A DNA stretch of 46,531 bases from Thermoproteota archaeon (lineage in GTDB: Archaea; Thermoproteota; Thermoprotei_A; Sulfolobales; Acidilobaceae), in the NCBI GenBank assembly GCA_030549835.1, contig JAUQQR010000008.1:1-46531 (forward strand), in the 5' to 3' direction. The translations under genes were made by a program, and so were the position numbers. Numbering within the stretch: the first letter of the stretch is position 1; each line of letters begins with the position of its first letter. Shown piece by piece: positions 1-46,531 of this stretch. Below the pieces are notes generated by a model. That model searched no databases and was not told the DNA's origin. It saw nothing but the letters and a program-made list of their open reading frames with translations.

Positions 1-1
1 T

Positions 2-424
2 AACTGTGATAACTGTATACTAACCAAAACTCCAAGTATGGTTATGATAAAAACATCTATGATAACCTCTATAGGTGTTATTCACGAGTTACTACACTTA
101 GATAAAAATCTAGATAGGGGTAAAGCAGATGAGTGGGTAATCCTCACCTCTGGGGGAATAGAGGAGGTAATGAAATACTTACTAACTCAGAAAGAGCAAG
201 AAGCAGTATATAAAGCGTATATGAAAGGCTACTATGATATTCCTAGGGCCCTCGGATTAGAGGAGTTAGCAGTAGAAATGAATATTAGTGTATCAACATT
301 AAATGAAATACTTAGAAGTGCTGAGAAGAAGATTATGGATGCTTTTATGAAGCATGATATGCCACACTTAATACTCAAAAATATACTACAAAAGATAGGA
401 GCGCATGTAGCTTACAGCTCTTAA
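2..424 (+). CDS. HTH_10 (bacterioopsin-activator-like) regulator, 5' end outside window
   Basis: C-terminal part of a predicted DNA-binding regulator. The frame is open to the left edge of the window, so the true start is not visible; the first in-frame ATG is at 38. The segment beginning LTQKEQEAVYKAYMKGYYD, followed by LEELAVEMNISVSTLNEILR, has the order and spacing of the HTH_10 domain found in archaeal bacterioopsin-activator-like proteins. A CDNC motif lies just upstream of the first ATG in the same frame, which supports a longer protein. No ligand domain is visible, so the target is unknown. It converges on hyuB with 12 bases between stops. Confidence 0.75.
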   Translation, partial: NCDNCILTKTPSMVMIKTSMITSIGVIHELLHLDKNLDRGKADEWVILTSGGIEEVMKYLLTQKEQEAVYKAYMKGYYDIPRALGLEELAVEMNISVSTLNEILRSAEKKIMDAFMKHDMPHLILKNILQKIGAHVAYSS

Positions 425-436
425 ACAATACAACTA

Positions 437-1990
437 CTATTGCCCCCATCCCCCTCCTCCTGGTGTCTCTATTACGACTTCGTCTCCGGGGTTTAAGTCT
501 ACTGTAAATTTGCTAGGCTTCTCTTCTATTCTACCATCTATTCTATTAATTACTACTCTTCCTGGTTTTCCTTGCTCTCCACCTCTTAGCCCATATGGTC
601 CTCTCTTAAATCTATCCGCGAGTATTGATAGTCTTGCTGGTTTTAGTACTTTAAATGCTCTTATTATTCCATCTCCTCCCCTATATAATCCTTTCCCTCC
701 ACTACCATTTCTTATCATGTATGTAGTATATATTATTGGGTAGTTTCTCTCAGCTACTTCTATTGGGGTATTCAGAGTATTAGTCATATTGACGTGTACA
801 CCACTGACACCATTCTTTCCAGGTCTTCCACCAGTTCCTCCTCCAATAGTCTCATAGTAGGCCCAGTAGCCTCTCTCATTATCATAACCTCCAATCATAA
901 CGTTCATCATAGTCCCAGAGCCTGCTGCAGGGATCCTATCAGGGACTAGTTCTGCTAAAGCTCTTAAAACTACATCGGCTATCCTCTGACTAGTCTCAAC
1001 ATTACCACCAGCTACTGGAGCTGGCTTAACTGGGTTTACTATAGTACCTTCTGGAGCATTAACTTCAATTACACTATAGAATCCTTCATTAACTGGTACA
1101 TCAGAGCTCATAGCAACTCTTATTGCATATGATGTAGCTGCAAATGTAACCCCATAAACTGCATTTAGAGGAGCATCTACCTGCCTAGAGGATCCAGTAT
1201 AGTCAGCTCTTATACCATCATCTCTAACCTCTACTAATACTCTAATAGTGATATCTTCATCATTTAACTCAATATAATCTTCTGCCTTAGAGTATCCTTT
1301 CCTCCAGTCTCTTAGATTGAGGAGTGCTAGGCTTCTACCATAATCTATAGCCTTAGACCACCCCATAATAACCTCTTCTAAACCATACTTATCTATGAGC
1401 TCTAAAACTCTCTTAGCTCCCATCCTATTAGCTGCTAGTTGTGCATTTAAATCTCCAAGAGTTACCTTAGGGGTTTTACTATTCTCTACTATAAGCCTCA
1501 TAATATCATTGTCTACTCTACCTCTCTTTACCATCTTAACAGGAGGAACTATTAATCCCTCCTCATATATAGTTCTAGCATTTGGATTCATACTACCTGG
1601 CATAGGGCCTCCTACATCAACCTGATGAGCTTTATTGACTACGTATGCTATAATTTCCCCCTTATAGTAGACTGGAGCTAAAACCATAACATCGTTTAAA
1701 TGTGTTCCAGATATATAGGGGTCATTAAGAATAATCATATCTCCTTCTTCAAGGCTAACATTATTATCCTTAAGCCACTTTAGGACATTTGAAACTCCAA
1801 CTCTAAATGATCCTAGATGTACTGGTATATGCTCTGCTTGGGCTACTATAAGCCCTCTAGAGTCTAGGACTGCACAGCTATGATCCATTCTCTCCTTAAT
1901 ATTAGGTGAGAATGCTGATCTCTTAAGAGCTACACCCATCTCCTCAGCTATGAATACTGAGGCCTTATATATAATCTCCCATGAGACCAT
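437..1990 (-). CDS. hyuB: Hydantoinase B / oxoprolinase beta-type subunit
   Basis: Second subunit of an ATP-dependent hydantoinase/5-oxoprolinase/acetone-carboxylase-type enzyme, probably cytosolic. The protein of about 517 residues shows the HyuB family pattern: [21 protein letters not shown] near the N-terminus, [13 protein letters not shown], and a Gly-rich end ([15 protein letters not shown]). ATG at 1990 was chosen because GAGGTG lies 6-7 bases upstream; an in-frame GTG at 1999 would overlap hyuA by 4 bases. It follows hyuA with almost no gap, so the two are co-transcribed. The actual substrate (hydantoin, 5-oxoproline or other) cannot be read from sequence alone. Confidence 0.9.
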
Positions 1991-1995
1991 AGTTT

Positions 1996-3960
1996 TCACC
2001 TCTCAATTCTAAGCTCTCCAAGCTCCCCAACAGTAAGCCTCCACTCATCTAATAGTACAGTTGTTGAGTCATACTCCTCAATCAGTGCTGGGCCCTCTAC
2101 TACAGCACCTACTGGCAAATCCTCCCTCCAGTATACAGGTACTTCTACCATCTCATCGTGGATATACGTAAGCCTACTACTCTTAGCTTTAAACTCTTTA
2201 GGACGCTTTGGAGGCTCTATTCTAGGCTTAACTCTCGTAACTACCGCGAATACTCTAGCTACTACAACCTCTATATCTCTATTTAGGGTGAACCCAAATA
2301 TTGATAGATGTTTATCCTCGAAAGCTCTCCTAACATCATCTATTATAGCAGGCCTACCTACTGGGATTGTAAGCTCCCAGCCTTGACCTTCATATCTGAC
2401 GTCAGCATATCTAACATAGTAATCTACTCTTCCAATCTTCTTAGCTAGCTCAGCCTCAAGGGTGCGGTAAGTATCCTCTAGGTTAGTGGGGAAGGCGGTT
2501 CTAGCCTCAAACCTCCAATCGGCCATTAGTAAGCCTAGAGCACTAAAAACACCTGGATGAGGTGGTATTATTACCTTTCTAATATTTAGCTCTTCAGCAA
2601 TATCTAGGGCGTGCTGAGGCCCAGCACCTCCAAATGCCATGAGGGTGAATCTCTCAGGATCTAAGCCTCTTTCTACAGTAACAAGTCTTATAGCTCTAGC
2701 CATTTCAAGATTAGCCAAGCTTATAGCCTCCCTAGAGACCTCATATGGGTCTCCAAGCTTAGATAACGCTTTAATAGATGCTTCTCTATCAAGCCTCATA
2801 GATCCTCCTAGGAGATATTCTCCAAGTCTACCGAGTACTAGGTTAGCATCTGTTAATGTAGGCTTAACACCACCTCTACCATAACATACGGGGCCTGGAT
2901 CAGCTCCAGCACTAATAGGCCCTACTCTAAGAGCTCCAGCCTCATCTCTCCATATTATTGTACCACCACCAGCTGAAACCTCAGCTAAATCAATGAATGG
3001 GAATCTAACAGGATATCCTGAACCCTTAACTATTCTACCATGATGTGATTCTCCTCCAACCTCATACTCACTTGTAATCTCAAACTCGAGGTCTACAATA
3101 GTTCCAGCTTTAGCTGTTGTACCACCCATATCAAAGCTTATTATATTAGGTTCTCTAAGTATTTTAGCTAGCTCAGCTGATGCTACAACACCGGCTGCAG
3201 GCCCACTCTCAATGAATTGAACAGGTCTATCAATAACCTCATTAGCATCTACTAGACCACCAGAGCTAGACATTAAATGAAGTCTCTTAATACCAATACT
3301 CTTAAGTCTATCGCTAAGCCTACTAATATACCTAGATACTAGTGGTGCTAGCGTAGCATTAACTACAGTTGTAGAGAACCTCTCATACTCTCTAGGCTCA
3401 GGAACTACACGATGAGATAATGATACAAAGCTTACAGCCTTACCTAGTATACTACTAGCTATAAACTCATGGATAGGATTTATATATGAGTGGAGGAAAG
3501 CTATAGCAATACTCTCAACATTAAGCTCTCTGAGCTTCAAACTTAAAGCTTCAACCTCCTCAATATTCAGAGGCTTCACAATATTACCCTTATAATCTAC
3601 TCTCTCGTCAACCTCAAACCTTAAATCCCTAGGTACTAGAGGCCTAGGCTTATCAAAGAAGGGATCATATAGCCTAGGCCTATTCTGCCTACCAATCTCA
3701 ATAATATCACGGAAACCTCTAGTAGTAATAAGTGCAACCCTAGGAAGATCTAAGCCAACCTGACCTCTCAAAGCATTAGTAGCAATAGTAGATGCATGAA
3801 TAACCTCCTCAACGTCTCCAATAAGCTTTAAACCATTAATAATAGCAATCTCCGGACTCCTAGGTGTTGAGAGAACTTTAAAGTACCCTAGAGACCCGTC
3901 ACTCTTAACATATATAAAATCTGTAAAAGTCCCACCAACATCTATAGCAACAATACTCAA
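1996..3960 (-). CDS. hyuA: Hydantoinase A / oxoprolinase alpha-type subunit
   Basis: ATP-binding subunit that pairs with HyuB. It has the actin-like ATPase signature [12 protein letters not shown] at the N-terminus, the SSSGGLVD loop, [24 protein letters not shown] and [15 protein letters not shown], all typical of HyuA. Length (about 654 aa) fits the family. TTG at 3960 is preferred because GGGTGGT lies 5 bases upstream; a GTG at 3969 sits inside that ribosome binding site. It is the first gene of the hyuAB operon and is divergent from the transporter genes at 4024-5789, suggesting import and breakdown of one substrate. Confidence 0.9.
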
Positions 3961-3983
3961 TAATACCACCCAACTCTAGCATC

Positions 3984-3999
3984 TACTTAAGAGCTTAAG
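3984..3999. promoter_or_regulatory. Divergent TATA region between hyuA and symporter genes
   Basis: A tandem CTTAAG-spacer-CTTAAG motif lies in the 54-63 bp divergent gap. Being nearly palindromic it can serve as a TATA-like element for both directions. Its right half is centred about 27 bases upstream of ATG 4024, the spacing expected for a leaderless archaeal transcript. This is inferred from spacing only. Confidence 0.45.
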
Positions 4000-4023
4000 A
4001 GTAGAGAGCAGTAAAATTTATTA

Positions 4024-4284
4024 ATGCTCAACCGTTACTATATGCTTGAAAGGTGGTGTGCGCTGAGCATAGAAGAAGAACTTAAAGTAAGCTTTAAGAA
4101 CCCTCTATCTATAGTCCTCACATTGATAGCTGTAGTAGCATATTTACTTCTACTCGCTGTATATCAGTTTAATAGACCTGACCCTACAATACTCGGAATG
4201 AGTGCTCCTTTAGTCTATGCGTTCACTTTATGGATTATAATAGTTATTGTCATAATAGTAGCAGCGGCTAGAGTATGGGGGTGA
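4024..4284 (+). CDS. Small two-helix membrane protein, likely symporter partner
   Basis: 86-residue protein with a polar N-terminus and two hydrophobic segments (about residues 29-48 and 62-84) separated by a short loop containing NRPDPT. Small membrane proteins of this build often precede sodium:solute symporter genes, and this one ends 5 bases before such a gene, so it is probably an accessory subunit (inference). Start is uncertain: ATG 4024 fits a leaderless transcript from the upstream TATA-like motif; ATG 4042 is possible; AGGTGG at 4051-4056 stands 6 bases before an in-frame CTG at 4063, which would give a protein beginning M-S-I-E-E-E-L. Confidence 0.75.
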   Translation: MLNRYYMLERWCALSIEEELKVSFKNPLSIVLTLIAVVAYLLLLAVYQFNRPDPTILGMSAPLVYAFTLWIIIVIVIIVAAARVWG

Positions 4285-4289
4285 AATAG

Positions 4290-5789
4290 TTGGTTGAGGC
4301 GTGGCAAGTAGTTACTACTATTCTCTTCCTCTACTTAATATTTATGATAATCATAGGCTATTATTCAACTAAGATCTTAAGAAAATCTCTAGAAGACTTC
4401 TATCTCCTAAGTAGGAGGGCTGGATTATTAGTTCTCTTCTTAGCAACAGCATCCACCTACCATAGTGCTTTCGCATTCCTCACTAGTGTTGCTGTCTTTG
4501 CTACTGCTGGAGTAACATTCTGGATCGGGTCATTTGCTTGGACTACTCTTGCCGGTATAGTGGGTTACCTTATTGGGAAGAGAGTATACATTTTAGGTAA
4601 GAGTAGGGGCTATATATCGCCATCAGATCTCCTAGCTGATAGATATAATAGTGAGCTTCTTAGAGTTATAACAGCTATAGTATGGGCAATATTCGTAATA
4701 GGATATATTACTGTTCAAGCTATAGGTTTAGGAATAATAATCAGTATTGGGAGCGGTGGTAGAATATCCTATGAGATTGGCTCATTAATATTAGTGTTAG
4801 CAGCAGCACTGTATGTAGCTATTGGAGGCCTCAGAGCAGCATACTGGACTGATGTAGCTCAAGGTATATGGATGTACCTTGGAGTATGGCTTGCAGGTTT
4901 AATAATAGTATATAAGTTCTTCCCAGGAATCACTGACTTATTTGTAGCAGTAAGAGAAGTTAATCCGAAACTCTTAACATTGAATTGGCATTGGCAGCTA
5001 CTAGTCGGGAACATTATAGTTTTCGGAGTTGGAGTTATGATCCTACCGCATTTGTGGATTAAGTTTTATGCTGCAAGAGATACATATACACTTAAATGGT
5101 CTTCGGCTCTAACAGCTCTCTACCTCAGCAGCTTCTATATACCAGCAATGCTTATAGGCTTAACAGCTGCAGTATTAAATGCTAAAGGTGTACCCGGAAT
5201 TCTCGAGCCTGGTTTTATAAGTGCACTTACTAAAGCCTACGGCTCTGCTGATGCTGTTATGGCCTACATGATATACACCCTCACACACCCAGTAATAGCC
5301 GGACTCTTACTTGCAGGTGCAGCAGCAGCAGCTATGAGCACTCTAGATAGCTTTATAGGATCAATATCAATGATATTAACAAGAGATGTGTACCAGAAAA
5401 TTAACCCTAAGGCTAGTGAATCCTCCTTAGTCCTAATCTCGAGAATACTAATAATACTATTTGCATTAATAGGCTGGGCTCTAGCAGTTCAGAGGCCAGG
5501 CTTAATATTCGATATAGTAGCTATAGCTGCAGGAGGAGGCCTCCAGGTTCTACCAGCCCTACTACAAGCAGTAATACCAACTAAGAGGCAGTGGATAAAT
5601 AAGTATGGAGCAATTGCTGGCTTAGTAGTAGGAGCTCTCATAGTGTTAATGTTCACAGTTCAAACAGCAAAGTACTTTGGAATACCGTCAGCATGGGCTA
5701 GGCCAGCTGGAGAAATCTCACTATATGCTCTTATAATAAACTTCATAGTAGCAGTAATAGTATCTCAAATAACTAAGAGATCTTCTTAA
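4290..5789 (+). CDS. Sodium:solute symporter (SSS family)
   Basis: Integral membrane transporter of about 499 residues with roughly 13 hydrophobic segments. Family features include the N-terminal DFYLLSRRAG segment, ATASTYHSAFAFL in the first helices, and the Ala-rich GAAAAAMSTLDSFIGSISMILTRDVY segment (broken here: GAAAAAMSTLDS then FIGSIS) that matches the conserved SSS region near helix 8. TTG at 4290 is preceded by GGGGGTGA with good spacing. Placement opposite hyuAB and directly after a small membrane protein suggests Na+-driven uptake of a hydantoin, allantoin or similar amide compound, although the substrate is not deducible from sequence. Confidence 0.9.
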   Translation: MVEAWQVVTTILFLYLIFMIIIGYYSTKILRKSLEDFYLLSRRAGLLVLFLATASTYHSAFAFLTSVAVFATAGVTFWIGSFAWTTLAGIVGYLIGKRVYILGKSRGYISPSDLLADRYNSELLRVITAIVWAIFVIGYITVQAIGLGIIISIGSGGRISYEIGSLILVLAAALYVAIGGLRAAYWTDVAQGIWMYLGVWLAGLIIVYKFFPGITDLFVAVREVNPKLLTLNWHWQLLVGNIIVFGVGVMILPHLWIKFYAARDTYTLKWSSALTALYLSSFYIPAMLIGLTAAVLNAKGVPGILEPGFISALTKAYGSADAVMAYMIYTLTHPVIAGLLLAGAAAAAMSTLDSFIGSISMILTRDVYQKINPKASESSLVLISRILIILFALIGWALAVQRPGLIFDIVAIAAGGGLQVLPALLQAVIPTKRQWINKYGAIAGLVVGALIVLMFTVQTAKYFGIPSAWARPAGEISLYALIINFIVAVIVSQITKRSS

Positions 5790-5873
5790 CATATATTATT
5801 CTAATCTAAATTTTTCCTCCATATTAGAGTTATATTTAAGCTTTTGATTGCTTAGTATGCATGGATTACGTTC

Positions 5874-6754
5874 ATGGAGTATGCTATAGCTTACCTTATA
5901 GCTACCTCGACAGGATTATTTTTTTGGTTTACATGATTTTACTAAAAGGATAGCTAGTTATGGTTATCAGAGATCTAGTAACATAGTCTTTCTATCTTTA
6001 CTAGCAGGGTTTCCCGTTATGTTAGCTTTCACTTTAACTGTAGGCTTTAAGATTGGAGGGTTAAATATTATGCTATTATATGCTTTAGCAGGTGTTGTGA
6101 ACTTTCCTCTAGGTAGAGCTTCAATGTATAAGTCTATAAGTAGGGTAGGTGCAGGTTTAGCTAGTCTGCTACTATCAACTAGTATAGTTTATAATATATA
6201 ATATGTTTATAGGGGTATTAATGGGTGAGAATTTAGGGACTTTCCAGATTCTAGGCTCACTACTTATACTAGCTTCAGTAGCTATAGCTGTTGGAAGTAA
6301 TAGTGGTTATAACAGGTTAGATCCTACAGGTATAATCATGGGGCTCATAGCAGGACTCCTAATAGCACTCTCTATAGCTATAGCTCGTTTAGCAAATATT
6401 ATGGGTGGAGACCCAGTATCAGGAGCATTTATAGCGTACACTTCGGGGCTTTTAGTTGAAGCTCTTATCACAATCTTAAGAGGTAATATATCTTATTCAC
6501 TAAGAGAAACACATAAAAGGTATTTAGGTTCGGTTTTTATTGCCGGAGTTCTTGCAGCTTTAGGTCAAATAGCTAGATATATAGCTTTAGCTACTCTTGG
6601 AGTTAGTATTGTTACACCTCTCCAAAATATTAGACCCGTTATAGCTAGTATAGTATCGGGAACATTTAGTAAGTATACTGGAGAATCTCTAGCAATTAAG
6701 CTACTAATCTCTGGTATATTAGCGTTTACTGGGGGTATATTAATTTATCTTTAA
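5874..6754 (+). pseudogene. DMT/EamA-family transporter, two frameshifts
   Basis: Fragments in three successive frames read as one drug/metabolite transporter. Frame 1 starts at ATG 5874 (MEYAIAYLIATSTGLFF); removing one T from the T7 run at 5919-5925 continues into GLHDFTKRIASYGY and on to VGAGLASLLLSTSIVYNI, which stops at 6199-6201; a second +1 shift in the TATAATATATAATATG stretch continues as FIGVLMGENLGTFQILGSL to the end at 6754. Together they make about 290 residues with about ten hydrophobic segments and the internal duplication expected of EamA proteins. Either a decaying gene or two sequencing errors in low-complexity DNA. A TATA-like TATATTTAAG lies at 5831-5840. Confidence 0.75.
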
Positions 6755-6829
6755 TATTACTTGAAACTCTATTTTGTAGTATAGACTATTATATTTAAAG
6801 CTAAAATCTTAGTTTAGGCTGATGAGACA

Positions 6830-8674
6830 TTATGGTTTTCTTAATCCCTCCTCTACTATCTTTTTCAGCTTTAATAGTGTTGTTAGGTAATTTTTATCTC
6901 CTGCTTGATATTTTATCTCTGCTATTTCCTTTAATGTTAATATTTCATCTTTTGATATTATGTCTGAGAATTCTGATATTAGTTTTTGTGCGTGATCTGG
7001 TGGTACATCTGTGTAGATTATATCGCCTTCATCTACATGTCTTCCTATTAGTATTCTCCCTTGTATTGATATTGCAATGCTTAATCCTACCCTAGCTTCA
7101 CTTAGACTTTTATCTCTATCTCTTAATGCCATTATTTTTCCAAGATGTCTACCATTTGAATCCATTAGTGGGTAGCCTGGTTTAATTATCCCACTTAAGA
7201 CTTCTACACCTACTATAGCTGGATCACTCCTTCTAAATATATAGCCTGGTAGTATTCTAATCTTCCCAGGCCTTACTAGCAGTTCTAAAGCTTTAATTCT
7301 CTCAGCTTCCTTCTCACGTTTAATCCATTCCTCATATTCTTCTAGTAGCTTGTATATTATATTACTTTGTATTATCTTAACATTACTTTTAGATGCCTCC
7401 TCTTCTGCTTCAGGTAATATTTTAACGTTGAATGCTAGAATTACTCCTAAATACTTATCTAGTTTAGCTGTTATTGAAGCATCTATAACATCACTTCTAC
7501 TAACTGGTCCCACATCAGCTACTCTTACTGGGATCTTCTTTCTATTTAAAGCTTCTACTATAGCCTCTAATGTTCCTAGAGTATCTGCTTTAATAACTAC
7601 ACCTATATTCTCAGTTCTTACAATTATACTCTTAACTTCTTCTCTAACAATCTCTACCATCTTCTCTAAATCGCTATCACTTTGTATAATATAGATTGGT
7701 GATCCTGCTAGAGCATCTTCTAATCCTTGAGCCGCTATTCTGACTCCGGCTGCAGCTACAACCTCATTTACACTTATAAACCTAGTTTCTCTGGCTCTAA
7801 TTTCTTCTAGTGGTCTAGGCATTAAGAGGCTTCTAACACTTGTAATTATAGGTCCACTCTTACCAGCTAAGACTATTCTATCTCCAACTCTAAGTATACC
7901 ATCATATATTATAGCATCTATTACACTACCTAGTCCATGCTGTTCTTTAACTTCTAAGACTACCCCTTTAGCAGGGCCTTCAACATATTTAAGTCTTTCA
8001 CTCATATATCTTTGTGTAAGACCAGCTATTATAGCTAAAAGCTCGGGTATGCCTTCGCCAGTTCTAGCAGATACTGGGACTATTGCTACGTATTTCGTGA
8101 AATCTTTTATTCTAGTGAAGAGCTCTGAGGAAATCCCCCTCTCGTATAATTTACCTATAATATCGTATACTTTATCCTCTAGTATCCTCTTAACATTCTC
8201 ATCCTGCTTTTGTAGGCTAACTATGAATGGTGCGTCTGGCTGAGGTTTCCACCCGTGTATCCTATCTATCTTATTAGCTGCTATGGCGAACGGCGTCCTC
8301 CTAGACTTTAATAGTTCTAAGGCTTCATATGTCTGAGGTTGAGGTCCTTCAAGGATATCTATTACTAGGATAGCGAAGTCAGCTACACTACCACCACGTC
8401 TCCTAAGATTAGAGAATAGCTCATGGCCTGGAGTATCTATGAATAGTAGACCTGGAATAGTTAACTTTACTGGGATAATCTTCTTAAGTGGTGAGGCTAT
8501 AGTTTCAATTACATCTGCTGGTACAATACTAGCGCCAATATGTTGAGTCATTCCACCAAATTCTTTAGTCGCTATAGCAGTCTTCCTAATCTTATCTAGT
8601 AGCGTAGTCTTACCGTGATCTACGTGTCCTAAGACTACCACTATAGGCTGTCTTAGCTTCCCAGCTACGCTCAA
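6830..8674 (-). CDS. infB: Translation initiation factor aIF5B (IF-2 homologue)
   Basis: GTPase that promotes initiator-tRNA accommodation and ribosomal subunit joining. The G domain is at the N-terminus with G1 GHVDHGKTT, G3 DTPGHE, G4 NKID and a SARTGEG G5-like motif; the following beta-barrel and C-terminal domains bring it to 614 residues, the usual archaeal aIF5B length. Start is TTG 8674, preceded by GGGGGAG. It is transcribed away from the S6e-aIF2gamma operon with a gap of under 90 bases, so two of the initiation GTPases are divergent neighbours. Confidence 0.95.
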   Translation of the reverse strand: MSVAGKLRQPIVVVLGHVDHGKTTLLDKIRKTAIATKEFGGMTQHIGASIVPADVIETIASPLKKIIPVKLTIPGLLFIDTPGHELFSNLRRRGGSVADFAILVIDILEGPQPQTYEALELLKSRRTPFAIAANKIDRIHGWKPQPDAPFIVSLQKQDENVKRILEDKVYDIIGKLYERGISSELFTRIKDFTKYVAIVPVSARTGEGIPELLAIIAGLTQRYMSERLKYVEGPAKGVVLEVKEQHGLGSVIDAIIYDGILRVGDRIVLAGKSGPIITSVRSLLMPRPLEEIRARETRFISVNEVVAAAGVRIAAQGLEDALAGSPIYIIQSDSDLEKMVEIVREEVKSIIVRTENIGVVIKADTLGTLEAIVEALNRKKIPVRVADVGPVSRSDVIDASITAKLDKYLGVILAFNVKILPEAEEEASKSNVKIIQSNIIYKLLEEYEEWIKREKEAERIKALELLVRPGKIRILPGYIFRRSDPAIVGVEVLSGIIKPGYPLMDSNGRHLGKIMALRDRDKSLSEARVGLSIAISIQGRILIGRHVDEGDIIYTDVPPDHAQKLISEFSDIISKDEILTLKEIAEIKYQAGDKNYLTTLLKLKKIVEEGLRKP

Positions 8675-8760
8675 ATCTCCCCCCTATAAGTAGTTTAGTA
8701 GAGAGAAGTAAATAGCTAATAGGGTTTGACAATAGTTGTCTAGTGGAGGAGACTTATAGG

Positions 8761-9456
8761 TTGGCTAGTAAAGAGAGACCCCCATTAAGAGTAGTTATAT
8801 CAGACCCTAAAGCTAAGGGCGAGTCTGTTAAGGTTAAGGTTAAGGGAGTAGACGATATATCGTATAGCGATACAATGAGGAAGACTAAAGAACAAGATAG
8901 GAGTGAGCTACCAATAGCTAAGGTTAATAGTAAGCTAGCAGATACCCTCAAGCTACAAGAGGTAGGCGTTATGACGTTAAGATTTAGAATAGAAGGTAAG
9001 AAGATAAAGATCCCGTTCCAGGTTAAGATTGATAATAGTGTACCTGAAGGTGAAGTCTGGGTTAGTAGTAGCCTACTAGCTGAGGCTATAGGCTCAACGG
9101 AGGCTGAGGCCGAGGCTTTCAGGGCAATGTCATGGCAGATTTCTGTAGATGAGAGTATAGCTGTGAGATTAGCCGGATTAGAGGTAGGAGATTATATTGA
9201 TGGTAGCCTACTAGGACTTAAGGGATTAAGACTTAAGATTGTTGGAGGCTCAGACGCTACAGGTATACCTATGCATCCAGGTGTTCCAGGCACTGGTAGG
9301 TGGGAAATTCTACTCTCCGGCCCTCCAGGCTTTCACCCTAAGAGGAGAGGTGAGAGAGCTAGGAAGAGTGTAAGAGGGAGGATGATCCCAGATCCTAGAG
9401 TTGAGAGGCGTAAGACAGCACTAGCACAATTAAACTTAGTTATTGCCTACGAGTAG
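8761..9456 (+). CDS. rps6e: 30S ribosomal protein S6e
   Basis: Small-subunit ribosomal protein. Two parts are visible: an N-terminal region of about 100 residues (ASKERPPLRVVISDPKAKGE then basic stretches) and an S6e core with GLEVGDYIDGSLLGLKG, GGSDATGIPMHPGVPG and PPGFHPKRRGERARKSVRG. TTG 8761 is chosen because GGAGGA sits about 10 bases upstream; GTG 8743 would place the start inside that site. At about 231 residues it is longer than many archaeal S6e proteins owing to the extra middle segment of repeated basic/acidic residues. First gene of the S6e-aIF2gamma-PIN cluster. Confidence 0.9.
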   Translation: MASKERPPLRVVISDPKAKGESVKVKVKGVDDISYSDTMRKTKEQDRSELPIAKVNSKLADTLKLQEVGVMTLRFRIEGKKIKIPFQVKIDNSVPEGEVWVSSSLLAEAIGSTEAEAEAFRAMSWQISVDESIAVRLAGLEVGDYIDGSLLGLKGLRLKIVGGSDATGIPMHPGVPGTGRWEILLSGPPGFHPKRRGERARKSVRGRMIPDPRVERRKTALAQLNLVIAYE

Positions 9457-9469
9457 GAGGGCCTCACTT

Positions 9470-10717
9470 GTGAGCTTTGATTTAAAACAGCCAGAGGTTA
9501 CTATTGGGGTTGTAGGGCACGTAGATCATGGTAAGACCACTCTAGTTCAAGCACTAACTGGAATATGGACTATGAGGCATAGTATGGAGGTTAGAGAATC
9601 TAGGACAATATTCTTAGGTTATGCTGATGGAGAAGTTTGGGAATGCCATGGTTGTGATTACCCTGATAGGTATACACCAGAGCCTGTATGTGAGTGTAAG
9701 CCAGGGGTAAAACCTAGGCTTTTAAGGAGGATCTCATTCCTAGATGCTCCAGGCCATGAGACTCTAATGGCTGTTATGCTCTCTGGAGTAGCTTTAATGG
9801 ATGGAGCCCTACTAGTAATAGCTGCAAATGAGCCATGCCCCCAGCCACAGACTAGGGAGCATTTAGCAGCATTAGAGATTATTGGAGTTAAGAGGATTAT
9901 TATAGTTCAGAATAAGATAGATGTAGTCTCTAGAGAAAGAGTCCTTAAAAACTATGATGAGATACAGAGGTTTATAAGAGGGACTATAGCTGAAGATGCA
10001 CCTATAATACCTGTTAGTGCATTAAAGAGAGTTAACGTAGATGCTCTCCTAGCAGCAATTCAGAAATATATACCTACAACTGAGAGGGAGTTAGATAAAC
10101 CACCATTAATGTATGTTATCAGGAGCTTCGATGTAAATAAGCCTGGAACCCCGCCGGATAAGATTGTAGGAGGTGTTTTAGGAGGAGCATTAATTCAGGG
10201 TATTCTAAGAGTTGGAGATGAGATAGAGATCAGGCCTGGGATAGAGGTTAGAAGAACTAGTAGTGGTAAGAGAGAGTATGAGCCAGTATTAACGAGAGTT
10301 GAAGGTCTAAGATTTGGAGATATAGACGTTGATAAGGCTATGCCAGGAGGATTAGTAGCTGTAGCAACTTCTCTAGACCCCTCTATGACTAAGGCTAACG
10401 CTATGGTTGGCAATATTGTAGGTAAGCCAGGCCAGTTACCCCCAGTTCTAGATAGTATAACTATACATTATAGTTTATTTGATAAGATATTGGGGTTAAA
10501 AGAAGAGATTAAGGTAGAGCCTTTAAGGAGAGGGGAGCAACTCTATTTAACAATAGGATCTAGTAATGTTATAGGAGTTGTAGATAGTATTAAGAAAGAT
10601 GTAGCTGATATTAAGCTTGATAGAAGTATCAGTGTGTGGAAAGGATCTAGGGTAGCTATAAGTAGGAGGGTTATGGGTAGGTGGAGGCTAATAGGGTGGG
10701 GCATTGTAGAAGTCTAA
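9470..10717 (+). CDS. eif2g: Translation initiation factor aIF2 subunit gamma
   Basis: GTPase subunit of the heterotrimer that delivers initiator Met-tRNA to the small ribosomal subunit. It shows G1 GHVDHGKTTL, G3 DAPGHE, G4 NKID, and the zinc-knuckle insertion characteristic of the gamma subunit (CHGCDYPD followed by CECKPG). Domains II and III follow to about 415 residues. GTG 9470 is selected since GGAGGG lies about 8 bases upstream and the protein then begins MSFDLKQPEVTIG, as is usual. It lies 13 bases after S6e, an archaeal gene order that is widely conserved. Confidence 0.95.
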   Translation: MSFDLKQPEVTIGVVGHVDHGKTTLVQALTGIWTMRHSMEVRESRTIFLGYADGEVWECHGCDYPDRYTPEPVCECKPGVKPRLLRRISFLDAPGHETLMAVMLSGVALMDGALLVIAANEPCPQPQTREHLAALEIIGVKRIIIVQNKIDVVSRERVLKNYDEIQRFIRGTIAEDAPIIPVSALKRVNVDALLAAIQKYIPTTERELDKPPLMYVIRSFDVNKPGTPPDKIVGGVLGGALIQGILRVGDEIEIRPGIEVRRTSSGKREYEPVLTRVEGLRFGDIDVDKAMPGGLVAVATSLDPSMTKANAMVGNIVGKPGQLPPVLDSITIHYSLFDKILGLKEEIKVEPLRRGEQLYLTIGSSNVIGVVDSIKKDVADIKLDRSISVWKGSRVAISRRVMGRWRLIGWGIVEV

Positions 10718-11115
10718 TTCTAATCTTAGACTCTAATATGCTCATATATATAGCTAAAGGGTTAATCCCATTATCTAGCTTAGGGGATATACTAGAGTCT
10801 ATCTATAAACTAGTTGTACCTAGTAGAGTTATTGAAGAACTTAGAAGTATATCTATGAGGGGGGGATTAGAAGGTAAGTATGCTAGGAAGGCTTTAGAGC
10901 TCTTAAATAATATCAATGTAGAAGTAGCTGTAGTAGATAGTAATAGAGCAGATGATGCTATAGTAGACTTAGCTTTAAAATTTAAGAGCGAATGCAGAGT
11001 AGTAGTCGCTACAAGTGATAGAGAACTTAGGAGTAGGCTTAAATCTCTAAGTATACCTACATTATACTATAGAGTATCTCGTGGCAGCGTAGAGTTAGAG
11101 TGGCTACCATTATAG
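10696..11115 (+). CDS. PIN-domain ribonuclease (Fcf1/VapC-like)
   Basis: Predicted Mg2+-dependent ribonuclease of about 139 residues. LILDSNMLI supplies the first catalytic Asp, followed by a conserved Glu (VIEEL) and later acidic residues in ADDAIVDLA and VVATSDREL, the pattern of the PIN fold. A gene of this type commonly follows aIF2gamma in Thermoprotei, where it resembles the rRNA-processing Fcf1 family more than a toxin; no antitoxin gene is adjacent. The start is uncertain: GTG 10696, with GGTGGAGG upstream, is preferred over GTG 10681. Both overlap the end of aIF2gamma, implying translational coupling. Confidence 0.85.
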   Translation: MGHCRSLILILDSNMLIYIAKGLIPLSSLGDILESIYKLVVPSRVIEELRSISMRGGLEGKYARKALELLNNINVEVAVVDSNRADDAIVDLALKFKSECRVVVATSDRELRSRLKSLSIPTLYYRVSRGSVELEWLPL

Positions 11116-11198
11116 ACTTGTATTAAGTTTATAAGGTTACGTTTTACCTTTTAAAATAGACTATGTAGAGTGTACCACCATATTAGGTGGCATATAGT

Positions 11199-11753
11199 AT
11201 GTATGTTGAGTATGAAGTTGTAGAGTGGATCGGTATACCACCAGATAAAGTCTATAGTGGATATGATTTAAACTTTGCAACATTAGATATTTTAAGAGAC
11301 AGGCTAGAAGGATCCTATGACCAGGATCTAGGGGTAATAATAGCTATAATAGATGCTAGGATAACAAGTGAAGGCTACGTATTACCACTATCTAGCGATC
11401 CTAACGTCTACTTCCTCGTAAGATATAAAGTCCTAGCTTTTGAGCCAGTACTACTAGAAGTTGTTAAAGGTATTGTTAGAGATGTTAAAGATCAGGGATT
11501 ATTCGTAGATATAGGTCCAATAGATGGATTTATACATAGAAGTCAGATTATAGATGAGAATTTAGAAATGCTACCAGATAGGAGGGGATTTAAGTCTACA
11601 GAGTCGGGTAAAACAATAGAGATTGGAGATTATGTTTTAGCAAGAATAACTCAAATATCTAAACCATCAACACCAATACCTAAAGGTTTAAGAGTTGGAA
11701 TGACAATGAGGCAGCCATATTTAGGTAAAATAGAGTGGATAAAGAGGAAGTAG
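11199..11753 (+). CDS. rpoE: RNA polymerase subunit E' (Rpo7)
   Basis: Stalk subunit of archaeal RNA polymerase (homologue of RPB7). The N-terminal RNP-like domain is followed by an S1 domain containing VKGIVRDVKDQGLFVDIGP and GFIHRSQI. Length of 184 residues is typical. ATG 11199 is preceded by AGGTGG 8-9 bases upstream; an upstream in-frame start at 11187 would lie over the binding site. It sits two bases before the Spt4 gene, the usual archaeal pairing of a polymerase stalk subunit with an elongation factor. Confidence 0.95.
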   Translation: MYVEYEVVEWIGIPPDKVYSGYDLNFATLDILRDRLEGSYDQDLGVIIAIIDARITSEGYVLPLSSDPNVYFLVRYKVLAFEPVLLEVVKGIVRDVKDQGLFVDIGPIDGFIHRSQIIDENLEMLPDRRGFKSTESGKTIEIGDYVLARITQISKPSTPIPKGLRVGMTMRQPYLGKIEWIKRK

Positions 11754-11755
11754 AA

Positions 11756-11992
11756 ATGTCTATAGCTAGGAAAGCTCCAACAAAGAAACCGCCATTAAAA
11801 GCTTGTAGAGAATGTGGTACACTTAACTTAAGAGAAGCTAGTCAATGCTCAAACTGTGGTTCCCCAAATTTAACAGATGACTGGGAGGGTATAGTGATCA
11901 TACTTAAACCTAATAGTAGTATTGTAGGGTCAAAGATTGGAGTAGATAAGCCTATAATGAGAGCTATAAAAGTAGCTGGGAGGATAGTCTAG
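11756..11992 (+). CDS. spt4: Transcription elongation factor Spt4 (RpoE'')
   Basis: Small zinc protein that forms the processivity clamp with Spt5. CRECG and CSNCG give the four zinc-binding cysteines, followed by LTDDWEGIVIILKPNSS and a C-terminal beta strand, matching Spt4 in order and size (78 aa). The start is ATG 11756, with a GAGGAAG sequence just upstream at the end of rpoE; the genes are 2 bases apart. In many archaea S24e, S27ae and a dephospho-CoA kinase-like gene follow; here the downstream gene is a DHH phosphoesterase instead. Confidence 0.92.
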   Translation: MSIARKAPTKKPPLKACRECGTLNLREASQCSNCGSPNLTDDWEGIVIILKPNSSIVGSKIGVDKPIMRAIKVAGRIV

Positions 11993-12064
11993 GGAGCTAC
12001 TAGTGTATTTGCATCAAAAATATAACTAGTTTTATCCTAAAATCTAGGAGGGGTTTAGGGATCT

Positions 12065-13096
12065 TTGTTTATAGATTTCTCTAAGAAGTTAGAGTATATT
12101 GCTTCAAGGTCTAGGATAGGACTAATTACATCTCATGCTAATAGCGACCCTGATGCTCTAGCTTCTATGATCATAGCTTTACGTATATTAGAGTCTCTAG
12201 GTGTAGAGTCATGCTTAGCTCCCCCTGAGGGTCTCTCCAAATTATCTAAGACTATATTAGAGACTCTTGGATTCGAGCTAATTTATTGCCCTGAAATGCA
12301 TAGCTTAGATTTATGCTTTATAGTTGATGCCTCTAACCCGGTACAGTTGGGGGAATATTGGAGTCTATGTAATAAAGCTAGAGTTAAGGTTTTAGTTGAT
12401 CACCATGAGCCTAGTGGCTTAGCTGATATTATAGAGTTAAAGCTTATAGATAAAAATGCCTCCTCTACGTCTGAGCTTATGGTCTTAATAGCTGATAGTT
12501 TAGGTTTAAAACTTACTCCTAAAGATGCTACACTAGCAGCTTTAGGTATAATATATGATTCTAGAATGTTTTACAATGCTAGCCTATATACATTTAGGGC
12601 TATGAGCTTACTCTATGACTGGGGATGTGATTATAGTCTAGCAGCTAAGATTATTGGAGAGAAGAGGAGGATTAGGGTAGAGGATTTATCATATAGGGTC
12701 GCTGTGATTAAAGCATTATCACGTTTAAGGTTAGAGAGGGCTTGTAGAGATCTCTTAATAGTAGCTACACATATTGGATCTTATGAGTCAGAAGTTGCTA
12801 ATACACTACTATATATTGGAGCAGATATAGCTATTGTGATAGCTGAGAGAGAGAATAGAGCTAGGGTATCTATTAGAGTCTCAGATAGAGCCCTAGCTAG
12901 CAGAATTAATGCTTCAAATCTAGCCTCATATATAGCATCAAAGTTTGGAGGAGAGGGAGGTGGGCATGATAGGGTCGCTATGGCTAATATAGTTTTTAAT
13001 GGGGATGTTGAGGCTTTAACAGATAATATTTCTAGGAGTATTCAGGGTAGAGTTGGTAGGATATGTTTAGGTGAGTCTAGGGTTGGAGAAGGCTAG
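12065..13096 (+). CDS. DHH-family phosphoesterase
   Basis: Predicted Mn2+-dependent phosphoesterase acting on short oligonucleotides or nucleotide monophosphates (NrnA/RecJ-like). Motifs in order: SHANSDPDALAS, a conserved Asp in LDLCFIVDASNP, VDHHEPS (the DHH motif), and the DHHA1 domain ending FGGEGGGHDRVAMA. About 343 residues, typical for the two-domain form. TTG 12065 has GGAGGGG and a short spacer upstream. The end overlaps the XPF-like nuclease by 14 bases, so the two repair/nuclease genes are probably co-transcribed. The precise substrate is undetermined. Confidence 0.88.
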   Translation: MFIDFSKKLEYIASRSRIGLITSHANSDPDALASMIIALRILESLGVESCLAPPEGLSKLSKTILETLGFELIYCPEMHSLDLCFIVDASNPVQLGEYWSLCNKARVKVLVDHHEPSGLADIIELKLIDKNASSTSELMVLIADSLGLKLTPKDATLAALGIIYDSRMFYNASLYTFRAMSLLYDWGCDYSLAAKIIGEKRRIRVEDLSYRVAVIKALSRLRLERACRDLLIVATHIGSYESEVANTLLYIGADIAIVIAERENRARVSIRVSDRALASRINASNLASYIASKFGGEGGGHDRVAMANIVFNGDVEALTDNISRSIQGRVGRICLGESRVGEG

Positions 13097-13781
13097 AATA
13101 TACGTAGATTATAGGGAGGAGAATAGTGGCATACCAGGTATACTAGAAAGCTTAGGCTTAATAGTTATTAGGGAGTACTTAGAGATAGGGGACTACATAA
13201 TCCCAGGCGATATTATTATTGAGAGGAAGACAGCTGAAGACTATATTAATAGCCTATACGATGGGAGACTATTCGATCAAATATCGAGGCTAAGAGAAGC
13301 ATATGATAATGTAATATTATTAATAGAGGGGGATATTGATAGCATAGCTAGTATTAGAGGTAGAGAGAAGCACGTGTACTCTAGCCTAGCATCCCTAATA
13401 ATAGACTTTGATATTAAGATTATACCTAGTAGTAGCCCTAAAAACTCAGCATTTATACTAGAAGCATTAACTAGGAGAGTTATAGAGTCTAAGGGAGGTG
13501 GTAGAGTAGTAATACATAAGAAGCCTAAACTAGAAACTATTAGAGACTGGCAATTATACATAGTAAGCTCATTCCCAGGAGTAGGCTTAAAACTAGCAGA
13601 TAGAATCCTAGAAAACTTTAAGACCATAGAAGCATTCTGTACATCAAGCTATGCAGAGCTCCAGAGAATCCTAGGAGAGAAGAGAGCTGAGAAGGTTAAG
13701 CTAATACTAAAAACACCATATGAAAGCGAGAGTAGGAAGAGTAAGAGCCTGGAATACTTTAAAAATAAGAATCCTCACTAG
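13083..13781 (+). CDS. xpf: XPF/Mus81-type structure-specific endonuclease
   Basis: Nuclease that cuts branched or flap DNA in repair. The ERCC4 nuclease core is present: VDYREENSG, GDYIIPGDIIIERKTAEDY (the ERKxxxD motif) and DGRLFDQISRL. A tandem helix-hairpin-helix follows (SFPGVGLKLADRILENF). At 232 residues this is the short crenarchaeal form without a helicase domain, which in Sulfolobus works with PCNA. TTG 13083 is preferred because AGGTGAG lies 8 bases upstream. The 3' end overlaps the oppositely oriented Pcc1-like gene by 23 bases. Confidence 0.9.
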   Translation: MEKARIYVDYREENSGIPGILESLGLIVIREYLEIGDYIIPGDIIIERKTAEDYINSLYDGRLFDQISRLREAYDNVILLIEGDIDSIASIRGREKHVYSSLASLIIDFDIKIIPSSSPKNSAFILEALTRRVIESKGGGRVVIHKKPKLETIRDWQLYIVSSFPGVGLKLADRILENFKTIEAFCTSSYAELQRILGEKRAEKVKLILKTPYESESRKSKSLEYFKNKNPH

Positions 13782-14004
13782 ATAAAACAGAATACATGGC
13801 ATATATTAAGTATAAGTAAGAGTTTAAGACAGCTCTAAGAGAATTAATATCTCTAGCCTTAATAGTTAAACTTAAACAAGAATCTACTAATGAAATATTA
13901 ACTGAAGCCTTCCTAGGAGAAGGCTGCGATACTTCAGCTAACAAACTCTCATACAACGGCCTACTATACCTACCCAAACATAGACTTACATAAGCCTCAG
14001 ACAA
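13759..14004 (-). CDS. pcc1: Pcc1-like KEOPS complex subunit
   Basis: Small protein (81 aa) resembling Pcc1, the dimerisation subunit of the KEOPS complex that makes t6A37 on tRNAs. Recognisable features are a central LYESLLAEV, then VNISLVDSCLSLTIKARD followed by the signature INSLRAVLNSYLYLI. Start TTG 14004 has GGGGT about 10 bases upstream. It is downstream of prefoldin beta and the DUF3194-like gene on the same strand, a neighbourhood repeatedly seen for Pcc1 in archaea. The identification rests on motif and context. Confidence 0.75.
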   Translation of the reverse strand: MSEAYVSLCLGRYSRPLYESLLAEVSQPSPRKASVNISLVDSCLSLTIKARDINSLRAVLNSYLYLIYAMYSVLSSEDSYF

Positions 14005-14043
14005 CCCAATACATACCCCAGCTTAATTCTACTAATCCATACT

Positions 14044-14072
14044 GTTTCCCGTCATAGAGAAAGGCGGGAAAC
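14044..14072. repeat. 8-bp perfect hairpin between DUF3194-like gene and pcc1
   Basis: GTTTCCCG (14044-14051) is complementary to CGGGAAAC (14065-14072) with a 13-base loop. It lies in the 77-bp gap between the DUF3194-like gene and pcc1 on the minus strand and is GC-rich against its surroundings. It may be a processing or termination structure, or part of a small RNA. Confidence 0.5.
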
Positions 14073-14081
14073 GGGCATAAC

Positions 14082-14366
14082 TTAGGTATTATCGGAGTTT
14101 AATGGTTTGCTTGTTTCTTTTATTTTTTCTTCGAATGCTTTAAACGCTTCATCTATAGCTGCTTCTACTACATCGTTTATGTCATTAACTCCTCTTCTTA
14201 ATGCCTGTATATCTACTATGAGTGTTTTAATATTGTTTTTTAGGTCTAATCTCAGTACTATTCCTATATTTGATTTGGGGCCTAGGATTTTCTCTAGTAG
14301 TCTTCTACTTCTCCCCTCAGCTTCTAGTAGTGCTTCTTCTAGGTTAGCCTCCCGCTCCAGCCCCAC
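14082..14366 (-). CDS. DUF3194-like protein
   Basis: Protein of about 94 residues matching in build and context the DUF3194 family of Thermoprotei: an acidic helical N-terminus, a beta region with IGIVLRLDLKNNIKTLIVDI, and a C-terminal amphipathic helix (VVEAAIDEAFKAFEEKIKE). Function is unknown, but the gene is characteristically next to prefoldin beta, as here, where it overlaps the prefoldin gene by 23 bases. GTG 14366 is preferred (AGGTGG upstream); GTG 14375 is an alternative. No catalytic residues are evident. Confidence 0.75.
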   Translation of the reverse strand: MGLEREANLEEALLEAEGRSRRLLEKILGPKSNIGIVLRLDLKNNIKTLIVDIQALRRGVNDINDVVEAAIDEAFKAFEEKIKETSKPLNSDNT

Positions 14367-14712
14367 CTGTGCCACCTAGTAGTGCTTTGAGCTCTCCTGT
14401 TAGTCTATCAACTTCTCTTCTTAGATAGTCTTCCTGGCTTTTTATAGCTTTAAGTCTGAGCTCTAGCTCTTCTCTCCTACTCTTAAGTTCATTAATTATA
14501 TCATCTCTACTAGACTTAACCATAACATAGCCTACTATCTTATATAACTCAATATCTTGTGATAACCTATTAATCTTACCTAGTACATCATCTATCTCAC
14601 TAATAGTAGTTTCAATTGTAACCCTCTCCTGAGTTACAGCAGCTAGAGTATCCCGTAGCTTAATATACTTAGTATACTTAGCTTCAACCTCTGGCGGAAG
14701 CCTCTCAACCAT
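14344..14712 (-). CDS. pfdB: Prefoldin beta subunit
   Basis: Subunit of the hexameric prefoldin chaperone that hands nascent proteins to the thermosome. Two long coiled-coil helices (about residues 5-45 and 70-112) flank a central beta-hairpin region (QDIELYKIVGYVMVKSS), the hallmark of beta-type prefoldins, and the Gly/Ala-rich tail is common in archaeal members. ATG 14712 gives the usual start MVERLPPEVEAKY; a start at 14724 would only add four residues. First coding gene of the pfdB-DUF3194-pcc1 run. Confidence 0.93.
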   Translation of the reverse strand: MVERLPPEVEAKYTKYIKLRDTLAAVTQERVTIETTISEIDDVLGKINRLSQDIELYKIVGYVMVKSSRDDIINELKSRREELELRLKAIKSQEDYLRREVDRLTGELKALLGGTGGAGAGG

Positions 14713-14761
14713 AATATACACCAATTAAAAATCTATAAGCAAACCTATTATGTATATTAGA

Positions 14762-15082
14762 GCGGCCGCAGCCATAACCCGCCTTTAGTACTACGGCGGC
14801 ATTAGACTCAGCGGTCTACCCCGGAGACTCGCGTGAGCCTCCTAGTCCCCGGGCCTTGCTCAGCTAGGGTCGACCGTTTCAACGCATCCCCTAGCTTCCT
14901 CCACTAGTTACTGCCCCCCAGTTGCCTGGAGGGCCTCACAGCTTCATCGACATCACTAGGGGCCGTGTCGTTTCTGTGTCGTTGCCGTGGGTATCACCCA
15001 CACCCCTTACGGGGTCTAGCCTTCACGGTGAGGGCGGTGTGTCCTCAGGCTTCTAAGCCCGTAAGCCGCCGGCTGCGGCCGC
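14762..15082 (-). ncRNA. rnpB: RNase P RNA
   Basis: A GC-rich island of 321 bases closed by a perfect 12-bp terminal helix: 14762-14773 pairs with 15071-15082 (P1). On the minus strand the elements fall in RNase P order: CCTGAGGACACACCGCCC near the 5' end (CR-I-like), TTGAAACGGTCGACCCTAGC then TGAGCAAGGCC in the middle (the P10/P11 region), and ACTAAAGGCGGGTTATGGC just before the closing helix (CR-V-like). The RNA is the catalytic subunit for tRNA 5' maturation. Identification is from conserved motifs and architecture; a covariance-model search was not run. Confidence 0.85.
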
Positions 15083-15107
15083 CTAGTATCTAAGGTGTAC
15101 TTTAAGG

Positions 15108-15115
15108 CTTAAAAG
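15108..15115 (-). promoter_or_regulatory. TATA box of the RNase P RNA gene
   Basis: CTTTTAAG on the minus strand is centred about 29 bases upstream of the RNA 5' end (15082), the expected distance for an archaeal TATA box. Confidence 0.6.
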
Positions 15116-15262
15116 CTTCAAAATTAACCTATAGTGAAGATCTCTTAATACACGATTATCTTCTAAATGTTACTACATCATTATCTAGAGATTTCTGCTT
15201 ACACTATGGGGGGGTTAAGCTTATATTTGTAGGGAGTATTAAATTTATGGGGTGAGTGATAT

Positions 15263-15655
15263 ATGGGGGTTAGAGAGGAGGTTAAGATGCTACCACTAAG
15301 TAGGAAGCCGAGGGTTTACGGTTACCATATCTATGGTGATTTACTAGAATGTTCCAACGTAGATATTCTAAGCGATACTGAGACATTAGAGAGTGTTGTA
15401 GTTGAAGCTGCAAAGGTAGGTAATATGACTCTACTTGATGTAAAGTCTTGGAAGATAGGTTTAGGTGTTAGTGTTGTTGGTATTGTATTAGAGAGTCATA
15501 TATCAATACATACATGGCCTGAGTTTAAATATGCTACTGTAGATGTTTATAGCTGTGGGAAGCATACAAGACCTGATAAGGCATTTGATTATATAGTATC
15601 AGTGCTTAAGCCAATTAAGGTTAAGAAGGGGAAGTTTAAGAGGATATTGGAATAG
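15263..15655 (+). CDS. speD: AdoMet/arginine decarboxylase proenzyme (SpeD family)
   Basis: Pyruvoyl-dependent decarboxylase of polyamine synthesis. The proenzyme self-cleaves before the Ser of [13 protein letters not shown], forming the pyruvoyl group; DVYSCGKHT contains the conserved catalytic Cys region and [11 protein letters not shown] the N-terminal motif. At 130 residues it fits archaeal class 1 enzymes. Crenarchaea carry two paralogues, an S-adenosylmethionine decarboxylase and an arginine decarboxylase; I cannot assign which one this is from residues alone. ATG 15263 has GGGGTGAG upstream, and a TATA-like GCTTATATTT lies at 15219-15228. Confidence 0.88.
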
Positions 15656-15662
15656 GATATAG

Positions 15663-15687
15663 CCCCAGGGGACTTAAACCCCTGGGG
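15663..15687. terminator. 9-bp perfect GC hairpin between convergent genes
   Basis: CCCCAGGGG (15663-15671) and CCCCTGGGG (15679-15687) form a perfect stem with a 7-base loop, placed 8 bases after the speD stop and 33 bases before the end of the opposing RNase Z-like gene. A bidirectional terminator or 3'-end stabiliser is the simplest reading, though archaeal termination usually relies on T-runs and does not need hairpins. Confidence 0.5.
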
Positions 15688-15719
15688 TTTACCTTAAGCT
15701 TTATCTCTCCTCTCTTAAA

Positions 15720-16457
15720 CTAACATAACTTAATAACCCCTCCATCATCTAGTATTAGAATCTTAGGTTTACCTAGCCTTAATAGTTCTTCTTCACTCTC
15801 TAAGGTTAAATGATATAATACTGCTATACTAGCGTCTTCTACCTGACTTATAGCTTCTCCTACTGTTGAGTGACCTGTTTTAATAGCTAGCTCAGTCATA
15901 TTTGATGGTAGTGTTGCCTCATGTACTGCTAGGTCAGCGTTTCTAGCGTTAACGCGATACTCTAGTGTTGGCCTTGTATCACCGCTAACTATAACCTTTA
16001 ATCCACTATATTCTACTATTACGCTTAAAGCCTCTACTGTATGCTCAGCTCTTAAGAATCTCAGCTTAGCATCTCCAACTATAACTGATTCTCCAGCGTT
16101 GACACCTCTAACCAAATAGTCTATACCCCATAGCTTAGCTGTATATGATAGGATACCATCTATAATGTAAGCTCCTGGTACTGTAGTATATATCTTCATA
16201 GTCTGTTCTCTAGACCTAAACGTCTTAATAAATGCAATCATTGGTAGGCTACATAGGTGGTCATAGTGTTCATGGGTTATAATGTATGCTTGAGCCTCGT
16301 CAAGTTTAAACCCAGATCTCTCAGCATTATTAGGGGCGTAGCATCCGAGATCTAAGGCTATTATGGATCCAGCAATATCTAAGACTATTGATGCTTGAGC
16401 TCTCCTAGGATTTAAAGCCGATCCCGTGCCAGCAAATAAGACATCTATACATGACAT
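15720..16457 (-). CDS. RNase Z-like metallo-beta-lactamase fold hydrolase
   Basis: Zinc-dependent hydrolase of the beta-CASP-less ELAC/RNase Z type. Metal motifs: ITHEHYDHL (HxHxDH), a His in RAEHTVE, Asp in VSGDTRP and His in LYHLT; LGTGSALNP-like FAGTGSALNPRRAQAS at the N-terminus is the family opening. The 245-residue length is somewhat short for RNase Z and the large flexible arm is not obvious, so it could be an RNase Z (tRNA 3' processing) or a related phosphodiesterase. ATG 16457 starts the protein; the gene is divergent from the M20 peptidase. Confidence 0.8.
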   Translation of the reverse strand: MSCIDVLFAGTGSALNPRRAQASIVLDIAGSIIALDLGCYAPNNAERSGFKLDEAQAYIITHEHYDHLCSLPMIAFIKTFRSREQTMKIYTTVPGAYIIDGILSYTAKLWGIDYLVRGVNAGESVIVGDAKLRFLRAEHTVEALSVIVEYSGLKVIVSGDTRPTLEYRVNARNADLAVHEATLPSNMTELAIKTGHSTVGEAISQVEDASIAVLYHLTLESEEELLRLGKPKILILDDGGVIKLC

Positions 16458-16534
16458 TTATGATGCCCCTAACCCTTAATTTAATATAAGCTTTAAACCT
16501 ATATGATTAGGTATTACTACTTGGTGATAGCCTA

Positions 16535-17779
16535 GTGTTTAGGGATGATCTAGTAGAGGAGTCCTTAAGATACTCTATAGATATACTATCGAGGCTAATA
16601 TCAATACCTACAGTATCTCCTGGTGGAGAGTATTATAGTGAGGCTTCAGAGCTCCTAGCTAGGGAGCTTGAGAGTCTAGGTTTAGATACTAGTATAATAA
16701 GAGTTCCTAGTGAATATCAGAGCTCTAAATGCCCTACAGCTAGCTCTAATCCTAGATTCATAGTTTACGGTAGACTTGATCTTGGCAATAAAATACTACA
16801 CTTTAATGGTCACTACGACGTGGTTCCAGGTGGTAGTGGGTGGACTATGACTGATCCTTTCAAGCCACTAGTTAGAGATGGTAAATTGTATGGTAGGGGA
16901 GCTGTAGATATGAAGGGTGGCATAGCCGCGGTGCTTGGAGCATTAAAGCTATTATCACTCCACAATTATAAGCCTAAGATTACAGTTGAGGTAGCTTTTG
17001 TCCCCGATGAAGAGATTGGCGGACACTGTGGTACAGGCTATCTCCTAGGGTATCTTCAGAGAGCTCCAGACTACGTTATAATACCTGAGCCTAGCGGTCT
17101 TAGAAGCCCATGGCATGGCCATAGGGGTTTACTATGGGCTACAGTTAAGGTTAAAGGTTTAAGTGCACATGCAAGCACACCATGGCTTGGAAGGAATGCA
17201 TTCCTACTAGCAGCTCAGCTAGCATTAGAGCTTCAGAGAATAATAAATGCTACATTCCCATCTAGGAGGTCAAAATATAAGATAGAGCCTGTAGAAGCAT
17301 CAATGCCAACAGCCATGATTGGCGGATTAGCTACAGTTACTGGCGGAGGCAAAACTAACCAGGTGCCTGGAGAATTCATATTCACAGTAGATAGGAGGCT
17401 TATACCAGAAGAATCTGTAGCATCAGCACTAGAAGAGCTCAAAACAATGCTAGCTTGGGCATCATACCAGATTGGAGCAAACTACGAGCTTAAAGTTGAT
17501 CTAAGCTCTGAGCCAGCAATAAACGAGCCTAAAGAACTATACCAAGCACTAAGAGAAGCAGCAATTAAAGCAGGAGCACCCATAGAAGAACCTGTAATAT
17601 GCCCAGGAGGCTTAGACATGTGGTACTACACTATAAGAGGGAGTAAAGCGTTAGCATACGGGCCAGAATACAGAACAGCACACGCCCCAGACGAGCACAT
17701 AAGCCTAGATGAGCTAAGAAAACTAATAATAACCTATTCACTACTAGTAATAGAGCTAGAGAAGCTTATAACATATTAA
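16535..17779 (+). CDS. M20 family metallopeptidase/deacylase (ArgE/DapE-like)
   Basis: Di-zinc amidohydrolase of about 414 residues. Metal-binding segments are HFNGHYDVVPGG, GRGAVDMKGG, the catalytic DEEIGGHCGTG, and a C-terminal AHAPDEHIS. A dimerisation lid follows the GHRGLLWATVKVKG segment with SAHAS. It could act as an acetylornithine/succinyl-diaminopimelate deacylase or as a carboxypeptidase; no lysine or arginine pathway gene is adjacent, so the substrate stays open. GTG 16535 has GGTGAT upstream at 16523-16528. Confidence 0.88.
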   Translation: MFRDDLVEESLRYSIDILSRLISIPTVSPGGEYYSEASELLARELESLGLDTSIIRVPSEYQSSKCPTASSNPRFIVYGRLDLGNKILHFNGHYDVVPGGSGWTMTDPFKPLVRDGKLYGRGAVDMKGGIAAVLGALKLLSLHNYKPKITVEVAFVPDEEIGGHCGTGYLLGYLQRAPDYVIIPEPSGLRSPWHGHRGLLWATVKVKGLSAHASTPWLGRNAFLLAAQLALELQRIINATFPSRRSKYKIEPVEASMPTAMIGGLATVTGGGKTNQVPGEFIFTVDRRLIPEESVASALEELKTMLAWASYQIGANYELKVDLSSEPAINEPKELYQALREAAIKAGAPIEEPVICPGGLDMWYYTIRGSKALAYGPEYRTAHAPDEHISLDELRKLIITYSLLVIELEKLITY

Positions 17780-17869
17780 CCCTAGTAAACTGTAAGTAGT
17801 AGTCTAAAAACTCACAAAGATCTTTAAAGATTTTTAAACTCCTCAGCCTACTATAGATATAAATGGTAA

Positions 17870-17982
17870 CCCGCCGTAGCTCAGCGGTAGAGCGCCCGGC
17901 TGTAGTGGGACAGGCATCTGCCACATCACCGGTGCCTGCAGGCACCGGGTGGTCGGGGGTTCGAATCCCCCCGGCGGGACCA
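17870..17982 (+). tRNA. tRNA-Tyr (GTA) with intron and encoded CCA
   Basis: Acceptor stem CCCGCCG/CGGCGGG (17870-17876 with 17972-17978), D stem GCTC/GAGC, anticodon stem CCCGG/CCGGG (17895-17899 with 17945-17949), T arm GGGGG-TTCGAAT-CCCCC, discriminator A and genomic CCA (17980-17982). Anticodon GTA is at 17902-17904; C1-G72 is the archaeal tRNA-Tyr identity pair. The intron is about 38 bases (about 17906-17943) at the canonical 37/38 position and folds into a GC-rich helix. A TATA-like TTTTTAAA lies at 17831-17838. Confidence 0.95.
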
Positions 17983-18040
17983 CATAAATTCTCTTAGATA
18001 TAAGAGGGGTAGATAGCCGTTTAAGTATTGGTTATGTATT

Positions 18041-18676
18041 ATGAGTAGTAAAAGGGTTTGGAGAGCTAGTGAAGCTCTAGCTATAAGTTATCTCGAGTCT
18101 CAAGGTTTTAATATATTTGATGTTCATAGGAAGCTCATAGTTGATGGTGTTGAGGTATCGGATTTAGATATTGTAGCTGAGAAAGATGGCGTAGTATATG
18201 CTGTTGAAGTTAAAGCTGGGAATATTAGTGTAGATGATTTAAGGCAAGCCTATGTTAATGCTAAGTTAGCAGGCTTAAAACCAATGATTATTGGAAGAGG
18301 AGTTGCTGATGATAGAGTAGAGGTTGTAGCTAGAGAATTAGGAGTACACCTAAACATATTACCAGATATTATAGTTGCCTCAGTAAATGAGCTAAGAGAA
18401 GCAGTATATGAGGCTGTATACTCAGCTATAAATGATATACTATCACATTTAACAGTATGCGTAAAGCTAACAGAGGAAGATAATAGGCTGCTATCAATAA
18501 TAGCTTCTGGAGAAAATATAGCTGATATAGCCGGTAAAGCTGGTATTAGTGAGAAAGAAGTAGTATCAATAATAGCGAGACTTGTAGATAAGGGTATTCT
18601 ACCTAAAGGATCTCCACTAAAAACTCTCATACTACTAGCTAGGATAATAGCAGTAACGTGTAGGTATTATAAGTAG
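18041..18676 (+). CDS. RecB-like PD-(D/E)XK nuclease-fold protein with C-terminal HTH
   Basis: 211-residue protein with the endonuclease-like core SDLDIVAEKDGVVYAVEVKAG (split: SDLDIVAEK, then YAVEVKAG), giving the Asp...Glu-x-Lys pattern of PD-(D/E)XK nucleases, preceded by an N-terminal helix typical of the group. The C-terminal third (LTEEDNRLLSIIASGENIAD, then AGISEKEVVSIIARLVDKG) looks like a helix-turn-helix. Related crenarchaeal proteins are annotated as RecB-family or hypothetical; a role in DNA repair is only inferred. ATG 18041 follows the tRNA-Tyr by about 60 bases. Confidence 0.7.
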   Translation: MSSKRVWRASEALAISYLESQGFNIFDVHRKLIVDGVEVSDLDIVAEKDGVVYAVEVKAGNISVDDLRQAYVNAKLAGLKPMIIGRGVADDRVEVVARELGVHLNILPDIIVASVNELREAVYEAVYSAINDILSHLTVCVKLTEEDNRLLSIIASGENIADIAGKAGISEKEVVSIIARLVDKGILPKGSPLKTLILLARIIAVTCRYYK

Positions 18677-18679
18677 ATC

Positions 18680-18892
18680 TTAACAATGCTTATTAGATGC
18701 TAGCTGGTAGGCTAGCATAATCTCTCTTTGGATGACGTATCTCTTAGCATCTGCTACTCCGTCGAGCCCAGTCATTGCCTTGATTTCTTCTGCTAGATTA
18801 GATGGTAGTAGTGTGATCTCTTCTCTATCGAAGCCTTTACCCTTCATGTTCTCTCGTCTTAAGAGGCTTACTATTGGCTTCATGATGTTCAC
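18680..18892 (-). CDS. Small protein of unknown function
   Basis: About 70 residues, mixed-charge and predicted soluble: MKPIVSLLRRENMKGKGFD, then EEITLLPSNLAEEIKAMTGL and AKRYVIQREIMLAYQLAS. I do not recognise the family. The sequence looks like a real protein: GGGTGAG lies just upstream of the possible starts (GTG 18892; GTG 18901 and ATG 18883 are alternatives), composition is balanced, and the gene converges neatly on the RecB-like gene with 3 bases between stops. Confidence 0.65.
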   Translation of the reverse strand: MNIMKPIVSLLRRENMKGKGFDREEITLLPSNLAEEIKAMTGLDGVADAKRYVIQREIMLAYQLASNKHC

Positions 18893-18901
18893 TCTTCTCA
18901 C

Positions 18902-19096
18902 CCTAAATATATAGTTGTTAAGCTAGCCTTTTAAGTGTTAAGCCCACCTTTAATATTTATGTGATTATTTAAATAAATTATTAGATTATAATATATTATG
19001 CTGTATTATTTATATACTTAAACTTTATTTATCTCCTATAATCTAGTTTATGTTTTTGTTTAATAGTTCTGATCTATACTAGTATACTTGGGGTCT
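18902..19096. other. AT-rich intergenic stretch, no gene seen
   Basis: About 190 bases, extremely AT-rich from roughly 18950 to 19060. It contains several TATA-like sequences that could serve the small minus-strand gene and the TusA-like gene, but no ORF or structured RNA was found. The region lacks clear repeated origin-type motifs. Confidence 0.5.
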
Positions 19097-19339
19097 ATGT
19101 TGGCTGAGAAGAGAGTTGAGCTCACTAAGGAGGCTTGGAAGACTTGTACTGATAAGCCGTCAGCTAGGCTTATGATGACTCTAGAGGAGGCTTCTAGTGG
19201 AGATGTTATTGTTATTATTGGTGAAGAAGACTTCGCCCCATCAGCTATGGTTTATAAGATTATTGGTAGATGGGATACTGAGGTTTTAGATTTTGATAGC
19301 GATGGCTATAATTATAAGATTACTGTTAAGAAGCTTTAG
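19097..19339 (+). CDS. TusA-like sulfur-carrier-fold protein
   Basis: 80-residue protein with TusA/SirA-like arrangement: a first strand (KRVELTKEAW), a Cys followed by a Pro-containing turn (KTCTDKPSARLMMTLEEA), then SGDVIVIIGEED and a C-terminal strand pair (TEVLDFDSDGYNYKITVKK). The classical CPxP motif is changed to CTDKP, with the Cys kept. It lies 15 bases before a cysteine desulfurase, which suggests persulfide transfer between the two, but this pairing is inference. Start between ATG 19097, TTG 19100 and TTG 19088 is not decided; GGGGT precedes 19097. Confidence 0.6.
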   Translation: MLAEKRVELTKEAWKTCTDKPSARLMMTLEEASSGDVIVIIGEEDFAPSAMVYKIIGRWDTEVLDFDSDGYNYKITVKKL

Positions 19340-19354
19340 TTAGGTGTTTTAACA

Positions 19355-20587
19355 CTGAACTGTCATAGTATAAGGGTTGATTTCCCTGAGATTATAGAGA
19401 GAGGCTTAGTATACCTGGATAGTGCGGCTAGCTCTCTTAAGCCTATCCAGGTAGTTGAGGCTATGAGGAGCTTCTCTAAGCTTAGATACGCTAATGTTCA
19501 TAGGGGTGCTTATAGGGTTAGCTTAGAAGCCTCTAAAGCCTATGAGGACGCTCACGAGATTGTTGGTAGGCATATTAATGCTTGGAGTTGGGAGGAGGTT
19601 ATATTTACTAGAAATACTACTGAAGCTATACAGCTAGCAGCCTTAACACTATTAACTAATGGATTTATTAGTGAAGGTAGCGAGATAATTGTTAGTGAGT
19701 CAGAGCACCATAGCAACCTACTACCATGGGTTAGGATAGCTAGGCTAGCTAAGGCTAAGATCAAATTAATCCCAGTTAATAGTGAAGGCATCCCTAGATG
19801 GGATATACTAGAAGACTTGATTAGTGAGAAGACTAGAGTAGTATCTGTAGGCCACGTATCAAATGTTACAGGCTATAAAAGTGACGTTAGAAGAATAGCT
19901 GAGATAGCCCACAAGTATGGATCCCTAGTCGTAGTAGATGGTGCTCAATCAGTACCTCACATGAAGGTTAATGTTAGAGAACTCAACATAGACTTCCTAG
20001 CTTTTAGCGGCCATAAAATGCTTGGACCAACAGGAATAGGAGTACTATGGGGGAGACTAGAGTATCTAAATAAACTAGAACCACCACTAGGGGGAGGAGG
20101 AACTGTAAGGAGGGTTAAGTTAGAAAGTAATAATATAAACATAGAATGGAATAATCCGCCCTGGAAGTTTGAAGCAGGCACTCCTCCAATAATTGAGGCT
20201 ATAGGTTTATCTGAGGCAGTAAGCTATCTAAGTAGGATAGGTATGGAGAATGTAGAGTCACATGAGAGGATTCTAACAGAGTATACGTTAAGTAGACTAG
20301 GTGAGCTTGAAGGAGTTAGGATACTAGGACCTAGAGATAGTAGTAGGAGGCTTGGGATAGTATCATTTAATGTTAGATCAATAGATCCGAGTATGGTTGG
20401 GGCATGGCTCGACTCATATAATATAGCTGTAAGATCTGGATTACACTGCGCACATATCCTACATGATAAGCTAGGAGAGAGTAATGGAAGTGTTAGGGCA
20501 AGCTTCTACATATATAACTGTAGGGAGGATATAGATAAGCTTATAGATGCATTAAAAGAATTAATAGTTAAAGTTTCTAGGTCCTAG
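19355..20587 (+). CDS. sufS: Cysteine desulfurase (SufS/class V aminotransferase), apparent CTG start
   Basis: PLP enzyme that removes sulfur from cysteine for Fe-S clusters and thio-modifications. LDSAASSLKP at the N-terminus, NVHRGAY, TRNTTEAI, VDGAQSVPH, the PLP lysine in SGHKMLGPTGIG, and the persulfide Cys in RSGLHCAH identify the SufS branch. The family-specific N-terminal residues lie upstream of the first ATG (19463), and no ATG, GTG or TTG occurs in frame between the stop at 19337 and 19463. AGGTG at 19342-19346 stands 8 bases before CTG 19355, giving MNCHSIRVDFPEII, so CTG is the probable start. Confidence 0.85.
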   Translation: MNCHSIRVDFPEIIERGLVYLDSAASSLKPIQVVEAMRSFSKLRYANVHRGAYRVSLEASKAYEDAHEIVGRHINAWSWEEVIFTRNTTEAIQLAALTLLTNGFISEGSEIIVSESEHHSNLLPWVRIARLAKAKIKLIPVNSEGIPRWDILEDLISEKTRVVSVGHVSNVTGYKSDVRRIAEIAHKYGSLVVVDGAQSVPHMKVNVRELNIDFLAFSGHKMLGPTGIGVLWGRLEYLNKLEPPLGGGGTVRRVKLESNNINIEWNNPPWKFEAGTPPIIEAIGLSEAVSYLSRIGMENVESHERILTEYTLSRLGELEGVRILGPRDSSRRLGIVSFNVRSIDPSMVGAWLDSYNIAVRSGLHCAHILHDKLGESNGSVRASFYIYNCREDIDKLIDALKELIVKVSRS

Positions 20588-20606
20588 AGCTTTAGTCTTA
20601 TTGAAA

Positions 20607-21032
20607 CTACCTCTTCTCTTGCTGTATTTTCAGGATATACTCTTGGGGTGTTATTAGGTCTTTAATCTCATCTCTATTCTCTATACTTACTACAAATATC
20701 CACCCATTACCATAAGGATCTTTATTTAGTAGTTCTGGCTCTCCTCTTAACCTCTCATTAATCTCAATTATTGTCCCAGTTATGGGCGTGTATACTTCTA
20801 CTGTAGCTTTTATTGACTCTATTACTGCTACAGCTTGACCTTTAGATACCTTTAGCCCTAGCTTAGGTAGCTCTACTCCAACAATATCTCTTAGCATTCT
20901 CTGGGCATAATCTGTTATTCCAACTCTAGCCTTACCATCTTCTACTCTAATCCATTCATCTGTCCTTGTATATAGTAATGTGTCCTCAACTATTGTCTTA
21001 AATGTTCTGAGTTGAACCTCTAGCTTAACCAT
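20607..21032 (-). CDS. gcvH: Glycine-cleavage H-protein-like lipoyl carrier
   Basis: Lipoylated carrier protein of about 141 residues. RVGITDYAQRMLRDIVGVELP and VESIKATVEVYTPITGTI (lipoyl Lys in ESIKA) are the H-protein signature; GNGWIFVVSI closes the fold. No P, T or L protein genes are nearby, so this could serve the glycine cleavage system encoded elsewhere or, as some archaeal H-like proteins do, sulfur metabolism; the adjacent cysteine desulfurase and TusA-like gene make the second idea worth testing. It converges with sufS. ATG 21032 starts it. Confidence 0.85.
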   Translation of the reverse strand: MVKLEVQLRTFKTIVEDTLLYTRTDEWIRVEDGKARVGITDYAQRMLRDIVGVELPKLGLKVSKGQAVAVIESIKATVEVYTPITGTIIEINERLRGEPELLNKDPYGNGWIFVVSIENRDEIKDLITPQEYILKIQQEKR

Positions 21033-21071
21033 AGCGTTTAACCTAGTGTACTAGACTATATTTAGGGGTAT

Positions 21072-22082
21072 TTAATTTTCAGCTATTCTCCTAAGTTCTC
21101 CAGCATATTTAAGGCCACTACCAGTCAATATTAATACTATGTCTTTGCCTCTAAGCTTATCTACTAAAGCCTTATATGCGGCCCATACTACTGCTGATGA
21201 TGGTTCTACTATAAATCCTAGTTTTAATATTTCTCCTAGAGCTTCTTTTATAGCCTTATCTCCAACTCTAACTAGGGCCCCGTTTGTCTCCTTAACTATC
21301 TTAGCCATCTCCTCTAGTCTAGGTGGGGTTTTAACTACAAGTGCATCTGCTAGTTTTGAGGAGTCTCCCCCAATAGATACAGTTGGTTCTATATACTTCT
21401 CTAGTGATGACGCTTCACTAGCTTGAACAGCTATGATCCTAGGCTTACCCCCACTCTCAATATATCCTCTATAGAGTCCTACTAGTAAGCTACCACTAGA
21501 TACTGGTAGTATTACTATTAGCTCTTTAGAGAACTCTACTAGCTCTCTACCAATACTCTTAACTCCCTCAATAAATATAGGGCTAGTTAAGTGAGAAACA
21601 TGGTAGCACTTGGTAGAGTAAGTTATAGCTAGTTTAGATGCTTCACTCCTACTCTCAGCTACTATTACTCTAGAACCTAGAGCCTCCATAAGACTAATCT
21701 TTGAAGGATGAGCTGTTGATGGAACAATAACTATAGAGTTTAATCCAAGCTTTGAAGAGTATAGGGCTGTTGAAATAGCAGTATTACCACTAGAGTCTAC
21801 AACAACACACTTATAGCCTAGATCTCTAGCAAACTGTAAGCTATAAGATACACCTCTATCCTTAAAACTACCAGATGGATTGAGGTAGTCAAGCTTAAAT
21901 CCAATAATATTACCAAGAATAGAGTCAAAGACTAGTGGAGTACTACCCTCACCAAGAATCCTAGGATAGCTAGGAAGACTACCACTAACCTCTAACGGCC
22001 CACCACACCTAGGACACCAAGGATAATAAACACCACCACCTCCCCTAAACCCACACTTATTACAGTATAGAGTCCAAGACAT
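21072..22082 (-). CDS. thrC: Threonine synthase-like PLP enzyme
   Basis: Fold-type II PLP enzyme of 336 residues. An N-terminal zinc ribbon (CNKCGFRG and CPRCGG) is followed by EGSTPLVFD, the PLP-lysine motif NPSGSFKDRG, DSSGNTAIS for phosphate binding and SSGSLLVGLYRG. These match archaeal threonine synthase (O-phosphohomoserine to threonine), and the nearby threonine deaminase fits. A threonine dehydratase-like or cystathionine-synthase-like activity cannot be excluded. ATG 22082 is the start; it converges towards the H-protein gene. Confidence 0.85.
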   Translation of the reverse strand: MSWTLYCNKCGFRGGGGVYYPWCPRCGGPLEVSGSLPSYPRILGEGSTPLVFDSILGNIIGFKLDYLNPSGSFKDRGVSYSLQFARDLGYKCVVVDSSGNTAISTALYSSKLGLNSIVIVPSTAHPSKISLMEALGSRVIVAESRSEASKLAITYSTKCYHVSHLTSPIFIEGVKSIGRELVEFSKELIVILPVSSGSLLVGLYRGYIESGGKPRIIAVQASEASSLEKYIEPTVSIGGDSSKLADALVVKTPPRLEEMAKIVKETNGALVRVGDKAIKEALGEILKLGFIVEPSSAVVWAAYKALVDKLRGKDIVLILTGSGLKYAGELRRIAEN

Positions 22083-22160
22083 AGACTAATACCTAAGATA
22101 GAATAGTGAGAAATACAGCCTAAAACTATAAGCCCCCAAATATAGCTAGAATAATGGATA

Positions 22161-22236
22161 GGGCCCGTAGCTCAGCCAGGACTAGAGCGTCGGCCTGCGG
22201 AGCCGAAGGTCCCGGGTTCAAATCCCGGCGGGCCCA
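22161..22236 (+). tRNA. tRNA-Arg (GCG)
   Basis: 76 bases: acceptor GGGCCCG/CGGGCCC, D arm GCTC/GAGC, anticodon stem TCGGC/GCCGA with loop CTGCGGA (anticodon GCG), T arm CCGGG-TTCAAAT-CCCGG, discriminator A. No intron; CCA is not encoded. Confidence 0.95.
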
Positions 22237-22389
22237 CTTAAACATATTAATAGAGTTAACTAGAGTAAGAGGAGCTTTAAGCATAGATATGAATTTAAAG
22301 CTAGATATGTTATAGTATAGCTCTTAGGTTTATAGTAACTAGGTTATTTTAATATGAGTTTATACGAGTATGCTTCTAGTGTTATAATG

Positions 22390-23502
22390 TTAGTTTAATC
22401 TAACTAGTATTACTACTGATAATGTTAGTAGTATAATGTTTACTGCCAAGCCTCCTAGTAACCCGTAATTTTCTACTATGGGGTATGCTATAATGTTTAG
22501 TAATGATGAGATGCTATTAATCTGCGTTAGTATTCCTGCAGCTGTTGCTTGTAGCTCTGGTGGTAGCCTCTTACTTATATACATTGTCTGAGCTATATCT
22601 TTAAATGGATATATGGGTATCAGCCATAGTATTGCTAGTATTAGGCCACTAGAGTTATATACTAGTAGCGAGTATATTATATATGCTATTATAGTATAAA
22701 CCAGTATTCTCTTTTCTCCAAATTTATCTACAGCTAATCCTGCTATAGGTCTAATTATAGCAGATACTAGTGCTGGGAGTGTTCCACTAATAAGACCATA
22801 TATTAAGATATCCCTATTAAGCTCATAGTAGAGTTTTATACTAAAAATGCTCCAGAATATATTCAGACCTGCTGCTAGAGCTATTAGAGATATAAATAAG
22901 CCTATTGGGATATTAATAGTTAATTTTAGTGACTTACCAGGCTTACTATTCAAATTCCTCCCAGAACCTATTACAGCGTAAACAGCTAGGATCGGGGGTA
23001 TAACATATGTTAAGCCTAAGACTATAAATATATCATTATAACCCATAAATAACCCTAAAACCCCAGGAGCTAGGCTACCTAAAGCCCAGCCTAAGGTTAA
23101 GAGTATAGTTGCTTTAGCATAAAATATAGCTGAACCCCACCGAGCCTCAAGTATATAGCCAAGCGTATTTGACCAGAAAACTGTAGAAGCTAGAGAATAT
23201 AAGAGTATAATAGGTAAAACATTAAATCCGTCAAGTAAAGGTATTAGGGGTAGTAGAGGTAACCTAATAAAACCAATAGATGCAAGAAGCCACCTACCAT
23301 AAACATCGCCAAGATATCCTGCTAGAGGACCAATCAACCCTACACAAACCTCTATAGCTGAGACTAAGACTATGAAGCTGTAGCTATCACTACCTAGAAT
23401 ATCGGCAAAGTAAGCTCTAGATACTGTATAATATACTGCTGAAGCGGCAACCTCAAATAGTAAAGCTAAAGCTAATAGTAATACTCTCCAACTATTATCC
23501 AA
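22390..23502 (-). CDS. MFS transporter
   Basis: Integral membrane protein of about 370 residues with roughly 11-12 hydrophobic helices. The loop between helices 2 and 3 reads GPLAGYLGDVYGRW and a second copy in the C-terminal half reads IRPIAGLAVDKFGEKR, the two halves of the major facilitator signature. The substrate cannot be inferred; no linked regulator or enzyme is present. TTG 23502 is the start. A gap of about 170 bases separates it from the divergent M19 dipeptidase. Confidence 0.85.
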   Translation of the reverse strand: MDNSWRVLLLALALLFEVAASAVYYTVSRAYFADILGSDSYSFIVLVSAIEVCVGLIGPLAGYLGDVYGRWLLASIGFIRLPLLPLIPLLDGFNVLPIILLYSLASTVFWSNTLGYILEARWGSAIFYAKATILLTLGWALGSLAPGVLGLFMGYNDIFIVLGLTYVIPPILAVYAVIGSGRNLNSKPGKSLKLTINIPIGLFISLIALAAGLNIFWSIFSIKLYYELNRDILIYGLISGTLPALVSAIIRPIAGLAVDKFGEKRILVYTIIAYIIYSLLVYNSSGLILAILWLIPIYPFKDIAQTMYISKRLPPELQATAAGILTQINSISSLLNIIAYPIVENYGLLGGLAVNIILLTLSVVILVRLN

Positions 23503-23673
23503 TATTATGCCCTAAGAAAACTATTAAGTTCTAAATCTTAAAGATTTAAGCTAGACTTTAAACCTTAAATTGATTTAATTAACTGAGTATCTATAGACTT
23601 ACATATTAGGTTTAGAAGTTATTAGCTATAATATATTAACTTAGATGAAATAGTACCATCTGGTGTCTCAATC

Positions 23674-24699
23674 TTGGTTTATATTATTGATCTTCATGAA
23701 GATATTTCAACATATTTCATGCTACATGGTGGTGGTTATAAGCTCGCTGATTTCAATATTGATATTGATAATAGAGATGCTGATATTCCTAAGTATATTA
23801 GGGGGGGTGTTAAGCTTGTTTTTGCCTCAATATTTACTGGGCTTGAGAGTTTTGAGCCTGAAGTCTCATCTAGCTATGAGAGGATTTATGGTGTATGGGT
23901 TCCAGCTATTATATTTAGAGGCTCTGACTCTATATTATTTGAGCAGCTTAGAATATATCATAGGCTTGTAGAGTACTATAGAGAGCTTATACTAGTAGAT
24001 AGCTATTCTAGTATAGAGGATGTTTTTAGGAGTCAGGGTAGAGTAGGCTTACTCCTCCACCTTGAAGGCGCAGAGCCTATAGCCGATCCTTACGACTTAA
24101 AACTCCTACATAAGCTTGGTTTACGTAGTCTAGGCTTGACGTGGAATCCATGTAATAAGTATGGTTGTGGAGCTTCAGCTAAGAGAGACTATGGATTAAC
24201 AGATGAGGGCGTAGAACTCATAGAAATGGCTAATAAGCTAGGCATAATAGTAGACCTAGCTCATGCTAGTAAGAAGACAGCACTAGATGCCTTAAGTATA
24301 GCTAAGAAGCCAGTACTAATCAGCCATGCTAACCTTAGAAGATTCGTAGATACACCCAGGAATGTTGATGATGAGATTTTAGAGGCTTTAAGTAGGAATA
24401 AGGGGGTTATAGGGTTATCATGTATAGGACCATTAATAACTAAAGGTAAGCGGCCAGAGCTTAGAGATCTATTAGACCAGTACATTTATATTTATGAGGT
24501 ATATGGTCCAGATATTATTGGTATAGGTACAGATTTCCTAGGACTATTAGGGCTACCAACACCTAGAGGCTTTGAGTCTATAGATAAGGTCCAAGAGCTC
24601 ATTAAACAATTAAGAGAAAGAGGTCTAAGTGATAGTGATATAGAGAAGATAGCTTACAAAAATGCTTTAAGAGTAATAAGAGAAAATATTGAAGACTAG
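23674..24699 (+). CDS. Membrane dipeptidase-like (M19) amidohydrolase
   Basis: Renal-dipeptidase-family enzyme of 341 residues. Metal residues are expected in DLHEDI (first His), LLHLEGAEPI (bridging Glu), VDLAHASKKT and SHANLRR; LGLTWNPCNKYGCGA and GIGTDFLG are further family motifs. No signal peptide is visible, so it is cytosolic despite the family name. TTG 23674 has TGGTG 8-9 bases upstream. It likely cleaves dipeptides for amino-acid recycling (family knowledge). Its stop overlaps the end of the opposing aldolase gene by 4 bases. Confidence 0.87.
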   Translation: MVYIIDLHEDISTYFMLHGGGYKLADFNIDIDNRDADIPKYIRGGVKLVFASIFTGLESFEPEVSSSYERIYGVWVPAIIFRGSDSILFEQLRIYHRLVEYYRELILVDSYSSIEDVFRSQGRVGLLLHLEGAEPIADPYDLKLLHKLGLRSLGLTWNPCNKYGCGASAKRDYGLTDEGVELIEMANKLGIIVDLAHASKKTALDALSIAKKPVLISHANLRRFVDTPRNVDDEILEALSRNKGVIGLSCIGPLITKGKRPELRDLLDQYIYIYEVYGPDIIGIGTDFLGLLGLPTPRGFESIDKVQELIKQLRERGLSDSDIEKIAYKNALRVIRENIED

Positions 24700-25298
24700 T
24701 TAACCCTCAGCATTAGACTCTTAAGATTATATATGGTAATAGTTATCTTAGCTAAATCCTCTAAAGCCTCAATAGTATCTAGGGCGTCATATGGGTCTAT
24801 AGAGCTATAAGCTATAATACCATGCCTATATAAAATGGCTATATTACATTTAGATTCAGCTAGAGCTTTAGCCGTAGCTACTGCTAAGTCCCTACTTCCA
24901 GGCTCTAATGGTGGTACAATTGTTATACATTTAATCTTATATTTAGCCTCCATTAATATACTAGTATCTAGGTTTAGCTTAGCCTCTATTGCTGACAGAG
25001 TATAGGGTGGGTGTGCGTGTACTACAGCTTGAGCTTCATCTATACTCTTATATATTTCTAGGTGCATCATATACTCTATACTAGGATTACCTCTGAGAAT
25101 CCTACTATTAATATCTATGACTGCTATATCCTCAGGCTTAATATTATGTTTTGGTAGCTTAGATGGCGTTATATAGATTAATCCATTACTCCTATCTATA
25201 AAGCTGACATTACCGCCTTTAATCTGAGTTAAACCTCTAAGGTATAATAGTCTAATAGTATCAGCTACTATAGTAGCCTTCTCTTCGCCTAGAATCAT
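24696..25298 (-). CDS. Class II aldolase/adducin-family protein
   Basis: 200-residue zinc aldolase resembling L-fuculose-1-phosphate aldolase. AVVHAHPPY provides two zinc His, YRHGIIAY a third, and GNVSF and IEYMMHLEIY complete the family pattern. In archaea such enzymes act on short sugar phosphates. ATG 25298 overlaps the upstream methyltransferase stop by 4 bases, so the two are co-transcribed. Confidence 0.85.
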   Translation of the reverse strand: MILGEEKATIVADTIRLLYLRGLTQIKGGNVSFIDRSNGLIYITPSKLPKHNIKPEDIAVIDINSRILRGNPSIEYMMHLEIYKSIDEAQAVVHAHPPYTLSAIEAKLNLDTSILMEAKYKIKCITIVPPLEPGSRDLAVATAKALAESKCNIAILYRHGIIAYSSIDPYDALDTIEALEDLAKITITIYNLKSLMLRVN

Positions 25299-25831
25299 CT
25301 ATCAGACTCTCCTATAATATAGTAGTATATAGTACTTTGCCATCCACTCCTATTTCCAAATACTTTGACAGGCTTCCAGCCTGGTATCTGGAAATCTAGT
25401 GTTATAACCCTAGTCCCTGGTGCTAGCTCTTTTAAGAGCTTAGGTTTTAATGCTTCATTAACACTAGCTAAGAGATACATGTAGATTACAGTAGCGTCTC
25501 TTAATGATACATCGAAGAAATCACTATGTATTGGTATAAATCTATCATCAACACGTTCAGCCTTAGCTCTCTTAATAGCCTCCTCTAGTAGATCTCTCCT
25601 AACTTCAACACATACCCCCTTCCCTACAGGGAATTTCTTTAAAACCTCAATAACTACTCTACCATCACCACAGCCTAAGTCATAGAATACATCTTTCTCT
25701 CTCAAATCTAACATTTTAAGTAGTAAGTCTAGAGCCTCCTTACGAGTAGGGACAAATGGTACTATTGGGCCCCCACCACCAGTCAATGCAAGCCACCCCA
25801 ACCAAGACTCTACATCCTCTAAGCTGCTCAA
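25295..25831 (-). CDS. aKMT-like SAM-dependent methyltransferase
   Basis: Class I methyltransferase of 178 residues. The sequence VPTRKEALDLLLKML, motif I VFYDLGCGDGRVV, VCVEVRRDLL, then DVSLRDATVIYMYLL and LAPGTRVITLDFQIPGW resembles the archaeal protein lysine methyltransferase aKMT of Sulfolobus, which methylates many proteins for thermostability. The match is by motif order only. TTG 25831 is the start; it is coupled to the downstream aldolase-type gene. Confidence 0.75.
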   Translation of the reverse strand: MSSLEDVESWLGWLALTGGGGPIVPFVPTRKEALDLLLKMLDLREKDVFYDLGCGDGRVVIEVLKKFPVGKGVCVEVRRDLLEEAIKRAKAERVDDRFIPIHSDFFDVSLRDATVIYMYLLASVNEALKPKLLKELAPGTRVITLDFQIPGWKPVKVFGNRSGWQSTIYYYIIGESDR

Positions 25832-25939
25832 TAACTCTAACCCTACTAAACCTTAATAGTCTAAAATAGATATATTTTATTATATAACCTCTATTATTTA
25901 GGAATTAATCTAGGCTATTAGTTAATGGTGTACTATATG

Positions 25940-26329
25940 GTTAGAATAGTTTATACACCTAATGCACCTAAACCTATAGGACCCTATAGTCAAGGTGTTA
26001 TTGCAGGCTGCTTCCTCTATGTCTCAGGTCAGATCCCAATAGATCCTGCTACAGGAGCCATGGTTGAGGGGGATTTTAAGGTTAAGGTGAGGAGAGTTTT
26101 AGATAATATTAAGGCTATTATTGAGGCTAGTGGTGCATCCCTAAGAGATATTGTTAAAGTTACGGTATACTTAAGAGATATTAGGCTCTTCCAGGAGTTT
26201 AATGAAGTATACTCTCAATACTTCCCAGCCGATCCTCCAGCTAGAGTTGTTATTGAGGCTTCAAATCTGCCTAGAGGTGCAGATTTAGAAGTTGAAGCTA
26301 TAGCCTATATTTGTAGTGAGAGTGTTTAA
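25940..26329 (+). CDS. ridA: RidA/YjgF-family enamine deaminase
   Basis: Trimeric deaminase that hydrolyses reactive 2-aminoacrylate and 2-aminocrotonate. The sequence opens VYTPNAPKPIGPYSQGV and ends with the family signature PARVVIEASNLPRGADLEVEA (split after LPRG), including the catalytic Arg; 129 residues is standard. ATG 25940 fits the usual N-terminus better than the upstream 25925. It sits 4 bases before threonine deaminase, whose enamine product RidA clears, so the pair forms a functional unit. Confidence 0.93.
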   Translation, partial: VRIVYTPNAPKPIGPYSQGVIAGCFLYVSGQIPIDPATGAMVEGDFKVKVRRVLDNIKAIIEASGASLRDIVKVTVYLRDIRLFQEFNEVYSQYFPADPPARVVIEASNLPRGADLEVEAIAYICSESV

Positions 26330-26333
26330 AGCT

Positions 26334-27557
26334 ATGGAGTTTAAAGATTTATGGTTTAAGATCATAGATTATAGTATTGAGGCTAAGAGTATAATAAGTA
26401 AGTATACTCATATGACACCAGTTAGCGTGAGCTCTACACTATCAAGAATTGCTGGAGGCACAGTCTATATTAAATATGAGAATCTCCAGAAAACTGGGAG
26501 TTTTAAGGTTAGGGGGGCATTATATAAGGTATATAAAGTATTAGGTAAGAGTAGAGGTGTAGTAGCTGCCTCAGCAGGGAATCATGCTCAAGGTGTTGCA
26601 TATGCAGCATCAATATTTAATATACCATCAATTATAGTTATGCCTGAGACTGCTAGTATATCTAAGATAGAGGCTACTAAGAGCTATGGTGCAGACGTTA
26701 TACTATACGGGAAAGTATTCGATGAGTCTTACAGGAAAGCCTTAGAGATAGCTAATAGTAAAGGCTACGACTTTATACACGCATTCGACGATATACATGT
26801 TATTGCTGGCCAAGCATCTCTAGGGTTAGAGCTCTTAGAGCAGGTAGGAGATTTTGATGTAATATTAGTACCTATAGGTGGTGGGGGGCTCATCTCTGGT
26901 GTTGCAAGTATATTGAAGTATAGGAGGCCTAATATTAAAATTATAGGTGTAGAGCCTGAAGCCGCCCCTAAAATGCTTAAATCTATAAATGCTGGTAAGC
27001 CTATAGAAGTAGATATTAAGCCATCAATAGCAGATGGTTTAATAACTAAGAGGCCAGGAGACTTAACATATACTATAACATCTAATCTAGTAGATGATAT
27101 TATAACTGTTGATGAGGAAGAATTATCACAAGCAATCTACTTTATGTTAGAGAGGAAGAAGACTCTAGTAGAGGGTGCTGGAGCAGCAAGCATCGCCCCG
27201 ATAATCTCAGGTAAAATTAAACTTAATGGTTTAAAAGTTGTAGCCCTCTCCACGGGAGGAAATATTGATTTAACAGCTCTAAATAGGATAATAATTAGGG
27301 GTCTCTCAAAGCTTGGGAGAATAGCTAGAATAGCAGGGTACGTACCAGATTATCCAGGCCAGCTTAAGAGAGTCCTCGAAGTTATAGCATCACATAGAGG
27401 TAATATACTAGACATACTACATGATAGGAGTGACCCTAGAGTTCCACCGTGGCATGCTAAGGTTATAATACTATTTGAGGCTCCAACAAATAAAACAGTA
27501 GAAGATATAGTTTCAGAACTTAAAAGTGAAGGCTACTACTTCATTATTGAGATTTAA
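26334..27557 (+). CDS. ilvA: Threonine ammonia-lyase (threonine deaminase)
   Basis: PLP enzyme converting threonine to 2-oxobutyrate and ammonia. KTGSFKVRGALYK carries the PLP lysine, AASAGNHAQGVAY the phosphate loop, and PIGGGGLISGVA the Gly-rich loop. The C-terminal 80 residues (RVLEVIASHRGNILDI) look like an ACT regulatory domain, as in the catabolic/biosynthetic long form of about 400 residues. ATG 26334 is preferred; GTG 26316 and 26322 are alternatives. Together with RidA and threonine synthase it points to a threonine-to-isoleucine route. Confidence 0.9.
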   Translation: MEFKDLWFKIIDYSIEAKSIISKYTHMTPVSVSSTLSRIAGGTVYIKYENLQKTGSFKVRGALYKVYKVLGKSRGVVAASAGNHAQGVAYAASIFNIPSIIVMPETASISKIEATKSYGADVILYGKVFDESYRKALEIANSKGYDFIHAFDDIHVIAGQASLGLELLEQVGDFDVILVPIGGGGLISGVASILKYRRPNIKIIGVEPEAAPKMLKSINAGKPIEVDIKPSIADGLITKRPGDLTYTITSNLVDDIITVDEEELSQAIYFMLERKKTLVEGAGAASIAPIISGKIKLNGLKVVALSTGGNIDLTALNRIIIRGLSKLGRIARIAGYVPDYPGQLKRVLEVIASHRGNILDILHDRSDPRVPPWHAKVIILFEAPTNKTVEDIVSELKSEGYYFIIEI

Positions 27558-27575
27558 CTCTTAGAGTCTAAAGCC

Positions 27576-28481
27576 ATGACTAGGGTATGTATCAAGGGTA
27601 TGGGGGCTGTAGGTAGCCTGCTAGGCTTATTTATAGCTAGAGCCTCTAGAGAGCCAGTGGTAGCTATAGTTAGGAGGATTGATCACGCTAGACTACTAAA
27701 TAATGAAGGTGTAAGAGTTAGAGGCTTATTAGAGGACACTTATAGTGTTAGAGCTACTATATCACATCCAGATACTAGATGTGATTATACCATTATAGCT
27801 ACTAAGGCTTACGATGCTAGAGGTGCTATAAGAGAGTCTTTAGCATACTCTAATACCATAGTACCAGTATCTAATGGTTTTGGGGCCTTAGAGGAGGCTT
27901 TAAATAATACATTAAACGTTATTGGCGGCCTAGTAGATTATGGTGTAACACGTATTAGTGATAATATTATTGAGGTTAGAGGATTAGGTAAGATTATCTT
28001 AGGACTTCCTAGAGGATCTAGAGCTAGCATTAAGCCACTAGCTGATATATTAGAGAAGGGTGGAGCTAACGTTAAGATTGTTGAAGATATAGAGCCTTGG
28101 AGATGGCTTAAAGCAGCTGCTAACGCAGTTATAAATCCTATAACAGCATTAACTGGTAGAGAGAATGGTGTAGTATTAGAGGATTTAGTTAAGCCTATAG
28201 TTGAAGGTATTGTAGATGAAGTGTCTAGAGTTGCTCAGAGAATTGGTGTAAATATGCCTGAAGATCCGCTAGCTTACATTTATAGTGTTGCAGAGAAGAC
28301 TAGAAATAATAAGTCTTCAATGCTAGTAGATATAGAGGCTTGTAGGAGGACAGAGATTGAAGAGATTAATGGCTATATTGCTAAGTTGAGCTCTATAGTT
28401 GGAGTAGACGCTAAGTACAATAGGATTCTCTATACTCTAGTTAAAATTCTCGAGTCTAATAAGAGTCACTGTTATAAATGA
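27576..28481 (+). CDS. panE: 2-Dehydropantoate 2-reductase
   Basis: NADPH-dependent ketopantoate reductase of coenzyme A synthesis. The Rossmann motif is IKGMGAVGSLLG at the N-terminus, followed by a helical C-terminal domain with LKAAANAVINPITALTG, where the catalytic Lys and Asn sit, and a conserved DIEACRRTEIEEINGYI. About 301 residues. ATG 27576 is 18 bases after ilvA stops. It is followed by panB, the preceding enzyme of the same pathway. Confidence 0.9.
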   Translation: MTRVCIKGMGAVGSLLGLFIARASREPVVAIVRRIDHARLLNNEGVRVRGLLEDTYSVRATISHPDTRCDYTIIATKAYDARGAIRESLAYSNTIVPVSNGFGALEEALNNTLNVIGGLVDYGVTRISDNIIEVRGLGKIILGLPRGSRASIKPLADILEKGGANVKIVEDIEPWRWLKAAANAVINPITALTGRENGVVLEDLVKPIVEGIVDEVSRVAQRIGVNMPEDPLAYIYSVAEKTRNNKSSMLVDIEACRRTEIEEINGYIAKLSSIVGVDAKYNRILYTLVKILESNKSHCYK

Positions 28482-28526
28482 AATTATAATCTTAGGACTA
28501 GGAATTAAGCATGTGGTGGTTTAGTA

Positions 28527-29369
28527 TTGGAGAAGATTACTGTGAGAGATATTATTAAAATGAAAGGGTCTAAGAAGATTGTAATGATTACAGCCTACGA
28601 TTACCCAACAGCTAAGATTGTAGACTCTGCTGGTGTCGACATTATACTTGTTGGTGATAGCCTAGCTATGACTATTCTAGGATACCCTACAACTCATGGG
28701 GTTAGGCTTAGAGATATGCTTAGACATACTGAGGCTGTAGCTAGAGCTAAGCCAAGAGCTCTCATAGTAGGTGATATGCCTTTTGGTAGCTATGAGTCAA
28801 GTAGCTCCAGGGCTGTGAAATCTGCTATAGCATTTGTGAGAGCTGGAGCTGAGTCTGTCAAACTTGAGGGTGGTAGTGAGTATACTGATAGGGTTAAGGC
28901 TATAGTTAATGCAGGCATACCAGTAATGGGTCATATAGGGTTAACACCACAGAGATACCTTAAGCTAGGAGGCTATAGGCCGAGGGGGAGGATAATAGAG
29001 GAGGCTAGACAGCTACTACTTGATGCTGAGGCACTACAAGAAGCAGGAGTATTCTCAATAGTAATAGAGTTTACAGCAGCAGAAGTAGCTAAACTATTAA
29101 CTAGGAGGCTATCAATACCAACAATATGTATAGGTAGCGGTCCAGACTGCGATGGCCAAGTCCTAGTAATACATGACATAATAGGTTTATCAGAGCACAC
29201 TCCACCATTTGCTAAGAGGTACGTAGACTTGAGAAAAGTAATATATGACGCAATATCAGAGTATGCTAGAGAAGTTAGAGATGGAGTATTCCCAGGGCCA
29301 GAGCATACTATTGTAAGGCTAAAGGAGCAGGTACCCCTAGAGGAGATACTGGGAGGGAGAGAGGAATAG
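28527..29369 (+). CDS. panB: 3-Methyl-2-oxobutanoate hydroxymethyltransferase
   Basis: Makes ketopantoate from 2-oxoisovalerate and methylene donor. Motifs MITAYDYPTAKIVDSAG, VGDSLAMTILGYPTT, GDMPFGSYE, VKLEGG, GHIGLTPQ and the Glu of IVIEFTA match PanB decamers throughout; 280 residues is the usual length. TTG 28527 has GGTGG upstream. It lies 45 bases after panE on the same strand, making a two-gene pantoate unit. Confidence 0.93.
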   Translation: MEKITVRDIIKMKGSKKIVMITAYDYPTAKIVDSAGVDIILVGDSLAMTILGYPTTHGVRLRDMLRHTEAVARAKPRALIVGDMPFGSYESSSSRAVKSAIAFVRAGAESVKLEGGSEYTDRVKAIVNAGIPVMGHIGLTPQRYLKLGGYRPRGRIIEEARQLLLDAEALQEAGVFSIVIEFTAAEVAKLLTRRLSIPTICIGSGPDCDGQVLVIHDIIGLSEHTPPFAKRYVDLRKVIYDAISEYAREVRDGVFPGPEHTIVRLKEQVPLEEILGGREE

Positions 29370-29414
29370 AAGAAAACTAGCTAATTAATACTACTATCTT
29401 TAATCCTCGCTACT

Positions 29415-30482
29415 ATGAGCCTAGATGGTGAGCTAACCTTGGAGATTATAAGTGGATGTACAGTATACTATAACAGGTTTCTAGCTAGCTCAGGAATCCC
29501 CATAGTCTTTGAGTGTACTGGTGATTATAACCTAAACTCTCCACTAGATTTCCGTATTGTAGCTGAGAATGCTTCTAGAACCTTATCTACTCTACTAGGC
29601 TTAGACTTGAATATTCATAGTCTTAGGCACTGGGAGTATATTGGTAGACGGTTTAACCTATACGCGTTTGACTTAGCAGCTAAGGGTTATGTTCTAGGCC
29701 AGATTAGGGTTGTTGAGACTGGTGGATTACTAGTTAATGTTACTGGTGTGCTATCAGAGTTCTCTGGTAGCCTAATACCGCCTAGCGTATGGGATAGTCT
29801 TATTAGTGGTTCTAGGCTCAGTATAGGCTATAATATGGGTATTTACTACCTAAAAGGTTCTAGTCCAAGCTGGCCTAGGGGGCAGAAGCCTATATCTAAC
29901 TATGTTATATATGGTATTGAGGGATTATTAAGTATAGATCCCAAGACTTGGAGTTTAAGAATTTCGGGGCTAGTAGCTAGAGAGCTAAACTTATCACTAG
30001 AAGATCTTATGAGTAGATCTATAGAGATTCACGATAGAGACTTCCACTGTGTTACAGGCTGGAGTATTAAGGGTAATATGTGGCTAGGAGTTAGGATTAG
30101 GGATTTAGCTGAAGAAGCAGGCTTAAGTAGTAGAGCTAAATGGCTACTAGCATCTAGTCTAGGAGGATACTCTACAGTAATACCTCTAGATGAAGCTTTA
30201 AGAGAAGACTCAATAATAGCAATAGGCTTAAATAGTAAACCATTGACGAGAGAGAATGGGTATCCGGCAAGAATAATAATACCAAGACTCTACGGCTGGA
30301 AATCAGCTAAATGGCTAAAAGAACTAGTATTCCTAGAAGAATACGTAGATGGATACTGGGAAGCACTAGCATACCATGAGAGAGGCTTAGTAGAAGCTGA
30401 AGAGAGATTCAAAATAAGGAATCCAAGAATAGCTGAGAAAGGAGAATTACCAGAGAACTCAACACTAATAAAACCAGAATAA
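29415..30482 (+). CDS. Molybdopterin (sulfite-oxidase/MsrP fold) oxidoreductase with extra N-terminal domain
   Basis: The C-terminal half (about residues 160-340) has the sulfite oxidase/YedY fold: SNYVIYGIEGLLSIDPKTW, the molybdenum-ligand Cys in IHDRDFHCVTGWSI (C212), then WLGVRIRDL and GYSTVIPLDEAL. The first 155 residues are not recognised (SGCTVYYNRFLASSG and onward) and replace the usual Tat signal: no twin-Arg or hydrophobic leader is seen, so a cytosolic location is likely. The substrate is unknown. The gene lies between panB and the pyrI promoter and has ATG 29415. Confidence 0.75.
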   Translation: MSLDGELTLEIISGCTVYYNRFLASSGIPIVFECTGDYNLNSPLDFRIVAENASRTLSTLLGLDLNIHSLRHWEYIGRRFNLYAFDLAAKGYVLGQIRVVETGGLLVNVTGVLSEFSGSLIPPSVWDSLISGSRLSIGYNMGIYYLKGSSPSWPRGQKPISNYVIYGIEGLLSIDPKTWSLRISGLVARELNLSLEDLMSRSIEIHDRDFHCVTGWSIKGNMWLGVRIRDLAEEAGLSSRAKWLLASSLGGYSTVIPLDEALREDSIIAIGLNSKPLTRENGYPARIIIPRLYGWKSAKWLKELVFLEEYVDGYWEALAYHERGLVEAEERFKIRNPRIAEKGELPENSTLIKPE

Positions 30483-30540
30483 TATTAGAGAGTTTTGATG
30501 ATGAAGCCTCCCTACTTAGTAGACTAGTAGCAGCTGTATT

Positions 30541-30550
30541 AGTTTTAAGG
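30541..30550 (+). promoter_or_regulatory. TATA box of the pyrI-pyrC-pyrD operon
   Basis: AGTTTTAAGG is centred about 25 bases before the pyrI ATG (30570) and no ribosome binding site precedes that ATG, so the transcript is probably leaderless. Confidence 0.6.
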
Positions 30551-30569
30551 CTTAGATTCCATAATTTTA

Positions 30570-31058
30570 ATGTGGTCTCTCCTGAGTACTAGTGAAGGTT
30601 TATTTGTTAGGAGGATCCGTGAAGGTACTGTTATAGATCATATCACGGCGGGTAGATCTCTCCACGTCGTAAGACTCCTAGGCCTTGAAGGCTCTAACTA
30701 TACTATGGCTATTGTAATGAATGTCGATAGTAGGAAGCTTGGCCGTAAAGATATTGTTAAAGTTGAGGGTTTATTTCTTAATAGTGAGCAGATTAGTAAG
30801 ATTAGCCTTATAGCTCCTAATGCTACACTCAACATTATTAAAGATGGTCTAGTTGTTATAAAGCAGAAGGTTAAGCCCCCAGATATTATTGAGGGTATTC
30901 TCAGGTGTCCTAACTTATCATGTATTACTAGGAAGGAGGGTGAGTTTGTTAAGTCTAAGATGAGGCTAGTCTCTACTAATCCACTAATTTATCAGTGCAT
31001 ATATTGTGGTACCTATATAGGTGAGGATGATATTGTTGAGATGCTACTCTCAACTTAA
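30570..31058 (+). CDS. pyrI: Aspartate carbamoyltransferase regulatory chain
   Basis: Nucleotide-binding regulatory subunit of aspartate transcarbamoylase. The N-terminal allosteric domain begins VRRIREGTVIDHITAGRSLHV, and the C-terminal zinc domain contains RCPNLSC and YQCIYCGTY, giving four zinc-binding cysteines. 162 residues. The catalytic partner pyrB is not adjacent but 4.3 kb away on the other strand. The end overlaps pyrC. ATG 30570 is the start of a probably leaderless mRNA. Confidence 0.93.
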   Translation: MWSLLSTSEGLFVRRIREGTVIDHITAGRSLHVVRLLGLEGSNYTMAIVMNVDSRKLGRKDIVKVEGLFLNSEQISKISLIAPNATLNIIKDGLVVIKQKVKPPDIIEGILRCPNLSCITRKEGEFVKSKMRLVSTNPLIYQCIYCGTYIGEDDIVEMLLST

Positions 31059-32328
31059 TGGTGTATGCTTAGATAAGCTTATAGTAGACTCTAAAATCTA
31101 TAGTAATGTATGTCTAAGTTTTAGTAATGAGAGGATCTCTAGCTTTAATAATGGCTTAAAGTACCTTGATTTACGTGGTTTAAATTCTCTAGGCTTACCT
31201 GGCATTATAGATATACATGTTCACCTACGTGGCTTAGAGTATTCATATAAGGAGGATGAGTACTCTGGGAGTTTAGCTGCAATCTCAGGATGTATTACTA
31301 GTGTTATCGATATGCCCAATACTAAACCCCAAGTTAGGAATGTTAAGGTCCTAGATTACAAGCTTAGAGCTCTAAAAGAATACACAACTATAGACTACGG
31401 GATATATGCTGGCATCCCAGAGAATCCTGGTGAAGCATTTAAACTAGCAGATAAGCCTATTGCCGGCTTTAAGATATACCCAGAGGATCTTAGAGCCCCT
31501 AGAAGGATACTATGTGAGGTTCTAAGAGCTGCTGAGAGTAGGGGACTACTAGTTATTATCCACCCAGAACACCCAGACATCATAGATTTTGTAGACTACG
31601 GGTACTATAGAGGTTTCTATAGGAGTTGTATTGCTGAGACTCTAGCGATAGATGAAGTTAAGAATTTAGTCTTAGAATGCTCTTCTAAGCCTAGAATCCA
31701 TATAACTCACATATCATGTCCTCAGAGTATTATTAAAGCTAAGAGTTTCAGGTTTACTGTAGATGTCACACCACACCACCTATTATGGGATCAAGACTCC
31801 TATAAGCCATTATTTAATCTATGGTGTGAGTCTAAGGTAAATCCTCCTCTTAGAGGTATTATTGAGAAGAGTATACTATGGAACCTGTTACTTGAGGGTT
31901 ATATTGATGCTATAGCTAGTGACCACGCTCCACACTCTAACTCTGAGAAGTTATGGTTAACTCCTAGTCAGTGTCTACCAGGATTCTCTAGCTTAGAGAA
32001 CTGGCCTGGAGCCCTACTATTGGTATTCTATAGGCTAGGCTTACTAGACTTATTCTCTAAGCTTACATCAATTAACCCAGCTAAGATACTAGGCGTTAAG
32101 GGCTATGGATGTATAGATGTAGGGTGCTATGCTAACCTAAGTATATTTACATTAGATACTATTGATTCTCCTGGTAACATATACTCTAAGAGTAAGATAA
32201 CACCCTACATTAATACTAAGAGGCTTAAATGCCTAGCAAATATTATAAGAGGTAGATTAGTATACTATGATAGTGAGCCTAAAGTAGGTAGAGGTTTTGG
32301 GGTGAATATATTTGAGTATAGAGGTTAA
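31033..32328 (+). CDS. pyrC: Dihydroorotase
   Basis: Amidohydrolase-superfamily enzyme forming dihydroorotate. GIIDIHVHLRG supplies the HxH metal motif, VIDMPNTKP, HPEHPD and ITHIS follow, and DAIASDHAPHS is the conserved C-terminal Asp/His motif. About 431 residues. TTG 31033 (or 31036) is chosen with AGGTGAGG upstream inside the end of pyrI; GTG 31021 would sit on that ribosome binding site. It overlaps pyrI and pyrD, so the three genes are translationally coupled. Confidence 0.9.
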   Translation: MLRCYSQLNGVCLDKLIVDSKIYSNVCLSFSNERISSFNNGLKYLDLRGLNSLGLPGIIDIHVHLRGLEYSYKEDEYSGSLAAISGCITSVIDMPNTKPQVRNVKVLDYKLRALKEYTTIDYGIYAGIPENPGEAFKLADKPIAGFKIYPEDLRAPRRILCEVLRAAESRGLLVIIHPEHPDIIDFVDYGYYRGFYRSCIAETLAIDEVKNLVLECSSKPRIHITHISCPQSIIKAKSFRFTVDVTPHHLLWDQDSYKPLFNLWCESKVNPPLRGIIEKSILWNLLLEGYIDAIASDHAPHSNSEKLWLTPSQCLPGFSSLENWPGALLLVFYRLGLLDLFSKLTSINPAKILGVKGYGCIDVGCYANLSIFTLDTIDSPGNIYSKSKITPYINTKRLKCLANIIRGRLVYYDSEPKVGRGFGVNIFEYRG

Positions 32329-33223
32329 AGTCTCTAGCTTAAGGCTTAAGAGCCCAGTAATGAATGCTAGTGGTGTGCTAGAGTGGAGTCCTATAGCTGC
32401 TAAGAAGCTTGTAGATGCAGGAGCCGGGGCAGTAGTATTAAAATCTACAACTAGAGAAGCTAGAGTAGGCTACCCACAGCCTAGAATAGTCAGCGTACCC
32501 GGGGGATTTATTGTAGCAGTAGGTATAGCCAACCCAGGGGCAGATACTGTATCAACTATGATTAAGTCATTCAAAGAAGCTGTAGGAGATACACCAGTAA
32601 TAGCTAGCGTAGCAGGATCAAGCTTAGAAGAATTCATAGAAGTCTCAAGTAAACTAGAAGATGGAGGTGCAGACGCCATAGAATTAAACCTAAGCTGCCC
32701 ACACTTTAAAGGTGGAGGATTAGAACTAGGACAAGACCCAGTTTTTGTTAGAGAAGTAACTAGAAATGTATCATCAATAGTTAAAATCCCAGTCATAGCC
32801 AAACTAGGATTAACAGATAAAGTAGTAGAGTCTGCATTAAAAGCGCTAGAAGGTGGAGCTAAAGCACTAACACTAATAAACACAATTAGAGCAATGAAGA
32901 TAGACATATACACTAAGAAGCCAGTCCTAGGACATAAATTTGGGGGACTAGCAGGAGAAGCAATACACCCAGTAGCAGTAAGAGTAATATATGAGACATA
33001 TAAGGAGACAAGAGCAGAAATAATAGGAGCTGGAGGAGTAAAAGACTGGGAAACAGCAATAGAACTAATACTAGCAGGAGCAAAAACAGTCCAAGTAGGA
33101 TCAGCAATACTATACAGAGGAGAACAAGTAATAACAGAGATAATCAGGGGAATAGAGAAATACCTATGGATAGAAGGCTTTAAAAATATAAATGAAATAA
33201 TAGGCCTAGCACAAAGAGACTAA
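32312..33223 (+). CDS. pyrD: Dihydroorotate dehydrogenase (class 1B-like)
   Basis: FMN enzyme of about 303 residues that oxidises dihydroorotate to orotate. VMNASGVLEWS, VLKSTT, GIANPGAD, the catalytic Cys of IELNLSCPHFKGGG, VIAKLGL, LTLINTIRAM and IGAGGVKDWETAIELILAGA are all typical. The class 1B partner PyrK is not in the window, so the electron acceptor is unclear. TTG 32312 has GGTGA upstream and overlaps pyrC by 17 bases. It is the last gene of the plus-strand pyr run. Confidence 0.92.
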   Translation: MSIEVKVSSLRLKSPVMNASGVLEWSPIAAKKLVDAGAGAVVLKSTTREARVGYPQPRIVSVPGGFIVAVGIANPGADTVSTMIKSFKEAVGDTPVIASVAGSSLEEFIEVSSKLEDGGADAIELNLSCPHFKGGGLELGQDPVFVREVTRNVSSIVKIPVIAKLGLTDKVVESALKALEGGAKALTLINTIRAMKIDIYTKKPVLGHKFGGLAGEAIHPVAVRVIYETYKETRAEIIGAGGVKDWETAIELILAGAKTVQVGSAILYRGEQVITEIIRGIEKYLWIEGFKNINEIIGLAQRD

Positions 33224-33365
33224 AACAAACCACATCCCAACAATTCAGCTACCAAACCCACTCTAGCAAACTTTCCCTACATAATCTAGCATAGCTATTT
33301 CAAGTTTCTATAGCTGTTTATATCTGCAATGATTACTACTTACAGGAATAAACTATTATACTAAG

Positions 33366-33475
33366 ATGTGGAGCGCCCGGGGTCACCCTGAACGCCCTCA
33401 GAGGATTATGCGGGCCAATGAAGGGGGATAAAGGTGAGGCAATGATATCAGAGCTGAACCCCATACATGTAGTAT
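33366..33475 (+). ncRNA. Unassigned GC-rich RNA-like island
   Basis: The 100 bases from 33371 are about 56% G+C inside very AT-rich flanks, as are the other structured RNAs here. Complementary pairs are visible: GGGTCACCC and CCTCAGAGG self-fold, GCCCG near 33375 can pair with CGGGC at 33411-33415, and GGGGTCA near 33379 with TGAACCCC near 33465. A TATA-like ACTATTATAC lies upstream at about 33351-33360. No open reading frame of note. The strand and class (C/D, H/ACA or other) cannot be decided by eye. Confidence 0.45.
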
Positions 33476-33581
33476 AGTAAAGAGTAATACCAAGCTATGA
33501 GAACCTCTTATTTGATACTAATAAAAACTACTCCCATATACATTTAATTCCTTAATAATATTGAGTATTACGGTTATTAAT

Positions 33582-33660
33582 AATGGTATTATATTTCAAT
33601 TACGTTTTTACGAATAAACCCCTTTTAAGAAATTTATTCAAGTTAACCAATAATACCATT
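33582..33660. repeat. 11-bp perfect inverted repeat, 57-bp spacer
   Basis: AATGGTATTAT (33582-33592) and ATAATACCATT (33650-33660) are exact inverted copies flanking the presumed promoter area (CTTTTAAG near 33622-33629) of the winged-helix gene at 33752. An operator for autoregulation is one reading, transposon-like end structure another. Confidence 0.5.
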
Positions 33661-33703
33661 AATTTAAACTTCTACCTACTCAACTCTAACCGATAGGAGG
33701 GGC

Positions 33704-33727
33704 TTGAATAGAGATGCTAAAAGTTAA
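33704..33727 (+). other. Possible seven-codon upstream ORF
   Basis: GGAGGGG is followed by TTG AAT AGA and five more codons to a TAA at 33725-33727 (peptide MNRDAKS), 24 bases before the winged-helix gene. Its binding site is stronger than that of many full genes in the window, but a chance occurrence is possible. Confidence 0.25.
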
Positions 33728-33751
33728 GCATTAATGAGGTGATAGGGGGAC

Positions 33752-35083
33752 TTGAAATTTATAGGTATAAGTCCTGAATTCATTAAAGTATTAGCAAGTG
33801 GTAATCTTAAACCCCAGAGGAGATATGCACAAGTACTAGACTATGTACAATACCATAACCCACCATATATGCAGGCCACTATGGAAAAAGAACTTGGAGT
33901 ACCGCAACCATCAATATCAAGGTTATTCTCACTACTAAGTGAAGAAGCCAGCATTAGAACCAGACTAGACTTCATATATAAGATGATTGGATTAATTGGA
34001 GTAGTTGCAATTTATGAGGGTAAGTGGATTAATACTGCACCAGCAATAGACTGGATCTCATCAATAAATCACACTCATAGAGGAACAATAATAATATACA
34101 GGATACCACCTGATAACCTGAAAGAATTAAAACTACTACTAAAATATAAACTCGGAAAACCCACAGAACTACTAATATTTGAAGACTTCGTATTAGCTAA
34201 GCCTAGCATAGAACACTACTTCGTAGATAATAATGAATTAGATCCAATAACAGCATTAAAGCTAAACGAGTATCACCCAGTAATACCAGACAGATATATC
34301 AGCCTATACCAGGGAGAAGTAAGAAATGTAATACAAGACGTAATAGACTTAAACATACTACTATACGGTGAAATAAACTCTCTATACATGCATATTAGAA
34401 CATGGGGAATACTATCATCAGAGAGTATAGGTAGGTCAAGGAAAAAGGCAGTACTACACATGTCACATGTAGATCCTGCAATGAGAGGATCAAGAATAAT
34501 GTTCTTATCAAAATCAGAAGACAATATTTTAGCATATATTAGAGTAAAGGCTAGTAGAGAATGCTCAATGAATATATTAAACATCTTATCAACATACCCA
34601 TATGCAACAAACTTACTGTTATTAGAGGATGGATCAGCACTAATTATGCTGGTTATGCCATCAAATTATTTAACTAGGATAATACCAGAAATACGTAATA
34701 TGTGCCAGGTAGATTCTATAGATGTATATACGCAAACTTTAAGTGGTACAGTGTTAAGACAGTATCTACCATTTAGAAACTATAACCATGTTAAGAGGAG
34801 ATGGGACTTCTGGAACGCATCAATACTTACCATAATGAAGATTAGAACACAAAAGCCGAGGTATAGAGCAGAGAATGATCCCTTCGTTATGGAATGGGAT
34901 GAGAAGAAGTATATTGAAGAGCTTAGGAATAGTATGGGTGAAGAGTATGTTAGAAAAATACTTAGAGAATATGAGGAGTTTAGTTATATAGAGAAAATAA
35001 CTAATGATAAGAAAAAAATTAATTTACGTGATATAATTCAGAGTGGATCAAAGTCTGGTGGGCCTTTAGGTCCGTCTGCTTGA
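33752..35083 (+). CDS. Orphan protein with N-terminal winged-helix-like region
   Basis: 443 residues, soluble, not recognised. Residues about 20-75 (QRRYAQVLDYVQYHNPPYMQ, then MEKELGVPQPSISRLFSLL) read as a helix-turn-helix. The rest is a large mixed alpha/beta region with no known motif and a basic C-terminus ending SGSKSGGPLGPSA. TTG 33752 has GAGGTGATAGGGGG upstream. It is alone on its transcript, between the two halves of the pyr genes, behind an inverted repeat and a GC-rich island, which suggests acquired DNA. A transcription regulator is the best guess. Confidence 0.7.
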   Translation: MKFIGISPEFIKVLASGNLKPQRRYAQVLDYVQYHNPPYMQATMEKELGVPQPSISRLFSLLSEEASIRTRLDFIYKMIGLIGVVAIYEGKWINTAPAIDWISSINHTHRGTIIIYRIPPDNLKELKLLLKYKLGKPTELLIFEDFVLAKPSIEHYFVDNNELDPITALKLNEYHPVIPDRYISLYQGEVRNVIQDVIDLNILLYGEINSLYMHIRTWGILSSESIGRSRKKAVLHMSHVDPAMRGSRIMFLSKSEDNILAYIRVKASRECSMNILNILSTYPYATNLLLLEDGSALIMLVMPSNYLTRIIPEIRNMCQVDSIDVYTQTLSGTVLRQYLPFRNYNHVKRRWDFWNASILTIMKIRTQKPRYRAENDPFVMEWDEKKYIEELRNSMGEEYVRKILREYEEFSYIEKITNDKKKINLRDIIQSGSKSGGPLGPSA

Positions 35084-35172
35084 GCATAGCCTAGAGCTAC
35101 TAGTAGTAGTACTAGTAGTATTGGTGCCAGCCTTAATAGGGTGGGGAGTATTGTTATGAGGGCTTTTCTCAT
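35038..35172 (-). CDS. Predicted 44-residue secreted or membrane mini-protein
   Basis: ATG 35172 reads MRKALITILPTLLRLAPILL, then a run of Leu/Val ending in GYAQA, then DGPKGPPDFDPL and a stop. Positive N-terminus, a hydrophobic core of about 20 residues and an A-Q-A end look like a signal peptide or membrane anchor with a 12-residue acidic, proline-rich tail. GAGGGA lies about 7 bases upstream. The 3' end overlaps the winged-helix gene by 46 bases, antisense. No family recognised; reality is likely but unproven. Confidence 0.5.
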   Translation of the reverse strand: MRKALITILPTLLRLAPILLVLLLVALGYAQADGPKGPPDFDPL

Positions 35173-35343
35173 TTCTCTATCCCTCTTTGTGTTTGCTGAC
35201 TTGAATATATATTGGTTTTTATTGTGTTAGTTTTCCTTTATGTTTCTCAGTGTTTTTGTTTTTGGTTTTATTTCTATTTTGTTTTATAGTTTGTGCTTAA
35301 ATAAAGTTTATTCATTTTTTACTTTGTTTTGTTAATTTTGTTT
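35173..35343. other. T-rich intergenic region, no gene seen
   Basis: About 170 bases with long T-rich runs on the plus strand. It should hold the promoter of the minus-strand mini-gene and the 3' end signals of pyrB; A-tracts on the minus strand near 35210-35260 include AATAAAAACC. Nothing else was identified. Confidence 0.4.
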
Positions 35344-36264
35344 TTATTGTAGTATTTTCAGTATAAGTGCTTGTCTTAGTGGTGTTCCTAGTTTTGCTTG
35401 TTTGTAGTATGTTGCGTGTTGTGTTTCATCTATTCTTGGGTCTATTTCTTCTGTTTTTGGTAGTGGGTGTAGTATTTTTATTGTTTTCTTTGCTTTTCTC
35501 TGGATGAGGTCTAGTGTTACTTTATAGCTTCCTTTTACTTTCTCATATTCTTCTGGGTCTGGGAATCTTTCTTTTTGTATTCTTGTTACGTATAGTATGT
35601 CTATTTCGCTTATTACTTCTTCTATTTTCTCTTCTTCTTTGTATGGTAGTCCTTTTTCTCTTATTATGTCTATTACTTCTCTTCTTGGTTTTAGTTGTGG
35701 TGGTGATATTAGGTATACTTTTTTTGGTTTGTAGTGTGTTAGTGCTAGTATGAAGCTTGATGCTGCTCTCCCGTATTTTAAGTCTCCTAGTACTCCTATT
35801 GTTAGCCCATCTATTGCTCCTTCTACTGTTCTAATTGTGTATAGGTCTAGCATTGCTTGTGTTGGGTGGTGCTGTTTCCCATCTCCAGCATTTATTACTG
35901 GGTTTTCTGCTATTTCTGCTGCTAGTTTTGCTGCTCCATCATACTTATGTCTTACCACTATTATGTCTGAGTATGAGTCTAGCATTCTAATAGTATCTAT
36001 GAAGCTCTCCCCCTTAGCTATACTAGTAGCTTCTTCACTAGTAAACCCTATAGTATCTCCTCCTAGTCTCTTCATTGCAGACTCAAAACTCATTCTAGTC
36101 CTTGTTGATGGTTCGAAGAATGCTAGAGCCATAATCTTACCTTCTAACGGCTTACTCTGGACCCCCCTAGTAGCTATTATATCTGTGTATTCGAAAAGCT
36201 CCTCTAACTCACTCCTAGTAAAATCTAGTATTGATATTACATCTCTACCCTTAAACCCCGACAA
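35344..36264 (-). CDS. pyrB: Aspartate carbamoyltransferase catalytic chain
   Basis: Forms carbamoyl-aspartate, the committed step of pyrimidine synthesis. [18 protein letters not shown] binds carbamoyl phosphate, [13 protein letters not shown] and [15 protein letters not shown] bind carbamoyl phosphate and aspartate, and the C-terminus QHATYYKQA fits the family. 306 residues. TTG 36264 is the start. It is on the opposite strand to pyrI-pyrC-pyrD and 2.1 kb from pyrD, whereas pyrB and pyrI are adjacent in many archaea. Confidence 0.95.
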
Positions 36265-36362
36265 GTGAGACCACTAATCTACATAGGCTTATTAGAGGCT
36301 TTAAACTATTAAAGTCTCATATTTAAAGGGCTCTACTACAATAGTATACTCTAGGGTGCTAC

Positions 36363-37682
36363 TTGGGGAGGTACTATATTGAGACTTACGGCTGTGCTCT
36401 CGCAGAATTTGATAGCTCTATAGCTGAGTCTAGGCTTGAAGAAGAGGGTTTCGCTAGAGTTAATAGTATTGATAATGCAGAGTATGTGGTAATCAATACT
36501 TGTGCTGTTAGACTAGATACAGAGCAGAGGATAGCTGAAAGACTACAATGGATTACTAGACAGTATCCTGATAAGAAGCTTATTATAACTGGATGCCTAG
36601 TTAAAGCTAGGCCAGGGCTAGTAGCTAGGCTAGCACCTAGAGCTAGTCTATTATCACCTCAGAATATTGATAAGATTACTGAAGCTATTAGAGCTCTAGA
36701 CCATGGATCTAAGATAGTACTACTTGAGGGTTCTAGAGATACTAGTACACTACCAGTACCTAAGCCTATAGATGCTACAGCTACAATAATGATACAGGAG
36801 GGTTGCCTAGGAGACTGTAGCTTCTGTATAACTAAGATAGCTAGGAGGCAAGTTAAAAGCTACCCCCCAAGACTAATAGTTGAGACTATAAGCAAGCTAT
36901 TAAATGCTGGTGTAGTAGAGATTAGACTAACAGGGTTAGATACAGCAGTCTACGGTGTAGACATACCAGGTAAGCCTACACTAGCAGACCTACTTAACAT
37001 TATACTAGATAAAGTTAAAGGAGAATATATGATAAGAGTAGGGATGATGACACCAGACCAAGCACTAGAGATAATAGATGACCTACTAGAAGTATATAGA
37101 GATAAGAGAGTATACAAATACTTCCACATACCAGTACAGAGTGGAGATAATAGAGTACTAAAACTAATGAATAGAAAATATACAGTAGAAGAATTCAAGC
37201 AACTACACTCAAAAATAAAATCAAAGTACCCAGAAGCACTAATAGCAACAGATATAATAGTAGGTCATCCAGGAGAAGATGAAGAAGCATTTAATAACAC
37301 AATTAAGTTAGTAGAAGAGTTAAAATTCGAGAAAATACACCTAGCACAGTATAGTATAAGGCCCCACACTAAATCAGCAGCCATGCCCCAAATACCCGAT
37401 AATATTAAAAAAGAGAGGAGCACTAAACTAGCAAAAATAATAGAAGAAATAGGATATAATATTATGAGTGAGTATAGAGGGAGAATAGTAGAAGCAGTAG
37501 TAACAGAAAGAGGCTATAGAGATGGAAGCCTAGTAGCAAGACTAGAAAACTATATACCAGTAATAATACAAGGTAATGGAATACTAGGAGCTCGAATTAA
37601 AGTTAAAATAGTAAATAATACATTCTTTGATTTAAGAGGAGAACTACTAGAATCAAGAATAATTAGAAAAGATCCCAATTAA
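36363..37682 (+). CDS. mtaB: tRNA-t6A37 methylthiotransferase (CDKAL1/MtaB type)
   Basis: Radical-SAM enzyme that adds a methylthio group to t6A37 of tRNA. The N-terminal UPF0004 domain keeps three cluster cysteines (C11, C47, C78), the radical-SAM motif is CLGDCSFC (C148, C152, C155), and the C-terminal 60 residues form a TRAM-like domain (RGRIVEAVVTERGYRDGS). 439 residues. TTG 36363 has AGGGTG upstream. This modification acts on the t6A made by KEOPS, whose Pcc1-like subunit is also in the window. Confidence 0.9.
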   Translation: MGRYYIETYGCALAEFDSSIAESRLEEEGFARVNSIDNAEYVVINTCAVRLDTEQRIAERLQWITRQYPDKKLIITGCLVKARPGLVARLAPRASLLSPQNIDKITEAIRALDHGSKIVLLEGSRDTSTLPVPKPIDATATIMIQEGCLGDCSFCITKIARRQVKSYPPRLIVETISKLLNAGVVEIRLTGLDTAVYGVDIPGKPTLADLLNIILDKVKGEYMIRVGMMTPDQALEIIDDLLEVYRDKRVYKYFHIPVQSGDNRVLKLMNRKYTVEEFKQLHSKIKSKYPEALIATDIIVGHPGEDEEAFNNTIKLVEELKFEKIHLAQYSIRPHTKSAAMPQIPDNIKKERSTKLAKIIEEIGYNIMSEYRGRIVEAVVTERGYRDGSLVARLENYIPVIIQGNGILGARIKVKIVNNTFFDLRGELLESRIIRKDPN

Positions 37683-37700
37683 TTATATGAATTATCGATG

Positions 37701-37865
37701 TTACTCTTCTTCCTCTTCTTCTAGCTCTTCTTCCTCTTCCCAGAACTCCTCTTCTTCCTCTTCCCATAGTTCTTCTTCATCGAATTCTTCCTCTTCCTCT
37801 TCTTCCTCTAGTTCTTCTTCCTCCCATTCTTCTTCCTCTTCCTCTACTCTCTTTCTTGCTACCAT
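37701..37865 (-). CDS. Hyperacidic Glu-rich mini-protein (54 aa)
   Basis: ATG 37865 opens MVARKRV, then blocks of Glu broken by single W, L, F and D residues to the TAA at 37701. By hand count 38 of 54 residues are Glu. Aromatic/aliphatic residues fall at W14, L19, F28, L33, W34, F41, W42, L48, that is, near multiples of 7 and 14. AGGTGA lies 5 bases before the ATG, and a TATA-like ATTTAAATAC lies further upstream (about 37911-37920). GAA and GAG are both used, which argues against simple repeat slippage. Function unknown; a nucleic-acid mimic or chaperone-like role is speculation. Confidence 0.7.
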   Translation of the reverse strand: MVARKRVEEEEEEWEEEELEEEEEEEEFDEEELWEEEEEEFWEEEEELEEEEEE

Positions 37866-37963
37866 AGTCTTCACCTATTTTTCTTCTTCAACTTTATGGC
37901 TTGTAATCTAAGGTATTTAAATATTTATTCTACTATATAGAATATTCTTGGGTATACTATTAT

Positions 37964-38854
37964 ATGGTTGAGTTTTATGAGTTAGGCGTTAGGGTTGGTT
38001 TTACTATTTCTTATTCTGAGTTAGAGTCTATTATTAGTTTATGTTCTAGTGGTTCTTCTGGCATTACTAGCTTAGATTTAGGCTTATCTAGTGTTTTTAT
38101 TGAGTTTTCTAATGGGTCTTGTAGGGTTTCTAGTAGCCTCTATAGCTATGTATTTAGTCTTAGTGATCTTAAGAGTCTCATTGAATCAGTTACTCCTAGA
38201 GATGTTATAGTATATGATGATTATAGGTTTATAGTTGCTGAGATTAGGGGTAGTAGGTTTTATAAGCTTGTTAGTATTAATAGTGGGGCTCCAACAGTTG
38301 AGATTAACGGTATTCATATGCATAGAGTTAAAGATATAAGCCCATGGATTGATGCTAAGCTTAAGGTTAGAGCTCTAGGCGTTAGTGGTGGTAGAGTCTT
38401 AGATATATGTACTGGGTTAGGCTATACAGCTATAAATTCCCTAGTTAGTGGTGCTAGAGAAGTATATACTATAGAGGTTGATGAGAATATTCTAACACTA
38501 GCATCTATGAATCCTTGGAGTGATAAGCTTAGGAGTAGTGAAATTAAGATTATATTAGGAGACGCTGTAGATGTTATTAGAGAATTTAGAGATAATAGTT
38601 TCAACTATATAATACATGACCCTCCAAGATTCACTAAGGAGACTGGAGAACTATATAGTACTAGATTCTATAGTGAGCTCTATAGAGTCTTAAAACCCGG
38701 AGGTAGACTATACCACTATACTGGAGAGCCTGGGAGAGTTAGAGGACTAAACTTCCCATCAAAAACCGCTTCAAAACTTAGAGATGTAGGATTCATAGTT
38801 AAGAGGTACGACCCCAGATCTCAGGGAGTCTTAGCATATAAGCCTAGGATTTAA
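37964..38854 (+). CDS. Spermidine-synthase-like/class I methyltransferase
   Basis: 296 residues in two parts: an N-terminal beta-rich region of about 125 residues not recognised, and a SAM-binding Rossmann domain with VLDICTGLGYTAINSLVSGA, VYTIEVDEN, IILGDAVDVIREF, YIIHDPPRFTKETG and LYRVLKPGGRLYHYTG. The NPPY-type motif is DPPR. The layout resembles spermidine synthase-like or MnmC-like proteins, but the substrate is undefined. ATG 37964. It converges on cdvC with 2 bases between stops. Confidence 0.75.
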   Translation: MVEFYELGVRVGFTISYSELESIISLCSSGSSGITSLDLGLSSVFIEFSNGSCRVSSSLYSYVFSLSDLKSLIESVTPRDVIVYDDYRFIVAEIRGSRFYKLVSINSGAPTVEINGIHMHRVKDISPWIDAKLKVRALGVSGGRVLDICTGLGYTAINSLVSGAREVYTIEVDENILTLASMNPWSDKLRSSEIKIILGDAVDVIREFRDNSFNYIIHDPPRFTKETGELYSTRFYSELYRVLKPGGRLYHYTGEPGRVRGLNFPSKTASKLRDVGFIVKRYDPRSQGVLAYKPRI

Positions 38855-38856
38855 TC

Positions 38857-40008
38857 CTAGACTGCTCCATATTTTGAAGTCCACTCCTCATACTTAGATA
38901 TTAATGCTTGATCTACACTAGGCTTCCTCTTCTCTAGTACAGTTATGAAATCTCTCATTGTTATTAGTCTAGGCTCTCCTACTCCTCCTCTCTCAAATAC
39001 TTCTCTAACTGTTATCATGTACGCGTCTTGTACTATATCTCTGATATCGCTACCAGAGTACCCGTCTAGTAGCTCGGCTAATCTATCTAAGTCTACGTCA
39101 TCTCCTAGCTTGAGCTTACTTGTTAGCATTTCTAGTAGTTGTTTTCTAGCTCTTTTATCAGGTAGTGGTACGTAGACTCTCTTCTGGAATCTCCTAAGGA
39201 ATGCTTCATCTAATCTCCAAGGCTTATTAGAAGCAGCTACTATATATAAATGTACTCTTAGCATCTTATCTAACATACCATCCATTTCTTTAAGGAACTG
39301 GTTCCTAACTCTAACTTCCCCGCCAACCTCTGCGTTATGGTAGCCTAGTAATGCATCAACTTCATCTATAAATATTACTACTGGTGTCTTTAATGCTCTA
39401 TCTCTTGCATAGCTAAATAGTCTCTTAACATTCTTCTCTCCTTCTCCAAGCCATTTACTCATAATACTAGCTGCGTCTACGTATAAGAACTCGGCATTAG
39501 CTTCATTAGCTGCAGCTATTCCAAGCATAGTCTTACCTGTCCCTGGGGGACCATATAATAGTATTCCTCTATGCCATCCTAGTGGGAATAAGTCTGGTCT
39601 CTTAACAGGGTATACTATAACTTCTCTTATAGCCTCTTTAGCATGCTCTAATCCAGCTATATCATTAAATGTAATATTAGGCTTCTCTCTCATAACATAA
39701 GGTGGTAGCTTCTCCTCCCCGCTACTCTTGGTTTCGACAACAATAACCTCATCATCACCACTACTAGCAGGCTCTAGTCTAAGCTTCTCTTCTAAATCTC
39801 TAAGCTTCCTCTTATACTGTCCTATAAGCCTCCTATAGATACTAGCTAGTGGATGGTCTGGGTAGTTTTTAACTAGGTCTTCTAGTAGCTCTATAGCTTT
39901 CCTAAGGTTTATTAATGCATTCTCATAGTCACCCTCACTCTCAGACTTAACAGCTGCTAATGCATACTTCCTAGCTGATCCCTCAAGGTAAGCTATAGGG
40001 TTACTCAT
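38857..40008 (-). CDS. cdvC: Vps4-like AAA ATPase of the Cdv division system
   Basis: Disassembles ESCRT-III polymers during division. An N-terminal MIT-type helical hairpin (about residues 5-75) is followed by the AAA domain with Walker A GPPGTGKT (about 153-160) and Walker B VIFIDEVDA (about 211-219), sensor-containing AASNKPWRLDEAF and the Vps4-like C-terminus. 383 residues. ATG 40008. It lies 43 bases downstream of cdvB; the two are the core of the archaeal ESCRT operon. Confidence 0.93.
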   Translation of the reverse strand: MSNPIAYLEGSARKYALAAVKSESEGDYENALINLRKAIELLEDLVKNYPDHPLASIYRRLIGQYKRKLRDLEEKLRLEPASSGDDEVIVVETKSSGEEKLPPYVMREKPNITFNDIAGLEHAKEAIREVIVYPVKRPDLFPLGWHRGILLYGPPGTGKTMLGIAAANEANAEFLYVDAASIMSKWLGEGEKNVKRLFSYARDRALKTPVVIFIDEVDALLGYHNAEVGGEVRVRNQFLKEMDGMLDKMLRVHLYIVAASNKPWRLDEAFLRRFQKRVYVPLPDKRARKQLLEMLTSKLKLGDDVDLDRLAELLDGYSGSDIRDIVQDAYMITVREVFERGGVGEPRLITMRDFITVLEKRKPSVDQALISKYEEWTSKYGAV

Positions 40009-40051
40009 ACTAGGATCCTCTCCAGAAATAAAAATTTTATGTGTATAGGGT

Positions 40052-40822
40052 TTAAGCTGTAGAAGCCTCAGCTTGTTTTCTATAAATCTTAACTAAACCT
40101 TTATCCTCTAGTTTTTCTAGAGTCCGCCATATATCTTCAGGCTTAACATTTAATTCTCTAGCAGCAATACTTATACTAATACTCCCACCTCTAGACCTAA
40201 TATATTCTAGAAGCTTCTCCTCTAGGCTATCTTCTAGTCTACTAGGCGTCTTAACTATCATTTCACTCTCCCTATTAGCCTCAGCTACAACTCTAGCAAT
40301 CTCCTGTCTAGCTTCAGGATCTAACTCTATAATCCTAGCTGAAGGCATATATGATGCTGTCATCTCAACACCTCTTATAACTCTCTCAGTAGCCTCTAGT
40401 AAGCTTGATAGCTTTAATGCAGTCTCTGGGCTAATAGTAGCTATATAGTCGTCTGTAGCCCTCATAACATACTCTAGAGGAGCTAAAACCTTAACTAGGG
40501 TATCAATATTCCTAGCATCATTAAGCCTCTGTATAGCAAGTGTTAATAGCTTACTATATGTTAGAATAGATGTTAAAACCTTCTTCTTAAGAACAATCTC
40601 TGTAGCAGTAAGCTCAAGAGTATCATTATCCTTATTCTTAGCCGCCTCAATCATCTTATCATAAAACCTATTAATCTCATCAATAAGCTGATTCTTAACC
40701 CTATCAACCTCCATCTTAGCAATTTGTAACTTAGCCATAACCTCATCGAAATCAACGCCCTCATTTAAACTCTTAGCTTTAGTACCTAAACCAAAAACCC
40801 TCCTAACAACATCTAAAACCAT
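40052..40822 (-). CDS. cdvB: ESCRT-III-like division protein CdvB
   Basis: Snf7-type helical protein of 256 residues that forms the constriction filament. The ESCRT-III core spans about residues 20-165 (long helices, charged). A Pro-containing segment (TPSRLEDSLEEKLL) may be the MIT-interacting part, and the C-terminus (SISIAARELNVKPEDIWRTL) is a broken winged helix, which in Sulfolobus binds CdvA. ATG 40822 has GGGGTG 8 bases upstream. CdvA is not seen here. Confidence 0.9.
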   Translation of the reverse strand: MVLDVVRRVFGLGTKAKSLNEGVDFDEVMAKLQIAKMEVDRVKNQLIDEINRFYDKMIEAAKNKDNDTLELTATEIVLKKKVLTSILTYSKLLTLAIQRLNDARNIDTLVKVLAPLEYVMRATDDYIATISPETALKLSSLLEATERVIRGVEMTASYMPSARIIELDPEARQEIARVVAEANRESEMIVKTPSRLEDSLEEKLLEYIRSRGGSISISIAARELNVKPEDIWRTLEKLEDKGLVKIYRKQAEASTA

Positions 40823-40948
40823 ACCATACACACCCCACAAACACTAACCATAGACACCCGAATCTAAATAGAATAAGATAGAGGGTTAGAGGAATAACAG
40901 GAAGTAACACACAGATAAGACTTAGGAAATACTATGATGAATAAATAA

Positions 40949-40956
40949 GCTTATAA
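40949..40956 (+). promoter_or_regulatory. TATA box of the 5S rRNA gene
   Basis: GCTTATAA is centred about 29 bases upstream of the 5S rRNA 5' end. Confidence 0.55.
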
Positions 40957-40981
40957 CCTTTATAGAGGATATATTAGAATT

Positions 40982-41110
40982 GGCCTCAGCCCGGCCATAG
41001 CGGCCGGGAAACACCCGGACTCATTCCGAACCCGGAAGTTAAGCCGGCCGCGTTAGAGGTCCAGTGGGGTCCGCGAGGCCCTGCAGGGCCTCTAAGCTGG
41101 GGCTGAGGCC
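40982..41110 (+). rRNA. rrf: 5S ribosomal RNA
   Basis: 129 bases closed by GGCCTCAGCCC (40982-40992) pairing with GGGCTGAGGCC (41100-41110). The internal CGGACTCATTCCGAACCCGG and AAGTTAAGCC segments are universal 5S features, and the GC-rich loop-E/helix-IV region follows. It is unlinked to 16S and 23S genes, as in many crenarchaea. Transcribed divergently from cdvB. Confidence 0.95.
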
Positions 41111-41191
41111 TCTTATAATAACATACTTTAGATCGCGATACCGTCATTTATTTACTTTTAATACTATATTATAGTCTTGGGTATTGGGGTT

Positions 41192-42415
41192 TTGGCTGGT
41201 AGGCTTAGGAGGCTTGTTATACTCTCTGGAGTTACTGGTGTTGAGGTTAGGAGTGTTCTTGAAGCTTCTAGTAAGTGGTTTAGTATTCCTGCTTATAAGT
41301 TTGAGGATTATATCTCCGATGTTTTCCACTCTCCAGTCTATGAGGTTATAGATCTCTTACTAGAATCTCGTAAGGCTGCTCTTGGTAAGTTTAAGATTGC
41401 CTACTCTAAGCTTATAGAGTCTATTGAGGGTTTAAAGTCTATTATTGCTACACATTTAACATATTATAGGAGAGGTCATATTATACCTAATCCTATTATC
41501 CCAGACTTAGTATCTATAGCTGATGAAGCCTACATTATACTTTATATTGAGGACTACTACCACGCTCTTAGCAGAATTGCTGAGAGAGTTCGTAGAGGTA
41601 AGACTCCTGGAGCCTTCGCTGATCAGCCGTTGGATCCCCTAAGCTACATGTATTGGAGGGCTTCAGATTATAGTATGGCTGCTCTACTAGAGTCTATGGG
41701 TAATGTTAAAGTTATAGTCTACGGTATGAAGCATAGTGTTGAGGGTCATATGAGACTATTAGCATATACGCTAGGTGAGAGTTATAAGGGTGCAGGTTTA
41801 TTTAAAGTAGTCTATATCTCACACCCTATAACAAAAGTAAGAGCTAGAGCTGAAGAGCTGAGTATAAGCTTATGGAGTTTCAAAGATAGTAGTAGTATTG
41901 AGAGTTTTAAGAGTAGACTTGAGAATAAATGCAAGAATGTTATAATACTTAGTCCTACAACTATTGATGAACTTATTGTAGATAAGAGTGGGTATTTAAA
42001 GAAGGTTATAGATAAGAGCTCTAGATGGCCTCACACTGAGGAGACTCTACATGAATACAATTACCCGGTAGACTTAGAGTCTAGCATATTTGATGAAACC
42101 CTATACCCTCTAGATAAGACTATTAAGAGTAAAGGTTATATGGAAATACTTAAGACAATGATAGAGAATCAGATAGATAGTAGAGATTTAGCATACGTAA
42201 GTCAAGCTGATGCACTAATAGTCTATAGGCCAACATTATATGGTGAGAGGCATATAGGTGTTGATGTTGAGATTGAGAGAGGTAGAACTCAAGCTAAACC
42301 AATATACTCTATAATACTAGATGAGGATAAAGTCGAACCACACCCAATGAGACATGTTGGGACCAGACTTAAAGATGAAGATAGCCTCTATACAGCATTA
42401 AAATGCATAGATTAG
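41192..42415 (+). CDS. Unrecognised protein with degenerate P-loop
   Basis: 407 residues (413 if TTG 41177 is used). The N-terminus LVILSGVTGVEVRSVLEAS has the strand-loop-helix shape of a P-loop NTPase, but the Walker A Lys/Thr pair is absent (GVTGVEVRS). Downstream comes a helical middle (residues about 60-150) and a second domain with VKVIVYGMKHSVEGH, VVYISHPITKVRARAEELS and ADALIVYRPTLYGERHIGVD, where SHPITKVR resembles nucleotide- or sugar-hydrolase loops. I do not know the family. A nucleotide-binding protein that lost ATP hydrolysis is a possibility. Confidence 0.7.
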   Translation: MAGRLRRLVILSGVTGVEVRSVLEASSKWFSIPAYKFEDYISDVFHSPVYEVIDLLLESRKAALGKFKIAYSKLIESIEGLKSIIATHLTYYRRGHIIPNPIIPDLVSIADEAYIILYIEDYYHALSRIAERVRRGKTPGAFADQPLDPLSYMYWRASDYSMAALLESMGNVKVIVYGMKHSVEGHMRLLAYTLGESYKGAGLFKVVYISHPITKVRARAEELSISLWSFKDSSSIESFKSRLENKCKNVIILSPTTIDELIVDKSGYLKKVIDKSSRWPHTEETLHEYNYPVDLESSIFDETLYPLDKTIKSKGYMEILKTMIENQIDSRDLAYVSQADALIVYRPTLYGERHIGVDVEIERGRTQAKPIYSIILDEDKVEPHPMRHVGTRLKDEDSLYTALKCID

Positions 42416-42437
42416 AGGCTTAAAATCTATATTCAGC

Positions 42438-42620
42438 TTAAAGCTTCCTTAGTCGTTTGTCCCTAGATTTCACATCTAGGGACTTCCACCTCGCCTACGT
42501 GGATTTAGGTATACACGTAGATTCATGGGTTGCTGTCGAGCCCAACATCATGGGGCTCCCATCTAGCCTTAGCTCCGGAAAGCTTAGAGCAATGCTCCTA
42601 TCACCACCCAGAACTTTGAG
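42438..42620 (-). ncRNA. omega-RNA-like 3' end of the TnpB remnant
   Basis: In TnpB elements the guide RNA scaffold overlaps the 3' end of tnpB and the right end. Here two hairpins stand in that place: CTACGTG/CACGTAG (42495-42501 with 42514-42520) and a perfect 10-bp stem GTCCCTAGAT/ATCTAGGGAC (42459-42468 with 42474-42483). Relict; expression unknown. Confidence 0.45.
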
Positions 42621-43706
42621 GTGTAGGTTGTAGCTTAACCACCAGTACTACATGTTCCTATTCTTGAGTTATTGCTATATTTAATTTCTGCCCTATGCAT
42701 TTGACATATTTTGAGGTGTTCTTCGGATCTTTATATAGTGCTGGAGCACCGTAGTCTCTTGACTTCTCATCTATAGCTCTCTGAACTTCTCTAAGAGATG
42801 CTTGGCATATCCTGTGCCTAAGCTGCTTATCCATAATTCTTCTTACTATGTTTTAGCAAGTCTTTTTCCAAGATTCTCCATAACGATAGCATATCCACGT
42901 TTAACAGATTCTCTTACGATGATATTAGCAATCTTCCACCTAATATCACTCTTCATATATCTCCCTAAGCTTTCTCATAATCTTATTCTTAATCCTACAT
43001 CCAACTCTATAGAGCTCATCGTACTTCTTCTTGACGTGCTCCCTCCTCTAGTAGTATCCTAATGTAATCTCCCTCATATTAGTTTCGAAGAGTTAAACTC
43101 TACCATAAATTAGGATAGCGGCACTATTCTCATTAACATCTACCGCAACATGCACCTCGGCTGGTATAGCTCTACCTCCCTCTCGAATACAAAGTAGAAG
43201 GTGAGCCTCCTTTCTCCTCTACTCAACTTAACTTTACACTGAGATCTCAGTCTCCATCCAGAGTTAATGTATCTACAGAATTGCTTATGCGTATTGATGT
43301 CAACATTTAATTAGCCTTTAGGAGTAGCTATTCTAACACTAGCATAGCCTTCAAGCTCCCATAGGTGGTCATCAAGCCGTATTGATATGTTCTTAACCTC
43401 TGGATATTCTCTATTTGTTAAACATGTCTTTCTAAGCTTTAGAAAGCTCTTAGCTCTAATAGATGCATCCTGACATGCTGTATATACGTAGTATGATGGT
43501 AGATGTGAATATATGCTCCTCAAATCTCTATACTTTACTGCTTTAAGTCTAATAAATGAGGTTATACTACTTCTAACAGCATAGAGCAATAGTTGAATAA
43601 CAACATTCCTATACATCCCCTCAAGCTCTATAAATACACTAAATACTTTATGAGGTAACTTCTCAGACTCAACTACAATAGTCCTAGTTACTATCTTCTT
43701 CTCCAC
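42438..43706 (-). pseudogene. tnpB: TnpB (IS605/IS607 OrfB) pseudogene
   Basis: The first 131 residues are open (GTG 43706, EKKIVTRTIVVESEKLPHK, stop at 43311). Downstream, other frames carry TnpB pieces in order: VDVNENSAA (RuvC-I-like), ESVKRGYAIVMENLGKRLAK (RuvC-II-like), DYGAPALYKDPKNTSKY and NSRIGTCSTGG (zinc-finger remnant), then VLGGDRSIALS, GSTATHES and ARWKSLDVKSRD, ending at a TAA at 42438. The total span would encode about 422 residues, normal for TnpB. Several frameshifts and a stop in place of the usual Trp near the end disable it. Confidence 0.8.
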
Positions 43707-43710
43707 TCCC

Positions 43711-44322
43711 CTACATCTCTACTACTAGTTTTCTAAAGCCTTCTAATAGCTTCTTCTTCCTGATACTGTATAGTTTGCTAGCGAATGAAGTGATAATATC
43801 AATTAAGTCTTCTATAAGCTCTTGGCGGTATTTCTGGGCTCCTCGCCGAATACAGCCTCTATTCTCGCACTATGCTGGTTGAAGAAGTATTCTAAATGCT
43901 TGAAGCCAAATCTAGCTAATCCATCCCTGTAGGTTACAACTACAACCTTCACATGTTTAGAGGTAACTAGATCGATATAGTTTCCTCAATCCTTCCCTAT
44001 CCATCCTCAACCTGGATGCTATGCCAGTTAAAACCTACTACTCTATACCCTTTAGATGCATAATAATCTAGTAGGTAATTGACATGCCTCTCAAGATTAT
44101 CTCTCTGGCTGCTAGAGGATACTCTAGCATACACAGTAGCCCCAACTTCACTAGCATGAGACTCAGCAATCCTTCTAATCTCAATCTCAGAAACCCTAAT
44201 ACTTGCCACCAACAATCCTATCAGCCTTAATGTAACCTGCTCTAACCCACCTATGAAGAGTAGAGTAACTAATACCGAGCCTCCTACAATTTTCCCTAGA
44301 TCTCGATAACTTCTCAGACACC
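43711..44322 (-). pseudogene. tnpA: IS607-type serine recombinase (TnpA) pseudogene
   Basis: GTG 44322 opens a MerR-type helix-turn-helix (CRRLGISYSTLHRWVRAGYI, KADRIVGGKY). A one-base insertion then shifts the frame into RVSEIEIRRIAESHA and the resolvase catalytic motif VYARVSSSSQRDNLERHV. Further shifts separate MDREGLRKLYRS, KHVKVVVVTYRDGLARFGFK and LEYFFNQHSARIEAVFGEE before the TAG at 43711. Length and order match the roughly 200-residue IS607 TnpA; the product cannot be made intact. Confidence 0.82.
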
Positions 44323-44376
44323 ACTAAAGCTAGTAAAAATAACAAAACCAAAGCTTATAAACATTTTTTCTAAGAA

Positions 44377-44877
44377 TTAAGAAGGAAACGGCTTCCACAG
44401 TTTCTTAGTTAATACTTTTATTCCAGCACTTATGCCATCTAGTATTTTAGGGTTAAGTTGCATTCTAACCCTCTTAGATGGTGGGCTTATCTTACTTAGT
44501 TGCTCACTTAAGCTTAGGGCATGGCTTAAGACTACTTTAGATCCCTTATACTGCTCAGTTATAAATGCTTCAAATAATGGTGTCCAAACCTTAATATCTC
44601 TAGCTCTCCTAACTAATACTATGAATCCGCCTACTACTGGGCCTATCTCAGCCTTGAGCTTATAGGCCTTCACTAGTTTAGTCTTACTCTCAGCTTCAAT
44701 GAGTCCGTGCTTCATCAAAACGTCAACTATATTATTGAATAATTCTTCTACACCACGACCCCCAATCTTAACTAATGTAACCTCCCTAGCTTCAGGTGAG
44801 GATACCCTAAGCTGTAGAGAAGCACCTCTTATAGTAGACCTCAGGATAAGCCTATATTGTCTAGCCTCAACACTCAA
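44377..44877 (-). CDS. Crenarchaeal protein of unknown function
   Basis: About 166 residues, soluble, basic C-terminus. RQYRLILRSTIRGASLQLRV starts the N-terminal strand pair, then VTLVKIGGRGVEELFNNIVDVLMKHG and a central IGPVVGGFIVLVRRA. No catalytic motif is visible and I do not recognise the family. TTG 44877 is preferred: GGTG lies 6 bases upstream and a TATA-like AAGCTTAAAT is about 35 bases away; the longer frame to 44925 would run through that TATA. It is divergent from the small membrane protein at 44953. Confidence 0.65.
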   Translation of the reverse strand: MSVEARQYRLILRSTIRGASLQLRVSSPEAREVTLVKIGGRGVEELFNNIVDVLMKHGLIEAESKTKLVKAYKLKAEIGPVVGGFIVLVRRARDIKVWTPLFEAFITEQYKGSKVVLSHALSLSEQLSKISPPSKRVRMQLNPKILDGISAGIKVLTKKLWKPFPS

Positions 44878-44952
44878 CCTAGACACCAAGCTATATAGTA
44901 TGAGTACAAGCTTAAATATACTCAAATAGACACAGTAGGGTGGTATACTCGG

Positions 44953-45195
44953 ATGGTCTCAGCTAGAGTACTAGGATCTATACTAGCACTTACAGGCATA
45001 ACTAGCGGGGTAGCATATGCATACCTAATACTGTATACTAGAGAAGAGATATCAATACTAGTATTAAAAGTAACAGCTGCATTAATAGCACTAATAGTAG
45101 GATCATTAATAGCAGGAGTAGGAATAGCCCTAATACTAGGGTGGAGAGAATATGAAGAAGCTAAGAGGAGAATGAGAGAGAAAGGCTACGAGTAG
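44953..45195 (+). CDS. Small two-helix membrane protein
   Basis: 80 residues with two hydrophobic segments (about residues 7-28 and 35-63) and a charged C-terminal helix (REYEEAKRRMREKG). ATG 44953 has GGGTGG about 9 bases upstream. Not recognised as a known family; the topology is consistent with a membrane adaptor. It converges on the TenA-like gene with 5 bases between stops. Confidence 0.7.
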   Translation: MVSARVLGSILALTGITSGVAYAYLILYTREEISILVLKVTAALIALIVGSLIAGVGIALILGWREYEEAKRRMREKGYE

Positions 45196-45200
45196 TTAAA

Positions 45201-45842
45201 CTAATCCATCCTATACGATGAGTCCCAGAACATAATCTCATATCTTAGAGCTCTCTCAAAGAATGGATGAAGCTGTTCTAAGCTTAGATTAGATTTATCG
45301 ATAGCATCTCTCAGTATATATACAAGCTTTCTATAGTCGTCACTTAAATATGTTAAAGCCCATACCCTATAGACTTCAACTTTATTATCCTTAAGCTTAT
45401 CCTTATGCAACTCAGCAATATCCATATAAGTCCACATACATGGTAGAATACTAGCTAGTCCAGAATAGAAGTTCTCAAGTGAAGCTGTAGCTATCAAGAA
45501 GCTCATATAGGATACATTAGTCATATTCGGCTTAGTCTTAATAGCATCATCTATAGTTAAGTTAAGCATATTAAGTAGCCTCCTATAATTCTCCATCTCA
45601 CCAGTAACAGTACCATAGGCTAACTCTAAGGCTAACCTAGCTAGCTCAAGAGTAGGAGCTTTAGCTGCAAGTAGACTTAAAACTTTAACCATAGAGACTA
45701 AGTAGTTATAATCTTGTAGTATATAGTATTTAAACTTCTCTAAGGGCAAACTACCACTATAAAGCTCAACAACAAAAGGATGATTCAAATCCATAACCCA
45801 TAAATCATATAAGCTATCCCTTAACTTCATAGATAAACTCAA
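45201..45842 (-). CDS. tenA: TenA-like thiaminase/aminopyrimidine hydrolase family protein
   Basis: All-helical protein of about 213 residues. SLYDLWVMDLNHPFVVELYSG then YYILQDYNYL match the TenA N-terminus; LPCMWTYMDIA contains the active-site Cys and YEIMFWDSSY the C-terminal Glu. TenA recycles the pyrimidine part of damaged thiamin, but some family members are only TenA-like with other roles. No thiamin gene is linked. TTG 45842 (GGTG upstream) is preferred; ATG 45830 and a start at 45863 are alternatives. Confidence 0.8.
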   Translation of the reverse strand: MSLSMKLRDSLYDLWVMDLNHPFVVELYSGSLPLEKFKYYILQDYNYLVSMVKVLSLLAAKAPTLELARLALELAYGTVTGEMENYRRLLNMLNLTIDDAIKTKPNMTNVSYMSFLIATASLENFYSGLASILPCMWTYMDIAELHKDKLKDNKVEVYRVWALTYLSDDYRKLVYILRDAIDKSNLSLEQLHPFFERALRYEIMFWDSSYRMD

Positions 45843-45933
45843 ATTAATACACCAAACTAGCATATAACCCTAAAACAGTTATATACTTATAAATAACTGA
45901 GTTAATACTACTTAAGAATAATCCCACGGGGGT

Positions 45934-46455
45934 TTAGCTGATATAAGCCTCAATAACAATCATATCAGGCTCCTCAGATGGTCTTATACTAGCATTAAAT
46001 TTTTGAGCTATCATAATAGCCGGTATATTACTCCTCCTAGTGTAAGCTATAAGTCTCTTAACTCCAAGCTCTCTACATACCCTAGCTAAACTCCTAGATA
46101 GAGCCATCCCCAGCCCTCTCCTCCTATACTCTCTAGCTACTACTACTCCAACTTCTACAGAGTCAATTTTATAAGACACTGCTTCAGCCATACCAACTAC
46201 TCTATTATTAACCTCAGCTACAATTACTACAGCTCTACCTTCAATTAAGTTATCAACATATGATTTAAAATACTTAATTACATGATGGAATCTACTATAA
46301 ATAGTATCTAAGTCTAAAGATTCTAAAAATCCAACTAATTTATCCCTATCAGATATACAAGCTCCTCTAATAATAACTCTAACTCCATTAACCTTTAACT
46401 CCTCAAATACGATACCACAGGCCGGGAGATCTACTATATCACTATTCACAGTCAA
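45934..46455 (-). CDS. GNAT-family N-acetyltransferase
   Basis: Acetyl-CoA-dependent acetyltransferase of about 173 residues. The core is AVVIVAEVNNRVVGMAEAVS, then VEVGVVVAREYRRRGLGMALS, where RRRGLG is the acetyl-CoA pyrophosphate loop, and CRELGVKRLIAYTRRSN for the last strands. The substrate is unknown. The start is uncertain: TTG 46455, GTG 46458 and GTG 46449 are all possible, the last fitting a leaderless transcript from TATA-like ATTTATAA at 46468-46475. The frame remains open to 46515 but lacks a convincing start there. Confidence 0.82.
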   Translation of the reverse strand: MTVNSDIVDLPACGIVFEELKVNGVRVIIRGACISDRDKLVGFLESLDLDTIYSRFHHVIKYFKSYVDNLIEGRAVVIVAEVNNRVVGMAEAVSYKIDSVEVGVVVAREYRRRGLGMALSRSLARVCRELGVKRLIAYTRRSNIPAIMIAQKFNASIRPSEEPDMIVIEAYIS

Positions 46456-46531
46456 CACTTCACATCCATTTATAATGTAACGATAAAGATATATATACAC
46501 GACAAATATATACACGTTTAGCTTAACATCC

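Follow-up and report, generated by a model that had tools for sequence, protein, structure and literature searches.

Comparison of orthologues shows that a minus-strand reading frame of 54 codons in an archaeon of the Acidilobaceae is a genuine protein-coding gene, with purifying selection acting on the amino-acid pattern of its product, and that Glu/aromatic microproteins of this type form a widespread and previously unclassified family of the Thermoproteota, a phylum of mostly heat-loving archaea. The gene (referred to here, with its relatives, as the E/W gene) lies in a stretch of 46,531 nucleotides (contig JAUQQR010000008.1; the window).

The E/W Gene of the Window and Its Relatives in the Genus

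The encoded protein (MVARKRVEEEEEEWEEEELEEEEEEEEFDEEELWEEEEEEFWEEEEELEEEEEE; Table 1) carries 38 Glu and one Asp among its 54 residues, so that the length and the glutamate content of about 70% given in the preliminary description agree with the translation. The start signals described there (an AGGTGA site with a 5-base spacer and a TATA-like element) were all located in the sequence upstream of the ATG, and a GTG codon in frame at 37874, also upstream of the ATG, would add MKT if used as start. Hydrophobic residues occupy positions 14, 19, 28, 33/34, 41/42 and 48; the spacing of 7 or 14 residues noted earlier is partly borne out (14-28-42 and 34-41-48). The AlphaFold model, a lone helix obtained with single-sequence input, says little.

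Table 1. Features of the E/W locus in the window (positions numbered from the first letter of the window).
Feature	Position	Strand	Remarks
Microprotein gene (E/W type)	37701..37865	-	54 aa, 70% Glu, basic N-terminus MVARKR
Shine-Dalgarno site AGGTGA	37871..37876	-	5-nt spacer before ATG; read from sequence
TATA-like box TTTAAATA, archaeal type	37914..37921	-	About 50 nt upstream of ATG; read from sequence
MtaB-type tRNA t6A methylthiotransferase	36363..37682	+	Convergent neighbour; Pfam/NCBIfam
SAM-dependent methyltransferase	37964..38854	+	Divergent neighbour

The stop codons of the E/W gene and of the convergent mtaB are 18 bp apart, and the E/W gene thus has no downstream cistron in the window. 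The methyltransferase gene on its other side adjoins the E-rich gene at most f1 loci examined (f-numbers are family labels of this analysis, not taxon names, and L-numbers denote loci). It is followed at 38857-40840 by a Vps4/CdvC-like ATPase and then a probable CdvB-like protein, a pair found near the E-rich gene at other f1 loci as well.

MtaB is present in 5/5 other species of the genus (65–72% identity), and a Glu-rich ORF convergent to mtaB was found in all five. The proteins start with M(V/T)A(R/K)(R/K)x or MA(R/K)(R/K)x, continue as Glu runs split by W, F, Y or L, and are preceded by TATA-like boxes at similar positions in 6/6 genus members. The preliminary description had proposed a search in relatives for the same ORF between mtaB and the methyltransferase gene, with a lack of frame-preserved orthologues in close relatives as the outcome that would speak against it; the ORF was found with its frame preserved in 6/6 genus members, and orthologues of preserved frame occur family-wide.

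Selection on the Protein and Its Reading Frame

Codons were compared in one congeneric pair per genus from 28 genera, giving 264 synonymous and 47 nonsynonymous differences (85% synonymous), whereas simulated neutral change gave 14–23% synonymous. The alignment of low-complexity tracts is biased to identity, and ungapped pairs give the same picture (16 synonymous and 0 nonsynonymous differences between L067 and L068). What is constrained is a pattern of runs of approximately 3–8 Glu broken by Trp, WW, Phe, Tyr or Leu. The mixed use of both Glu codons remarked on at the outset extends to the family (GAA 1591, GAG 1544), and the suggestion that selection acts on the protein rather than through repeat expansion gains strong support from the orthologues and from the excess of synonymous changes.

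Since GAA/GAG changes are silent in the opposite Ser frame too, the boundaries of both frames were examined at 98 distinct loci. In the Glu frame, an ATG lies at most 12 codons from the tract at 83 loci and a stop follows directly or one residue after the tract at all 98; some members probably start at GTG or TTG. The corresponding values for the Ser frame are 11/98 for an ATG within 12 codons and 5/98 for a stop within 3 codons. The Ser ORF that overlaps the E/W ORF on the plus strand of the window is a shadow of the Glu frame, as had been supposed.

The same comparison bears on the idea that the tract is a microsatellite without function or a feature confined to the DNA or RNA, for which the low-complexity GAR repeats could be cited. 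Given that start and stop codons bound the tract, that synonymous turnover keeps the Trp/Glu pattern and that the promoter is conserved, this idea has a negligible probability and was rejected on the orthologue comparison.

Distribution and Composition of the Family

The degenerate WEEEEEE pattern occurs in 92/197 genomes and 40/74 genera of the order of the window (Sulfolobales), and a relaxed W-E pattern in 127/197 genomes, whereas a reversed control pattern matched only sparsely. Among the matches listed for the relaxed pattern, most cluster at one place per genome, and at the loci read individually nearly all order-level matches lie within small ORFs (e.g., MRWLVLEEEEEWWEEEEEEEEWWEEEEEEEEWEEEEW, MIFEEEEDLWEEEEDWDEEEEDLWEEEEEEW and MVVYFEEEWWEEEEEEWEEEEEWWEEEEEW). 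Most families of the order contain E/W-rich ORFs of about 20–90 aa, and similar ones are found in other classes of Thermoproteota; Ignisphaera, Pyrodictium and Zestosphaera are carriers among the named contigs. The gene is missing in most sampled f11 genera, in f6 and in parts of f1 and f9, and the pattern search did not find it in f15 or f51; some lineages have lost it. Bacterial matches in the genome-wide scan look like chance WWEEEEE inside unrelated ORFs, and five matches in viral contigs all lie inside longer ORFs; neither group was retained as E/W microproteins. In one genome (G159, C7:30828 and C45:15098) E-rich pattern matches adjoin two mtaB copies, reflecting duplication or contamination.

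Over 132 distinct tracts the composition is 78% E, 16% W, 1.5% F and 1.5% L. Family-wide, the spacing of the hydrophobic residues is broadly periodic at about 7 residues (z = 9.4); a 3.6-residue periodicity, looked for in the same set, was not found. An amphipathic-helix face was therefore rejected, and stickers on a charged chain are the preferred description. The C-terminal residue is W in 92 of the 132, E in 23 and F in 12; a C-terminal Trp as universal signal was discarded, since members from the genus of the window mostly end in another residue.

No Pfam, NCBIfam or PADLOC family was found for the peptide, and a model may be missing because annotation and similarity searching mask or discard genes that are so short and low in complexity. 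Neither a PDB sequence search, run with an E/W relative as query, nor a Foldseek search with the AlphaFold model gave matches, and the strings EEEWWEEEE and WEEEEEW retrieved no papers in the open-access literature; an earlier description elsewhere is possible. LysW amino-group carrier proteins have an acidic EDWGE motif at the C-terminus, and two f33 loci fuse a LysW-like zinc ribbon (PF21344) to an E/W tail (L217, 1474-1749, minus strand; L218, 1297-1578, plus strand, the latter above the PF21344 cut-off). Both lie near a TldD-like gene, not near lysine genes. Unlike LysW, nearly all E/W members have no zinc ribbon; the CPxCG type is absent from the window protein and present only in L217 and L218.

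Linkage to ABCE1 and t6A Genes

ABCE1, a universal archaeal factor and the usual neighbour of the E/W gene, was identified by Fer4_RLI and Fer4 Pfam matches together with homology. It lies downstream of the E/W gene on the same strand in ten families spanning several classes (f2, f3, f7, f10, f14, f16, f18, f20, f24 and f43), immediately next to it or, in f16 and f43, with TFS between the two genes, and in an eleventh family (f9) the E/W gene adjoins TFS-ABCE1 in inverted orientation. About 10 families, that of the window included, show no such linkage. In the genome of the window ABCE1 is on a different contig with no E/W ORF adjoining it, and by gene order the E/W gene of this genus has left the ABCE1 neighbourhood.

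The upstream position could suggest a cis-acting leader peptide, whose poly-acidic nascent chain would destabilise the ribosome as in MgtL, report splitting status and control the downstream ABCE1. Early poly-acidic codons, the place upstream of ABCE1 and an own TATA box fit this reading, and in bacteria acidic residues early in the nascent chain are documented to destabilise the ribosome (PMC11282234). Where it is linked to ABCE1, the E/W gene resembles MgtL-type leaders in being a short acidic ORF placed ahead of another gene; it differs in also standing alone and in an E/W pattern conserved through Trp spacing. A leader would fit the ABCE1-linked families only, because no ABCE1 lies downstream in the genus of the window and in many families, and the window gene, next to a convergent stop, has no regulated cistron after it at all, such a position being found only in other families. 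Moreover, the distance to ABCE1 varies (about 46–407 nt) and the gene is kept at new loci under protein-level selection; we regard the leader function as unlikely.

Other neighbours recur. In the order, profile matches to solved Cgi121 structures assign the usual upstream gene to the Cgi121 (KEOPS) family; in f16 and f43 the E/W gene and a Sua5/YrdC gene are divergently oriented, and in f1 mtaB is the neighbour. Three different t6A tRNA modification genes thus adjoin the E/W gene in different lineages. This t6A-pathway neighbourhood, counted after the fact, is a lead. These Cgi121 proteins of the order, which are divergent in sequence (k8/k9/k1-type genes, e.g., at L120, L075 and L058), are unrecognised by Pfam at E<=0.05 and match Cgi121 structures by profile, and at L051 a ThiS/Urm1 domain is apparently fused to a Cgi121-like protein.

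ABCE1 being an Fe-S protein and MtaB a radical-SAM enzyme, the peptide might serve as an adaptor that delivers Fe-S clusters to ABCE1 (and MtaB) via a C-terminal acidic-Trp tail (cf. Lto1/Yae1 and CIA targeting tails). The terminal W or F of most members would suit such a role, whereas the genus of the window mostly has no terminal W and these archaea are not known to have CIA targeting proteins; this is a very improbable explanation.

Proposed Function

The preliminary description had suggested mimicry of nucleic acid or binding to basic proteins, metals or the ribosome, and among these the linkage to ABCE1 favours ribosome binding. As no cistron follows the window gene, which is nevertheless constrained at the protein level, its product presumably acts in trans. 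Our tentative first choice is an accessory of ABCE1 or of the small subunit that works in the manner of the eIF3j/Hcr1 acidic-Trp motif. Strongly anionic and carrying aromatic stickers at regular intervals, the peptide would bind ABCE1, the ATPase of ribosome recycling, or the small-subunit complex under it; its Trp side chains would insert into hydrophobic pockets surrounded by Lys/Arg, and it would assist or tune subunit splitting or ABCE1 release in a mode comparable, without homology, to that of the eIF3j/Hcr1 N-terminus.

This reading is favoured because the eIF3j acidic motif is the closest working model and belongs to an ABCE1-assisting factor. In eIF3j, Trp52 of the acidic motif occupies a hydrophobic pocket on eIF3b-RRM, with contributions from its acidic neighbours, and binding is no longer detectable after W52A or charge reversal (PMC2824034); eIF3j/Hcr1 is described as a helper of ABCE1 in the discussion of PMC7196836. 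Both systems place Trp among acidic residues, a role filled by Trp, Phe and Leu in the window protein. On the other hand, eIF3j/Hcr1 is eukaryotic, has one to a few Trp within a larger protein that includes a folded domain, and is tied to ABCE1 functionally, whereas the tie of the E/W family is genomic linkage; the folded domain and a homologous sequence are absent from the E/W peptides, which consist almost only of Glu and aromatics over their length of about 20–90 aa and have no Pfam match. Against an ABCE1 accessory stand the families with unlinked E/W genes, the lineages without the gene that presumably keep ABCE1, and the fact that neighbouring genes may be regulated together without contact between their products.

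Next in order comes a general acidic chaperone or nucleic-acid mimic shielding basic proteins (ribosomal, or Alba/Cren7-type chromatin), a possibility we would give somewhat less credence. Aromatic residues serve as anchors in eukaryotic acidic histone chaperones and would do so here; the very high negative charge with spaced aromatics, the presence of eS17, thermosome, TFS and ABCE1 in the neighbourhoods and a variable gene context, suited to a general role, are all consistent with it. Linkage to ABCE1 would then be co-expression with translation genes, which leaves its persistence across classes unexplained.

The tail of the archaeal and eukaryotic ribosomal stalk (aP1/P1/P2) binds translation factors; it is Glu-rich with hydrophobic residues at the terminus, the anchor being a short terminal Leu/Phe motif. 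The E/W peptide, likewise Glu-rich with hydrophobic anchors, might be a soluble mimic of the aP1 tail competing for stalk-binding factors including ABCE1, on which the stalk is reported to act, by the title of Imai 2018 as cited in PMC6791870. However, the stalk tail is attached to a ribosomal protein with a single terminal anchor, whereas the E/W peptides have aromatics distributed over their length and a variable terminal residue; the aP1 N-terminal dimerisation domain is absent from the 54-aa protein by Pfam, and such mimicry appears improbable.

Conclusion and Perspectives

As conserved gene products go, a protein of essentially two residue kinds, usually single-copy and strongly constrained across a phylum, is very simple. 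Returning to the ABCE1 accessory, a wider formulation, possible and rather doubtful in our estimation, is that of an archaeal ribosome-recycling cofactor of a new class: a multivalent peptide of Glu and aromatics, ancestral in Thermoproteota, working with ABCE1 as a functional counterpart of the acidic-Trp part of eIF3j. The linkage to ABCE1 points to an unrecognised archaeal ribosome recycling factor, and the family would offer a test of how specificity is encoded by nothing more than a sequence pattern, here aromatic stickers along an anionic chain.
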